A stretch of 58,283 nt of DNA from Marinobacterium rhizophilum DSM 18822. Lineage in GTDB: Bacteria; Pseudomonadota; Gammaproteobacteria; Pseudomonadales; Balneatricaceae. This document shows, one piece after another, positions 1-58,283 of the stretch. Position 1 is the stretch's first letter, and each line of letters starts with the position of its first letter. The position numbers and the translations under genes are program-made. The stretch lies in contig NZ_KB899119.1 in the NCBI RefSeq assembly GCF_000378045.1, forward strand, positions 1 to 58,283, written 5' to 3'. The notes beneath the pieces are model-generated. The model saw only the letters and a list, made by a program, of their open reading frames with translations. It was not told where the DNA came from and searched no databases.

Positions 1-14
1 CAAGTGAGGCGCAT

Positions 15-42
15 ATTCTAGCGACTCAGTGTTTTAAGTCAA
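15..42 (-). promoter_or_regulatory. rRNA operon promoter, proximal
   Basis: Read on the minus strand this is TTGACT, a 16-base spacer and TAGAAT, followed by a GC-rich discriminator (ATGCGCCTC). Strong hexamers, short spacer and GC-rich discriminator are typical of stringently controlled rrn promoters. It fires leftwards out of the window, where the 16S rRNA gene is expected. The rRNA gene itself is not in the window, so the assignment rests on promoter form and the murI-rrn gene order known from E. coli. Confidence 0.75.
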
Positions 43-200
43 CCCTTTTTTTCAACTTTCGTGGCCGAAGCCGCGTGGAAAACGGGGTGACTCACAAGTC
101 GATAACACCGGTTAACTTTGCAATAAAATCAACCACTTACTTCCGACTTGCTCGCTCTGCTTGAGGGCCGTTAAAGCCGCTCTCCCTAAGCGAGGTGCGC

Positions 201-228
201 ATTCTACATTCCCCCAGCGGAGAGTCAA
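201..228 (-). promoter_or_regulatory. rRNA operon promoter, distal
   Basis: On the minus strand: TTGACT, 16-base spacer, TAGAAT, then GCGCACCTCGC. Both hexamers and the spacer length are identical to the promoter 186 bases downstream, so this is a tandem P1/P2 pair. The A/T-rich stretch just upstream (about 229-330) could act as an UP element or Fis-binding region. Confidence 0.75.
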
Positions 229-477
229 CAGCCCTTTTGAAAATAATGCCCGGAAAGTGAAAAAAGCAGGTTATAAAACCCGAAAAACACAATAGGCGAC
301 CAATATAGTATAAAAAGAAAACAGTAGTAGACATTTAACCTAGGCCGAGCTGATCAACAAACAACCAGCCAGGATTCTCCATATCGATATTTAACAGAAA
401 TCCCGAACCAAGTGCTGCTGGCGATTTACAGAAAGACAGGGTACATCCGCAAACATCAACAGCCTCTAAATAGCCTG
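229..477. other. A/T-rich rrn upstream region, no gene
   Basis: The stretch between the distal rrn promoter and the murI terminator has no credible coding sequence. It is rich in A and T runs, as expected for UP-element and Fis-site regions upstream of rRNA promoters. No exact Fis sites were assigned. Confidence 0.45.
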
Positions 478-516
478 AAACAATAAAGGGTGCCTAAAAG
501 GCACCCTTTATTGTTT
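478..516 (-). terminator. murI terminator, 18-bp perfect hairpin
   Basis: A perfect 18-bp inverted repeat (arms 478-495 and 499-516) with a 3-base loop; the outer arms are A/T-rich (AAACAATAAAGGG...). It lies about 85 bases past the murI stop and ends that operon before the rrn promoters. The A-tract/T-tract arms would let it work in both directions. Confidence 0.85.
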
Positions 517-600
517 CGACTCTGTAAGGCTTTCTGCGCAGGTATATACCGACGCGCAGCTCAAAAAGACAGCAGCGACGCCGCTTACTTCACGCGCATT

Positions 601-1458
601 TCAAGCAACCGTGTAATGCTGCAAGTCGACCAGCTCAACCTGGGCGGCATTTACCGGTCCATCAAAAAAATAGGATGCGACGCGCACAAAACGCTCGGGA
701 CCATCCGTAACCAGGAAGGACACGTGGCCGGGCGTGCTGCTCTCACGCATCAGATCAGCATCCTGCAACTGCTGCTGGACCACCCGGGTCGTCGTTACTG
801 CCGAATCCACCAGACTGACATCAGGCCCCACAACCTTGGCAATAGCGCCCTTTAGGGCCGGAAAGTGGGTGCACCCCAACACCAGGGTATCAATACCTGA
901 ATCACCCTCAGCCTCATCCAGCAACGGCGACAGGCAGCGCGCAACAATCTGCTCAACCAGTTCGCCATCGTGCCAGCCTTCTTCGGCCAGCGAAACAAAC
1001 AGGGAACAGCCCTGCGCCCGAATTCTGACATCGGGCCGCAAGGTCATGATCGCCTTCTGATAGGCCTGGTTGTTAACGGTACTCTCGGTCGCGATGACCC
1101 CGACCTGACCATTACGGGTTTCGGCACAACAGGCCTCTGCACCCGGCTCAACCACTCCAACCACAGGCACGCCCGGAAACCGCAGCCGAAGCGGCTCAAC
1201 CGCAACCGCCGAGACGGTATTACAGGCAATCACAAGCAGCTTGACCTTGCGCTCTACCAGCAACCGGGCCGCCTGCTCCGCATAACGCGTCACAGAAAGC
1301 GCGCTCTTGGTACCATAAGGTACCCGCGCTGTATCACCCAGATAAATCAGGTTTTCGCACGGCAGCTGACGGCGTAGTTCATTCAGTACCGTCAGACCGC
1401 CGACGCCGGAGTCAAACACGCCGATGGGCAGACGCCGGCGCTCTTCCTGTTCACTCAT
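601..1458 (-). CDS. murI: glutamate racemase MurI
   Basis: Interconverts L- and D-glutamate in the cytoplasm, supplying D-Glu for peptidoglycan. The 285-residue length is normal. The motif [13 protein letters not shown] near residue 13 carries the Asp/Ser pair, and the two catalytic cysteines are C79 (ACNTVSA) and C196 (LGCTHFP). It overlaps der by 4 bases (ATGA), so it is probably translationally coupled as the last gene of the rodZ-to-murI block. Directly downstream are its terminator and the rrn promoters, the same murI-rrn order as in E. coli. Confidence 0.96.
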
Positions 1459-2885
1459 TTTTTCTTGCGTGCCTTGCGCTTGCTTTCTTTTTTCAGATCC
1501 TTCACATGCAATTTGAAGCGCTGTTTCTTGGCCAGCTGCCTGGCCGTCAACTCATTCTTGCGACCTTCAAACGGGTTGTCTCCCATACGGAATTCAAACC
1601 GGACTGGCGTTCCCTTAATGCCCAAGACCTGACGGAACTTGTTCTGCAGGTAACGCTTGTATGATGCCGGCAGGTTGTCGAGCTGGTTACCATGGACAAC
1701 AATGATCGGCGGGTTCGACCCACCCTGGTGGGCATAGCGCATCTTGATGCGCCGGCCGTTCACCATAGGCGGCTGATGCTCAGCCACGACATCCTCAAGC
1801 AAGCGCGTGAGACGGTTGGTCGGCCACTTGGCCATCGCACTGGCGTAGGCTTCATCAACCGAGCGGTACATTTCACCCACGCCGCTGCCATGCAGTGCCG
1901 AAATAAAGTGAAAGCGGGCAAAGTCTACAAACTCAAGACGACGCTGGATCTGCTCCTTGACCTTGAGCTTTTGTTCTTCGGTCATGCCGTCCCACTTGTT
2001 GAGCGCAACAACCAGCGAACGACCAGCATCCAGCACGAAGCCCAGCATGTGCAGATCCTGGTCTGTCACGCCCTGGCGCGCATCAATCACACAGACCACC
2101 ACATTGGCATCTTCAATCGCCTGCAGCGTCTTGATGATGGAAAACTTCTCCACTGCTTCAGTGATGTTCTTGCGCCGACGCACACCCGCCGTATCAATCA
2201 GGGTGTACGTTTCACCATCGCGCTCGTAGGGAATATAAATACTGTCACGGGTGGTACCGGCTTCGTCATATACAACAACCCGGTCTTCACCCAGCATACG
2301 ATTGACCAGGGTCGACTTGCCGACGTTCGGTCGCCCAACAACAGCAATCTTGGTACTGTGCTTGAACTCTTCCGGCAGCTCATCAATTTCCTGGGCCGGC
2401 AGCTCGCCGAGCACCTCTTCGATCAGCAGCGTCACGCCACGGTTCTGCGATGCCGCGATCGGCAGCGGCTGGCCAAGACCCAGACCAAAGAAATCCGAGA
2501 TAGCGACATCCGGATCAAGGCCATCGGTCTTGTTGACCACCAAATAGCAGCTCTTCTCGGAACGTCGAAGATGATCGGCAATCATCTCATCGGCCGGATT
2601 TAACCCGGCACGACCATCCACAAGAAAAAGTACGATATCCGCCTCTTCGATGGCCAGCAGGGACTGCTTGGCCATCAGGGAGTCGATGCCTTCTTCGTCA
2701 CCACTGATACCACCGGTATCGACAACGATGAAGTCAGTTTCACCGACACGACCTTCACCGTACTTTCGATCACGGGTCAAGCCCGACAGATCGGCCACCA
2801 ATGCGTCCCGTGAGCGTGTCAGTCGATTGAAAAGTGTTGATTTGCCGACATTGGGTCGGCCCACGAGCGCTATAACCGGTACCAT
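1455..2885 (-). CDS. der: ribosome assembly GTPase Der (EngA)
   Basis: Double-GTPase needed for 50S ribosomal subunit maturation. Two G domains are visible: GRPNVGKST at about residue 9 with DTGG at 56 and NKTD at 118, and a second GRPNVGKST at 184 with DTAGVRRR and NKWD. A C-terminal KH-like domain and a basic tail ([11 protein letters not shown]) follow. 476 residues is usual. It lies between bamB and murI as in related gammaproteobacteria. Confidence 0.97.
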
Positions 2886-2909
2886 TTTCTATTTACCACA
2901 ACGAAAACG

Positions 2910-2938
2910 GCGGCTACTCGCAAACGCAAATAGCCGCC
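2910..2938 (-). other. hairpin between bamB and der
   Basis: GGCGGCTA (2910-2917) pairs with TAGCCGCC (2931-2938) across a 13-base loop in the 71-base bamB-der gap. No T run follows on the minus strand, so it is more likely a processing or attenuation hairpin than an efficient terminator. Confidence 0.45.
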
Positions 2939-2956
2939 TGTGAAAATCACTCATGC

Positions 2957-4105
2957 TCAGTTGAGGCGCAATGCGAGCAAACGACCGTCATTACCCAACA
3001 CATAGAGCACATCATTAATCGCGAGCATGTCACCCACCACGCCCTCAGAGTCAGCGCGGTAACGGGCGACAAAGTGGCCATCTACCTGCGACATGAAATG
3101 CAGGTATCCTTCAATGTCACCGACGACCAGATTATTACCCAGCACAGCGGGTGCAGAAACCCTGCGGTTTTCCAGCGCCGGCTGAGACCAGACACTGGCA
3201 CTGCTGCGCGCATCATAGGCCTGCACATGATCATTGGCTTCGACTACGTAGACATTGCCAAAGCCCGCAGCCGGCGTGCGGTAGCTCGAACTGTCTCGAG
3301 CCCACTGGATCTGCGCATCGTACGGGTTGATCGCAACCAGGCGCCCCTGATAGCTGGACACATAAAGCATCTGATTGGCCAGCAACGGGCGGCCATCGAT
3401 ATCCACCATGCGCTCCAACTCCGAACGCCCACGGGGCTCGGCAACACGCTGTTCCCACAGCATGGTGCCATTGGTGTTCGTCAATGCTGTCAGCTTACCG
3501 CTGGCAAAGCCGGCAAAGGTCACGTCTGCCGCCACGATGGGCGCAGAGGTGCCACGCAGACTGAGGCTCGGCACCTGGCTGTCATAGGTCCAGCGGTGCT
3601 CGCCCGAATTGATCTCCAGCGCAGTCACCTTGCCATTGACCAGCTGCACGACGACCAGCTCGCGATTGAGCTGCGCCGGAGCGACGGCCTCGGATGACAC
3701 CTGACGACGCCACAACTCCTGCCCGTTGCTGCTGTCCAGAGCGATGACCATGCCAGATTCGGTGACGACGACCGCCGTCGAAGGTCCCACTCCGATACCG
3801 GAACCCAGCACCATTTCCAGCCCAACTTCCCAGGCCTTCTTGCCCGTAGCGAGATCAAAAGCTGCTACCGTGCCCTCTGCATCATTCGCATAGATGCGCA
3901 CGCCGTCCGAAGCCGGTGCAAACTGGTGGTACTTTTCACCAAGTCCAGAACCTACGCGAGCGCTCCAGACAACATCCACCGAACGCTCGGATTCGAAATC
4001 AACCAGCTCATTTGGCTCGACTTCATCGTTCGAACTCCAGAGACTGCAGCCGCTCACGGAAGCGACCAGCACACCTGCAGCCAGAACACGGAACAGCTTG
4101 TTCAT
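2957..4105 (-). CDS. bamB: outer membrane assembly lipoprotein BamB
   Basis: Lipoprotein of the BAM complex that inserts beta-barrel proteins into the outer membrane. The N-terminus is a lipoprotein signal with lipobox ASVSGC, so C20 is the lipidated residue. The rest shows repeated PQQ-like beta-propeller blades (for example ATGKKAWEV, SNGQELWRR, NGTMLWEQR). 382 residues fits the family. Its ATG directly abuts the yfgM stop, indicating co-translation. Confidence 0.95.
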   Translation of the reverse strand: MNKLFRVLAAGVLVASVSGCSLWSSNDEVEPNELVDFESERSVDVVWSARVGSGLGEKYHQFAPASDGVRIYANDAEGTVAAFDLATGKKAWEVGLEMVLGSGIGVGPSTAVVVTESGMVIALDSSNGQELWRRQVSSEAVAPAQLNRELVVVQLVNGKVTALEINSGEHRWTYDSQVPSLSLRGTSAPIVAADVTFAGFASGKLTALTNTNGTMLWEQRVAEPRGRSELERMVDIDGRPLLANQMLYVSSYQGRLVAINPYDAQIQWARDSSSYRTPAAGFGNVYVVEANDHVQAYDARSSASVWSQPALENRRVSAPAVLGNNLVVGDIEGYLHFMSQVDGHFVARYRADSEGVVGDMLAINDVLYVLGNDGRLLALRLN

Positions 4106-4765
4106 TTAACCTTCCTCAGCCGTGAGATTTTCGAGCTTCATGGTCAGCAATGGACGCACTCCGGCAGTCTCCGCCGCCTGAGCCGCCAGACGATACGCAT
4201 CCCGCGCCTCTGTCGTTTTTCCATCAGACAACAACAGATCACCACGCAATTCCTGATAGCTGGCTTCAAAGCTGCCCGGCTCAAGCGTATCCAGTAATGC
4301 CAGCGCCTCGGAGCCCTGCCCCTGCTCACCCATGATCCTGGCCTTGCGCAGGGTGGCAACGATACGCTGCTCATCAGCAGGCTCGTGACTCAAAACCCAC
4401 TCCAGCTGTGCCAGCGCCTCGTCCAGCTGCCCCTGCTCTACCGCCACACGGGCCATCAGCAAGGCAGCAAGCGAAGCATACGCACTGTCCTCATGATCGC
4501 TCTTGAGAGTGCTCGCCAGATGCTCAGCTGTGGCGACCTGGGCGTCGGCGGACTCCCCCCTAAGGCTCAGACTCACGGCTTGCACCAGGTTCTGGTACAG
4601 CGCAGAGGCATTAGCCGCTTCTGCCGCCTGGCGGTCCTGCCAGGTTCGCCAGCCAAAAACCAGCGCCAGCGCTACCGCCAGGGTCAACAGCAGGGTCTTG
4701 CCGTTTTCCTGCCACCAACGCTTCAGTGCGTCTACCTGTTCCTCTTCTGTGCGCATCTCAGCCAC
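4106..4765 (-). CDS. yfgM: YfgM-like TPR membrane protein
   Basis: Inner-membrane protein with one N-terminal transmembrane segment (about residues 22-41, TLLLTLAVALALVFGW) and a periplasmic TPR-like helical domain. E. coli YfgM associates with the SecYEG/PpiD chaperone network. The start is GTG at 4763-4765, preceded by GGGAG; an ATG three codons in is the alternative. 219 residues and the place between hisS and bamB match the family. Confidence 0.88.
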   Translation of the reverse strand: MAEMRTEEEQVDALKRWWQENGKTLLLTLAVALALVFGWRTWQDRQAAEAANASALYQNLVQAVSLSLRGESADAQVATAEHLASTLKSDHEDSAYASLAALLMARVAVEQGQLDEALAQLEWVLSHEPADEQRIVATLRKARIMGEQGQGSEALALLDTLEPGSFEASYQELRGDLLLSDGKTTEARDAYRLAAQAAETAGVRPLLTMKLENLTAEEG

Positions 4766-4789
4766 GTACGACTCCCTATACCCTGTCGA

Positions 4790-6067
4790 TCAAACGTTGA
4801 TAATAGTTTTCAGCTCAGCCGCGAGCTGCGACCAGGCGACCTGAACCTGTTCCGCATCGCTGCGTAGCGGCTTGAGTGTCGCCACCCCGCGTGCCACTTC
4901 CTCTTCACCCAGAATCAAAGCAACGCAGGCGCCGCTGCGATCGGCTTTCTTCATCTGGCTCTTGAAGCTGCCGCCGCCACAATGCAGCTGAATTCTGAGA
5001 TTGGTGTCATTGCGCAGGCCTTCTGCCAACAGCAATGCCTGATCCGCCGCGTCGGCGCCCATGGAGGCGATGTAAACATCAACCGTCTGACGGGCAGCGG
5101 CAGGCACGACATCCAGGGTTTCAAGCAGCAACACCAGGCGCTCGATACCCATCGCAAAACCCACCGCCGGCGTTGCCTTGCCACCGAGCTGCTCAACCAG
5201 GCCGTCGTAACGACCACCTGCGCATACCGTGCCCTGGGCGCCGAGCTTGTCCGTCACCCATTCGAACACCGTCTTGCAGTAATAATCCAGACCGCGCACT
5301 AGCCGCGGGTTGACCTCATAGGCAACACCCGCGCGATCAAGCAGCACCTTCAGAGCTTCAAAGTGCTCAAGAGACTCGGCATCCAGGTAATCATGAAAAT
5401 CCGGCGCATCGTTCAACAGCGCCTGGGTCGCCGCATCCTTGCTATCAAGGATGCGCATCGGGTTGGTCTCGAGCCGACGAAGACTGTCTTCATCCAGCTG
5501 ATCCTTACAGCCCTGCAGATACTGCACCAGATCCTGTTTGTAGCGAGTACGGGCATCGGAACTGCCAATACTATTCAGCTGCAGCGTAACCGCGTCCAGC
5601 AAACCGAGCTGACGCCAGAGCCTGGCTGTAAGCAAAATCAGCTCGGCATCAATATCCGGCCCCTGCATCCCGAAGGTTTCAACCCCAATCTGGTGAAACT
5701 GGCGGTAACGCCCTTTTTGGGGACGCTCATGGCGAAACATCGGACCCTTGTACCATAAACGCTGTACCTGATTGTACAGCAGGCCATTTTCTTCGCCTGC
5801 GCGCACACAGCCGGCGGTTCCTTCGGGGCGCAGCGTCAGGCTGTCGCCATTGCGGTCCTCGAAGGTGTACATCTCTTTTTCTACAATATCGGTGACTTCA
5901 CCAATAGAGCGCTTGAACAGGTCGGTCTGTTCGACAATTGGCATGCGTATTTCAGCGTAACCATAAGCCCCCAGGACGGTCTGCACGGTGTGTTCCAGGT
6001 ACTGCCACACCGGCGTTGCTTCCGGCAGGATGTCATTCATACCACGAATGGCTTTGATCTTGGCCAA
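4790..6067 (-). CDS. hisS: histidyl-tRNA synthetase
   Basis: Class II aminoacyl-tRNA synthetase charging tRNA-His. Diagnostic pieces are [10 protein letters not shown] at the N-terminus, motif 2 ([16 protein letters not shown]), the histidine-binding [15 protein letters not shown] and GGRYDGLV, and a C-terminal anticodon-binding domain. 425 residues is normal. The start codon is TTG (6065-6067), chosen because the family begins about eight residues before the RGMNDILP motif and no ATG lies there. Confidence 0.96.
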
Positions 6068-6100
6068 AATAAAACCCTATTAAATCTGAACGGCGACGTA

Positions 6101-7132
6101 TTAATTAAGAGGAAGCGTTAAGCGCGCAACATTCTTATTGCTGAATGGCGCGAGGTCAACTGCAGCACCATCGAAACTGATTTTGCTGACAGCACTGGCA
6201 CGACCCAGCAGCACATTCAACGGGCCAGTCTGTTCGATATGCAGCTCATCGCCGGCTTTGCGCAGGTTGTTAAACAGTGTTTTGCCTGTCGCTCCCTTGA
6301 TCGTCACCCAGCAGTCATCCTGAAAGTGCACCACTAAACCCGTGGCAACCAGCACCTCTGCGTCAGTAGCACCCGCCTCAACCGGACTTTCTGCGCCCTG
6401 CTCAGGCACTGATACCGTTGCGACGACGACAGGATCGGTCACTGTCCCACCGACAACGGTCTGCTCTGTCTCTGCTACAAACGCCGACACCGCGCCCTCG
6501 CCCTGGATTGCACCCGCCGACGCAGGCTCTTCCGGCAATGCAACCACATCTGACTCAGCGTCGGCAGAAATCTGCCCCGAAATAACACCACCGTCCAGCA
6601 CCTGCTCTGCTATGGCAAACTCCGCCTCAGGTTCGCCGGCAGACAGCACCAGCGTTTCACCATCCGCCGTATCCACCGCTACCGTACCTTCCGGCAAGCT
6701 GGTCAGAGCCACTTCGTGGCCATACTGGGTTTTCCACCACCAGAAGGTGGTCGCAACGACGACTACCACCAACAGCAGCATCGAAAGGCGGACCCCCGGG
6801 CCCGATGAACCCGACGGCTGCACCCGGCTGATCGAACGAATCGAAGCGCAAGTCTGTTCCCCGCCATAGTTCCTGTCGAATTCGCACACCAGGTCATCGC
6901 CACTGAGCCCCAGCAAGCGGGCATAGGAGCGAAGATAGCCACGGGCAAACACAGTACTGGGCAGCTTGCTGTAGTCACCCTCTTCAAGCGCCTTGACCTG
7001 GGCAATAGGCAATCGCAGAGATGCCGCCACCTGTTCCAGTGATAGCCCCTGACGCTCGCGCATCTGAACAAGCCCGAGCTGTGGCGCCTGCGCCACACTC
7101 GATTCAGACTCAGCCTGGGACACCTGGTTCAC
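6101..7132 (-). CDS. rodZ: cell shape protein RodZ
   Basis: Membrane protein linking MreB to the cell envelope. There is an N-terminal Xre-type helix-turn-helix domain (about residues 20-85, LSLEQVAASLRLPIAQVKALE), one transmembrane helix around 115-137, a long Ala/Val/Glu-rich periplasmic linker and a C-terminal DUF4115-type domain (about 265-343). The start is GTG, overlapping the pilW stop by GTGA. The neighbour usually found downstream, ispG, is missing; hisS follows after 33 bases. Confidence 0.93.
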   Translation of the reverse strand: MNQVSQAESESSVAQAPQLGLVQMRERQGLSLEQVAASLRLPIAQVKALEEGDYSKLPSTVFARGYLRSYARLLGLSGDDLVCEFDRNYGGEQTCASIRSISRVQPSGSSGPGVRLSMLLLVVVVVATTFWWWKTQYGHEVALTSLPEGTVAVDTADGETLVLSAGEPEAEFAIAEQVLDGGVISGQISADAESDVVALPEEPASAGAIQGEGAVSAFVAETEQTVVGGTVTDPVVVATVSVPEQGAESPVEAGATDAEVLVATGLVVHFQDDCWVTIKGATGKTLFNNLRKAGDELHIEQTGPLNVLLGRASAVSKISFDGAAVDLAPFSNKNVARLTLPLN

Positions 7133-7905
7133 TGCAGCGACTCCTTATAATTGGCAAATTCCGCAGATTGCGGGAAAAGATTCTTCAACAACAGGGCAAA
7201 GGTGGCGCCGCGCGTACTGCTGCCGCCCTGGCGCGCCAGCTGGATCCCAAGCCAAAGACTCTGGGCGCTATGCTCAACCTGGCGCGAATCAATCAGCTGC
7301 GAGAACATGTCAAAATACTGCCTCGCCTCCTGCAAGCGCCCGGCTTCCAGGTGTATTGCGGTCAGTTCGAGCAACGCGACCGGGCGATTGGGCGACAACC
7401 TGAGCGTCCGCTCAAAAGCATGCTGCGCCGCATCAGGACGCTGAATCATGCGAAAGCACCGACCCAGGTTTTCAAACGACTGAGCACGCTGAATATAAAA
7501 AGGATCTTCCGTTGCGCGCTCAAGCTCGGTACAGGCTTCGCTGTAACGGCCCTGCGCATAGAGGAAGGCACCGAAATTATTGTGAAAAGACGCCGTTTCC
7601 GGCTCCAGACTCACAGCCCGGCGAAAGTTCTGCTCGGCCAGCTTGTATTCCTGTTCAATCTGAAACGTCAAGCCAAGGGCATTATAAGTGCCGGCATACT
7701 CGTCATCGATCTCCACCGCTCGTTGCAGCGCGTCCTTGGCACTGGCCAGATCGCCGACGCGAAGATACTGAAGCCCTAGCTGGGTGTAAGCTTCAAGCGC
7801 CTTCTCCGGCGAGACCTCGGCGGAATTCTGACGCCCAGGCGAGCTTGTACAGCCCACCACCAACAACATGACCATTGTCCATAGTGCTGTGCGAATCCCG
7901 CTCAA
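7129..7905 (-). CDS. pilW: type IV pilus biogenesis TPR lipoprotein PilW/PilF
   Basis: Outer-membrane pilotin-type lipoprotein that helps PilQ secretin assembly in type IV pilus systems. I place the start at TTG (7903-7905) because AGGAGGT lies 5 bases upstream and a lipobox (LVVGC) follows at once; a longer frame to 8043 would overlap rlmN by over 120 bases. The 258-residue product has consecutive TPR repeats (YTQLGLQYLRVGDLASAKDA, YNALGLTFQIEQEYKLAEQN, ENLGRCFRMIQRPDAAQHA). Confidence 0.9.
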   Translation of the reverse strand: MSGIRTALWTMVMLLVVGCTSSPGRQNSAEVSPEKALEAYTQLGLQYLRVGDLASAKDALQRAVEIDDEYAGTYNALGLTFQIEQEYKLAEQNFRRAVSLEPETASFHNNFGAFLYAQGRYSEACTELERATEDPFYIQRAQSFENLGRCFRMIQRPDAAQHAFERTLRLSPNRPVALLELTAIHLEAGRLQEARQYFDMFSQLIDSRQVEHSAQSLWLGIQLARQGGSSTRGATFALLLKNLFPQSAEFANYKESLQ

Positions 7906-7915
7906 GCTATACCTC

Positions 7916-9052
7916 CTAGGCCCTGCGATCCGTGGATAAACCCGGCTCCTCTTGTACCACGGGAATGATTTTTTGGCTACGGCGGGTACGATCCTGCACC
8001 TGACCGACCAACTGCCCGCAGGCAGCATCAATTTCATCGCCACGGGTCCGTCGTACGGTGGTAATAATATTCGATGTAACCATAATCTGCTTGAATGCCT
8101 GGATCGCAGACTCCGTCGGACGTTCGTAACCGGAATTCGGGAAGGGGTTGAACGGGATCAGGTTGAGTTTGCAGGGGACACGACGCAACACCTTCACCAG
8201 CTCGCGAGCATGGTGGGGCTGATCATTCACGCCCGCCATCATGGTGTATTCGATGGTAATCACACGGCGATCATTAAGGCCTTCAAGATAGCGATTGCAG
8301 GCATCGATCAGCTCGTTGATTGGATAGCGGCGGTTGATGGGCACCAGCACATCACGCAGTTCGTTATTGGGTGCATGCAACGAAATCGCCAGGGATACAT
8401 CACTGACTTCCCGCAACTTGTCAATCGCTGGCACGACACCGGCCGTGCTCAGGGTGACACGTCGTTTGGACAAGCCATAGGCATTGTCATCCATCATCAG
8501 CTGCGTGGCATCAACGACGTTATCAAAATTCATCAGGGGCTCGCCCATGCCCATCAGCACGACGTTGGTCACCTGGCGTTCGCCATTGGGATCCATCGGG
8601 CCGAACGACTTGATGGCAATATATACCTGGCCGATCACTTCAGCCGCCGTCAAATTGCGGTTAAAGCCCTGCTTGCCTGTCGAGCAGAAACTGCAGTTAA
8701 GCGAGCAGCCGACCTGGGACGAGATACACAGAGTACGACGGGGGCCTTCAGGAATCAGCACGGTTTCCACGCAGGAACCGCCATCGACCCGAATCACCCA
8801 TTTGCGCGTACCATCTTTGGATATGTCCTGAGAGACCACTTCGGGCGGCCTAATTTCCGCGACAGCATTCAGCTTCTCGCGCAGCGCCTTGCTGATGTTT
8901 GTCATTTCATCAAAGTTTTCGGCACCCAGCTGATGAATCCATTTCAACACCTGGGTAGCACGGAAGCGCTTTTCCCCAAGCTCAGCAAAAAACGCCTCAA
9001 GCCTGGCAGGAGACAATCCCAGAAGATTGGTTTTGGTAATGGATTCAGTCAT
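7916..9052 (-). CDS. rlmN: dual-specificity 23S rRNA/tRNA A2 methyltransferase RlmN
   Basis: Radical-SAM enzyme methylating C2 of A2503 in 23S rRNA and A37 in some tRNAs. The CX3CX2C cluster motif is in [13 protein letters not shown], with [11 protein letters not shown] and the C-terminal catalytic Cys region ([12 protein letters not shown]). I start at the ATG at 9050-9052 (378 residues); a GTG three codons upstream would give 381. It sits between ndk and pilW as in Pseudomonas. Confidence 0.95.
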
Positions 9053-9122
9053 CAAAGTCACTCAGTATTAAATCGTTGTGCAGGGGTCCGGCACAGCAGG
9101 GCACCCTGCACAGGTTTACAGC

Positions 9123-9530
9123 TTACTTGCCGAAGAAGTAAGCGATCTCGCGTGCAGCGGAGGTAGCGGAATCCGAACCGTGAACAGCGTTAGCATCGAT
9201 GGATTCAGCAAAATCACGACGGATAGTACCTTCAGCGGCATCCTTCGGGTTGGTAGCACCCATCAGCTCGCGGTTAACCAGGATAGCGTTTTCACCTTCC
9301 AGTGCCTGAACAACAACAGGACCGGAAGTCATGAAAGCAACCAGATCGCCAAAGAAAGGACGCTCTTTGTGCTCAGCGTAGAAGCCTTCAGCTTCTTCTT
9401 TAGACAGGCTTTTCATCTGCATTTCAACAACTTTCAGACCTGCTTCTTCGAAGCGAGCAACGATCTGACCGATGGCATTTTTAGCAACGGCATCAGGCTT
9501 GATGATGGACAGAGTACGTTCGACAGCCAT
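9123..9530 (-). CDS. ndk: nucleoside diphosphate kinase
   Basis: Transfers the terminal phosphate between nucleoside di- and triphosphates through a phospho-histidine. The active-site H117 is in NAVHGSDS, the family signature. The 135-residue length is slightly below the usual ~141-143. The first residues ([12 protein letters not shown]) are typical. GGGGAA precedes the ATG, and the gene has its own candidate promoter upstream. Confidence 0.96.
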
Positions 9531-9572
9531 GGAAATTCCCCAAGTGTAGATAGATCAAAATTTAAACGCGGC

Positions 9573-9578
9573 ATTATA
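9573..9578 (-). promoter_or_regulatory. ndk -10 element candidate
   Basis: TATAAT on the minus strand, about 43 bases before the ndk start and preceded by GGCG. No clear -35 hexamer is present at 16-18 bases, so this is a partial match only. Confidence 0.45.
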
Positions 9579-9730
9579 CGCCAAGCCCAGGATATAAAAC
9601 AGCTGCGCCTGCAGCGAAAGCCAAGTTCCTGTGCCGGCACAGCACCAGCTTAAGCACTCAAGATGACAACCGCATAGATACACTCGAGCACGGCGGATTG
9701 AGGGTCCGAGCTGATGACCTGAGATAGACT

Positions 9731-9760
9731 CGCAGCCTTACGGCTGCGCTGTTAGCGCAG
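9731..9760. repeat. two overlapping hairpins (REP-like)
   Basis: CGCAGCC/GGCTGCG (9731-9737 and 9742-9748) and CTGCGCT/AGCGCAG (9744-9750 and 9754-9760) share bases and cannot form at the same time. They lie in the ndk-iscX gap between the iscX terminator and the ndk promoter. They may be a REP-type repeat or transcript-end structure. Confidence 0.4.
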
Positions 9761-9800
9761 CGCCCACATTCTTGCGGGTGAAGACCACCGCGCCGGACAC

Positions 9801-9826
9801 AAAAAACCCGGCCTGCGCCGGGTTTG
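9801..9826 (-). terminator. isc operon terminator
   Basis: AACCCGGC and GCCGGGTT (9805-9812 and 9817-9824) form an 8-bp stem with a 4-base loop. On the minus strand it is followed by six T. It starts immediately after the iscX stop and separates the isc operon from ndk. Confidence 0.88.
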
Positions 9827-9827
9827 T

Positions 9828-10028
9828 TCAATCTTGCTCTTCGATCCAGGCCATCTGTATGGCTTCCAGAATTTTCTCGCCGCAGTGATTGGGGTCGTCG
9901 TCAAACTCTTCGAGCTCCATGACCCAGCGATACAAATCCGGAAAACTGACCGTGATGGGGTTCACATCGGGGAACCGCTCACACAGCTCAATCGCGATAT
10001 CGTTAACATCTACCCACTTTATTCCCAC
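9828..10028 (-). CDS. iscX: Fe-S assembly protein IscX
   Basis: Small acidic protein that binds IscS and modulates Fe-S cluster assembly. 66 residues with the family pattern IKWVDVNDIAIELCERFPDV and the C-terminal AIQMAWIEE. It is the last gene of the isc operon, right before the terminator. Confidence 0.93.
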   Translation of the reverse strand: MGIKWVDVNDIAIELCERFPDVNPITVSFPDLYRWVMELEEFDDDPNHCGEKILEAIQMAWIEEQD

Positions 10029-10041
10029 GCTAGCCCCCTGC

Positions 10042-10380
10042 TCAGTGGCGTTCAGAAACCTGGTTTATGGTGTACTTGGGAATCTCAACCACGAGGTCCT
10101 CATCCCCCACCTGTGCCTGGCAGCTCAAACGCGACTCAGGCTCCAGACCCCAAGCCTTGTCCAGCATGTCTTCTTCGAGCTCGTCAGCATCGTCCAGCGA
10201 ATAGAAACCTTCACGAACGATGACATGACAGGTTGTACATGCACAGGACTTTTCACAGGCATGTTCGATTTCAACGCCATTAGCCAAGGCCGCGTCACAG
10301 ACGGTCACACCCGGCTCCACCTGGATAACCTTGCCCTCCGGACAAAGATCTGCGTGGGGCAGGAATATTATCTGCGGCAT
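10042..10380 (-). CDS. fdx: ISC-type [2Fe-2S] ferredoxin
   Basis: Electron carrier for Fe-S cluster assembly. Cluster ligands are C42, C48, C51 (CX5CX2C) and C87. 112 residues is the expected size. The ATG overlaps the hscA stop by one base (TAATG), implying coupled translation. Confidence 0.95.
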   Translation of the reverse strand: MPQIIFLPHADLCPEGKVIQVEPGVTVCDAALANGVEIEHACEKSCACTTCHVIVREGFYSLDDADELEEDMLDKAWGLEPESRLSCQAQVGDEDLVVEIPKYTINQVSERH

Positions 10381-12260
10381 TAACGACCCTCCTCGATTTC
10401 ATCAATATTGTGCCCCTGAAGAGCACGCTGAATACTGGCATCCATCCGGCGCGACGCGAACTCGTCGCTGGCGGCTGCCAACGCTTTTACGCCACTTTCG
10501 ATGGCGCGATAATCAGACCCTGCGCGCAATTCGCGCAACTGCACCATCGCGGTAACCAGAACCTCACGCTCAGCCGGCGTCAACAGCTGCGCACCGTCTT
10601 CGGCCAGCGCCTGTTCCAGCGAGTGCAGCAAGCGGTCTGCGTCCACCTGCTGTTCGCGCAGGTTACGCAGCACCAGGTCATCCTGCGCAAAACTGTAGGA
10701 CTCTTTCAGCATGCGCTCGACTTCGGTATCGCTAAGCCCATAGGAAGGCTTAACCTGGATACGGCTCTCAATGCCTGTGGATAACTCCTTGGCCTCTACA
10801 TTCAACAGACCGTCAGCATCCACCTGGAAGGTCACTCGAATCTTGGCCGCACCCGCCGCCATCGGCGGAATACCCCGCAGCTCAAACCGAGCCAGCGACC
10901 GGCAAGCGTCAACCAGCTCGCGCTCCCCCTGCACCACGTGAATCGCCATGGCTGTCTGACCATCCTGATAGGTGGTGAACTCCTGCGCCTTGGCGACCGG
11001 TATCGCGGTATTACGAGGCACCAGCTTTTCAACCAGCCCCCCCATGGTTTCAAGCCCCAGAGAAAGCGGTATAACATCGAGCAGCAGCATATCGCTGTCC
11101 GGCTTGTTACCCACGAGCACATCCGCCTGCAACGCAGCACCGAGCGCTACCACACGATCCGGATCGATATCTATCCTGAGCGCCTTGCCAAAGAACTGCT
11201 GCACGGCTTCACGCACCTGAGGCACACGCGTCGAACCGCCCACCATGACAACATCCTGCACCTCATCAACCGTGACACCAGCATCCTTCAGCGCCCGACG
11301 ACAGGCACGGATGGTGCGCGCCACGAGATCCCCGATCAACTCACCAAACTGGTCGCGATCGATACGTATAAGCTTTTCAGCACCGGCGACCGCGAGGTGC
11401 GCCTCAACAACCGGCTCGGTCGTAAGACGCTCTTTGATCCCACGGGCCTGCTCAGTAAGGTAACGCGCATCCGCCGACCCCAGACCCGCAGCAACATCCA
11501 GCTGATCAACCAGCCAGTGTGCCAGCGCCAAATCCAGATCATCGCCACCGAGCGCACTGTCACCGCCGGTTGCCATAACTTCAAAAACGCCTTTGCTTAG
11601 ACGCAGAATGGAGATATCGAAAGTACCGCCACCCAGGTCATAAACAGCGATGACACCCTCGGCAGCCTCATCAAGGCCATAGGCCACCGCCGCCGCAGTC
11701 GGCTCACTCAGCAATCGCAGGACTTTCAGACCCGCCAGCGTTGCTGCATCCTTGGTCGCCTGACGCTGCGCATCATCAAAATACGCGGGCACTGTAATCA
11801 CAGCACCGGACAGCTCACCCCCCAGGGAGTCTTCTGCACGCCGATGCAGATCGCGCAGGATGTCTGCCGATATCTCAACCGGGCTTTTTTCGCCGGCTGC
11901 CGTAGACAGATAGGGCATCCCCTCTTCCAGGCGTTCAAACCGGTAGGGTAACTCTTCACCCAGCTTTTTAATGTCGGCAACACCACGCCCCATCAAACGT
12001 TTGACGGACTGGATTGTATTGAAAGGATCGGCCACTGCCTGGGCGTGGGCCTCATGGCCCACTTCGGGCCGGCCTTCGGCCAGATAACGCACGACGGATG
12101 GCAACGTATGTCGGCCCTGCTCATCCGGCAGGGTAACCGCGACCCCGCTGCGAATCGTCGCAACCAGTGAATTTGTAGTACCCAGATCTATACCCACCGC
12201 AAGTTTGCGCTTGTGGGGATCCGGGCTCTGTCCGGGTTCAGCTATTTGCAACAAGGCCAT
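10380..12260 (-). CDS. hscA: Hsp70-type Fe-S chaperone HscA
   Basis: ATP-driven chaperone that, with HscB, releases clusters from IscU. The N-terminal ATPase begins with [12 protein letters not shown], then [13 protein letters not shown] and [16 protein letters not shown]; the C-terminal half is the substrate-binding domain that recognises IscU LPPVK. At 626 residues it is shorter than DnaK, as HscA proteins are. It sits between hscB and fdx. Confidence 0.95.
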
Positions 12261-12275
12261 TTGTTCAACTCAGAA

Positions 12276-12809
12276 TCAGTACAACTCGTCTTCGAGACGC
12301 TCTATTTCGCGCCTCAACTTATCCAGGAACTGCATCTTCCTGACCGCCACCGCAGCGGCATTGACCGAGGTTTCTTCAGGGGCAAGGATCTCGTTGCAAA
12401 ACTCAGCCTGCAACGGCGCCATCATCTTATCGACATCCTCAGCCAACGCTGCCAGTTCTGCCTCGGGGTCAGCATGCTGCGGCGCCTCTTCAACTCGCTC
12501 GCGCAACTCCATCTGCTGCATGAGAAACAGAGGATCCATCACCGTACTGCTCTCATTGTGCGTGTCGATACCTCGCAACTTGAGCAGATACTGGGCACGT
12601 AACAGAGACGATCGCAGCGTGGCATACCCCTCATTGAGGTAAGCCGTGTACTGCGCAGACAGACGACGCTCCTGGTCGGAAAGGTGCGCATAACGGTCGG
12701 GATGAAGTTTCTTTTGCAACTCGAGGTGGCGCCGCGACAATTGCCCAAGATCGATGTCGAAGGCCTCGGGCAAGCCGTAAAACTCAAAGAAGTTTTGCTT
12801 GATATCCAT
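12276..12809 (-). CDS. hscB: Fe-S J-domain co-chaperone HscB
   Basis: J-protein delivering IscU to HscA. The N-terminal J-domain contains the HPD motif (KLHPDRYAHL) and is followed by a C-terminal three-helix IscU-binding domain. 177 residues fits the family. It is directly upstream of its partner hscA. Confidence 0.94.
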   Translation of the reverse strand: MDIKQNFFEFYGLPEAFDIDLGQLSRRHLELQKKLHPDRYAHLSDQERRLSAQYTAYLNEGYATLRSSLLRAQYLLKLRGIDTHNESSTVMDPLFLMQQMELRERVEEAPQHADPEAELAALAEDVDKMMAPLQAEFCNEILAPEETSVNAAAVAVRKMQFLDKLRREIERLEDELY

Positions 12810-12829
12810 GCGACTCCGGACGAACTGGA

Positions 12830-13153
12830 TCAGACGTTAAAGCTTTCGCCACAACCGCACTCGTTACGTACGTTCGGATTATTGAACTGAAAACCTTCGT
12901 TCAACCCTTCACGCACATAATCCAGCTCTGTACCGTCCAGGTAAATCAGACTTTTGGGATCGACCACAACCTTGACGCCGCTCGCCTCGAACACTTTGTC
13001 CTGCGCCTCAACATCATCGACAAATTCAAGCACGTACGCCATGCCCGAACACCCCGTCGTGCGCACGGCAAGCCGAATGCCTTCACCGTGCCCGCGTTTT
13101 TCAAGATAGCCGACCACATGCTTGACGGCGGCCGGTGTCATGGTAATAGCCAT
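12830..13153 (-). CDS. iscA: A-type Fe-S carrier IscA
   Basis: Iron-sulfur carrier/assembly protein. The three conserved cysteines are C35 (TTGCSGMAY) and C99/C101 (ECGCGESF). 107 residues, start MAITMTPAA, typical of IscA within isc operons. Confidence 0.95.
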
Positions 13154-13211
13154 AGGTCAATATTTCCCCGCGCCGCACGTATTGCGACGCCACAGCTGGA
13201 TAGATTAAGCC

Positions 13212-13595
13212 TTACTTGCCCTGCTTTTGCTTGTAATCAGCAACAGCAGCCTTGATAGCATCTTCAGCCAGCACAGAGCAGTGAATTTTCACCGGCGGCA
13301 GAGCCAGCTCATCAGCAATCTGAGTGTTTTTCAGCTCAGCGGCCTGATCCAGCGTCATACCCTTGACCCATTCAGTAACCAGCGAGCTGGATGCAATTGC
13401 AGATCCGCAGCCATACGTCTTGAACTTGGCATCTTCGATAACGCCGGTATCGCTGACCTTGATCTGCAGACGCATGACATCGCCACACGCCGGAGCGCCA
13501 ACCATGCCCGTACCTACACTGTGATCCGCCGCATCCATCTTGCCGACGTTACGTGGATTCTCGTAGTGATCTATAACTTTTTCGCTGTAAGCCAT
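13212..13595 (-). CDS. iscU: Fe-S scaffold protein IscU
   Basis: Scaffold on which [2Fe-2S] and [4Fe-4S] clusters are built. Conserved cysteines are C37, C63 and C106, and the HscA-recognition motif LPPVK is at 99-103. 127 residues. Confidence 0.96.
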   Translation of the reverse strand: MAYSEKVIDHYENPRNVGKMDAADHSVGTGMVGAPACGDVMRLQIKVSDTGVIEDAKFKTYGCGSAIASSSLVTEWVKGMTLDQAAELKNTQIADELALPPVKIHCSVLAEDAIKAAVADYKQKQGK

Positions 13596-13626
13596 GACTA
13601 TATCCTCTAATTCGTCCGCTGATGCC

Positions 13627-14841
13627 TTAGTGGTGAACCCACTCGACCTTGCTCAAATCAACGCCGTCCTGAAACATGTCCCACAACGGAGACAGCTCCC
13701 GCAACTTGCCCACCGCACCCCGAATGTCCTTGATCACATGATCGATATCGTCTTCGGTGGTAAAACGCCCGATGGAGAAGCGGATTGAGCTGTGTGCCAT
13801 TTCGTCATTCAGACCCAAAGCACGCAGTACATAAGATGGCTCCAGGCTTGCAGAAGTGCAGGCAGAGCCGGAGGACACAGCCAGATCCTTCAGCGACATC
13901 AACAGAGACTCTCCTTCAACGAAGGCGAAACTGATGTTGAGGTTGCCAGGAACACGCTGAGTCAGAGATCCGTTTACATAAACCTCTTCCATATCCTTGA
14001 CGCCTGCCAGCAAACGGTCACGCAAGGCAATCAGACGCTCGTTATCAGCCGCCATTTCTTGCTTGGCGATACTAAAAGCCTCACCCATGCCAACGATCTG
14101 GTGTGTCGCCAGGGTGCCGGAACGCATACCGCGCTCATGGCCACCGCCATGCATCTGGGCTTCAATACGTACACGCGGCTTGCGGCTAACATAAAGCGCG
14201 CCGATACCCTTGGGGCCATAAATCTTGTGCGCCGAGAAAGACATCAGATCGACCTTCAACGCACTCATGTCAATCTCAACCTTGCCTGCGCTCTGGGCCG
14301 CATCGACATGGAAGATAATGCCTTTGGGACGCGTAATTTCGCCAATTGCAGCAATATCGGTCAGGGTGCCAACTTCATTGTTCACGTGCATCAAAGACAC
14401 CAGAATCGTGTCTTCGCGAATCGCGTCCGCCACGACAGAGGGCTCGATGATGCCTTCCTTGTTGGGATCAAGATAAGTGACCTCGAAACCTTCACGTTCC
14501 AGCTGACGGGCCGTATCCAGCACAGCCTTGTGCTCAATGCGCGAGGTGATGATGTGCTTGCCTTTCTTCTGGTAAAAATGCGCGGCGCCCTTGATGGCGA
14601 GGTTGTCGGACTCAGTCGCACCAGACGTCCATACAATCTCGCGCGGATCAGCGTTGATCAGATCAGCCACCTGTCGACGCGCGTTTTCAACCGCTTCTTC
14701 GGCTTTCCAGCCAAACAGATGAGAGCGTGATGCCGGGTTACCGAAGTTACCCTCCATCGTCAGACACTCAATCATCTTCTCCGCAACCCGAGGATCTACC
14801 GGGGTAGTAGCGGAATAATCCAGATAAATCGGCAACTTCAT
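13627..14841 (-). CDS. iscS: cysteine desulfurase IscS
   Basis: PLP enzyme that takes sulfur from cysteine for Fe-S clusters and tRNA thiolation. The PLP lysine is K206 ([10 protein letters not shown]) and the persulfide cysteine C328 lies in [10 protein letters not shown]. 404 residues starting [14 protein letters not shown] is the standard IscS form. It is the second gene of the operon, just after iscR. Confidence 0.97.
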
Positions 14842-14864
14842 TCTCTATCTCCGGTACAAATCGA

Positions 14865-15365
14865 TTACACCGCCGCCTTGTTATCGGCAGACGTTTTTTC
14901 ACCCGTGCTCATAATCAGCTGTTCCACATAGCGACGATCCTGCCGCTTGGCAACCTGCTGTACATCCTTGCGCTGGACCAGGTCCAACAAACTGATGCCG
15001 CTCAGAAACGCATGAATCTGGTTACTCAGGTCGCACCACAGATGATGAGTCAGGCATGTTTGGCCTGACTGACAGTCACCACTGCCATGACAACCCGTGG
15101 CATCGACGGATTCATTTACCGCATCGATCACTTCGGCCACGTTAATATTCACCTGATCGCGGCTCAGCTGATAACCACCGCCCGGCCCGCGTACACTGCG
15201 AACCAGCTCACTGCGCCGGAGCTTGGCAAAAAGCTGCTCCAGGTATGACAGCGATATACCCTGACGCTCGGAAATGTCAGCCAGACTGATCGGCCCCTTT
15301 CCTGCATGCAACGCCAAATCCAGCATCGCTGTAACTGCATAACGGCCTTTGGTGGTCAATCGCAT
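14865..15365 (-). CDS. iscR: Fe-S sensing regulator IscR
   Basis: Rrf2-family regulator that binds a [2Fe-2S] cluster and represses its own operon when clusters are sufficient. The start is the ATG of [11 protein letters not shown], as in other IscR proteins. Cluster ligands C92, C98, C104 and H107 are all present. The winged-helix region is residues 1-65. A matching IscR box lies upstream. 166 residues. Confidence 0.95.
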
Positions 15366-15400
15366 AAACGTCCTCTCGGCACCTGGCAATTCGTGCAAGC

Positions 15401-15429
15401 ATTATGCAATAGCCTACAAAAACGATCAA
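15401..15429 (-). promoter_or_regulatory. iscR promoter
   Basis: Minus strand: TTGATC (-35, 15424-15429), 17-base spacer, CATAAT (-10, 15401-15406). The start of transcription would lie about 30 bases before the iscR ATG. The IscR box sits just upstream of and next to the -35. Confidence 0.7.
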
Positions 15430-15433
15430 CTAT

Positions 15434-15458
15434 TTAACCTACTAAATTAGTCGACTAC
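15434..15458 (-). promoter_or_regulatory. type 1 IscR-binding box
   Basis: Minus-strand core TCGACTAATTTAGTAGG matches the type 1 IscR consensus (ATASYYGACTRWWWYAGTCRRSTAT) at most positions. It lies immediately 5' of the iscR -35 hexamer, suggesting autoregulation by [2Fe-2S]-IscR. Confidence 0.75.
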
Positions 15459-15480
15459 TCAGCTGGTACAGTAACAAACC

Positions 15481-15495
15481 GGCTGAAATTCAGCC
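15481..15495 (-). terminator. trmJ stop-codon hairpin, possible terminator
   Basis: GGCTGAA-A-TTCAGCC is a perfect 7-bp hairpin overlapping the trmJ stop, followed on the minus strand by GGTTTGTT. The short loop and poor T run make it a weak terminator between trmJ and iscR. Confidence 0.4.
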
Positions 15496-16227
15496 CTTGC
15501 CGACCTTCTTGTTCACCGCCGTCAGAATGCCCCGCAATACATTGACCTCAACCTTGTCCGGCACGGCGCGCAACAAAAGCCTGCGCAGACGGGGCATCAG
15601 CTGACGGGGATTGTCCGGATTCAGGAACTCGATATCAACCAGTGTGCGCTCCAAATGCTCAAACATCCGCTCAATCTCGCCACTATCGGCCAGATCAATA
15701 TCCCAGGGCGTCCCCCAGCGCGGCTTCTCGACTGCACCGCCAGACAACGCCATCATACGCAACTCATAAGCAATAACCTGCACTGCAGCGGCCAGATTAA
15801 GCGAACTAAAGCCTTCTACCGAGGGAATATGGACATGATGGTGACAGCAATGCAGCTCCTCGTTGGTCAGCCCGCGATCTTCGCGCCCAAAAACAATAGC
15901 GACACGAAGCTGCGGCTGCACTTCGGATACAATTGCGGCCATTTCTCGCGGATCAATCACTGGCCAGGGAATATGGCGACCACGGGCACTGGCGCCAATC
16001 ACCAGATGACAGTCAGCCACAGCATCGGTGAGTTCAGCCACGATTCCGGCGTTATCCAGCAGATCTGTTGCGCCGGATGCGCGCACCACCGCCGCCTCGC
16101 TGGGATAATCATTGGGAGCAACCAGACAGAGGTCAGACAACCCCATATTCTTCATTGCCCTGGCTACGCCGCCAACGTTACCTGGATGAGAGGTATTGAC
16201 CAGCACAATGCGGATATTCTCGAGCAT
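15490..16227 (-). CDS. trmJ: tRNA Cm32/Um32 methyltransferase TrmJ
   Basis: SPOUT-family 2'-O-methyltransferase acting at position 32 of tRNAs. Start chosen at the ATG of MLENIRIVLVNTSHPGNVGG; a TTG seven codons upstream lacks a good ribosome site. Motifs: NVGGVARAMKNMG, VFGREDRGLTNEEL, IPSVEGFSSLNLAAAVQV (the knot). 245 residues. Conserved neighbour of iscR and suhB. Confidence 0.93.
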   Translation of the reverse strand: MLENIRIVLVNTSHPGNVGGVARAMKNMGLSDLCLVAPNDYPSEAAVVRASGATDLLDNAGIVAELTDAVADCHLVIGASARGRHIPWPVIDPREMAAIVSEVQPQLRVAIVFGREDRGLTNEELHCCHHHVHIPSVEGFSSLNLAAAVQVIAYELRMMALSGGAVEKPRWGTPWDIDLADSGEIERMFEHLERTLVDIEFLNPDNPRQLMPRLRRLLLRAVPDKVEVNVLRGILTAVNKKVGKG

Positions 16228-16293
16228 TTTTCGCGCCTGTAGGTTCAAGGGGGCGATATTTTAACAGAACAGGCGGTTTTAGGTGAATTAGTG

Positions 16294-16322
16294 TTATTCC
16301 AGCGCCGCAGTTTTTGTATAAT
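16294..16322 (+). promoter_or_regulatory. suhB promoter candidate
   Basis: Perfect TATAAT (16317-16322) preceded by TTTTTG, with a weak TTATTC at 16294-16299 (17-base spacer). It gives a start of transcription about 30 bases before the suhB ATG, in the divergent gap with trmJ. Confidence 0.55.
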
Positions 16323-16358
16323 ACCGGGTTTGGCTCGCTACATATTAGGTCCCTACTG

Positions 16359-17171
16359 ATGCAACCGATGGTAAACATTGCCCTGCGCGCTGCGCGTCTT
16401 GCAGGAGAGCAAATCGCACGTGCCGTAGAGCGCCTTGATTTGATCAAATCCGAGCAGCAAGGTGTCGCCGAATTCCTGAAAGAGACCTGCGTGCAGGCCG
16501 AACGGACCATCGTGCACACGATCCAGAAGGCATACCCGAGCCACACCATTATCGGTGAATACTCGGGCGAACACGCTCCGCTGCAAGAAGGCCTGGCCTT
16601 CACCTGGAACATCAACCCGATCGACAGCATCACCAACTTCGCCAATGGCCTGCCCGTTTTTGCGATCAGCATGTCCGGTCACTGCAACAACAAGATCGAA
16701 CACGCCGTTATCCTGAATCCAATGGCTGGTGAAGAGTTCACCGGCAGCCGCGGCTATGGTGCACACTTCAACGGCAAGCGGCTGCGCGTCAGCAACCGCA
16801 AAACCATCGAAGGCTCCCTGATCGGTACCGGATTCATAGGCCGCAACAGCGACAAGGCTTATCTGAACGAATTCCAGGAAATGTTCCGCAACATCATTCT
16901 GGCCGACGGCAAGACCTTTAACGGCGGCTCCCCTGCCCTGAACCTCGCGTACACCGCAGCAGGACGCCTGGATGGATTCTTCCAGATCGGCCTTCAACAG
17001 AACGAAATGGAGGCAGGCATCCTGCTGCTACAGGAAGCCGGCGGCCTGATCGGCGATTTCACCGGCGGCACCGGCTACCGCACCAGCGGCAACCTCGTCG
17101 CCGGCAACCCGAAGATGTTCAAAGCCCTGCTACAAAGCATTCGCCCAGCCCTGAGCGAAACTCTGAAGTAA
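16359..17171 (+). CDS. suhB: SuhB-type protein with degenerate IMPase active site
   Basis: Inositol-monophosphatase-fold protein, 270 residues, starting MQPMVNIALRAARLAGEQI as SuhB does. Position next to trmJ/iscR is the conserved suhB site. The catalytic motifs are altered: the usual DPLDGTTNF is NPIDSITNF (first metal Asp is N86, Gly-Thr replaced by S90-I91); the WDMAAG-type motif reads NEMEAG (Trp lost, Asp to E216); GEE is GEY (E67 kept). In E. coli SuhB also works, without needing catalysis, in the NusA antitermination complex on rRNA operons. I infer that this copy keeps the structural role and may have lost phosphatase activity. Confidence 0.88.
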   Translation: MQPMVNIALRAARLAGEQIARAVERLDLIKSEQQGVAEFLKETCVQAERTIVHTIQKAYPSHTIIGEYSGEHAPLQEGLAFTWNINPIDSITNFANGLPVFAISMSGHCNNKIEHAVILNPMAGEEFTGSRGYGAHFNGKRLRVSNRKTIEGSLIGTGFIGRNSDKAYLNEFQEMFRNIILADGKTFNGGSPALNLAYTAAGRLDGFFQIGLQQNEMEAGILLLQEAGGLIGDFTGGTGYRTSGNLVAGNPKMFKALLQSIRPALSETLK

Positions 17172-17191
17172 CGGCATTAGCAAGACACACA

Positions 17192-17215
17192 AAACCCGGC
17201 ACTCGCCGGGTTTTT
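17192..17215 (+). terminator. suhB terminator
   Basis: AAACCCGGC/GCCGGGTTT 9-bp stem with a 4-base loop followed by a T run (17211-17215), 20 bases past the suhB stop. Confidence 0.88.
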
Positions 17216-17300
17216 GCATTTTGGCGCTCCATGGAAGACCTTCAGCCCCAAGAACGGCTGAAACCAATCAATGCAGCCACACCCTCAAGCACCAGGCACA

Positions 17301-17326
17301 AAAAACCCGGCGAGCGCCGGGTTTTT
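17301..17326. terminator. bidirectional terminator between suhB and purA
   Basis: Perfect 11-bp stem (17301-17311 with 17316-17326) and a 4-base loop, with an A run on one side and a T run on the other. It can end purA transcripts (minus) and back up the suhB terminator (plus). It is close in sequence to the terminators at 17192 and 9801. Confidence 0.85.
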
Positions 17327-17345
17327 ATCAACCAGTCTGCAAAGC

Positions 17346-18659
<1,314 letters not shown>

Positions 18660-18682
18660 TTAGCGTTAATCGAAAAATTCGC

Positions 18683-19867
18683 TTACAGGGCCGTCACGAC
18701 CCAGATATCCCCTTGTTGCAGCAGCTGGCGATCACAACTGGACACATTGGCCAGCGGAACATCCGGCAACTGCTGCATAACGCGCTCTCCCTGAGCGCGC
18801 AGTTCACTTATTCGAGCCAGCAACGCCGGATCCTGACCTGCCGGTGCAAGAATGACACTGCCGCGAGCTTCAAACTCAGCGACCGCCAAATCTTCCAGGC
18901 ATTTCAGATCCGCACTGAACCCTGTCGCCGGGCGCGCCCGGCCAAAATCACGACCAATCTCGTCGTAGCGACCGCCCTTGGCAATCGCCTGACCAAAACC
19001 TGCAGCATAGGCCGCAAACACAATACCCGTATGATAGTTGTAGCCACGCAACTCACCCAGATCAAAGTACAGCCGCACCCGGGGATAGCGCAGCCCAACC
19101 TGACGCGCAATATCTTCAAGATAAGCTACCGCATCCAGCACGGCCGCCGGCGCATCGGCAAACAGCTCACGCGCACGCACCAGCACTTCGGCACCGCCAT
19201 GCAAACGCGGCAATTCAGTTAGCAGCGTCAGCATGTCCGCATCGAGATCCAGCTCGCCCAGAAAAGCCTTAATTTCCGGCAATGCCTTCAACTGCAGCTT
19301 TTCAAGGTACAGACTTTCCTCTGCCGCGCTCAGACCCGCACTCGCCATCAGGTTACGTACAATCCCGACATGCCCCAGATCCAGACTCAGCGGCGCCTCG
19401 ATGCCAGACGCCAGCAGCGTCTCGATCATCAGACTGATAACCTCAACATCACTGTCGATGCCGGCATGCCCATAGATCTCGGCACCCACCTGCAGTGGAT
19501 TACGCGACGCCAGCATGTTGGCAGGCCTTGTATGCAGCACCGAGCCGCAATAACACAAGCGACTCGCACCCTCATTGCGCATCCGGTGCGCATCGATACG
19601 CGCCACCTGAGGCGTTATGTCAGCCCTGATACCGAGCAAGTGCCCACTGACCTGATCCGTGAGCTTGAACGTCACAAGCTCCAGATCCCGCCCGACACCC
19701 GTGAGCAAGGACTCCAGATGCTCCATCAGCGGCGGCATCACAAGCTCATAACCCCAGCTGTCGTAGAGATCGAGCAGACGACGGCGCAATGCTTCTATCT
19801 GGCGCGCCCGTGGCGGCAATATGTCTTTTACGCCGTCCGGCAACAACCAGCGATCTGCCAATGCCAT
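18683..19867 (-). CDS. hisZ: ATP phosphoribosyltransferase regulatory subunit HisZ
   Basis: HisRS-like regulatory subunit that, with short HisG, forms the first enzyme of histidine synthesis. Start taken at MALADRWLLPDGVKDILPP (394 residues) because an upstream frame would run into the DUF2065 gene. It resembles hisS motif 1/2 (GVKDILPPRARQIEAL, VLHTRPANMLASRNPLQVGAE) but lacks the synthetase C-terminal domain. Confidence 0.92.
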   Translation of the reverse strand: MALADRWLLPDGVKDILPPRARQIEALRRRLLDLYDSWGYELVMPPLMEHLESLLTGVGRDLELVTFKLTDQVSGHLLGIRADITPQVARIDAHRMRNEGASRLCYCGSVLHTRPANMLASRNPLQVGAEIYGHAGIDSDVEVISLMIETLLASGIEAPLSLDLGHVGIVRNLMASAGLSAAEESLYLEKLQLKALPEIKAFLGELDLDADMLTLLTELPRLHGGAEVLVRARELFADAPAAVLDAVAYLEDIARQVGLRYPRVRLYFDLGELRGYNYHTGIVFAAYAAGFGQAIAKGGRYDEIGRDFGRARPATGFSADLKCLEDLAVAEFEARGSVILAPAGQDPALLARISELRAQGERVMQQLPDVPLANVSSCDRQLLQQGDIWVVTAL

Positions 19868-19899
19868 GCAGTACTCCAATGCAATCCCGGTAATCTGAT

Positions 19900-20097
19900 T
19901 CAGTTGATCCAATACAGCAACGCGACACCGGACAGCATACTCAGCAGTCCGAACACTCGTAACGTTGCGTCATTGATCAGTGACAGCTGCTGCACCATTC
20001 GGCGCCAACGCTGCGGGTACAAAAAGGGCAACACACCTTCCAGAACGAGCATCAAACAGAAGCCGATCAACAGCTCTCGCCAAAACCCAGAAGACAT
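19900..20097 (-). CDS. DUF2065 small membrane protein (YjeT-like)
   Basis: 65 residues from MSSGFWRELL, with two hydrophobic helices (LIGFCLMLVLEGVLPFLYP and the C-terminal LLSMLSGVALLYWI). The E-G-x-x-P-F pattern and the position between hflC and hisZ/purA are those of DUF2065. The function of the family is unknown. Confidence 0.85.
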   Translation of the reverse strand: MSSGFWRELLIGFCLMLVLEGVLPFLYPQRWRRMVQQLSLINDATLRVFGLLSMLSGVALLYWIN

Positions 20098-20151
20098 AAT
20101 CAGCCCCATCCGAAGCAATACTCTGCCTCAAAAACCGCAGCACACTGCCAC

Positions 20152-20175
20152 AAAAAAACCGGGTCTTGGCCCGGT
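20152..20175 (-). terminator. terminator after hflC
   Basis: ACCGGG/CCCGGT 6-bp stem with a 6-base loop, followed on the minus strand by seven T. It lies between hflC and the DUF2065 gene. Confidence 0.75.
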
Positions 20176-20190
20176 GTGCGGATTCTAGCA

Positions 20191-20220
20191 CGGAACGGGT
20201 GCAAATTTGCACCCGTTCCG
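20191..20220. other. perfect 30-bp palindrome after hflC
   Basis: Each half is CGGAACGGGTGCAAA; the sequence is identical on both strands. As RNA it gives at least a 12-bp stem with a 6-base loop. It sits 28 bases after the hflC stop and just before the T-tailed terminator, so it may protect the transcript end or be a symmetric operator. Confidence 0.7.
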
Positions 20221-20247
20221 CTGTTTTACAGCCTCACCGGAACCAAA

Positions 20248-21123
20248 TCAGGGTCCCGTCGGCTTGGACAGATACTTGAAGAAGTCGCTGTCAGGCTTGA
20301 GCAACAGGACATCCCCACCGTCTCCGCCAAACGACGCCTTGTAGGCCGTCAGACTGCGGTAGAACGAGTAGAACTCCGGATCCTGACTATATGCTCCGGC
20401 ATACACACTGGCGGCGGATGCATCACCCTCACCGCGTGTTTCTTCCGCTTCACGATAGGCATTCGCCTTCACGACGGTAACCTGACGATCCGCATCGGCC
20501 CGAATACCCTCAGCCAGCTCCTTGCCTCGCGAGCGCAACTCACGCGCTTCACGCTCACGCTCGGTACGCATGCGCTGATACACCGACTCAGACACTTCAG
20601 GCGGCAGCTCCACACGCTTGACCCGCACATCAATGACATTGATGCCGAGCTCGTCCTGCGCGACCTGACTGAGCTGCTGAATCACCTCTGTCATCAGCTC
20701 CTCACGCTCGCCCGACACCACCTGGTTAAGCGTGCGCGCACCGAACTGGTTACGCAGCTCGTTCTCTACCCGGGTCGCCAGTACGTCACCGGCACGGAAC
20801 TCGTCACCCGAGGTCGCCGTATAGTACTTGCCAACATCCTGGATACGCCACTTGATAAAGGCATCCACCACCAGACGCTTTTTCTCCAGCGTCAGGAAGG
20901 ACTGCGGACGCGCATCGAGCGTCAGCAAACGGCCATCAAACTTGCGCACCACGTTGACGAAAGGCACTTTGAAGTGCAAACCGGGACTCACATCATTATT
21001 GACGATCTCACCGAAGCGCAGCAGTACAGCACGCTCGGTTTCACTGATGATGTAGACCGACTTGGACCCCACCATAAACACCAGCAACAACAGTACCAGT
21101 ACAAGCATTGATCTAGGCTTCAT
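20248..21123 (-). CDS. hflC: membrane protease modulator HflC
   Basis: SPFH/prohibitin-family protein that with HflK forms a cage around FtsH in the inner membrane. N-terminal transmembrane helix (about residues 5-22), then SPFH domain (SETERAVLLRFGEIV) and coiled coil. 291 residues. Overlaps hflK by one base. Confidence 0.94.
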   Translation of the reverse strand: MKPRSMLVLVLLLLVFMVGSKSVYIISETERAVLLRFGEIVNNDVSPGLHFKVPFVNVVRKFDGRLLTLDARPQSFLTLEKKRLVVDAFIKWRIQDVGKYYTATSGDEFRAGDVLATRVENELRNQFGARTLNQVVSGEREELMTEVIQQLSQVAQDELGINVIDVRVKRVELPPEVSESVYQRMRTEREREARELRSRGKELAEGIRADADRQVTVVKANAYREAEETRGEGDASAASVYAGAYSQDPEFYSFYRSLTAYKASFGGDGGDVLLLKPDSDFFKYLSKPTGP

Positions 21124-22316
21124 TACCGGCCCTCCCGACGCGTAGTGGTACCCTGGCGTACACGCAGCTCATCAGCCACCTTGTCGGCCAGGTCCTTCAG
21201 ACCCTGATCATCCAGGCGTACACCGCGATTCATCTCGCGACGCTCAGTGCTGTTCTGCATCAACTTATCCAGCGGCAGATACATCATGTTATTCCCACCC
21301 TCAACGTCGATCAGGACTTTCGGGTTGTTCTCCATCACAGACTGCATCATGTCCAGATACAGGCGCTCGCGCATGACCAGCGGAGCCTTGCGGTACTCCT
21401 GCAACAGCGCCACAAAACGCTTGGATTCACCATCCGCGCGGGCCAGCACTTCTTCACGATAGGCATTCGCCTCTTCGAGCATGCGCTGAGCTTCACCTCG
21501 CGCCTCAGGCACGATGCCGTTAGCGTAGGACTCGGCCTCGTTCTTGACGCGCTGCTCATCTTCACGCGCCTTGATCACGTCATCGAATGCGTCCTGCACC
21601 TGAGTCGGCGCCTGGGCGCTCTTGACGTTGATCTTGGAGATGCTCAGGCCCGTGGCATAGCTCTGCATGTAGGCCTGCAAACGGTCCAGCACGGAAAAGC
21701 CAAGCGCCTCACGACCTTCGGTCAGTAGCGAGTGCATTTCCGAGCTGCCGACCACCTGGCGCAGCGCAGATTCGGACGCATTCGCCAGACTGCCTTCCGG
21801 ATCACGCACATTCAGGCGATATGCCTTGGGATCGATAATCAGGTACTGAACGGTCACATCGATATCAACAATGTTCTCGTCCTCGGTCAGCATGAGCGCA
21901 CGATGATCGAGTGTACGCACCCGGGTCACGTTGACCTTGGTAACGTCATCAATCATCGGCGGGTTCCACTGCAGACCCGGATTAACCGTTTCGTAGTATT
22001 TACCCAGACGCAGCACCACGCCGCGCTCTTGCTGGTCGACGGTATAGAATCCCATACCCGCCCAACCCAGCACGATCACGACCAGCAACACCCAAAGAAA
22101 GCCGGAGCCGGATGACGCAGAACCGCCACCGCCGCCACCGCCGCCCGTATTTACTTTGCCGAAGATGCTATTCAGCTTGTCCTGCAGTTTGCGCAGAGCC
22201 TCATCGAGATCAGGCGGCCCCTGATCTCCACCACCTCGCGGCCCCCCGCGCTTGTCGCCATTCCAGGGATCATGGTTTTTACCGTCCCCATTCCCGCCGG
22301 GCTCATTCCAAGCCAT
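21123..22316 (-). CDS. hflK: membrane protease modulator HflK
   Basis: Partner of HflC. A Gly-rich cytoplasmic N-terminus (WNEPGGNGDGKNHDPWNG and a run of Gly near residue 60) precedes a transmembrane helix (about 73-93) and the SPFH domain (VDQQERGVVLRLGKY). 397 residues. Confidence 0.94.
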   Translation of the reverse strand: MAWNEPGGNGDGKNHDPWNGDKRGGPRGGGDQGPPDLDEALRKLQDKLNSIFGKVNTGGGGGGGGSASSGSGFLWVLLVVIVLGWAGMGFYTVDQQERGVVLRLGKYYETVNPGLQWNPPMIDDVTKVNVTRVRTLDHRALMLTEDENIVDIDVTVQYLIIDPKAYRLNVRDPEGSLANASESALRQVVGSSEMHSLLTEGREALGFSVLDRLQAYMQSYATGLSISKINVKSAQAPTQVQDAFDDVIKAREDEQRVKNEAESYANGIVPEARGEAQRMLEEANAYREEVLARADGESKRFVALLQEYRKAPLVMRERLYLDMMQSVMENNPKVLIDVEGGNNMMYLPLDKLMQNSTERREMNRGVRLDDQGLKDLADKVADELRVRQGTTTRREGR

Positions 22317-22400
22317 AGTGCTCTCCGTTAGAAAACGCTTGATTCAACTCAAAAAATTGTAGATAGCCACAAAGGCCCACGCAAGCCTGAGTCAACTTTC

Positions 22401-23699
22401 TCAAGACGCAGCCTGCACCAGATAGGACTCAGATGGAATACCGAGTCGACTGAGCAGCCGCAACAAGTCTTTCTTCTGCAATCTGACTTCAACCTGTATC
22501 AGCCCGGAATCATCAACACTTTCACGCAACACCGCATTGAGTGCGTACAGTTGCGCCCGTAGCTGACCGGCACTGGCAGGCAAGCTCAATGTCTGATGAA
22601 AGATGTCATCTGACAAGCGCTCACTCATCGCCTGATACAGCAGCTCACACCCATCCCCCGTGACTGCGGACACCCATACACGCCAGGGCCTGCCTTCATC
22701 ATCGCGATCAATGCGCGCTTCCTGTCCGTCCAGCATGTCGATCTTGTTGTAGACCTCAAGCACCGGCACTTCACTGGCACCGATTTCCTGCAGGACATGC
22801 TTCACCTGCTCGATATGCCCGCCGCGCTCATCGTCATAACAGTCAATGACATGTAACAACAGATCCGCTTCAGATGTTTCCTGCAGCGTTGCACGAAATG
22901 CCTCAACCAGCTTGTGCGGCAAGTGGCGGATAAACCCGACGGTATCAGCCAGGATAGCAGGCCCCACATCCGCCAGTTGAATCTTGCGCAACGTCGGATC
23001 AAGGGTCGCAAACAGCTGATCGGCCACGTAGACGCTGGACTCTGTCAGGCGATTAAACAGTGTCGACTTACCGGCGTTGGTATACCCCACCAGTGAAATC
23101 GTCGGTACTTCGGCACGCTGCCGTGCACGGCGCCCCTGATCACGCTGGCGGCGCACCCGGTCGAGCCGCTTGAGGATGCTTTTCATCCGCGCGCGCAGCA
23201 ACCGACGGTCGGTCTCCAGCTGGGTCTCACCCGGGCCACGCAAACCGATCCCCCCCTTCTGACGCTCAAGGTGGGTCCAGCCGCGCACCAGGCGGGTCGA
23301 CATGTGATCAAGCTGTGCCAGCTCGACCTGCAGCTTGCCTTCATGGGTACGGGCACGCTGAGCAAAGATATCCAGTATCAGGCCGGTTCGATCCAGCACG
23401 CGACACTTTATCTGCTGCTCAATGTTTCGCTCCTGGGCTGGCGACAGGGCATGATTGAAAATAACGATCTCTGCGTCATGCAGATTCACCAGTTCAATCA
23501 ACTCTTCCAGCTTGCCACTGCCGACAAAGAATTTGGAACTCGGCTTGGCACGACTGCCGAGGAGAAACTCCACCGGATCCGCGCCTGCCGAGAGTGCGAG
23601 CTCTTCAAGCTCCTGGGGACTTTCAGCCTTGCTCTCGTCACCGAAATCGATGTGCACGAGAATGGCCTTCTCTCCAGACTTGGGTCGTTCAAAAAACAA
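22401..23699 (-). CDS. hflX: ribosome-associated GTPase HflX
   Basis: GTPase that splits or rescues stalled ribosomes. The N-terminal HflX domain carries NHALSPAQERNIE and GRT-type linker sequences; the G domain has [25 protein letters not shown] and NKID. 432 residues. It is 7 bases downstream of hfq. Confidence 0.95.
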   Translation of the reverse strand: MFFERPKSGEKAILVHIDFGDESKAESPQELEELALSAGADPVEFLLGSRAKPSSKFFVGSGKLEELIELVNLHDAEIVIFNHALSPAQERNIEQQIKCRVLDRTGLILDIFAQRARTHEGKLQVELAQLDHMSTRLVRGWTHLERQKGGIGLRGPGETQLETDRRLLRARMKSILKRLDRVRRQRDQGRRARQRAEVPTISLVGYTNAGKSTLFNRLTESSVYVADQLFATLDPTLRKIQLADVGPAILADTVGFIRHLPHKLVEAFRATLQETSEADLLLHVIDCYDDERGGHIEQVKHVLQEIGASEVPVLEVYNKIDMLDGQEARIDRDDEGRPWRVWVSAVTGDGCELLYQAMSERLSDDIFHQTLSLPASAGQLRAQLYALNAVLRESVDDSGLIQVEVRLQKKDLLRLLSRLGIPSESYLVQAAS

Positions 23700-23706
23700 T
23701 ATGACC

Positions 23707-23946
23707 TCAGTCCGGCTGTTTCTCGTCGGCCTGCGGCAGTTTCACCGGACGGGCAGGAACGACGGTAGATATCGCATGCTTGTAGACCATCTGGCTGACG
23801 GTATTTTTCAGCAGAATGACGAACTGATCGAAGGATTCGATCTGCCCCTGCAGTTTGATACCATTAACCAGAAAAATCGAGACCGGCACACGCTCCTTGC
23901 GCAGAACGTTTAGATAAGGGTCTTGTAAAGACTGCCCTTTTGACAT
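23707..23946 (-). CDS. hfq: RNA chaperone Hfq
   Basis: Sm-like hexameric RNA chaperone for small RNAs. [34 protein letters not shown]... is written here only in part (Sm1), and [14 protein letters not shown] is Sm2. 79 residues, so the flexible C-terminal tail is short as in Pseudomonas rather than long as in E. coli. Ribosome site AAGGAG. Confidence 0.97.
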
Positions 23947-23968
23947 TGCAAACTCCTTCCAGATAATC

Positions 23969-23996
23969 GTTATAGTTTATGCAGGCCAGGGCTCAA
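23969..23996 (-). promoter_or_regulatory. hfq promoter candidate
   Basis: Minus strand: TTGAGC (23991-23996), 16-base spacer, TATAAC (23969-23974), about 22 bases before the hfq ATG. It would let hfq-hflX-hflK-hflC be expressed apart from miaA. Confidence 0.5.
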
Positions 23997-24067
23997 TCGA
24001 AGTTCCCCTTCAAAGCCCCGCCTTCCGACCGCCATCCACACCCAAGAAATTGCGCGCCAGCCGAACA

Positions 24068-25039
24068 TTATATAATGGCTGACTCCACTAATTTCAAGGC
24101 TTTAGACACCAACTGTCGATCATTCGTCTGTAACCAGTGCAGATCGTTCCAGCTCCGCAGCCAGGTAACCTGGCGTTTTGCCAGTTGTCGGGTCGCTACG
24201 ATACCCTTGAACACCATGGTTTCATAGTCCCAGTGCCCGGCCAGATATTCCCATACTTGCCGGTACCCGACACAGCGTACCGACGGGTGCGACAAGTCCA
24301 GATCACCCCTCGACCAGAGCACGCGTTCGACTTCATCCACCAGCCCAAGTTCCAGCATAATGTGAAAACGTTGCTCAATGCGTCGATGCAGCTCCGCCCG
24401 CTCCGGCGGCATCACCGCAAATGAATGCACCTGATAAGGCAAAACGGTCTGTTCCTGCTCGCGCCACAGCTCGCTCATGGGCCGACCGCTCAACTCAAAA
24501 ACCTCCAGCGCCCGCTGTACGCGCTGGGAGTCATTTGGCTTGAGGCGCGCAGCGGCCTGCGGATCAACCCGGGCAAGACGGCTGTGCATGGCGGGCCACC
24601 CCAGGCGCCGGGCTTCGTCTTCCAGCCGGGCCCGCACCGCGGGATCGGCTTCTGGCATATTGGCGAGCCCCTGCTGCAACGCATTGAAATACATCATGGT
24701 GCCACCCACCAGCAGCGGAATTCGACCCGCCGCAGTGATCGCGGCCATCTCGGCCAGCGCATCCTGACGGAACTCCGCCGCGGAATAGCTCTGCTCCGGA
24801 CCTCGAATGTCTATCAGCCGATGCGGATAACGGCTCAGCTCTTCGGCGGTGGGCTTGGCGGTACCTATGTCCATACCGCGATAAATCAGGGCCGAATCCA
24901 CACTGATAATATCGCAGGGCAGGCGATCACATAACTCCATGGCCAGGGCGGTCTTGCCGGCAGCCGTGGGCCCCATGAGGAAAATAGCCGGTGGCAGGCT
25001 ATCCATTGAAACGGAACTTACTGTCTGACTCTGAGGCAT
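24068..25039 (-). CDS. miaA: tRNA dimethylallyltransferase MiaA
   Basis: Adds the isopentenyl group to A37 of tRNAs. P-loop [26 protein letters not shown] and [15 protein letters not shown] are diagnostic. I start at MPQSQT (323 residues), whose ATG is just beyond the mutL stop with TAGG upstream; M12 (MDSLPPAIF) is an alternative start. Confidence 0.94.
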
Positions 25040-25043
25040 TGAC

Positions 25044-26987
25044 CTAGCGCCCCCGCAAGAACAGTTTGTCGAGCTCTGCCAGCGACAGCTGCGTCCAGGT
25101 CGGCCGACCATGGTTGCACTGACCGCTGCGCTCGGTAATTTCCATGTCCCGCAGCAGACCGTTCATCTCGGGAATACTCAGTTGCCGGTTGGCTCGCACA
25201 GCGCCATGACAGGCCATGGTCGCCAGCAGCTCGTTGATATGATTCTCAATACGCTGACTCTGGCCATACGTGATCATGTCGGACAGAACATCCCGAATCA
25301 GCTGTTCAATATTGCCGCGGGCCAGCGACACCGGCACCTGACGCACCACCAGGCTCTCGTCACCCATGCGGGACAACTCAAATCCCAGACGCTGAAACAC
25401 GGCAGCCTGCTCCTCGGCACAATCGGCCTCGCTCTGACTTACTGCCATGCTCAACGGCACCAGTAGCGGCTGAGAGCGCACAACCTCCGTCTCATAGGCC
25501 TGCTTCATGCGCTCGTAAACGATACGCTCGTGAGCCGCGTGCATGTCGACCAGCACCAGCCCCTGCTCATTCTGGGCAAGTATGTAAATGCCGTGCAGAT
25601 GGGCCAGCGCATAACCCAGCGGCGGCGCGACCTCGCCCTGCGCCTGAGCGTTCGCCAGCGCTTGCTGTGCCGCATCCTGCTCACTATTGGCCGGAACATG
25701 CAACGCACCGTAGCCACTGATCTGATCACGCACGACACTGGCCGATGGCCCGCGGTAGCCCCCACCCTGAAAAGCCGCGCCTTGAAAGCCGCCGCCCTGC
25801 TGCGTGGAGGGCGAGTGCGGCGCTCCAGCATCAGCTGACGGCCCCAGGGGCGCCTGACTGAGCGGCATGCGCCCCTGCTCAAAGCTCTGCCCACTCGCCC
25901 CCGGTGCACTCGCAGCCAACTGCCCGGCATCAGGCGACGTGCCGGCAGGCGGTACGGCCCCCTCGGGCCGCACATCGGCAATGACCCGATGCAGGGTACG
26001 GAAGATAAAGTCATGCACCAGCCGGCCTTCGCGAAAGCGCACCTCGTGCTTGGTGGGATGAACGTTCACGTCCACCAGCTTGGGGTCCAGCTCGAGATAG
26101 AGTACAAAGGCCGGATGACGGCCATGAAAGAGCACATCCTGATAGGCCTGGCGTACCGCGTGCGCCACGAGCTTGTCGCGGATAATGCGACCGTTTACAA
26201 AAAAGTACTGCAGGTCGGTCTGGCTGCGCGAAAAAGTCGGCAGGCCCATCCAGCCCCAGAGTCGCAGGCCACTGGCCTCGGCGGTCATGTCCAGCGACAG
26301 GGCCTGGTCGATGAACGCCGGACCACACACCGAGGATATGCGCCGCTCATGATCCTGCTCGGTGCGCGCGGGACGCAACTGATGAATCACACGGCCGTTG
26401 TGACGCAACTGAAACGCCACATCGGATCGGCTCAGGGCCAGTCGCTTGACCACCTCTTCAAGGTGCTTGAATTCCGTCTGCTCGGTGCGCATGAACTTGC
26501 GCCGTGCCGGTGTGTTGAAGAACAGGTCCCGCACCTCGACACAGGTTCCCTGCGGGTGCGCCGCCGGGCTCACCACCGGCTCCATGTCCCGCCCCTCGGT
26601 CTGCACCTGCCAGGCGGTGGATGCGTCACTGCGGCGCGATGTGAGCGTGAGACGGGAGACTGAACTGATACTGGCCAGCGCCTCGCCACGAAAGCCAAGA
26701 CTGCTCACGGCTTCAAGATCCTCGAGTACCAGAATTTTGGAGGTCGCGTGACGACTGAGCGCCAGCGGCAGATCCTGCTCTTCGATGCCACCACCGTTAT
26801 CCCGCAAGCGGATCAGCTTCATGCCGCCCTGCTCAACATCAATCTCGATCTGTGTGGCGCCGGCATCAAGGCTGTTTTCCAGCAACTCCTTGACCACGGA
26901 GGCGGGACGTTCGACCACTTCGCCGGCCGCTATCTGGTTCGCCAGACGCGGCGACAGCAACTGTATTCGTGACATAGATAAATGCAT
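25044..26987 (-). CDS. mutL: DNA mismatch repair protein MutL
   Basis: Mismatch-repair ATPase that couples MutS to the strand-incision machinery. GHKL motifs are [17 protein letters not shown] and [10 protein letters not shown]; the C-terminal dimerisation domain includes [12 protein letters not shown] near the end. A Gly/Pro/Gln-rich linker lies in between (about residues 350-440). 647 residues. The fifth-codon ATG (MSRIQLL) is an equally plausible start. Confidence 0.95.
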
Positions 26988-27050
26988 TACCGGTTAGGGA
27001 GCCTCTGGTCAGGCCGCAACAGGCCGCTGCGACCTGATCCTTGCAGCCCC

Positions 27051-28388
27051 TTAGCTTGACGGAATCTTGAGTACCTGGCCAATACGGATCTTGTCACTGG
27101 ACAGGCCATTGGCGGCGCGCAGCGCCGAGAGGGAAACACCGTTACGTGCAGCGATCACCGACAGGGTATCGCCACGGGACACTTTATGCGTGCGGCCAGA
27201 CAGGGCCGCCAGCTGACCGCCATTCTTGCGATGCGCCAGGTGAGTCATGGCCGGCGGCCGGTGCCAGAAGTAGTCCTTAATCCCCTCGGCAATCGCTGCA
27301 GCCATCTGGCTCTGATACTTGCGCGACTTGAGCTTGCGGGCTTCGTCCGGATTGGAAATAAAGCCCGTTTCCACCAGTATCGAGGGGATACCCGGAGACT
27401 TCAGCACCACGAAGCCCGCCTGCTCGACGAACGGCTTGTGCATGCGGGCAAACTTGCCGATGTTCTTGTGCACCCGGTCGGCCACCTGACGGCTGCCTTC
27501 CATGCTGAAGGTCATGGACATATCCAGCAGCACGCCGGCCAGAACCTCATCCTTGTCGTCCAGGCTAACCACGCCGCCAATGGCATCGGCGCTGTTTTCT
27601 TTCTGCGCCAGCCAGCGACCCACTTCACCGGTTGCCCCACGGTCTGAAATGACCCAGACGGAAGCCCCGTTGGCGCGGGAATCCTTGAATGCATCGGCGT
27701 GAATTGACACGAACAGATCGGCGTTATGCTCTCGCGCCAGCTTGGTACGCCCGCGCAGGCTGACATAGTAATCACTCTTGCGCACCATCACGGGCTTGTA
27801 GCCAGGCGTCGACTCCAGGCGCCGGTATACTTCCTTGGCGATGGCGATAACGACATCCTTTTCACGCAGGCCACCGGGCCCGAGGGCACCGGGGTCCTCA
27901 CCGCCGTGACCGGCATCGATCGCCACCACGATATCACGCAGCACCAAAGGCGTGCCCGGCACCTGCGCCGGCTCTTTGATGATGGCAGGCGCAGGCGTAT
28001 CAGCTTCGGTTTTCTGCAGGTCCAGCACCAGCCGGTGCCCATACTGAGCATTGGGCGCCAGCGTAAAGCTGCGAGGCTCTATCTTGCTGTTCAAATCCAG
28101 CACGATGCGCTGGGTTCCGTCGGCCTGGCGCGACTGTCGAATATTGCTGATCGGGCTGTTCTGTATACCCAGCCGATCGAGGTTGGCCTGCAGTCGCGAA
28201 TCATCCATATCGACCACCAGCCGATCCGGGTTCTCCAGGCTGAAGATGTTGTGCTTCACCGGTCCCGAGAGGTCAAACACAAGGCGAGTATGATCCGGTG
28301 CCAGCCAGATGCGCACGTTCTTGATATCAGCCGCCATTACCGGAGTCGCCAGCAGCAGCACTGCCAGCAGCCCGAGAATCCCCTTCAT
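27051..28388 (-). CDS. amiB: N-acetylmuramoyl-L-alanine amidase AmiB/C type with LysM
   Basis: Periplasmic zinc amidase cleaving peptidoglycan stem peptides at division. Signal peptide (MKGILGLLAVLLLATPVMA), AMIN domain, Amidase_3 domain with AIDAGHGGEDPGA, VSIHADAF and VETGFISN, and a C-terminal LysM repeat (VSRGDTLSVIAARNGVSL). Start at the ATG with GAGGGG upstream (445 residues); a GTG seven codons earlier overlaps the tsaE stop. Confidence 0.92.
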   Translation of the reverse strand: MKGILGLLAVLLLATPVMAADIKNVRIWLAPDHTRLVFDLSGPVKHNIFSLENPDRLVVDMDDSRLQANLDRLGIQNSPISNIRQSRQADGTQRIVLDLNSKIEPRSFTLAPNAQYGHRLVLDLQKTEADTPAPAIIKEPAQVPGTPLVLRDIVVAIDAGHGGEDPGALGPGGLREKDVVIAIAKEVYRRLESTPGYKPVMVRKSDYYVSLRGRTKLAREHNADLFVSIHADAFKDSRANGASVWVISDRGATGEVGRWLAQKENSADAIGGVVSLDDKDEVLAGVLLDMSMTFSMEGSRQVADRVHKNIGKFARMHKPFVEQAGFVVLKSPGIPSILVETGFISNPDEARKLKSRKYQSQMAAAIAEGIKDYFWHRPPAMTHLAHRKNGGQLAALSGRTHKVSRGDTLSVIAARNGVSLSALRAANGLSSDKIRIGQVLKIPSS

Positions 28389-28405
28389 CCTGCCCCTCAA
28401 CCGCT

Positions 28406-28897
28406 TCACCCCTGTTTTGCGATCCGGTCATTGTTGGCTAACAATGACGCCAAAATCTGCTGTCCCCGCTGCGTCATGGCCTGAATTTCGATACAGCGCC
28501 CCGGCCCGTCAACCGAGATGCTCACCTGCAAATCGGGCAACGGCAGCCAACCCTCGCCCCGTTGCGGCCACTCGATCAGACAGAGGTCATCGTCCTCGAA
28601 GTAGTCCCTGATCCCCAGATACTCAAGCTCTTCAGGGTCTGCCAGACGGTACAGATCGAAATGATACAACCTGCGCCCCCCCAGATCATAGGGCTCCACC
28701 AAAGTATAGGTCGGACTCTTGACCGATCCATAATGCCCGTAGGCGCGCAAAACCCCGCGGCACAGGGTGGTTTTACCCATCCCCAGGTCTCCTTCGAGGA
28801 AAATCACCCCTCGCCCGGCACAGGCCCGCCCCAGCGCCTCGCCAAAGGCGACCATGGCATTTTCATCAGTGGCACCGTACACAAACCGCTCTGTCAT
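28406..28897 (-). CDS. tsaE: tRNA t6A synthesis ATPase TsaE
   Basis: ATPase partner of TsaB/TsaD in threonylcarbamoyl-A37 formation. The P-loop reads LEGDLGMGKTTLCRG, then KSPTYTLVEPY and FDLYRL. 163 residues. Located between nnrD and amiB as in most gammaproteobacteria. Confidence 0.94.
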   Translation of the reverse strand: MTERFVYGATDENAMVAFGEALGRACAGRGVIFLEGDLGMGKTTLCRGVLRAYGHYGSVKSPTYTLVEPYDLGGRRLYHFDLYRLADPEELEYLGIRDYFEDDDLCLIEWPQRGEGWLPLPDLQVSISVDGPGRCIEIQAMTQRGQQILASLLANNDRIAKQG

Positions 28898-28961
28898 ATC
28901 ATTGATTCGCTCTTAACCCGCCGGTTAGGCAACATGCCGCCTGAACCTGGCAAGGACATCG

Positions 28962-30482
28962 TTATTCGTGAAGCCCGCTTACCAGTGCCTGAATACAGGG
29001 CAGCAGGTCGGTGGGCAACAGGCCGCGCTCACCGTTTTGTGCGGCCTGCAAGTCGCCGGCGCGGGCATGCACGTACACGCCCAGACGCGCTGCATCAACT
29101 GGCTTGAGGCCCTGGGCCCAGAGACCACCGATAATTCCGGCAAGAACATCTCCCATGCCACCCACCGCCATCCCTGGGTTGCCGGCCGCACACAGATGCA
29201 GCGCATCGCCATCACAGCTCAGGCTGCCAGCACCCTTTAGCACCGCCACGCCGCCACAGCTTGCCTGCAATCGTTCAACCGAGACGAACCTGTCCTGATT
29301 GACCGTGGTGACATCATCCGACAGCAGGCGAGCAGCTTCGCCGGGATGCGGCGTCAGTATCCAATTGCCGCGACGCGCACCGCGCAGCCAGTTTTTTTCC
29401 GCCAGCAGGTTCAGGCCATCAGCATCCACCACCATTGGCTTTTCGCTCTGAAGCGCCTGCAGCAACATCTGGTCGCCCCATGCATTGCGCCCCAGCCCCG
29501 GCCCGATCACCAGAATGTCGGCCAGCTCCAGCAGCGGTTCAAGATCCTGGCCGGAACTCACCCCGCGCGCCATCAGCTCCGGCTGGCGGGCAAGCGCTGC
29601 CGAGACATATTCCGGCCGGGTCACCAGGGATACCAGGCCTGCGCCGCTGCGCAGTGCAGCCTGAGCCGCCATGATCGCCGCACCGCCAAAACCCAAGTCA
29701 CCACCGATGACCATGACATGGCCCGAGTCTCCCTTGTGACTGCTGCGCCTGCGGGCACCAAGCGCCTGGGCGACATCCTCTGCCTGGGTGCGAAAGGCGC
29801 TGACCGGCACATCTTCATACACGGCCTCAGGCACCAGCAGACCGTCAAACTCCACCTGACCGGTATAGTCCACCGCCTGATGGGTGAAAAGCCCCTGTTT
29901 GAGACCAATAAAGGTGATGGTCACATCGGCCTGCACCGCAACGCCCAGCACGGCCCCCGTATCACTGCACAGGCCCGAAGGTATATCCACGGCCAGCACC
30001 GGCTGCGGGCTGCGATTGCAGTGCCGGATTGCGCGCTCAACCACACCGCGCACAGGCCCGGCCAGTCCGGTCCCGAGCATGGCATCCACCAGCACCTCAC
30101 CACGCAGCTCGGTATCCGCGGCATAGCCATGCGCCTGCACTCCCAGCGCCTGACACCAGCGCCAGGCCTCCAGCGCCTCCCCCTGCAGCTTCTGCTCGAA
30201 GTCGTCGCCGCCAACGCAGAGCAGCTGCACCGCCAGGCCGCGCTGATGGGCCAGCCCCGCCACGACAAAGCCATCGCCACCATTATTGCCGCTACCGCAA
30301 AGTATGCTCAGCGACTTAATTGCGGGCCAGTGATGCAATAGCGTCGCAAAGGCAGCATGGCCGGCACGCTGCATCAGCTTGAATCCCGCCAGGCCGTATT
30401 GCTCAATGGCGGTCTGATCCAGCGCGCGACTTTGCTCCGCCGTGTATAATGTGGCCGGCAGTTCCGCTCTCATGACAGGCAT
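28962..30482 (-). CDS. nnrD: bifunctional NAD(P)HX epimerase/dehydratase
   Basis: Repairs hydrated NAD(P)H. The N-terminal YjeF epimerase domain has CGSGNNGGDGFVVAG and VDAMLGTGLAGPV. The C-terminal ADP-dependent dehydratase domain has GHVMVIGGDLGFGGA, LTPHPGEAARLL and AVGGMGDVLAG. 506 residues. Ribosome site AAGGAGA before the ATG. First gene of the long minus-strand block. Confidence 0.93.
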   Translation of the reverse strand: MPVMRAELPATLYTAEQSRALDQTAIEQYGLAGFKLMQRAGHAAFATLLHHWPAIKSLSILCGSGNNGGDGFVVAGLAHQRGLAVQLLCVGGDDFEQKLQGEALEAWRWCQALGVQAHGYAADTELRGEVLVDAMLGTGLAGPVRGVVERAIRHCNRSPQPVLAVDIPSGLCSDTGAVLGVAVQADVTITFIGLKQGLFTHQAVDYTGQVEFDGLLVPEAVYEDVPVSAFRTQAEDVAQALGARRRSSHKGDSGHVMVIGGDLGFGGAAIMAAQAALRSGAGLVSLVTRPEYVSAALARQPELMARGVSSGQDLEPLLELADILVIGPGLGRNAWGDQMLLQALQSEKPMVVDADGLNLLAEKNWLRGARRGNWILTPHPGEAARLLSDDVTTVNQDRFVSVERLQASCGGVAVLKGAGSLSCDGDALHLCAAGNPGMAVGGMGDVLAGIIGGLWAQGLKPVDAARLGVYVHARAGDLQAAQNGERGLLPTDLLPCIQALVSGLHE

Positions 30483-30505
30483 AGGTATCTCCTTGAATTG
30501 GCCAC

Positions 30506-30532
30506 ATTATAAAGGATCGTCCGCAGGACGAT
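30506..30532. promoter_or_regulatory. divergent nnrD/queG control region
   Basis: Holds TATAAT on the minus strand (30506-30511) as an nnrD -10 candidate, and a perfect inverted repeat ATCGTCC-GCA-GGACGAT (30516-30532). No good -35 was found. The repeat could be an operator or a 5' hairpin of the queG transcript. Confidence 0.4.
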
Positions 30533-30539
30533 ACACGTC

Positions 30540-31727
30540 ATGAACCGGCTTTCACCTGAACAGCTCAACCAACTGGCCCAGCAGATAAAAAAATGGGCGC
30601 AGGAGCTTGGTTTTCAGCAGTGCGGCATCACCGGCACCGACCTCTCGGCCGAAGGACCTCGGCTACAGGCCTGGCTGGACCAGGGGTATCAGGGTGACAT
30701 GGGCTACCTGGAAAACCATTTCGATAAACGGCTGGATCCGTCGTTACTGGTACCGGGCACCCAGCGCATCATCTCCGTGCGCATGGATTATCTACCCCCT
30801 GAAACCCAGACGCTAAAAATCCTCAAGCAGCCCGACAAGGCTTACATCGCACGCTACACGCTGGGCCGCGATTACCATAAAACCCTGCGCAAGCGCCTGA
30901 CCCGCCTCGGCCAGCGCATCGAAGCGGCATGCGAAAGCCTGGGCTATCGCGCTTTTGTCGACAGCGCCCCGGTGCTGGAGCGCCCGCTGGCCCGCGAAGC
31001 CGGCATTGGCTGGCAGGGCAAGCACAGCCTTATTCTGAACCGCGAAGCCGGCTCCTGGTTTCTGCTCGGCGAACTGTTCGTCGACCTGCCGCTGCCGGTG
31101 GATGCACCCTACACCGAGGATCACTGCGGCCGTTGCAGTGCCTGCATGGACGTCTGCCCGACCCAGGCCTTCCCCGCGCCCCACGTACTGGATGCCAGGC
31201 GCTGCATTTCGTACCTGACCATCGAATACAAAGGCAGTATCGACCCGCAGCTGCGCCCGCTGATGGGCAACCGCATCTTCGGCTGCGACGACTGCCAGCT
31301 GATCTGCCCCTGGAACCGTTTTGCCAGCCACAGTGACGAAACGGACTTCAAACCACGCCACCAGCTGGACGATATCGACCTGGCCGAACTGTTTAGCTGG
31401 GACGAGGCGCAGTTCCTGCAAAAAACCGAAGGCTCGGCGATCCGCCGCACCGGCTACGAGGGCTGGCTGCGCAACCTCGCCATCGCGCTGGGAAACAGTA
31501 ACGGGGGTCCCCGGATCACTGCAGCCCTGCAGGCGCGCCGGTCCTATCCATCACCACTGGTACAGGAACACGTCGAATGGGCCCTGGCCCGGCTGCAGCA
31601 GCGCGGCGCTTCAGCCACCCCGGACACATCCCCGGACACCGACAATGCGCAGGACGCCAGCCCGCCAGCGGCCGGGCCGGCACACCCGATCCTGGCCCAC
31701 CCCCGCGCCCGCAAGCTGCCTGACTGA
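30540..31727 (+). CDS. queG: epoxyqueuosine reductase QueG
   Basis: Cobalamin-dependent reductase making queuosine in tRNA. Two 4Fe-4S motifs are seen: CGRCSACMDVCPTQAF and CDDCQLICPWNRF. 395 residues with a Pro/Ala-rich, low-complexity C-terminal tail (about 355-395). Divergent from nnrD. Confidence 0.95.
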   Translation: MNRLSPEQLNQLAQQIKKWAQELGFQQCGITGTDLSAEGPRLQAWLDQGYQGDMGYLENHFDKRLDPSLLVPGTQRIISVRMDYLPPETQTLKILKQPDKAYIARYTLGRDYHKTLRKRLTRLGQRIEAACESLGYRAFVDSAPVLERPLAREAGIGWQGKHSLILNREAGSWFLLGELFVDLPLPVDAPYTEDHCGRCSACMDVCPTQAFPAPHVLDARRCISYLTIEYKGSIDPQLRPLMGNRIFGCDDCQLICPWNRFASHSDETDFKPRHQLDDIDLAELFSWDEAQFLQKTEGSAIRRTGYEGWLRNLAIALGNSNGGPRITAALQARRSYPSPLVQEHVEWALARLQQRGASATPDTSPDTDNAQDASPPAAGPAHPILAHPRARKLPD

Positions 31728-31745
31728 CGGGGGCTGCCGCCTTGC

Positions 31746-32330
31746 TCAGAGCTGGATGAAATGCTGGCGGTAATGGCTGAGCTCATTGATCGAGTCGCGG
31801 ATATCATCCAGCGCCAGGTGCGACCCCTTCTTGGTGAGACTTTCCAGCACCTCGGGCTTCCAGCGCCTTGCCAGTTCCTTCAGGGTGCTGACGTCCAGAT
31901 TGCGATAATGGAAAAAGGCCTCAAGCTCCGGCATGTACTTGTGCAGAAAGCGCCGATCCTGACCAATGCTGTTGCCACACATCGGCGAGGCGCCTTTATC
32001 CACATGCTGCTGCAGAAATGCCAGCGTCTGCAGCTCGGCGTCACGCTCACTGACCTTGCTTTCGCGCACCCGCTGCGTGAGACCGGACTGGCCATGCTGG
32101 CGCGTACACCATTCATCCATCGCCGCCAGAGCCGCATCGCTCTGATGCACCGCGAGACTCGGCCCCTCGGCAATCAGGTTCAGATTGGCATCGGTCACGA
32201 TGGTGGCAATCTCGATAATGGTGTCATGATCAGGCTCAAGACCGGTCATTTCCAGGTCGATCCAGATCAGGTTGGTACTGCGTGATGTGCTGTCGGTAGG
32301 GGTGCTACCCGATTGATTGCTATTGCTCAT
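31746..32330 (-). CDS. orn: oligoribonuclease
   Basis: DEDDh 3'-5' exonuclease degrading di- to pentanucleotides, including pGpG from c-di-GMP turnover. [13 protein letters not shown] is Exo[12 protein letters not shown] is ExoIII. Start at MSNSNQSG (194 residues); the N-terminal 18 residues are Ser/Thr-rich and extra compared with E. coli. Divergent from rsgA, convergent with queG. Confidence 0.94.
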
Positions 32331-32469
32331 GAGACGCCGCTCTCCCGCGCTGGCCACTACTAATTTGTTCCGGAATAGAATACCTTACGTCCTATCCGAA
32401 TACCTACGAAAGCGCTGCACCCCTGGCCACGAATCCTTGTCCGTGCCGCATGGCGCAGCCAGGAGATTG

Positions 32470-33504
32470 ATGTCAAAGCGTAAACTGACCCGTCGCCAGT
32501 CCTGGCGGGTAGAAAAGATTCAGCAGGAACGTACCGCCCGCGCGTCCAAACGTGACGACGTCGTAGACGAGCAGCTGGAAGGTGGCGAACTGGGCCAGGA
32601 ACAGCACGGCCTGATCATTTCCCACTTCGGCCGCCAGGTGGACGTCGAAGGCCTGGATGGCGAGCAGGCCGGTATCATTACACGCTGCCACATGCGCACC
32701 AACCTTGGCCAGCTGGTCACCGGCGATCGCATTATCTGGCGCCCCGGCAAGGAAGGCGGCGTCGTGGTCGCACAACTGCCCCGCAAGACTGAACTGGTAC
32801 GCCCCAACCCCCAGGGTGATCTGCGACCGGTGGCGGCCAACATCGACTTCATCGTCGTCACGATCGCGGTCGAACCGACCCCCTTTCCCAACCTGATCGA
32901 TCGCTACCTGGTGGCATCGGAGCTGAGCGGTATCGAGCCTGTCATCCTGCTCAACAAGTCCGACCTGCTCACCGACGGCAACCGCGACGAACTGCTGACC
33001 ATGCTGGAGAACTATCGGCGTATCGGCTATCAGGTTCTTACCACCTCGGCCAACGGCGATGACGCCCTGACGGAACTCAAGTCATTGCTCAACGACCGCG
33101 TCAGCGTTTTTGTCGGCCAGTCGGGCGTCGGCAAGTCCTCCCTGATCAACAGCCTGCTGCCGGGCGTAGATATCCGCGTGGGCGAACTGTCCGCCCAGAC
33201 CCGCAAGGGCCGCCATACCACAACCACGGCACGCCTGTTCCATTTCCCCGACGGGGGCGACCTGATCGACTCCCCCGGTATTCGTGAATTCGGCCTCTGG
33301 CACCTTGAGCCGGAGCGGCTGATCGAAGGCTTTCGCGAATTTCACCCGTACCTCGGCCATTGCCGTTTCAGGGACTGCCGTCACGAGCAGGAGCCAGGCT
33401 GCGCCATCAAGGATGCGATCGAACAGAATGAGATCAGCGCCTCCAGAGTGCGCAGCTTTCAGCATATCCGCCAGACCTTGCTGGCACCTGACAGCAACCA
33501 CTGA
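32470..33504 (+). CDS. rsgA: small ribosomal subunit GTPase RsgA
   Basis: Circularly permuted GTPase in 30S maturation: G4 (NKSD) comes before G1 (GQSGVGKSSL) and G3 (DSPGIREF). A C-terminal Zn-binding motif has CRFRDCRHEQEPGC. Start at ATG 32470 with AGGAG upstream gives 344 residues and the usual MSKRKLTRRQ beginning. Confidence 0.95.
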   Translation: MSKRKLTRRQSWRVEKIQQERTARASKRDDVVDEQLEGGELGQEQHGLIISHFGRQVDVEGLDGEQAGIITRCHMRTNLGQLVTGDRIIWRPGKEGGVVVAQLPRKTELVRPNPQGDLRPVAANIDFIVVTIAVEPTPFPNLIDRYLVASELSGIEPVILLNKSDLLTDGNRDELLTMLENYRRIGYQVLTTSANGDDALTELKSLLNDRVSVFVGQSGVGKSSLINSLLPGVDIRVGELSAQTRKGRHTTTTARLFHFPDGGDLIDSPGIREFGLWHLEPERLIEGFREFHPYLGHCRFRDCRHEQEPGCAIKDAIEQNEISASRVRSFQHIRQTLLAPDSNH

Positions 33505-33518
33505 CGGCAGGCCTTGCG

Positions 33519-35162
33519 ATGCACGATCCGTCCAGCGACACCGCAGACAGCAGCCCGCAGGCCAATGCCACGCTGATGGGTACCGAGGCCTGGAGTGCCT
33601 ACCTGGCAGAGCGGCCGCTGCCCACTCGCCTGTCCAGTCTGCAGCGTCTGAAGCGCGAAACGGCCTCGAATCGCGGCACCCTGATGAGCATCACAGCCAT
33701 CATCAAGGCCGACCCGGTGCTGTGCATGCACGTGGTACGCCAGGCCCAGGCGCTGCATGCCAGCAAGGGATCGGATGTCACCGGTATCGACCACGCCATC
33801 GGCTCACTGGGCATGGAGCGCCTCGGGCTGCTGGCTAGCAACTGCGAGGCCCTGCGCCTGCATGCCAACCGCGGCGCGGAACTGCAGTATTTTCGCGCCA
33901 TCGCCAACAGCCACCACGCTGCGACGCAGTGCGCCCAGTGGTTGCGGGCACGCCATGCCACCTACGCCGAAAAAGGCTGGGTCGCTGCCCTGTGCCATGG
34001 CATCGGCACCTGGTCACTCTGGCGCCATGCACCGCTGCACATGCACCGCATCCACTGTCGCATGCGTGACGCGGGGCTGGACCCGAGCGATGCACAGATA
34101 GAGACCCTCGGTTGCACCATTGAGCAGATTTCGCTGGGCCTGGCCCGTGCCTGGCAAATGCCACCGCTCGTTATCGCGGCGCTGGATAACGAAACCTCGC
34201 CTTCGCGCCACACACTCGACAAGCTGCACCAGCGCAGCCTGAGTGATCCGCGCCTCAACAAGGATGATTTGCGCAGCCTCAGCCACCTGCTGCAGCAGCA
34301 CTTTTTCCCGGTCAAGCTGGCCTGCTGGCTAACCGAAATCACCGAACAGGGCTGGCGCACCACCCGGGCGCTGGGCATGTACGATATCGTCAACGACTAT
34401 CTCGGCAAGGAATTACCGGAAACCACTGCACTGATCCACCAGAACTGCGCGCTGTCAGCCCAGCAATATCATGTACCTGGCACCCTGGCGCCGGCCGCAG
34501 AAATGCTTTTCCTGGTCTCGGACTGCAAGCACGACAAGACCCTTGGCGCGCAGGAATTGCAGCGGTATCGGGCGGAATGCCCGCACCCCCCGCCACTGCC
34601 AACACCGCCTCCTGCCAAAAGCACGCCCAAGGCGACCTTTGCCGATGCGCAGGCCTTCCAGCAGATCAGCACGCGCCTGCTGCAGGGTTACAACCTGTAT
34701 ACCCGCCCCGGCCATATCCTGCAGGGGTTGCTCCTCGGGCTCTCCCAGGGACTGGGCCTGAAGCGACTTGCATTGCAGGTTGTGCGCCCAGGACAACAGC
34801 TCAAGACCGCCCAGGTCATCGGCATTGAAGACAATGATCCCATTACCCGGCTGGAAGCGGACCTCGACAGCTCAGTGCTGCTGAAACAACTCTGTGCCCG
34901 TCCAAGCTGTATCTGGCTCAGCGCCAGCACACGCCCACGCCTGCTGTCCATGCTGCCCACATCTTATCGGCAGGCACTGGGTGGCCAAGATAGCCTGCTG
35001 ATGGCCATTTTCACCCAGGGCAAGCCTGTGGCGCTGGTCTATGGCGACCTCGGCAGCCCGACGGCCACGCTGGAAAGCTTTCACCGCGACCAGTTCCGCG
35101 CACTCTGCACGGCGGCAAGCCACGCACTGGACCGCATGCTGGGACCCGGGCCAAATATGTAA
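33519..35162 (+). CDS. HDOD-domain protein
   Basis: 547 residues. The N-terminal half (about 20-250) is an HDOD domain (LPTRLSSLQRLKRE, ITAIIKADPVLCMHVVRQA, IDHAIGSLGMERLGLL), a degenerate HD fold used in signalling. The C-terminal ~170 residues (from about LLQGYNLYTRPGHIL) look GAF-like, but I cannot confirm it. A Pro-rich linker separates them. It begins 14 bases after rsgA, so may be co-transcribed. Role unknown; HDOD proteins often act in motility, stress or cell-cycle control. Confidence 0.8.
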   Translation: MHDPSSDTADSSPQANATLMGTEAWSAYLAERPLPTRLSSLQRLKRETASNRGTLMSITAIIKADPVLCMHVVRQAQALHASKGSDVTGIDHAIGSLGMERLGLLASNCEALRLHANRGAELQYFRAIANSHHAATQCAQWLRARHATYAEKGWVAALCHGIGTWSLWRHAPLHMHRIHCRMRDAGLDPSDAQIETLGCTIEQISLGLARAWQMPPLVIAALDNETSPSRHTLDKLHQRSLSDPRLNKDDLRSLSHLLQQHFFPVKLACWLTEITEQGWRTTRALGMYDIVNDYLGKELPETTALIHQNCALSAQQYHVPGTLAPAAEMLFLVSDCKHDKTLGAQELQRYRAECPHPPPLPTPPPAKSTPKATFADAQAFQQISTRLLQGYNLYTRPGHILQGLLLGLSQGLGLKRLALQVVRPGQQLKTAQVIGIEDNDPITRLEADLDSSVLLKQLCARPSCIWLSASTRPRLLSMLPTSYRQALGGQDSLLMAIFTQGKPVALVYGDLGSPTATLESFHRDQFRALCTAASHALDRMLGPGPNM

Positions 35163-35228
35163 CCCCGGCATGTAAAATTCGCACGAAACCTATATGATCG
35201 CCAATCCCCAGCGTTTACGGAGGCTCAG

Positions 35229-36044
35229 ATGACCCCGCTCCCACTCGTGATCGATGCATCCCAACTGGCGTCAAACCTGGACGATCCCGCTCTGCTGATT
35301 CTCGATCTGTCCAAAGCCGAGACTTACCAGCAGGGACACATACCCCATGCCATCAATGTAGACCCGGCCCTGCTGCTGTGCGGTACAGCACCGGTACCCA
35401 ACAAGCTGCCCAGCGCCGAACAGCTCAGTGCGCTGTTCTCCAGCCTGGGCCTGACCCCCGAGCGTCACGTGGTGGTCTACGACGACCAAATGGGCGCCCT
35501 GGCCGGTCGCATGATCTGGACGCTGCACTGCGTTGGTCACACACGGGCATCCTTTCTCAACGGGCACCTGAACGCCTGGACACAATCGGGTCTCGCGCTC
35601 GAGCAAAGCCCCAACAGGCCCACACCCAGCCATTTCGAGGCGACGATCGACCGCTCCCTGGTCGCCGATGTCCAGACCATACTGGCGCACCTCGGTGATG
35701 CGGACCTGCGCATCTGGGATGCACGCACGGAAGCGGAATACCGCGGCGAAAAAGTTGTCAATGCAAAAAAGGGCGGCCATATTCCCGGCGCGCGCTGGCT
35801 CGAGTGGACCGACTGCCTGATCAGCCCCACCGATACCCGCCTGCGCCCGAATGACGAACTGCTGGCGACCCTGCGTAGTCGTGGCATCACGCCGGAGCAC
35901 AGTGTGATTACCCACTGCCAGACCCATCGTCGTTCCGGCCTGACCTATCTGGTGGCAAAACACCTGGGCTTTGAGCAGGTACGCTGCTACGACGGTTCCT
36001 GGTTCGAGTGGGGCAACCGGGACGACACCCCGACAGAATCCTGA
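35229..36044 (+). CDS. rhdA: rhodanese-family thiosulfate sulfurtransferase
   Basis: Two tandem rhodanese domains; the C-terminal one carries the active-site loop CQTHRR with C230. That loop is close to the CQTHHR of the Azotobacter/Pseudomonas RhdA group rather than the CRKGVT or CGSGVT types. 271 residues. The neighbouring psd gene is the same as in Pseudomonas. Confidence 0.9.
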   Translation: MTPLPLVIDASQLASNLDDPALLILDLSKAETYQQGHIPHAINVDPALLLCGTAPVPNKLPSAEQLSALFSSLGLTPERHVVVYDDQMGALAGRMIWTLHCVGHTRASFLNGHLNAWTQSGLALEQSPNRPTPSHFEATIDRSLVADVQTILAHLGDADLRIWDARTEAEYRGEKVVNAKKGGHIPGARWLEWTDCLISPTDTRLRPNDELLATLRSRGITPEHSVITHCQTHRRSGLTYLVAKHLGFEQVRCYDGSWFEWGNRDDTPTES

Positions 36045-36072
36045 GATTTTTTCCTATAAGGACGTTTCAACG

Positions 36073-36963
36073 TTGAAAGACAAGCTGTTTATCCTGTTGC
36101 AACACCTGCTGCCCCAGCACCTGCTGTCGCGCCTGACCGGCGCCCTGGCGGAATGTCGCATACCCTGGGTCAAAAATACCTTTATTGGCTGGTTCGCAAA
36201 GCGCTATGGCGTCAACATGTACGAGGCCCAGGTCGAAGACCTGCGTGCCTACCCCAACTTCAATGCCTTCTTCACACGCGCCCTCAAGCCAGAGGCCCGC
36301 TCAATGGATACGACGCCTGGCGGCATCATCAGCCCGGCTGATGGCGCCATCAGCCAGCTCGGCGCCATCGATCACGGCCGTATTTTTCAGGCCAAGGGGC
36401 GCGGCTATGGCCTCAGCACCCTGCTCGGCGGTGACATGGCGATGGCCGAGGCCTTTAAAAATGGCCAGTTCGCCACCATCTATTTAGCACCCAAGGATTA
36501 TCACCGGGTCCATATGCCCATAGCCGGAACGCTGCGTGAAACCCTGTACATTCCCGGCGACCTGTACTCGGTTAACCAGACGACGGCGGCCAATGTCGAT
36601 CAGCTGTTCGCCCGTAACGAGCGCCTGGTGGCCATTTTCGACACCGAGGCCGGTCCCATGGCCATGATCCTGGTAGGCGCCATGATCGTAGCCGGCATCG
36701 AGACCGTCTGGGGCGGCCAGGTTGCACCGATGCTCAAAAAGCCCGTGCACACCCGCTTTGATGCCCAGCCGGCCGCCGATATCCGGCTTGAACAGGGCGC
36801 GGAAATGGGCCGTTTCAAGCTGGGTTCCACTGTGGTCCTGCTGTTCGGCCCTGACGTCATGCAGTGGAGCGAAACACTGGCCGCCGAACACGGCTTGCGC
36901 CTGGGTCAGCAGATCGGCACCAGAATCACGCCGACACAACAAGAGACAGAAGCAGATGAGTGA
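36073..36963 (+). CDS. psd: phosphatidylserine decarboxylase proenzyme
   Basis: Makes phosphatidylethanolamine at the inner membrane. The autocleavage site LGST (S252) generates the pyruvoyl group; D90 and H147 complete the expected triad. 296 residues. I start at TTG 36073 with AAGGACG upstream, since the usual family start (KDKLFILLQ) has no ATG. Confidence 0.93.
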   Translation: MKDKLFILLQHLLPQHLLSRLTGALAECRIPWVKNTFIGWFAKRYGVNMYEAQVEDLRAYPNFNAFFTRALKPEARSMDTTPGGIISPADGAISQLGAIDHGRIFQAKGRGYGLSTLLGGDMAMAEAFKNGQFATIYLAPKDYHRVHMPIAGTLRETLYIPGDLYSVNQTTAANVDQLFARNERLVAIFDTEAGPMAMILVGAMIVAGIETVWGGQVAPMLKKPVHTRFDAQPAADIRLEQGAEMGRFKLGSTVVLLFGPDVMQWSETLAAEHGLRLGQQIGTRITPTQQETEADE

Positions 36964-37987
36964 ATGGCTGGATAAAATAAGCGCCCTGGGCGCCACTCTG
37001 AATGACAGCGGCGATCGTATCCTGCATGTCGCAGACCGGGAATCGGACACGAGGCTCACGCCCCTGGTTCACCAGGGCGTATTCAGCGTGCTGGGCCCCG
37101 ATGCCGAAAAATTTTTGCAGGGGCAACTGAGCTGCGACCTGAGGGATGTCCGCACTGTGGGCAGCCGTCTTGGCGCACACTGCAATATCAAGGGCCACAT
37201 GGCCAGCCTGCTGCGGGTCATGCGTGTGCAGGATGGCTTCTGGCTGCGCGGCCAGCGCGATCTGCTGCCAGACGCGCAGGCGCTGCTGAAAAAATACATG
37301 CTGTTCTCCAAGGCCCAGTCCGCCGACCTGAGTGATGAAGTGGTAGGGCTGGGCTGTAGCGGCCCGGGCGCGGCCGTACTGGTTGAAAAAGTGCTGGGAC
37401 AGGTACCGAGCGAAGTCGATGGCGTCTATGCCAGTGAAGGCATACTCGCGGTGCGCGTGCCCGGCAAGCGGTTCGAAATCTGGTTGCCCAAAGACCAGGC
37501 GCTGACACTGCTGCCCGAGCTGATCGAATTCGCCCCGCTGGGTACCACCGATGGCTGGGAGCTGGAGGAAATCCGCGCCGCTATTCCAGACCTGCGCAAC
37601 GAAACGGTCGAAGGCTTTATCCCGCAGATGACAAACCTGCAGGCCCTGCACGGCGTCAGCTTTACCAAAGGCTGCTATACCGGACAGGAAATCATTACCC
37701 GGCTGCAACACCGTGGCCAGCTGAAGCGTCCGATGTACCGTGCAACCGTCAGCAGCGACAGCCGCCCGGCGCCCGGTACCGCGCTCTATAGTGCCGACAA
37801 GGACAATGTCGGTAAGGTCGTTCTGGCCGCGCCTGCTGACGACGGCCAGTTCGAGTTGCTGGCCGTGATCGTCAAAGATCTGGCCGAGAGCACCCCGATC
37901 CTGCTTGGCAGCCAGCACGGCCCCGCCCTGAGCCTGCAGGACCTGCCCTACGAGCTGGACCCCGAGCTATTCCAGAGCAAACGCTAA
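36956..37987 (+). CDS. ygfZ: tRNA-modifying/Fe-S repair protein YgfZ
   Basis: Folate-binding GcvT-like protein implicated in Fe-S enzyme maintenance and tRNA modification (MiaB). The signature KGCYTGQEIITRLQHRG contains the conserved Cys. 343 residues from ATG 36956, which overlaps psd by 8 bases. Confidence 0.92.
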   Translation: MSEWLDKISALGATLNDSGDRILHVADRESDTRLTPLVHQGVFSVLGPDAEKFLQGQLSCDLRDVRTVGSRLGAHCNIKGHMASLLRVMRVQDGFWLRGQRDLLPDAQALLKKYMLFSKAQSADLSDEVVGLGCSGPGAAVLVEKVLGQVPSEVDGVYASEGILAVRVPGKRFEIWLPKDQALTLLPELIEFAPLGTTDGWELEEIRAAIPDLRNETVEGFIPQMTNLQALHGVSFTKGCYTGQEIITRLQHRGQLKRPMYRATVSSDSRPAPGTALYSADKDNVGKVVLAAPADDGQFELLAVIVKDLAESTPILLGSQHGPALSLQDLPYELDPELFQSKR

Positions 37988-38008
37988 GGAATACTTGCCC
38001 GGCGTTAA

Positions 38009-38120
38009 GCCTGTCTGGCCTGGCCGATCATCGTGATAGAAAGGCTGGTTTGCACGTTCAATCGCTCCCGGCGATTGAACGTGGCAGTTCCCGAGCCGAG
38101 TAACGCTTAGCCCGACAGGC
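38009..38120 (-). repeat. intergenic repeat element, copy A
   Basis: Ends are GCCTGTCTGGC (38009-38019) and GCCCGACAGGC (38110-38120), a near-perfect inverted pair. Inside is a perfect 12-bp stem CACGTTCAATCG/CGATTGAACGTG (38053-38064 and 38072-38083), and next to the left end GCCTGGCCGATC. Read on the minus strand, the same parts occur in the same order in the copy at 56853-57087. Confidence 0.7.
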
Positions 38121-38133
38121 CGCGACCCGGCCA

Positions 38134-38163
38134 GGCACAGGCACAGGCACCGGCACAGGCACC
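38134..38163. repeat. hexamer tandem repeat GGCAC(A/C)
   Basis: Five tandem units of GGCACA or GGCACC. Non-coding; a candidate slippage-prone tract. Confidence 0.7.
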
Positions 38164-38460
38164 GGTGAATAATGCACGCCGGCCGACAAGCCCCGCTCTG
38201 CCCTGCCTTAAATTGCCTTGCTGCCCTCAAGCCTACTTTTACTCCTGCACCGGCCCATGCTCCTGCAACGGCCAACCTCGCCTGCGCGGTCCCTGTTTCA
38301 CGGTGAAACCTGCCCCCACCCATTATTTCCAGCCTGTCTATTTCCCGCCCGTCCTCGCTGTCTCTACGAGGGCTTGTCGCCTTGCGGCTAAGCCACTTTG
38401 ATGATTAAAAAGCACCTTTTCTGCTTCAGGACATCAACATAGCTAGGATTATTCAAATTT

Positions 38461-38480
38461 TAATGAGTTATTCTCATCTT
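38461..38480. promoter_or_regulatory. Fur-box-like palindrome
   Basis: TAATGAGTTATTCTCATCTT contains ATGAG and CTCAT arms spaced as in Fur boxes of the AATGA-(N)-TTATTCTCAT type. It lies 20 bases upstream of the -35 of the following small gene, so direct occlusion is not obvious. Confidence 0.45.
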
Positions 38481-38499
38481 TTTGGTTAATAGTTGTCGT

Positions 38500-38528
38500 T
38501 TGTTGCAGTGCGGAAAACCACCTATTAT
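38500..38528 (+). promoter_or_regulatory. promoter of 69-residue gene
   Basis: TTGTTG (38500-38505), 17-base spacer, TATTAT (38523-38528), 39 bases before the ATG. Confidence 0.6.
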
Positions 38529-38567
38529 GGCCCCATACAAAGACACACACCTCTCAGGAGAAACACA

Positions 38568-38777
38568 ATGAGCCGCAACACTAAAGCTCCAAGCATGGTT
38601 GAACTAATGGATCGCCTTGACCTGTCCAGCATGAACGAAGCCGAAATCATTCGCCTGCGCGCCGAAGCTGCCCGCGCGGAATACATTTCTGAATGCATGC
38701 ACAGCCTGTTCAGCAAGATCAAGGCGCTGTTCAGCACCAGCAAGACCACTGCAGGACATAAAGTGAGCCACGCCTGA
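38568..38777 (+). CDS. small helical protein, RSP_7527/DUF1127-like
   Basis: 69 residues, start ATG with AGGAG 7 bases upstream. The middle (LMDRLDLSSMNEAEIIRLRAEAARAEYI is too long to give in full; see residues 12-40) is a charged helix with LRAEAARAEY, then SLFSKIKALF, the pattern of short RSP_7527-like and DUF1127-related proteins. In related bacteria such small basic proteins act in RNA or phosphate/stress control, but that is not shown here. A Fur-like site and a good promoter lie upstream. Confidence 0.7.
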   Translation: MSRNTKAPSMVELMDRLDLSSMNEAEIIRLRAEAARAEYISECMHSLFSKIKALFSTSKTTAGHKVSHA

Positions 38778-39311
38778 CGGCAAGGCTCACCCGCCTTCGC
38801 GCTAAAATGTACAAAGCGGCTTAGGCACGGCAACACCCAGCGACAAATTAAGCAAAAGACTCACCAAGAGCTTCAGCAGAAGTTCCAGCAATACCCGCCG
38901 TGGCGCCTGCCACTGCGCTCCATGCCGATCGCGGCATTCAAGACCGGCACTTCATGCCAGCGCAGCAATACCCCTGGATCGATACAACCCAAAGCAGGCG
39001 TGAGCGTCTCCCATGCTGCTTCGAGGCCCCGATTGACAACCTCTGCCAGCACGAGCGGTACTGATGATCTGTTCTGACTGCATCAGCAACATCTCCTCGG
39101 CCCAAACTTGAACACACCTATCCAGCGCAACCAGGTTCACAATAATCCAATTCACAGCAGTAAAGCTCAAAGCGGCATGAGCGTTACGCGTAGGCGGGTG
39201 CGCCGGAAGTAGCGGATACGGGAATGTTTAGGGGATAAGATGGGGGATGTTCTGGTCACGTGCGGGCCGCTCGAACAGTCCCTGCCGAGTAAGTCGCACG
39301 ACAGGAAGCGC
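38778..39311. other. 530-base stretch, no intact gene
   Basis: Nothing coding is convincing on either strand. Several short, stop-interrupted frames with Ala/Gly-rich or Leu-rich pieces occur on the minus strand around 38800-38960, which could be a decayed gene, but I recognise no family. Confidence 0.5.
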
Positions 39312-40304
39312 CTAGGCGCGCAGGTATTTGCGCAAAAATGCCACGTTGCGCCTGAAATACGCATCCAGAATAAAGTCGAAACGTGAAAACGCCATGACAA
39401 AGAAGAATATGAAGCGCACGCGTTTGCGGGAAATTTTCACCTTTTCACGATGACCGAAAGCAGTGCGCTCCTTGTTGATCTGCTTCAGCGTCGCAACGGC
39501 AAAGAACAACGGCAACAGGCAAAAACCCCGCACGGTACGCTCCTTCCTGGGAATGTATCGTACGTACTCAAATGAATCGACAATATAATCCAGACAGCGG
39601 CGCGACATTTCCCGCAACGGAGTTTCCACGTCCATACCGTCACGCAGACAGGAATCGGGCCAGAAAACGATGCCGCGCTCGTTATCGGTTGAGTAGTCAT
39701 TGATGATATTGACGTACTGCAGAGCCAGGCCAAACGCCACGGCATTTTTCTGCAGTTGTGCCAGCGCCGCAGGCGGAATATCCATTTCCTCCGAGAAAAC
39801 CGCAGTCAGGAGTTCGCCGACGACACCAGCCACATAGTAGCAATAGTCGTCCAGTTGACTGAAGTTTTCGATTGTCTCCCGACGCCCCTCCAGTTTGGTA
39901 CAGTACAGCAGCATGCCATCGACCATGATGTAGACGTGCTTTTTTAATATGGCGCGAATACTCGCAGGGAACGCCGCATATACATCGAGCAACGACTCGA
40001 AATTGAGCGCCAGTTCACGCTCGTCGTCACTGCTGTGCAGTGAGGCAACAAACGCGTTCCATCCCGTTACCGGGACGCCGCTGCTCAACGAATGCTTGAA
40101 AAGCACGAACCCACGATCCTTGGCATCCACCGACAAAACCGGGTCATCTTCAATAGTGTCGGCGATGCGGCATAACAGGTAGGCCACGCAGACATAATCT
40201 TTAATCGGGTTTCGCAGCGCGACGGTATTGACGTAAAAACTGCGTGAAACCTTCCTAAGTGACTGATAGCAAAAGTCGTGCGCCGGTGAATTATTGTTTT
40301 TCAT
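39312..40304 (-). CDS. squalene/phytoene synthase-family protein
   Basis: Trans-isoprenyl diphosphate head-to-head synthase fold, 330 residues from MKNNNSPAHDFC. The two Asp-rich motifs are present: ADTIEDDP (first) and INDYSTDNERG (second), plus SRSFYVNTVAL near the N-terminus. The product (squalene, phytoene or similar) cannot be told. No other isoprenoid or carotenoid gene is nearby, and the gene is less GC-rich than its neighbours, which hints at transfer. The C-terminal ~60 residues are basic and hydrophobic. Confidence 0.88.
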   Translation of the reverse strand: MKNNNSPAHDFCYQSLRKVSRSFYVNTVALRNPIKDYVCVAYLLCRIADTIEDDPVLSVDAKDRGFVLFKHSLSSGVPVTGWNAFVASLHSSDDERELALNFESLLDVYAAFPASIRAILKKHVYIMVDGMLLYCTKLEGRRETIENFSQLDDYCYYVAGVVGELLTAVFSEEMDIPPAALAQLQKNAVAFGLALQYVNIINDYSTDNERGIVFWPDSCLRDGMDVETPLREMSRRCLDYIVDSFEYVRYIPRKERTVRGFCLLPLFFAVATLKQINKERTAFGHREKVKISRKRVRFIFFFVMAFSRFDFILDAYFRRNVAFLRKYLRA

Positions 40305-40570
40305 AGTACAGCGAAGAAAACCTCTGAGTAAGCCAAAACACATCTCTGCGCGGCTTCCAATATTACCTGCAGATCACAGCGACAGTGCGCCGTGTGTCAC
40401 TTGTATCCGTGCACAAACCCATTTATGCAGGCCGACCGAGTCTACCCGCTTCAACAATGGGTGTCCAAAAAGGCCGAGCAAAGAGGCTGCTCTTAAAGCG
40501 ATCGAAGAGAGGTGCGCAGCAGCGCCGAAGGTGGAAACAGATTAAGCGACCAGGAAGGTCGCCTGGCAGA

Positions 40571-40885
40571 CTAGAAAACCCAGGCGAGCATGAGCCAGAT
40601 AATCACAAAGAAGCTGAAGAAACCCGCCAGCATGAACTGGATCTCCCCAATAAAACCATCACCTGCGGCAATGGCGAACACCACCATCAGGGCGATGGTG
40701 ACGAAAAACGAGATAACCGCCGCATCCTTCAGACCCAGCCCGGGTTCCAGGCTGACACGGCTGATTTCCGCCAGCTGGGGCAACAGCAACACCGCCGCCC
40801 CCACCAGCAAGACCAGGAGCACAACAATGGCCAGGGCTACCGTCCTGGCCTCGCGCCGGTCTTTGACATCAGTATTCCTGGACAT
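40571..40885 (-). CDS. three-helix membrane protein of unknown function
   Basis: 104 residues with hydrophobic segments at about 16-36, 53-73 and 79-103. It starts 5 bases after the PH-domain gene stop, so the two are likely one transcript. No family recognised. Confidence 0.75.
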   Translation of the reverse strand: MSRNTDVKDRREARTVALAIVVLLVLLVGAAVLLLPQLAEISRVSLEPGLGLKDAAVISFFVTIALMVVFAIAAGDGFIGEIQFMLAGFFSFFVIIWLMLAWVF

Positions 40886-40890
40886 GGATC

Positions 40891-41265
40891 TCAGGCTTCC
40901 TGCCGATTCTTGATCAGTTCGCGCAGGCGGTGCGGATCCGGCAGACCCGCCACTTCCATTTCGGCTTCATCGCCGGCGGTATAGATAGCAATTTTGCCGA
41001 CACCAAAAATGCGGTTGAAAAACGACTGGTAGACATTCACCGAGCGCACGCTGTCCAGGTCCAGCTCCGTGCGGTCCTTGCTCAGCAAGCCGCGCTCCAG
41101 CACCAGGTCATTCCCCACCAGTTCAAGCTGGGTGGATTTGCACTTGAGGTACCAGGCCAGCAGGATGATGATACCGACCCCGACCGGAATCAGCAGTATC
41201 GACAACAGAAAGCCCAGCGGATTGTTTTTGAACATCGCCGGATGTTCTGAATACTTGACGTCCAT
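40891..41265 (-). CDS. bacterial PH-domain (YdbT/bPH2-like) membrane protein
   Basis: 124 residues from MDVKYSEHPAMFKNNP. One hydrophobic stretch (about 19-40) then a PH-like domain with GLLSKDRTELDLDSVRSVNV and GKIAIYTAGDEAEMEVAGLPDP, the pattern of bPH2 proteins. The RNGDEAE-type end is followed by LRELIKNRQ. Probably in an operon with the downstream three-helix protein. Function unknown. Confidence 0.82.
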   Translation of the reverse strand: MDVKYSEHPAMFKNNPLGFLLSILLIPVGVGIIILLAWYLKCKSTQLELVGNDLVLERGLLSKDRTELDLDSVRSVNVYQSFFNRIFGVGKIAIYTAGDEAEMEVAGLPDPHRLRELIKNRQEA

Positions 41266-41450
41266 CAGGTCTCTTTCCCCATTACAGCGGCCAGGCCCCG
41301 TGCCCAACCGTACGCGCAGCTTCGCAAATACGCAGCAGCGAATCAACGCTCACCCGGTCATCCGGCTGAGCAAGTGACAGATTGTCCACGCAAACCACTG
41401 AATCCACCATGAATCAGTGAAAAGTAACGCCAGGCTGCAAGGCCTGAACG

Positions 41451-41870
41451 TCAGTTGGCACCGGCTGCCGGTGCCTGGCCGTTAATCTCGCTGACCTGGT
41501 CGTTAAGGGTCCAGAAATCGTAGATCACGCCGATCAGAAACACGCCGCCGGTCAGCAGGTAGAGCAGGCCGCTGAGCCACTTGCCCATGTAAAAGCGATG
41601 CACCCCGAAAATGCCAAGAAAGGTCAGCAGGATCCAGGCGATATTGTAGTTGGTGTCACCGTCGCGGTAACGGATGTCGGCACTGCGATCCAGGGACGGA
41701 ATCAGGAACAGGTCCACAATCCAGCCGATCAGAAACAGACCCAGGGTAAAGAAATACAGCGTGCCGCTAACGGGACGACCGAAGTAAAACCGATGCGCCC
41801 CCATAAAACCCAGAATCCAGAGTATGTAGCCCATCAGCTTGCTGTGACTATTGGTCGTTATTGCACTCAC
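41451..41870 (-). CDS. tandem TM2-domain membrane protein
   Basis: 139 residues, GTG start. Two TM2 domains, each with the GxHRFYxG signature: FMGAHRFYFGRPVSGTLY and IFGVHRFYMGKWLSGLLY. Four membrane helices predicted. TM2 proteins are widespread and functionally undefined; the gene is 32 bases downstream of the sigma-54 regulator, so could share its transcript. Confidence 0.85.
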   Translation of the reverse strand: MSAITTNSHSKLMGYILWILGFMGAHRFYFGRPVSGTLYFFTLGLFLIGWIVDLFLIPSLDRSADIRYRDGDTNYNIAWILLTFLGIFGVHRFYMGKWLSGLLYLLTGGVFLIGVIYDFWTLNDQVSEINGQAPAAGAN

Positions 41871-41902
41871 GATGTTATCCCCGTGTAGCCTTCGGCTGGT
41901 TG

Positions 41903-43261
41903 TTAAAGTCCGTAGCGCTCTATTTTCTTCAGCAATCCCTGGCGAGACAACCCCAGCGTGGCCGCCGCATGGGTGCGGTTATCATCATGACGGTGCAGCG
42001 CATCACGAATCAGCCGAATCTCGAGCGCCCGTACCTGCTCATCCAGCGGCGCATCCGAGGCCGGTATCGATGCGCCCGCCTGCTGTACACCGGGGTGCAG
42101 CAGCGCCACATCGTCCAGTGTCACCCGCCCGCCGCGGCTCAGCGCACAAATGCTTTCCAGCGTATTACGCAGCTCCCGCACATTGCCTGGCCAGGATCTG
42201 CGCATCAGCCAGTCGAGCACCGCCGGATCAAGCAGCAGCTGCGCAGCACCGCTATCGCTGGCCTGCTGCTGCAGGAAAGACCGCACCAGCAGCGGCACAT
42301 CCTCGGCACGCTCGTTCAGCGGCCGGGTTTCGATGGTGACCCCCTTGATACGGTAATACAGGTCTTCGCGAAACTCGCCCCGTGATACCCTGTCGGGCAG
42401 GTTGGCATTGGTAGCCGAAATCACCCGCACATTGATCTGCTGCAGTACGCGCCCGCCCACCGGGTAAAAGGTCCCCTCCTGCAGCACACGCAGCAGCTTG
42501 ACCTGCATGGGGAGCGGCATCTCGCCAATCTCATCCAGGAACAGCGAACCGCCATCGGCCAGTTTCAGCAAGCCATCGCGGTCACGGTCCGCGCCGGTAA
42601 AGGCTCCGCGCACATGGCCAAACAGTTCGCTTTCGAGCAGGTCCGCCGGAATGGCTCCGCAGTGCACCGATATGAAGGGGCCGCTGGCGCGCAGACTCAG
42701 ATCATGCAGTGCCCGCGAGATGACCTCCTTGCCGGTACCCGAGGGCCCGGTCACCAGTACCCTTGCATCGGTAGGTGCAATGCGCTCCACCAGCGCTCGA
42801 ATCGCGGTCATCGACGGCGAACTGCCGATCAGCCGAGCCAGCGGCGTCGCCTTGCGCGGAGCCTGCTTGAGCTGCTGTAACTCGCGACTGAGCTGGTGTT
42901 TGGTCACCGCCCTTTTGACCACCACCGCCAGCATCTCGGGGTCCAGCGGCTTGGCGAGGAAATCCCAGGCGCCTTGCTGGATCGCCTCCAGCGCCAGCGT
43001 CCTGTCGGCATGACCGGTCATGATGATCACCGGCCGGTCGGCAAATTCCGGCAAGGCCGCCAGTGTGTGGGCCGGATCAAACTGCGGCGGCAATGACAGA
43101 TCCAGCAGCAGCAGGTCCGGGTCGAAGGACCGCAGCAGGGTACGGGCATCATCCAGGCTCGCGCCTCCGCGCACCTCGTATCCGCCATTGCTTAGCCACT
43201 GTTCGCACAGCGAACGAAATGCAGGCTCGTCATCAATCAGCAGGATGCGAGGTTTGTTCAT
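41903..43261 (-). CDS. sigma-54-dependent response regulator
   Basis: NtrC-type activator, 452 residues. Receiver domain (1-120) with DD at 10-11 and phosphoacceptor D54; AAA+ domain (about 142-370) with Walker A GPSGTGKE, the sigma-54 contact GAFTGA and LFLDEIGEMP; C-terminal Fis-type HTH (AATLGLSRQGLLKKIERYGL). The cognate kinase is upstream, and a -24/-12 promoter stands before the cyd operon 2.3 kb away, which makes that operon a likely target. Ribosome site CGGAG. Confidence 0.93.
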   Translation of the reverse strand: MNKPRILLIDDEPAFRSLCEQWLSNGGYEVRGGASLDDARTLLRSFDPDLLLLDLSLPPQFDPAHTLAALPEFADRPVIIMTGHADRTLALEAIQQGAWDFLAKPLDPEMLAVVVKRAVTKHQLSRELQQLKQAPRKATPLARLIGSSPSMTAIRALVERIAPTDARVLVTGPSGTGKEVISRALHDLSLRASGPFISVHCGAIPADLLESELFGHVRGAFTGADRDRDGLLKLADGGSLFLDEIGEMPLPMQVKLLRVLQEGTFYPVGGRVLQQINVRVISATNANLPDRVSRGEFREDLYYRIKGVTIETRPLNERAEDVPLLVRSFLQQQASDSGAAQLLLDPAVLDWLMRRSWPGNVRELRNTLESICALSRGGRVTLDDVALLHPGVQQAGASIPASDAPLDEQVRALEIRLIRDALHRHDDNRTHAAATLGLSRQGLLKKIERYGL

Positions 43262-43292
43262 GGCCAGCTCCGGTTAAATGACAGTAGGGTAT

Positions 43293-43442
43293 TCATGCCT
43301 TGGCATCCTCTGGAAAACTCAGCTCAAACGTCACCGGCCAACCCAGGTCTTCACGCAGACTGACCGCTCCGCGCCAAGTACGGCCGTCCATGCTCCGGCA
43401 CACTTGAGCCGGCGCGCTGCAACCAAACAGAATCTTCTTCAT
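43293..43442 (-). CDS. mini-ORF 1, copy of kinase C-terminal tail
   Basis: 49 residues, ATG overlapping the previous mini-ORF by ATGA. Its second half (residues 28-44) includes SLREDLGWPVTFELSFP, almost identical to the end of the adjacent kinase. The N-terminal half (MKKILFGCSAPAQVCRSMDG) resembles mini-ORF 2. It ends 31 bases before the response-regulator start. Whether it is translated is unknown. Confidence 0.55.
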   Translation of the reverse strand: MKKILFGCSAPAQVCRSMDGRTWRGAVSLREDLGWPVTFELSFPEDAKA

Positions 43443-43675
43443 GCTTCAGGCGCCTTGGGAAAACTCAGCTCAAACGTCACCGGCCAACCCAGGTCTTCAC
43501 GCAGACTGACCGCTGCGCGCCGAGTATGGCCGTCCATGCTCCGGCACCCTTGAGCCAACACGGTGTTACCCAGCGCGCGGCTACCGAACAGCATCGTCTT
43601 CATGCTTCAGATGCCCTGGGAAAACTCAGCTCAAACGTCACCGGCCAACCCAGATCTTCACGCAGACGGACCGCT
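43312..43675. repeat. three tandem copies of the kinase 3' end
   Basis: A 57-base core occurs at 43312-43368, 43458-43514 and, within the kinase gene, 43619-43675. The two outside copies are identical in the core and differ from the kinase at two bases. Spacing is 146 and 161 bases. The outside copies also share flanking sequence absent from the kinase. Confidence 0.9.
43439..43603 (-). CDS. mini-ORF 2, copy of kinase C-terminal tail
   Basis: 54 residues. The ATG overlaps the kinase stop by ATGA, the usual sign of translational coupling. Residues 33-49 include SLREDLGWPVTFELSFP like the kinase end; residues 1-30 (MKTMLFGSRALGNTVLAQG, CRSMDGH) are partly alike to mini-ORF 1. It could be a slippage relic or a real small peptide. 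Confidence 0.55.
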   Translation of the reverse strand: MKTMLFGSRALGNTVLAQGCRSMDGHTRRAAVSLREDLGWPVTFELSFPKAPEA

Positions 43676-45477
43676 CCCCCGTGCGCGTCCATGATGCGAC
43701 GTACGATGGCCAACCCCAGGCCGCTGCCGCCGGCACGCCGACTGACAAAGGGATGAAACAGGGTCGCATGCAGCGACGCATCAATGGCTGGCCCGTTATT
43801 GTGAATGCGAATGCAGCGGCCATCGGCATCACTGTCGATGCGGATCAGGCTGCCCGGCTGGTTGCGCACGAAGCTCAGGGCATTTTCGACCAGGTTAGTG
43901 AACACCTGCTGCAAACGATGCTGATCGGCCAACAGCGTCAGCCCGGCCGGGATATCGCTTTCAAAACGGGTCTGCTGCCAGTCGAACAGCGGCACCAGGC
44001 TGTCCACCATGCTCGGCAGCAACACCGGCTGCAGACGCAGCTCCAGGCGGCCCGCATAGAGCAGCAGGTCCGAGATCTGGCGGTCGGCACGCTGCAACTG
44101 GGTCTGAATCAGGCTGCGCCGCTCACCCGGCAGATCCGCCGTGGCCATGGATATTACATTGAGCGGATTGCGCAGTTCATGGGCCATGATGGCCGACAGG
44201 CTGCCCAGTTCCACCAAATGCTCGCTGGCCAGGCGACTGCGTTCAGCCTCCGCCAATTGCAGGGAACGCTCCAGCAGCCCGCAACTGGTCGACAGCAGGG
44301 AGCCAAACACCTCACCGGTCAGGCGCAGACCAGGCTTGAGGTCCTCCCAGCCCTGCAGGCGAAAACGCCAGCCCCGCGCCTGATGCTGGCACAGAATACT
44401 CAGCCCGCCCTCGCTGGGCGGCGGTACCATGGCACCCTCTTGCTGCAGCTGGATATGAACGCTCTGGCGCATCTGGGCCGAGATCAGCTCGGTTGCGCGG
44501 GCCTGCAGTCCCTGCCAGCTGCCCTCGGACTTGAGCCGGCTCTGCCAGCGATCCAGCAGGGACTCATCGAGCCGCACACCCGGGTAAATCAGCAAGCCTG
44601 AGAGCGTTTTCAGCGGTCCGCGCAACAGCAGCGCAACGGCCACCGCCATGAGCGCACAGAGCCAAAGCTGCCAGAGCGGCACGGCGGCAAGCTCTACCAA
44701 GCCAAAGTGCCCGGCCAGAGCGCTCAGCAATGCCATGACCCCCAGCATGACCGCCATCAGCACCAGCCAGGGCAGCATACGCCGGGCGAAGTCGTTGGAC
44801 TCCAGGATCTGGTAGCGCACCACGCCATAGACCAGCAGGACCACGTAGCTTGGCAGCAGCAGCATGGGATAGGGATACCAGTCGAACCCGAGTGACGGAA
44901 AGATAAAGCTCGTGGCCAGCAGCAACCCCCAGGCACTGGCGGCAAACATCGCAACAATGGAACGACGCAGGTTGCCGTGGTGCACGCTGAGCCCCCACAC
45001 CAGCACCAGATGCGCCAGAATGCCGACAATCACCGTATAGGCAATGTTGAACCAGCCCAGTCCCTGAAAGACGAAAAAGTCGGTAAAGGGCCCCAGTGGC
45101 ACGACAGTTCCGCCGGGGCCGTTCCAGCTCAGCAGAATAACCCCGAAACTGGCCGCGTAGATGGCGCCGATATGCAGGCTGAACCAGTGCAGCAGCCTGG
45201 GTACACCCGGCCCGCGTGGACGCACGAAGCGGGTGGCAAAGTGAAGGAAGAAAGTCGGCATCAGCGGATTGGACAGGATCAGCAGAATGCCGAGATCATG
45301 CCAACCTTGCTGGATGGCAACATGACCGCTGCACCAGAGTGCCATCATCAGCCCGAAGCCCGCCAGCGCCTGCAGACTGCGCCGCTTGCGTGCCCGCAGC
45401 AGCAACCAGCCAGACACCACAAGGGCACAGCCACTGGTGACCAGCATCATCAGTTCAAACGCAATTACCCAGCTCAT
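43600..45477 (-). CDS. multi-pass membrane histidine kinase
   Basis: 625 residues. About nine membrane helices in residues 5-290, a linker region, then HisKA with H433 (IMAHELRNPLN), an N box (NLVENALSF), and G boxes (GSGLGLAIVRRIMDAHGG). Partner of the downstream sigma-54 regulator. It is divergent from the cyd operon with 184 bases between them. The membrane sensor suggests a signal such as quinone or respiratory state, which is inference. Confidence 0.92.
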   Translation of the reverse strand: MSWVIAFELMMLVTSGCALVVSGWLLLRARKRRSLQALAGFGLMMALWCSGHVAIQQGWHDLGILLILSNPLMPTFFLHFATRFVRPRGPGVPRLLHWFSLHIGAIYAASFGVILLSWNGPGGTVVPLGPFTDFFVFQGLGWFNIAYTVIVGILAHLVLVWGLSVHHGNLRRSIVAMFAASAWGLLLATSFIFPSLGFDWYPYPMLLLPSYVVLLVYGVVRYQILESNDFARRMLPWLVLMAVMLGVMALLSALAGHFGLVELAAVPLWQLWLCALMAVAVALLLRGPLKTLSGLLIYPGVRLDESLLDRWQSRLKSEGSWQGLQARATELISAQMRQSVHIQLQQEGAMVPPPSEGGLSILCQHQARGWRFRLQGWEDLKPGLRLTGEVFGSLLSTSCGLLERSLQLAEAERSRLASEHLVELGSLSAIMAHELRNPLNVISMATADLPGERRSLIQTQLQRADRQISDLLLYAGRLELRLQPVLLPSMVDSLVPLFDWQQTRFESDIPAGLTLLADQHRLQQVFTNLVENALSFVRNQPGSLIRIDSDADGRCIRIHNNGPAIDASLHATLFHPFVSRRAGGSGLGLAIVRRIMDAHGGAVRLREDLGWPVTFELSFPRASEA

Positions 45478-45556
45478 CAGACGTCAACACCGTTTACAGA
45501 TAGAGGACCGCAACTGTCCACAAGGTTTACACCTGCGGGCCATAATCCACTCTCAA

Positions 45557-45570
45557 TTGACCGAAATCAA
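45557..45570. promoter_or_regulatory. FNR/ANR-like box
   Basis: TTGAC-CGAA-ATCAA matches the FNR/ANR consensus TTGAT-N4-ATCAA at 9 of 10 positions. It is centred about 56 bases before the start expected from the sigma-54 promoter of the cyd operon. Confidence 0.65.
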
Positions 45571-45593
45571 GGCATTTGCGGCTTGTTTAATGT

Positions 45594-45609
45594 TGGCACG
45601 GCTTCTGCA
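45594..45609 (+). promoter_or_regulatory. sigma-54 (-24/-12) promoter of cyd operon
   Basis: TGGCACGGCTTCTGCA: GG at 45595-45596 and GC at 45607-45608 are separated by exactly 10 bases, as the sigma-54 consensus TGGCAC-N5-TTGCA requires. Start of transcription expected near 45620, 42 bases before the first ORF of the operon. Confidence 0.85.
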
Positions 45610-45661
45610 TAACACCCCTCATCGCAAAACCACATTGCATCAAACTTATGGAGATAAACGC

Positions 45662-45781
45662 ATGAGCCTGTCCGCCCTGATGACCGAATTCCTGATGTTG
45701 GCCACCATCCTTGGCATCGCCTGCGCACCCGCACTGATGCAGCACCTGCGCACGCGCACAGGACGCCGCCATGGAGCTTGA
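45662..45781 (+). CDS. 39-residue single-helix leader ORF of cyd operon
   Basis: ATG with GGAG 8 bases upstream. One hydrophobic helix (about residues 6-27, MTEFLMLATILGIACAPALM is close to it) then a basic tail (RTRTGRRHGA). Its stop overlaps the cydA start by 11 bases, so cydA translation may depend on it. Small bd-oxidase subunits (CydX, CydS) normally lie downstream of cydB; this one is upstream and not recognisably related. Confidence 0.65.
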   Translation: MSLSALMTEFLMLATILGIACAPALMQHLRTRTGRRHGA

Positions 45782-47177
45782 TGCCGCCCTCCTGTCGCGG
45801 CTGCAGTTCGCGTTCACCGTCAGCTTTCACATCCTGTTCCCGTCCGTGACCATTGGTCTGGCGACGTTTATCGCCGTCTGGGAAGGGCTCTGGCTGAAAA
45901 CCCGCAATCCGGTCTATCTGCAACTGGCCAAGTTCTGGATCAAACCCTTTGCCATTACTTTCGGCATGGGTGTGGTCTCGGGGATCGTGCTGTCCTATGA
46001 GTTCGGCACCAACTTCTCGGAATTCTCCCGCATCACCGGTGCGGTACTGGGCCCGCTGATGGCCTACGAAGTGCTCACCGCCTTCTTCCTTGAGGCCGGT
46101 TTTCTGGGCGTCATGCTGTTTGGCTGGCAACGGGTCAGCGAACGCATGCACTTCTTCTCCACCTGCGTGGTGGCGCTGGGCACCTGGATCTCGGCCTTCT
46201 GGATCATCGTCGCCAACTCCTGGATGCAGACACCGGCAGGCTATGAAATCGTCGATGGCGTGTTTCAGGTTGCCAGCTGGCCGGAAGTGATCTTCAACCC
46301 GTCCATGCCCTACCGCCTGGCGCACATGTTGCTGGCAGCACTGATTACCGGCACCTTTGTGGTGGCCGGTGTCTGCGCCTACTACCTGCTGCGGCGCAAA
46401 TACCAGCCCATGGCCCGCAAGGGCTTTTCCATGGCGCTCTGGTTTGCCCTGGTGCTGACGCCGCTGCAGGCCTTTGTCGGCGATCTGCACGGCCTGAACG
46501 TGAAGGAACACCAGCCCATCAAGCTGGCGGCCATGGAGGGTATCTGGCCCGAGACCGAAACCGGCGCACCGCTGCTGCTGTTTGCACTGCCCAGCAAAGA
46601 GGACGAGACCAATCACTTTGAGATCGCCATACCCCACCTCGCCAGCCTGATACTGACCCACGAACTGGAAGGCGAACTGCAGGGGCTCAAGTCCGTGCCG
46701 CCGGAAGATCGACCTCCCGTCGCCGTGGTGTTCTTCAGTTTTCGTATCATGGTGGGCCTGGGTGTGCTGATGATTGCCGTGGCGCTGTACGGCCTCTGGC
46801 TGCGTCGCGGCGGCCGGCTTTACAGCTCGCCCCTGCTGCTGCGCGTCTGCACCCTGCTCACCCCCGCCGGCGTGGTGGCGACGGTCGCCGGCTGGTACGT
46901 GGTGGAAGTCGGCCGCCAGCCCTGGCTGGTCAACGGCCTGGTGCGCACGATGGACGTGGTATCTCCGCTGCCGGCGGAACGGGTGCTCTTTTCCCTGACG
47001 ATGTTTGTCATCACCTACAGCCTGCTGCTGGCCGTGTATCTGTATTTCATGCGCAAGCTTATCCGCAAGGGGCCGCCCGACTTTGCCTCCCTGCCGGAAC
47101 AGCTGATCGGTACCCATGCACCGGGCTATGCCCTGGCCTGGGTGAAACAGCTTGATGCTCACGAGAAGGTGCACTGA
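45771..47177 (+). CDS. cydA: cytochrome bd-type quinol oxidase subunit I (CioA-like)
   Basis: Haem-bearing subunit of an oxygen-reducing quinol oxidase. N-terminal SRLQFAFTVSFHILFPS holds the haem b595 axial His; GWQRVSERMHFFSTCVVALG and KLAAMEG are conserved. At 468 residues with a short quinol loop it belongs to the cyanide-insensitive (Cio) group rather than the long-loop E. coli CydA. Overlaps the leader ORF and cydB. Confidence 0.94.
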   Translation: MELDAALLSRLQFAFTVSFHILFPSVTIGLATFIAVWEGLWLKTRNPVYLQLAKFWIKPFAITFGMGVVSGIVLSYEFGTNFSEFSRITGAVLGPLMAYEVLTAFFLEAGFLGVMLFGWQRVSERMHFFSTCVVALGTWISAFWIIVANSWMQTPAGYEIVDGVFQVASWPEVIFNPSMPYRLAHMLLAALITGTFVVAGVCAYYLLRRKYQPMARKGFSMALWFALVLTPLQAFVGDLHGLNVKEHQPIKLAAMEGIWPETETGAPLLLFALPSKEDETNHFEIAIPHLASLILTHELEGELQGLKSVPPEDRPPVAVVFFSFRIMVGLGVLMIAVALYGLWLRRGGRLYSSPLLLRVCTLLTPAGVVATVAGWYVVEVGRQPWLVNGLVRTMDVVSPLPAERVLFSLTMFVITYSLLLAVYLYFMRKLIRKGPPDFASLPEQLIGTHAPGYALAWVKQLDAHEKVH

Positions 47178-48172
47178 TGGAACTGGGTTTTTTCTACTTT
47201 TTGCTGCTGGGCTTTGCCATCCTCATGTACGTGGTACTGGATGGCTTCGACCTGGGCCTGGGCATCCTCTACCCCTGGTTCGATGACGAGTCCCAGCGCG
47301 ATCACATGATGCGCTCCATCTCCCACGTCTGGGACGGCAACGAAACCTGGCTGGTATTCGGCGGCGTGGTGCTGTTCGCCGCCTTCCCGGTCGCTTACGG
47401 CGCCATACTGTCGACGCTCTACGTGCCGATCATGATCATGCTGATCGCCCTGATCTTTCGCGGTGTGGCGTTTGAATACCGCTTCAAGTCGCATCGGTCC
47501 AAGCCCTGGTGGGACAAGGCCTTTGCCATCGGCTCCTCGGTGGCAGCCTTTTGCCAGGGGCTGATGCTGGGCTCCCTGGTGCAGGGCGTGGACGCCGATG
47601 CCATCGACGGCTCGAGCCTGAACTGGCTGTCGCCCTTCTCGGTGCTGACCGCCTTTTCGGTGATGGCCGGCTATGCGCTGCTGGCCAGTTGCTACCTGGC
47701 GATGAAAAGCCGCGGCGAGATCCGCGACAGGGCGGCTCGCCTTGGGCGCCGCCTGGTGGTCGCCGTGATGATCGCGATGGCTCTGGTCAGTCTCTGGACG
47801 CTGATCGAAGCACCGGAAATCCGCGCCCGCTGGTTCGACGGCTACCACCTGCTGCTGCTCAGCCCGCTGCCGCTGCTGAGCCTGGGCGCCGGCTGGCTGC
47901 TGTTCAAGGACCTGGGCGGCAAACAACACGAGCAACGGCCGTTCTTTCTCGCGGTTGCCCTGTTCGTGCTGGGATTCGCCGGTCTCGTGGTGGGCCTCTT
48001 CCCCTACCTGGTGCCGCGCCAGCTGACCTTCATGCAGGCCCTGGCCCCGGCTTCGAGCCTGGAATTCCTGCTGCCGGGCGTGCTGATCTTCGTGCCGCTG
48101 ATCTGTGCCTACACCCTCTGGGGCTATCGCATCTTCAGCGGCAAGGTGGAAGATTTCGAGGAAGGCTACTAG
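47177..48172 (+). CDS. cydB: cytochrome bd-type quinol oxidase subunit II (CioB-like)
   Basis: 331 residues with about eight or nine membrane helices, beginning with the family pattern YVVLDGFDLGLGILYPW and WDGNETWLVFGGVVLFAAFP. Overlaps cydA by one base. Typical Cio-type size. Confidence 0.94.
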   Translation: MELGFFYFLLLGFAILMYVVLDGFDLGLGILYPWFDDESQRDHMMRSISHVWDGNETWLVFGGVVLFAAFPVAYGAILSTLYVPIMIMLIALIFRGVAFEYRFKSHRSKPWWDKAFAIGSSVAAFCQGLMLGSLVQGVDADAIDGSSLNWLSPFSVLTAFSVMAGYALLASCYLAMKSRGEIRDRAARLGRRLVVAVMIAMALVSLWTLIEAPEIRARWFDGYHLLLLSPLPLLSLGAGWLLFKDLGGKQHEQRPFFLAVALFVLGFAGLVVGLFPYLVPRQLTFMQALAPASSLEFLLPGVLIFVPLICAYTLWGYRIFSGKVEDFEEGY

Positions 48173-48221
48173 CAGCCTGTCGGGCTTACCACTGATCTAC
48201 TGCGGTAAGTCCAACAGGCTG
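48173..48221. repeat. intergenic hairpin repeat, copy B
   Basis: Starts right after the cydB stop. Arms 48173-48190 and 48204-48221 pair at 16 of 18 positions (CAGCCTGTCGGGCTTACC type) around a 13-base loop. The stretch CGGGCTTA..CA..GATCTACTGC also occurs at 56872-56894, so it belongs to the repeat family of copies A and C. Confidence 0.75.
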
Positions 48222-48265
48222 CCAGGTCCAACGCTTTTCACCCTCGCTTGCCTCAGGCTAAGCAC

Positions 48266-48300
48266 CCGCCAGCCCCCTACGCCTGGGCTGGCGGTCTTTT
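48266..48300 (+). terminator. cydAB terminator
   Basis: CCGCCAGCCC/GGGCTGGCGG 10-bp stem (48266-48275 and 48285-48294) with a 9-base loop, followed by TCTTTT and more T. Confidence 0.88.
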
Positions 48301-48356
48301 TAACAAACCGCTGACAAGCACTCGGGAAACACCGAAAAACCTCAGGATCCATCGCC

Positions 48357-48524
48357 ATGAACACCCCAATCACCACCCCTATGAACACCCGCGATCAGCA
48401 ACCGGCCACTGACCAGCGGCCACCGTCTGGCTGGCGCGGCTTTGCGCTCTGTTACGCCGCAGGCCTTGCACTGCTGGTCGTTACCACCGGCGCGCTCAAG
48501 CTTGCTTTCGCCGCACTGGGCTAA
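48357..48524 (+). CDS. small membrane protein after cydB (DUF2474-like)
   Basis: 55 residues (or 47 from the second ATG at 48381). A polar Pro/Thr/Gln-rich start is followed by one helix, GWRGFALCYAAGLALLVV..., ending LKLAFAALG. The size and W-x-x-x-A pattern recall DUF2474/CydX-like accessory proteins coded after Cio-type oxidases. A terminator lies between it and cydB, so expression would need readthrough or another promoter. Confidence 0.55.
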   Translation: MNTPITTPMNTRDQQPATDQRPPSGWRGFALCYAAGLALLVVTTGALKLAFAALG

Positions 48525-48657
48525 TCATGCCCGGTGCTCCCCGCGCCCGATCGAGACTTACGCCCCCGCTCTGCCAGCCCTGCCCCATAGCGCTGTCGCG
48601 CAATCACCTCCTGCGCCAAGATCCCCAGATCTCGCTGCTTTCCGGCACCGAAGCCGT

Positions 48658-48663
48658 TATAAT
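48658..48663 (+). promoter_or_regulatory. GntR gene promoter and possible operator
   Basis: Perfect TATAAT with a weak CTGCTT at -35 (17-base spacer). Just downstream, GTAT-TCCTG-ATAC (about 48667-48679) is an inverted repeat of the sort bound by FCD-type GntR regulators, suggesting autoregulation. Confidence 0.45.
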
Positions 48664-48784
48664 TATGTATTCCTGATACCGGCTGACTGCGCACGGCGTG
48701 CTGCCCGACGCGGCTGACCCAGGCAGATACAGGCCCACCGGCTCGCCACTAGCCCGGAACGGACCAAAACAAGAGACGGCTGAC

Positions 48785-49474
48785 ATGACGACGAGCAACC
48801 TGACCCGCAAGAAAACGTCGATGAAACGACGCTCACTGCACGAAGAGATTTCCGATCACCTGCGCTCGATGATTATCGAAGGCGAACTGCCCGAAGGCGA
48901 GCGTATCGACGAAAGCGCCCTCTGTGAACAGCTGGAAATATCCCGCACCCCGCTGCGCGAAGCACTCAAGGTTCTGCACTCCGAAGGCCTGGTGTCCATC
49001 GAACCCAACCGCGGCGCCCGCGTGGCAGTGCTGACCCCGGAAGAGTTTGCCGAACTGTTCGAACTGATCGGGGGGCTGGAGCGCATGGCCGCAGAATTGG
49101 CTGCCAGCCGCGCCACCGAGAGCGAGCTGAAAAAACTGGCGCAGATGCAGACTCGCCTGGAGTCACTTTACAGTGCGGGCGATCGCCACAACTACTTCGA
49201 GCTCAACCAGGACATTCATCGCATGATCATAGCGATGTCCCGCAACAGTACGCTCACCACTTTGCATGAACAGCTGCTGATGCGTGCCAGCCGCGGCCGC
49301 TACATGGCCATCGGTACCGAGGATCGCTGGGAAGAGTCGGTCGCGGAACACCAGGCGCTGCTCGACGCCCTGTCGGCCAGGGACAGCGAGAAAGCCGGCG
49401 AAATCATGCTTGAACATGTACGCCATACCGGCGACTGTGCAGTAAATGCGCTGAAATTGGGCAAGGCGGTTTAG
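48785..49474 (+). CDS. GntR-family (FCD) transcriptional regulator
   Basis: 229 residues. N-terminal winged helix (SLHEEISDHLRSMIIEGEL, LEISRTPLREALKVLHSEGL) and C-terminal FCD ligand domain (about 95-215) with the metal-binding Asp/His pattern (ELNQDIHRMI, EHQALLDALSARD). Start at ATG 48785; M13 at 48821 is possible. The ligand is unknown and no metabolic operon is adjacent. Confidence 0.88.
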   Translation: MTTSNLTRKKTSMKRRSLHEEISDHLRSMIIEGELPEGERIDESALCEQLEISRTPLREALKVLHSEGLVSIEPNRGARVAVLTPEEFAELFELIGGLERMAAELAASRATESELKKLAQMQTRLESLYSAGDRHNYFELNQDIHRMIIAMSRNSTLTTLHEQLLMRASRGRYMAIGTEDRWEESVAEHQALLDALSARDSEKAGEIMLEHVRHTGDCAVNALKLGKAV

Positions 49475-49748
49475 GCGCGGCCAGCACAATCACAAGGCCT
49501 GTTCCGGCGGGCCTGGTGCAAGGCAAGCGATGGAAACGATGGGTGAGTAAAGGTTTAATTGGGTGATCGAGCGCGCGACGGGCTCGTCGCAGACAAAGAC
49601 TCACAGGCGCAAGTCAGGCGAGAATTAAAGCAGGCTCCGGTCGCGATCATCATCGGGGACGACACCCCAGAATACAGCGCCCGAAGCCATAACAGGCTGC
49701 ATACAGCGGCAGGGCGACATCTGAACTAGCATCAAGATGCCGACCCGG

Positions 49749-50003
49749 TTAAAACTTCAGCCTGGAACCCGTCACTAAAACAGTATTCCTGCGACTCAGC
49801 CTTCTGCCTCGCACAGCACTCTTGGGATTCTCCACAGCCGCGACGGCAACGGAAGCGGTATTGGCGGACTTGACGGCACTGCTCATGGCACGCTCAGCCT
49901 TGCAGACATAGCGCGGTTTACTGATGGGGCTCGTCCTTGTACCAGCCTTCCTGGCCCTGGTGTTCAGCGTCTGAATCGGGTCAATACTTTTTCGTCTGTT
50001 CAT
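49749..50003 (-). CDS. DUF2986 protein, copy 1
   Basis: 84 residues beginning MNRRKSIDPIQTLNTRARKAG and containing SKPRYVCKAERA. Basic small protein of the DUF2986 type, longer than the copy at 55311 by a variable basic C-terminal tail. Function unknown. Confidence 0.65.
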   Translation of the reverse strand: MNRRKSIDPIQTLNTRARKAGTRTSPISKPRYVCKAERAMSSAVKSANTASVAVAAVENPKSAVRGRRLSRRNTVLVTGSRLKF

Positions 50004-50298
50004 GATAAATCAGCAAAGTCAGAAGATTGGGACCCGCAAATGTAAGTCCTAAAGAGCAAAAATACAAGTAAACATCTGTATGATATTTAAGCTTTTCGCG
50101 ACATTTATCACCCGCCATGTGACCAATCCCGAATCAAAGTAGGGACAAAACCGTGCCAGTCATCCAGCCTTGGCCAGCGCCCGGCCCTGCTGGCGATTGA
50201 CGATCAGGGCATTAGGCTGGATTAAACGCCCGCCAGGGTCACCCGTGCTGGCCGGTACAGAGCGCCCGAGGCCATTCAGAAGCGCATTGTGCATCCTG
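50004..50298. other. 295-base gap, no gene seen
   Basis: A/T-rich near 50040-50100. No ORF, strong hairpin or recognisable site beyond possible promoter-like TATGAT sequences. Confidence 0.4.
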
Positions 50299-51045
50299 CT
50301 ACTCGATAGACCGCAGTTCCAGGTCGTCGTCTATCACCATCCCGACACCGGGACAGTACACCTTGACCGATGTGCCCTTCTTTTCGAGCGGCGTGGTTTC
50401 GGTTACTTCCCCGCACGCCGCGAAATCACCCGCCGGAACAACGATATCGATATCCGCGGCGGTATGCTCGGCGCGATCGAGTGCGATATCCGGCGCAATT
50501 TCCTGGAAGTAGCGCGAGCCGAGCAGGAAGGCGCCGCCCGGCATGATGATACCCGGCATCGCGCCATTCACACCGGCCAGCCAGGCACCGGGGCCCTCGG
50601 CACCGCCCTGGGGATCGCCGTTTTCATCCGGTACGAAAACCTCTTCCCCAAAATAGTAAACGTCGCCGGTGCCCGTACAAATGGCAAAGAAATTCAGCGA
50701 GCGCTCGGCGAACTCGTCGTCGGCCTCTTCGTATTCTTCGATCACACGGGTACGGATCATTCTGGGCTGGTCATCGATCATCAGGTCGATATCACGCGTT
50801 TCATCGAGCACGCTGATGACCAGGGTTTCCTCTTCGTCGCAATCGCCAGCAAAGACACAGGCGTCATTGTCATAGGACAGCACCCGCCCCGGCTGAAGAC
50901 TAAAATACGCGTTTGCGCCATCGGCACTGAATGCGCAGTCAGCAAGCGGAAATGTTTCGGTGAAGTCGCGCTTGTCCCGGGCAAACAGCGTGCCGGGCAG
51001 CAGCGAAAGAATCAGCAGCGATACTAATACGGCGTGACGTTTCAT
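50299..51045 (-). CDS. secreted protein of unknown function
   Basis: 248 residues from MKRHAVLVSLL with a signal peptide cleaved about after LFA (residue 21). AGGAG precedes the start. Acidic mature protein with several Cys (DNDACVFAGDCDEEE, FFAICTGTGDVYYFGEE) that could form disulfides. Gly/Pro-rich centre (GAEGPGAWLAGVNGAMPG). No family recognised. Confidence 0.72.
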   Translation of the reverse strand: MKRHAVLVSLLILSLLPGTLFARDKRDFTETFPLADCAFSADGANAYFSLQPGRVLSYDNDACVFAGDCDEEETLVISVLDETRDIDLMIDDQPRMIRTRVIEEYEEADDEFAERSLNFFAICTGTGDVYYFGEEVFVPDENGDPQGGAEGPGAWLAGVNGAMPGIIMPGGAFLLGSRYFQEIAPDIALDRAEHTAADIDIVVPAGDFAACGEVTETTPLEKKGTSVKVYCPGVGMVIDDDLELRSIE

Positions 51046-51348
51046 GAGCCTGACTCCTCTCCTGGGCCGGCGGGTGCCGGCCCGGATTGAATACAAAGGC
51101 TGCCTGCATGAAACGCCCCCGAATCAGGAACGGCAAGATCCCTTTAATCCTCATTGTCGGCTGACAGGCAGCCACAACAGGTACCGGCGCAACAGCCGGC
51201 ACCCTCTTCTCAAACAAATAGGCGCTTTGACCGGGTAACGCCAGCCGCCACTACACCGGCACGGTCCCGGGGCTAGACGGAGTCGATCTATGCTTAGTCC
51301 GTCTGTGTTTAGGTCAGGAAGGGCGAGAGCAGTCGGCCCCCGCCGGGC
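51046..51348. other. 300-base gap, no gene seen
   Basis: Between two minus-strand genes. It holds the ribosome site of the secreted-protein gene and nothing else recognisable. Confidence 0.4.
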
Positions 51349-52293
51349 TCAGGCGCTGTCGCGTTTGCGTTCCTGGCTGAGCCGCAGGTAGATGCCCAGC
51401 CCGACCAGCATCGCCACGGCGGCCAGCAGCATCCAGACCGCACTGATCAGCTGGGTGCCGCCATCGCCACCGTCAAGCAGCGACTTGAACATCAGCAACA
51501 GCGACTCGATGGAAACCGCGATGATAATGGCCGCCATGAAGCGCGAAATGGTGCGCCGGGTCGTATCGTGGTGGTGAATATCCTTGCTCACCAGCACTTC
51601 CTCTTCGAGGATGGTTTTGCCCAGATCGAATATCGACATGCCCAGCGTAATCATGATCACGATGCCGAACGCGCCAGTGGCAATATTGCTGCCCGCCTCC
51701 AATACACCGAACATCGACTTGCCCGCAGAGTACAGCAGCAAGGCCGACACCAGTATCAGCATGCCGCCGATCAGGCCGTAGATTCCCTGGAACCAGGGGT
51801 GAAAACGGGTGCGCCGCCCGTCGCCGTTGAGGTAGGCGATCAGGCGCTGCAGGTTGAAGTTAAGCACCACATAACCAAGATCGTTGCCATCGTCATCGGC
51901 CAGGTGCAGCACCGCGGAAACCGACAGCTGATGGGTCGCGCTGGAGAGGTAGGGCTTGGTGACCACAGCCCTGTTCAGCTGTTCGCGCGCCAGCATCACG
52001 TAGGGGCGGTTGCTGCGATCGCTGCCCTTGCCCAGGGAGCGGCGATGGCGCTCGCTGACATTGGGGCTGTAGGCCGAATCAATGATCTGCACCCCCCTGG
52101 GGTCCAGGCTGTAGAGCAGCTCGACGAACGGATAGGCGCGATTCAGCTGGTTCACCGTCTGCTGCTGGGCAGCGCCGTCATGCAGCAGCGCCTGGGTGTT
52201 CAGGCTGGTCATCATCGATTCCATCAGACTGTGAATGGTCTGTTCGTGCTGTCGGTATTGCTGCAACAAATGGATATGGTTGGAGGTGCTCAC
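51349..52293 (-). CDS. membrane sensor with PDC-like domain
   Basis: 314 residues, GTG start. Residues ~30-150 are periplasmic and PDC/Cache-like (NRAYPFVELLYSLDPRGVQIIDS, RPYVMLAREQLNRAVVTKPYLSS, LGYVVLNFNLQRL). Then about four membrane helices (170-300) and no output domain. It may be a sensor subunit or a YqhA/Gly-pathway-like membrane protein; function unknown. Confidence 0.72.
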   Translation of the reverse strand: MSTSNHIHLLQQYRQHEQTIHSLMESMMTSLNTQALLHDGAAQQQTVNQLNRAYPFVELLYSLDPRGVQIIDSAYSPNVSERHRRSLGKGSDRSNRPYVMLAREQLNRAVVTKPYLSSATHQLSVSAVLHLADDDGNDLGYVVLNFNLQRLIAYLNGDGRRTRFHPWFQGIYGLIGGMLILVSALLLYSAGKSMFGVLEAGSNIATGAFGIVIMITLGMSIFDLGKTILEEEVLVSKDIHHHDTTRRTISRFMAAIIIAVSIESLLLMFKSLLDGGDGGTQLISAVWMLLAAVAMLVGLGIYLRLSQERKRDSA

Positions 52294-52594
52294 GGTCGCT
52301 GGAATCTCGCTCGGGATCGAAAGTCTCCACGCTAACCAATCGACATAAAATCTTCTACTTTAGTCGAATAAAAATGCAGTTTTCAGCAAATAAAGGCGAG
52401 GTTTTCGTCAGGCCCCCATGCCAGCCCGGCGCCTTCCCCGCAGGGCGGCTCAGCGGTTTAGGGTTCAGGCAGCGTTATGTTCATCCAGGGGCTATGCAAC
52501 CCGGGTCTTGCCGGTATAGGCTAGCGTCACGATCACCTCAAGGTGATCTGCGTCGCTCGGACGGTTCCGGGCGCTTACGTAGACAGAGGCTCCA
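52294..52594. other. 300-base gap before alaC
   Basis: Contains a perfect hairpin GATCACCT-CA-AGGTGATC (52531-52548) about 47 bases before the alaC start, a possible operator or leader hairpin. No gene. The ribosome site of alaC (AGAGG) is at the right end. Confidence 0.5.
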
Positions 52595-53848
52595 ATGACT
52601 CAGGATTCATCCGTACCGCCGGTACACCGCTTTAACCGCATCGATCGCCTGCCCCCCTATGTGTTCAATATCACCGCCGAACTCAAGATGGCGGCACGTC
52701 GTCGGGGCGAAGACATCATCGATTTCAGCATGGGCAACCCCGATGGCCCGACACCGCCGCATATCGTAGAAAAGCTCTGTACGGTGGCGCAGCGCGAAAA
52801 CACCCACGGCTATTCCACCTCCAAAGGTATCCCGCGGCTGCGCCGGGCGATATCGCGCTGGTATGCCGACCGTTACCAGGTGGAGATCGACCCAGAAGAA
52901 GAGGCGATCGTCACCATCGGTTCGAAAGAAGGCCTGGCACACCTGATGCTGGCGACGGTGGATAACGGCGATACGGTACTGGTACCCAACCCGAGCTATC
53001 CGATCCATATCTACGGTGCGGTCATCGCCGGTGCCCAGGTGCGGTCGGTACCGCTGATTCCCGGGGTCGACTTCTTCCTCGAACTGGAACGGGCCATTCG
53101 GGAAAGCATACCCAAGCCGAAAATGATCATCCTGGGCTTTCCGTCCAACCCGACGGCCCAGTGTGTCGAGCTGGACTTTTTCGAACGGGTGGTGGCGCTG
53201 GCCCGGCAGTACGGCGTTCTGGTGGTGCATGACCTGGCCTATGCCGATATCGTCTACGATGGCTGGAAGGCCCCCTCGATCATGCAGGTACCGGGCGCCA
53301 AGGAGATCGCGGTGGAGTTCTTCACGCTGTCCAAAAGCTACAACATGGCCGGCTGGCGGATCGGTTTCATGGTCGGCAACCGGGAGCTGGTCAATGCGCT
53401 GGCGCGCATCAAGAGCTACCACGACTACGGCACCTTCACCCCGCTGCAGGTGGCCGCCATCGAAGCACTGGAAGGCGATCAGCAGTGCGTGCTGGATATC
53501 GCCGAGCAGTACCGGCTGCGCCGCAACGCCCTGGCGAAGGGGCTGCATGAAGCGGGCTGGATGGTGGATATCCCGAAAGCGTCGATGTACATCTGGGCCA
53601 AGATACCCGACGCCTACCGCCAAATGGGCTCGCTCGAGTTTGCCAAGAAACTGCTGGCCGATGCCAAGGTATGCGTCTCCCCCGGCATTGGTTTTGGTGA
53701 CTATGGCGACGACTACGTGCGCTTTGCCCTGATCGAGAACCAGAACCGCATTCGCCAGGCGGTGCGCGGCATCAAGTCCATGTTCCGCGCAGACGGGCTG
53801 ATCCAGCCGCCGGACACCGGCAAAACGGCCACCGCGGCCCAGCCCTGA
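52595..53848 (+). CDS. alaC: glutamate-pyruvate aminotransferase AlaC
   Basis: PLP class I aminotransferase making alanine. FSMGNPDGPTPPHIVEKL, PNPSYPIHIYGAVIAGA, FPSNPTAQCVELDFF and the PLP-lysine motif LSKSYNMAGWRIGF are AlaC-like. 417 residues, slightly extended at the C-terminus (QPPDTGKTATAAQP). Confidence 0.93.
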   Translation: MTQDSSVPPVHRFNRIDRLPPYVFNITAELKMAARRRGEDIIDFSMGNPDGPTPPHIVEKLCTVAQRENTHGYSTSKGIPRLRRAISRWYADRYQVEIDPEEEAIVTIGSKEGLAHLMLATVDNGDTVLVPNPSYPIHIYGAVIAGAQVRSVPLIPGVDFFLELERAIRESIPKPKMIILGFPSNPTAQCVELDFFERVVALARQYGVLVVHDLAYADIVYDGWKAPSIMQVPGAKEIAVEFFTLSKSYNMAGWRIGFMVGNRELVNALARIKSYHDYGTFTPLQVAAIEALEGDQQCVLDIAEQYRLRRNALAKGLHEAGWMVDIPKASMYIWAKIPDAYRQMGSLEFAKKLLADAKVCVSPGIGFGDYGDDYVRFALIENQNRIRQAVRGIKSMFRADGLIQPPDTGKTATAAQP

Positions 53849-54027
53849 GGGCTCCCTTCGCTGCCCGGCGTCTGACAGCAGGCGCCGTGTCGCGGACGCC
53901 ATGTCACGGACTTCCCGCCTGCTAACCCGACAGCCCCCTGCTTACCCCGCGTTTCTGTCAGACCCCGTAATCACGCTGTGGGCCGCCCGTCGGGCCTGGC
54001 TCTGTGACCGTCAATGGAAAACCAACC

Positions 54028-54349
54028 TCGCTAGCCCCGGCCGGTATGCTGCAGCGGCTGGAAGCTGGCGGCTGATGCAGCGGCCCACCACTCGGCGTAG
54101 GGGGCCCCGCTCAGGTCGCCCTCGACAATGTACTGGCGCAGATAGGGACGCGCCGTTTCGAACATCCAGCGCAAATGGGACACCAGCGGATAATTGCGCA
54201 ACAGCGCATGGTGCGGCTGCGAGACATCCCGGATGCCGAGCAACGACAGCGGCATCAGGATCAGCAGCCAGAACGCCCATCACCAGCGTAAATGCCAGCA
54301 CCAGGGCAAAGGCGCCATATCGAATGCACAGATCCAGGATCGATTTCAT
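54028..54349 (-). pseudogene. frameshifted, truncated FMN-binding glutamate synthase-family gene
   Basis: The first frame begins at ATG 54347-54349 (MKSILDLCIRYGAFALV, membrane helix). About 75 bases in, the reading continues only in another frame as FWLLILMPLSLLGIRDV, then HALLRNYPLVSHLRWMFE and RQYIVEGDLSGAPY. That combination is the N-terminus of FMN-binding glutamate synthase-family proteins (RNYP..GHLR....RPE.RQY..E.D). One base too many at GGCGTTCTGG explains the shift. The ~450-residue catalytic domain is absent. Confidence 0.7.
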
Positions 54350-54706
54350 TGCAGCACCCACCGGTGCAGGAGTTTGAGTTCGGCTCGCCATCTGACTACA
54401 GCATAGAGCCTGACAAAGACTCGCCGGCACACCGCATGCGGACAAAAAAGCCCGGTGCACGGCAGCCAACGGTGGAACGGGGCTCGCTCGCTCGCCTGCC
54501 CCTTGGTTTGTACCCGCAGCGGCCAGCTGGGCGCCGGCAAGACGAGGCGATGCGCGCATTTGCACCTGCTGGGGTGGCACAGCAGCTCAGCCCCAGGGGC
54601 AACAGCGTTGTGGCAACGAGCGGATCTGGCGGTCACCTATACTCTTAACGGGGGTTTCCACTCCCCCCGGTTACCCAACCAACAAACCAACCAACAGGTG
54701 ACGACT
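54350..54706. other. 357-base gap, no gene seen
   Basis: No credible gene. It carries a TATACT (about 54639) as a possible -10 for the following gene, without a fitting -35. Confidence 0.4.
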
Positions 54707-55234
54707 ATGTACAGCAAGTTCATAAGTGCCTGTGCCTGCGTGAGCGTACTGGGGTGTAGTCTTGTTTTAGCCGACGACCAGGCAATGATTGCCAGTGCGG
54801 AAACGGCAGGGCCGCCAGCGGTTACCGCAAACGCCACCATTCGAGCACCCGATGGCAGGGTATTGCGTGAAGGCTCCAACAGCTACACCTGCTATCCACA
54901 ACAGGAGACGATTGGCCCGATGTGCAACGAGCCCGTATGGGACGCGCTGATCAGCGCCATGATGAATAAACAGGATTTCAAGCCAGACAGCCTCAGCGTG
55001 TCCTACATGCTGGCCGGTGAAGGCAGCGCCATTGGCGTAAGCAACAGCGACCCCTATGCAACCGACTCGCAAAACAGTGATGACTGGGTAAAAGAAGGGC
55101 CACACCTGATGATCGTGGTGCCCGATAGCGCCATGCTCGAAGGCATGTCGACCAACCCCGCCGATCCTGTCTATGTGATGTGGAAGGGTACGCCCTACGC
55201 ACACATCATGGTCAAGATCGCCGCCGAGCATTAA
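54707..55234 (+). CDS. secreted protein of uncharacterised family
   Basis: 175 residues. Signal peptide with cleavage about SLVLA|DD (residue 22). The mature part has NATIRAPDGRVLREGSNSY, a two-Cys stretch (YTCYPQQ, GPMCNEP), GPHLMIVVPD and a C-terminal VMWKGTPYAHIMV. I recognise the pattern as a widespread family without assigned function, in marine and soil proteobacteria. The longer upstream frame has no signal sequence and no ribosome site, so I start here. Confidence 0.78.
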   Translation: MYSKFISACACVSVLGCSLVLADDQAMIASAETAGPPAVTANATIRAPDGRVLREGSNSYTCYPQQETIGPMCNEPVWDALISAMMNKQDFKPDSLSVSYMLAGEGSAIGVSNSDPYATDSQNSDDWVKEGPHLMIVVPDSAMLEGMSTNPADPVYVMWKGTPYAHIMVKIAAEH

Positions 55235-55310
55235 CCCAAACAGCAAGGTCAGGCCTTAAGCCACGCACTCCTGGGCCTGGCCGCCCTCGACGACAGGGCT
55301 CCAGCTTCTG

Positions 55311-55499
55311 TTACTCTGCCGCGGCGCCCACAACAGCCGCTGAATCGCTACCTGCAACGCAGAGCGTCTCTTCGCTCGCCTGCGTCTTGGCACGCTCGGC
55401 CTTGGAGACATAACGCGGCTTGCTGCCGGGGTTCTGCTTGGCGTTGGCCTTCTTGGCCTTATTGCTGAGGATCTGATTGATTTTTTTACGTCGGTTCAT
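55311..55499 (-). CDS. DUF2986 protein, copy 2
   Basis: 62 residues: MNRRKKINQILSNKAKKANA, then SKPRYVSKAERAK, the classic DUF2986 form, with a short acidic/Ala tail. Paralogue of 49749-50003 (same MNRRK start and SKPRYVxKAERA core). Confidence 0.82.
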   Translation of the reverse strand: MNRRKKINQILSNKAKKANAKQNPGSKPRYVSKAERAKTQASEETLCVAGSDSAAVVGAAAE

Positions 55500-55705
55500 G
55501 CGCCACCGGGCTTGTCGAATAGAAAGGAGGCGCAATGTAAGGCCTGTACACAAAATATACAAGCAAAGCCGCTACCCGCCGGCCCAACGACGCCACCGAT
55601 CGCCAAAAGCGCATTTATCACGCTCACCGGCTGCCAGGCGTAATCGCCCCGCGCATCGGGCATAATGACGCGCATTACTCGGCAGCCGATCAACAGGGCC
55701 CTTGC

Positions 55706-56851
55706 ATGCGCGCCAGCTGGGATATTTTCTGCAGCGTTATCGATAATTTCGGTGATATCGGGGTGACCTGGCGCCTGGCCCGCCAGCTGGTCGCCGAGCA
55801 CGATCAGGCCGTTCGCCTCTGGGTTGATGACCTCGAAACCTTTTGCCGCCTGTGCCCCCAGGCCAATCCCCTGGAGGCCCGGCAGGTTCATGCAGGCGTC
55901 ACGGTACAGCGCTGGCTGCAGCACGCTTCACACCCGCACCAGCCGGTTGACGCCGCCGATGTCGTGATTGAAGCCTTTGCCTGTCAGTTGCCCGAGGACT
56001 ACATCGATGCCATGGCACGGCGGGCACGCCCCTCCCTGTGGCTGAACCTGGAATACCTCAGCGCCGAAGACTGGGTCGATGGCTGCCATGGCCTGCCCTC
56101 ACTCCAGCCCCGCGGGCTGCAAAAATACTTCTTCTTTCCGGGCTTCACGCCGCAAACCGGCGGGCTCCTGCGCGAGGCCAACCTGATTGAGGAACGGCGT
56201 CGTTTTCAACAGGACCCCGCCGCACGACAGCTTTTTTTAAACAGGCTGGGCATCAGGCCACACAAAAACAGCCGGCTTGTTTCACTCTTCGCGTATGAAA
56301 ACAAAAGCCTTTCCAGCTGGCTAAATACTTTGGCCGCCGATAATAAGGCCACGCATTTACTGGTGCCCCCGGGGCGGATTATTGCCAATCTGCAAGAATG
56401 GCTTGGCGTAAAACAATTATCTGAAGGTGACCAGTACCAGCGCGGTGCATTAAACGTGCAGCTACTGCCTTTTTTAAGCCAGCAGGACTACGACCGTCTT
56501 TTATGGAGCTGTGATTTTAACGTCGTACGGGGTGAAGATTCGTTTGTGCGGGCCCAGTGGGCCGGCAAACCCTTCCTGTGGCATATCTATCCACAGCAGA
56601 ATAACGCCCACATCGAAAAGCTCGATGCGTTTCTGCGGCTTTACTGCCAGGGCTTGAGCCCAGCCACAAGTACGGCGCTGCAGGCACACTGGCACGCCTG
56701 GAACAGTGGCCAGAATATGGCGCAAAGCGAACAGGCATTAGAAAAAACCTGGCCGGAACTTGAGGCACATAGCGAAGCCTGGTGCACAAAACTCAGTGCC
56801 CAGATAAATATTTCCACGGCCCTAGTGCAGTTTTTTAGAAAATGGATATGA
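55706..56851 (+). CDS. earP: EF-P arginine rhamnosyltransferase EarP
   Basis: Transfers rhamnose from dTDP-rhamnose to Arg32 of EF-P, allowing polyproline translation. Starts MRASWDIFCSVIDNFGDIGV; D13 and D17 are the conserved N-terminal Asp residues. RGEDSFVRAQWAGKPFLW near 280 is the nucleotide-sugar site. 381 residues. efp lies downstream on the same strand, as in Pseudomonas. Confidence 0.95.
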   Translation: MRASWDIFCSVIDNFGDIGVTWRLARQLVAEHDQAVRLWVDDLETFCRLCPQANPLEARQVHAGVTVQRWLQHASHPHQPVDAADVVIEAFACQLPEDYIDAMARRARPSLWLNLEYLSAEDWVDGCHGLPSLQPRGLQKYFFFPGFTPQTGGLLREANLIEERRRFQQDPAARQLFLNRLGIRPHKNSRLVSLFAYENKSLSSWLNTLAADNKATHLLVPPGRIIANLQEWLGVKQLSEGDQYQRGALNVQLLPFLSQQDYDRLLWSCDFNVVRGEDSFVRAQWAGKPFLWHIYPQQNNAHIEKLDAFLRLYCQGLSPATSTALQAHWHAWNSGQNMAQSEQALEKTWPELEAHSEAWCTKLSAQINISTALVQFFRKWI

Positions 56852-56852
56852 T

Positions 56853-57087
56853 GCGAGTCTGGCAGACTCGCCGGGCTTAACACCGATCTACTGCAGAAAA
56901 ACCGAACTGGATTGTTTGACGCACTCTTTGTTGTTAAATAGACCCGCTATTTGCCTAAAAAGAGCTCAAAAGCCACCGCATTCAATCGCCGTGCGCGACT
57001 GAACGTGCGCCCCACAAAGGGGTGAAGCACATGAGCGTGCTGAATTAATCGGTTTTTCCCCGCCAGGATCGGCCAGGCCCGACAGGC
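56853..57087 (+). repeat. intergenic repeat element, copy C
   Basis: Fills most of the earP-efp gap. It starts with an 8-bp hairpin GCGAGTCT/AGACTCGC (56853-56871), then CGGGCTTAACACCGATCTACTGC, a TTCAATCGCC...GCGACTGAACGTGC hairpin (about 56981-57008), and ends GATCGGCCAGGCCCGACAGGC (57067-57087). The last two parts match copy A (minus strand) and the first matches copy B. A TTGACG/TAGACC pair (56916-56944) might serve as a weak efp promoter. Confidence 0.7.
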
Positions 57088-57126
57088 AGCTCAAATTGTC
57101 TCTACTCCCTTGTCCTGGACATTCCC

Positions 57127-57699
57127 ATGAAAACCGCACAAGAAATGAAACCCAACAGTGTGGCTCTGATCGACAGCCAGCCCTGGCTGATACAAAAGGC
57201 CGAATTCACCAAATCGGGCCGTAACAGCGCCATCGTCAAGATGAAGCTGAAGAACCTGCTGACCGGCTCGTCCACCGAGACCGTCTACAAGGCTGACGAC
57301 AAGATGGAACAGGTCATCCTCGATCGCATCGACGTGACCTACTCCTACGCCAGCGATTCGGTTTACGTATTCATGGATGAAGAGTACAACCAGTACGAAC
57401 TCAACGCCGACGACCTGGAAAGCGTGCTGCCCTTTATCGTCGACGGCATGACCGACGTCTGCGCCGCCGTGTTCTTTGAAGGCAAGGTCATTTCCGTAGA
57501 CCTGCCGACCAGCATCGTGCGCCAGCTCACCTACACCGAAGGCTCCGCCCGCGGCGACACCTCCGGCAAGGTCATGAAGGTTGCCCGCCTCGCCAACGGC
57601 ACCGAAATCAAGGTCGCCGACTTCTGCGACACCGACGACTGGATCGAAATCGACACCCGTAGCGGCGAGTACAAGGCCCGCGCCAAAGCGCCGGCCTGA
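57127..57699 (+). CDS. efp: elongation factor P, Arg32 type
   Basis: Helps the ribosome through polyproline stretches. 190 residues in three beta-barrel domains. The modified loop is KSGRNSA with R32, the EarP substrate residue, in place of the Lys34 of the EpmA/B pathway. GEYKARA is the C-terminal end. Matches EarP next door. Confidence 0.97.
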
Positions 57700-57728
57700 T
57701 ACAACCAGTACGCTCCTGTTATATACAC

Positions 57729-57756
57729 AAGCCCGGCCATGATGCTGGGCTTTTTT
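57729..57756 (+). terminator. efp terminator
   Basis: AAGCCCGGC/GCTGGGCTT 9-bp stem with one G-U pair and a 6-base loop, followed by six T (57751-57756). Confidence 0.88.
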
Positions 57757-57759
57757 ATA

Positions 57760-58013
57760 CATCGCGATTGGCGGAATGGGCAGGATGCGGTAGCACCGCC
57801 AAAGTGACGTGCGTCACCGTCTGGCACCGGAGTTCATGGCGGTGAAACCCAACACAAAATACCGGGCTACAGACGCCTGTACCTCGGCAACCAAATCCCG
57901 TTGCCACCCAAGATGGGTTACACCGCCTCAGGCCAGGTAGCTATTCGGCGATACCCGCGGATGGCGGCTCCACCCATACCATTGAGCCTATTCGCCCGCG
58001 GAGCGGGCTCCCA
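57760..58013. other. intergenic stretch before the intron
   Basis: No gene supported. Just before the intron start is the inverted repeat GCCCGC-GGA-GCGGGC (57993-58007). A hairpin of this type next to a group II intron may be part of its insertion target. Confidence 0.5.
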
Positions 58014-58283
58014 GTGCGCTCGTGAAGGCGTGCACACAGCACGGTGAAAGTCCGTGTCGGGGTAAGCCATAACCCCGTAGCTGAAGGTAACTGCGTCGCT
58101 AGGAGGCGGGGTGGGGAGCAACCGGAAGCGAACTGGCGGTCCGTAGGATGACGAACTCGATTCGGCGGTACGTGGCGGCGAGCTCCCTGGGAGACGGCGA
58201 AGCCTGAAACACACCGGATACGCTGTGATGGCGTTTAAAGCGATATCCGGGCCACCTCCGTGGTTGGAGACGGAACGTCAGGA
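58014..58283 (+). mobile_element. 5' part of a bacterial group II intron (truncated by window)
   Basis: Begins with the conserved 5' boundary GTGCGC. Then come GCACGGTGAAAGTCCGTG and other domain I stems of bacterial group II introns (GGAGGCGGGGTGGGGAGC, GGATGACGAAC). The intron-encoded reverse transcriptase and domains II-VI are expected beyond the window edge and are not seen here. The subclass is not assigned. Confidence 0.75.

Follow-up and report, generated by a model that had tools for sequence, protein, structure and literature searches.

Partial tandem duplication of genes between short repeats generally leaves copies of a gene end that are arranged head-to-tail, with diverged fronts and with a copy number that varies among relatives. 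The kinase–regulator locus of Marinobacterium rhizophilum analyzed here resembles this general picture in each of these respects, but it departs from it in that the copied tails are near-identical while the heads are almost unrecognisable, and in that all copies are open and linked by ATGA overlaps. The locus can also be compared to the HATPase_c domain (PF02518), since the tails of the mini-ORFs described below correspond to the C-terminal end of this domain; unlike the domain itself, however, the mini-ORFs hold only about its last 20 residues, and no ATP-binding domain is recognised in them.

Another related system is the translational coupling of neighbouring genes. The review PMC12548453 names NTGA as the commonest spacing motif in coupled genes, places the best coupling at spacings of −4 to +3 nt with a 3- to 10-fold decrease towards +40 nt, and states that untranslated RNA invites Rho polarity. 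Each ATGA junction of our locus shows the −4 spacing described there, and the untranslated stretch between the kinase stop and the regulator start, which measures 338 nt without the mini-ORFs, would shrink to 31 nt provided that these are translated. In contrast to ordinary coupled genes, the linking ORFs here hold fragments of the upstream gene that have no known use, and their coupling is predicted from the sequence.

Layout of the locus and reality of the repeat

The window, i.e. the whole stretch of 58,283 nt that was analyzed, corresponds to contig C31 of the M. rhizophilum draft genome (5.36 Mb in 58 contigs). On its minus strand, a histidine kinase gene is followed by mini-ORF 1, mini-ORF 2, a spacer of 31 nt and the gene of a response regulator, and a further gene lies divergently to the kinase:

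43600–45477, minus strand: histidine kinase gene (625 aa; HisKA and HATPase_c domains), with its own last 66 nt (tail) at 43600–43665
43439–43603, minus strand: mini-ORF 1 (54 aa), start overlapping the kinase stop as ATGA
43505–43603, minus strand: diverged head of mini-ORF 1 (99 nt)
43439–43504, minus strand: kinase-tail copy of mini-ORF 1 (66 nt)
43293–43442, minus strand: mini-ORF 2 (49 aa), start overlapping the mini-ORF 1 stop as ATGA
43359–43442, minus strand: diverged head of mini-ORF 2 (84 nt)
43293–43358, minus strand: kinase-tail copy of mini-ORF 2 (66 nt)
43262–43292, minus strand: spacer between mini-ORF 2 and regulator (31 nt), containing GGAG, with 6 nt between GGAG and the regulator ATG
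41903–43261, minus strand: NtrC-type response regulator gene (452 aa; receiver, sigma-54 activator and Fis-type HTH domains)
45771–47177, plus strand: divergent neighbour, which from its sequence we take to be a CydA-like protein gene

A sequence-only reading of this DNA had described the end of the kinase gene as present three times in tandem, and both repeat searches as well as a shuffle test bear this out. Tandem Repeats Finder returned one array (43312–43677, period 161, 2.4 copies, score 507), and a second repeat search recovered three copies with a spacing of 146 and 161 nt and with 84% and 64% to the reference copy. Alignment of the last 110 nt of the kinase gene to the next 500 nt gave a score of 121, the maximum of 100 shuffles being 24. 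When repeated gene ends were ranked for 832 stop-to-stop ORFs with a minimum length of 150 codons, taken in six frames from the window and from a further 400 kb of this genome and in many cases not genes, the kinase held rank 1 with a score of 127, followed by scores of 98 (three rows from one place beside masked Ns), 54 and 34. The extra kinase 3′ ends between kinase and regulator are a real repeat, beyond chance, and as adjacent head-to-tail copies of a gene end they have the arrangement by which a partial tandem duplication is defined.

A second gene end that is repeated nearby was observed elsewhere in this genome, on contig C1 at about 174.4–175.0 kb (L098:14400–15000). There, the last 54 nt of a 198-codon ORF, stop included, are found again about 213 nt further downstream with an identity of about 80%; the copy forms the end of a short ATG-started ORF (14877–14984, 35 aa) that is not ATGA-linked, and GGTGGGTTAG/TAACCCACC repeats are located between the ORF end and its copy. 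On contig C4 (L106:8600–9300), a repeated stretch of 59 nt lies beside a masked run of Ns.

The coordinates further confirm that the frames of both mini-ORFs are intact and that each is begun by an ATGA at the preceding stop. NTGA start/stop overlaps are present at the kinase/mini-ORF 1 and mini-ORF 1/mini-ORF 2 junctions, while mini-ORF 2 and the regulator are separated by the 31-nt gap instead. Both mini-ORFs end in LREDLGWPVTFELSFP followed by five residues. In the kinase, PF02518 matches residues 518–621, and the tail is the C-terminal end of the domain; neither mini-ORF gives a match in a Pfam search. The earlier assignment of the peptides to the final strand of the ATPase domain fits the tails, which represent about the last 20 residues of HATPase_c.

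We also looked for signals of other kinds at 43100–43900. An RNA element was rejected: Rfam gave no match up to E 1 in this stretch, and the fold z-scores of the units are −0.70 (calculated on 144 nt of unit 1), −1.00 and 0.28, that of the kinase end being 1.14. Likewise, a promoter or terminator between kinase and regulator was rejected, since no promoter-like site was found there and the sole terminator-like site (43763–43777; shuffle mean 0.8) lies inside the kinase.

Tails, heads and open reading frames

Each copy comprises three zones, namely a head, a tail core of 45 nt (CTGCGT...TTTTCC) and the last 21 nt. Among the three window copies, the tail core shows 0–1 differences in 45 nt (97–100% DNA identity) and the last 21 nt show 3–9 differences. 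The heads, which we named h1 (mini-ORF 1), h2 (mini-ORF 2) and h6 (mini-ORF of the related locus L006, see below), have diverged further: h1 and h2 are both strongly unlike the kinase and differ from each other at 11 of 84 aligned sites in addition to a 15-nt gap, compared to 0 of 45 sites in the tail core (Fisher p 0.008). The identity of the tail cores suggests homogenisation or recent copying, and the tails may be alike through recombination between the repeats or through recent re-duplication, as the data fit both. Hence, the description of whole mini-ORFs as copies of the kinase end is accurate for their last ~66 nt, but not for the first 84–99 nt, in which the likeness to the kinase appears distant at most.

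The heads were aligned to kinases backwards from the tail using mild gap costs, and part of the signal in these alignments sits in the few nt beside the tail core. In this analysis, h1 matches the kinase of the relative L020 over nearly the whole head with a score of 20 (shuffle maximum 12, 0/150), while h1 and h2 against the window kinase (scores 10 and 13, shuffle maxima 8 and 8) and h6 paired with the kinase of its own locus (score 13, shuffle maximum 7) align only in the 30–56 nt beside the tail. For nine of the 15 head–kinase pairs, no more than 1 of 150 shuffles reached the score; the six weaker pairs, for which more shuffles did so, are h1 and h2 with L004 and L007, and h6 with L004 and L020. 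For h2 and h6, the best alignments are confined to 30–45 nt beside the tail, including a few nt of the well-kept tract, and the head–kinase alignments require several gaps that are not divisible by three. Stricter local scoring placed the heads mostly at chance level against the kinase, and only h2 stood out (20/500, kinase end). The mini-ORF heads are thus likely to be kinase-derived, which is fairly clear for one of the three and partial for the others. An origin from the head of the regulator, to which the resemblance of MKRPAFFDE in L006 to MSKPRILLIDDE might point, is unsupported by local alignment. Among 24 start-anchored tests of the heads, just one good score was obtained, for h1 with the window spacer (0/200), and one fair score, for h6 with the L007 regulator (4/200), which we regard as too few to pursue such an origin; the first ~35 nt of the heads might still stem from the spacer.

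The sequence-only reading had further argued that start, stop and coupling would not survive twice at random. This argument fails, because the kinase stop sits in ATGA, so that each tail copy brings its own stop and the next start along, and because an open in-frame head is obtained by chance in 14–22% of cases. In shuffles of the same dinucleotide make-up, the three known heads, all of which are open and in frame, had chances of 0.144, 0.170 and 0.218. The product of these values is about 0.005 for independent heads, which these are not, and the joint chance of openness is 0.03–0.04 when the window head pair is counted as one event. Hence, the evidence for selection on the openness of the heads is mild.

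Relatives and age of the duplication

We examined 40 kinase loci (L004–L024 and L071–L089), several of which are double records of one genome. The kinase end was found in all of them except L089, giving 39 loci of which 11 lie inside the genus and 28 outside. Extra tails are present in three of the 39, i.e. the window, L006 and L023, and the remaining 36 show a single tail and thus the unduplicated state. The sequences of L006 and L023 agree, and both derive from the species of MAG HF-Din08. Comparison with relatives, which had been proposed along with the original observation, revealed differences among them: five of the seven congeneric genomes are single-tailed, as are the 28 loci outside the genus, and one other congener possesses an extra tail. 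The kinase stop is embedded in ATGA in each of the seven congeneric genomes. The nearest named relative of the kinase in the scan was that of Marinobacterium sedimentorum (87% identity), and a search of 390 genomes for kinase orthologues at E 1e-100 or better retrieved 26, remoter orthologues falling outside this count. With the mini-ORF 1 protein as query, 13 of 291 related genomes were matched, seven of them congeneric; four of the six non-congeneric matches (G010, G081, G121 and G163) are the kinase orthologues L071, L072, L088 and L087, which carry no extra tail, and the other two are L065 and L068. No report of such kinase-tail ORFs was found in a small literature search, which proves no absence.

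In L006, a single mini-ORF of 44 codons lies between the two genes and is ATGA-linked to the kinase as well as to the regulator. Its stop overlaps the regulator ATG, a position that is taken by the kinase stop in L007. At the nine sites that differ between the L006 copies, the L007 kinase is matched by the mini-ORF tail at seven and by the L006 kinase tail at one, and three of the differing sites fall in one codon. In the relative L004, which has a single kinase end, the last codons agree with those of mini-ORF 2 in the window (EDAKA), and the spacer of 31 nt that follows them resembles the 31-nt spacer of the window. Given this L004-like end of mini-ORF 2, and with L007 as the closest match of the L006 mini-ORF tail, the downstream tail looks inherited in both species.

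At L006:5780–5870, the kinase's own tail has changed from FELSFP to FELVFP and the downstream mini-ORF retains the inherited sequence. Beside the conserved strand, the C-terminal residues of the kinase are highly variable among congeners (RASEA, EDAKA, EEAAA, EEVKP, ERAMT, GVEPNPIQDPTT).

Whether the two species share one duplication is, in our estimate, evenly balanced. A single old duplication at the base of the genus would have been kept in the window and L006 species and lost elsewhere by clean deletion between the tails, with the tails homogenised to each host's kinase, a history that is compatible with decay and with micropeptides alike. It is favored by the heads of the two species, which match each other with a score of 27 (0/500 shuffles) while the scores to the own kinases are lower (19, 22 and 25), and by the L006 mini-ORF tail, which shows eight differences to L007 and nine to its own kinase tail. 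In simulations of independent decay, a score of 27 was attained in 0.2–2.2% of 3000 runs at five settings, and in 0 of 0, 1, 64, 190 and 1 of the runs with both own-kinase scores at 24 or below, although this is a simple mutation model with chosen rates in which most runs are less decayed than the real heads. The two species also occupy different parts of the genus tree: in a kinase tree calculated with the tail left out, L006 pairs with L007, and the four other congeners join the window at moderate support. On the other hand, one old duplication requires several losses, the stretch common to the heads of both species spans only about 25 nt, and transfer between lineages would look the same. 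As the likeness of the heads across species exceeds that of simulated independent decay, the duplication may be old, or transferred.

In all 14 loci examined for it (L004–L017), including those of Marinomonas and Rheinheimera, a CydA-like gene is positioned divergently upstream of the kinase, which indicates that the kinase–regulator operon is an old and conserved neighbour of it. As a guess, the kinase–regulator pair may control cytochrome bd oxidase.

Decay, a possible relay and other explanations

In our view, the locus is probably the product of a partial tandem duplication that involved the kinase 3′ end, has partly decayed and has no specific peptide function; of the two options considered in the sequence-only reading, a regulatory peptide or a decaying repeat, the latter is the better supported. 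The copied unit would have spanned the kinase sequence from roughly the conserved G2-box region up to the stop codon, the head part being less secure. The front part of each copy, freed from constraint, would then have accumulated substitutions and indels, while recombination between the repeats or recent re-duplication would have kept the tails similar. Ribosomes that finish the kinase would restart at each ATGA and in this way cross the inserted repeats. The reduction of the gap from 338 to 31 nt offers a possible reason why the frames stayed open; in L006, the equivalent values derived from offsets are a 4-nt overlap with the mini-ORF and 127 nt without it. The regulator may be coupled to translation of the mini-ORFs, which would then act as a relay, and selection for open frames would be more likely to act on such a relay than on the peptides. 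Because GGAG lies 6 nt before its start, however, the window regulator may not depend on it. Deletion is expected to remove near-identical repeats readily when they lie about 150 nt apart, and a long persistence would hence be odd for a useless repeat, which counts against a decaying duplication. Moreover, relaxed decay of an extra copy does not predict that in L006 the downstream copy and not the kinase tail agrees with L007 at seven of nine sites. We consider it rather unlikely that the relay accounts for the locus as a whole, i.e. that selection kept kinase fragments open and ATGA-linked, possibly since the base of the genus, with their tails held alike by recombination, and thereby tunes the kinase to regulator ratio.

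Functional micropeptides that contain the last strand of the ATPase domain and bind to or compete with the kinase are an improbable explanation. They would agree with the intact frames in all three copies over two species and with the ATGA links, with the 19-residue mini-ORF tail that differs from the window kinase tail at one residue, and with the L006 mini-ORF, which differs from the L007 kinase tail at 0 of 19 residues though the DNA differs at 8 of 57 nt. However, nine of the ten codons that differ between h1 and h2 change the amino acid, and the head DNA common to the window and L006 species falls partly into different reading frames, as judged from sequences compared by eye, so that the proposed competing or regulating peptide is unsupported. 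Amino-acid conservation of the heads between copies or species beyond DNA copying was looked for and not found. The tail is conserved as a peptide, but at the DNA level too, and as this identity includes synonymous sites, no selection on the peptide is required; in addition, Pfam matches neither mini-ORF, and five of the seven congeneric genomes are without mini-ORFs. Tiny integrating cassettes that target and restore the kinase 3′ end in the manner of integrative elements might explain why the inherited end is apparently the most downstream copy in both species (mini-ORF 2 resembling L004, the L006 mini-ORF resembling L007). We regard such cassettes or mobile units as very improbable, as the mini-ORF 1 head has no good match outside this locus in the seven congeneric genomes (best E 0.128), the likeness to the kinase fades gradually without a sharp edge, and units of 146–161 nt are too short for a recombinase gene. 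An assembly artefact could be suspected in a draft genome of 58 contigs, with a MAG representing the second species, but is the least credible explanation of all, since the copies differ in their heads and last codons, which identical reads joined in error would not produce, and since the second assembly (L006) shows a similar structure.

The locus is best read as an unusual-looking but true repeat, a duplication in decay with a possible role as relay and with no convincing argument for a regulatory peptide. Because the stop–start overlap travels with the copy, the duplicated end of a gene can mimic designed coupled small genes, and annotation of small ORFs should discount ATGA-linked copies of gene ends. 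If the relay proves true, the locus would provide a simple natural test of selection on kinase–regulator coupling itself.
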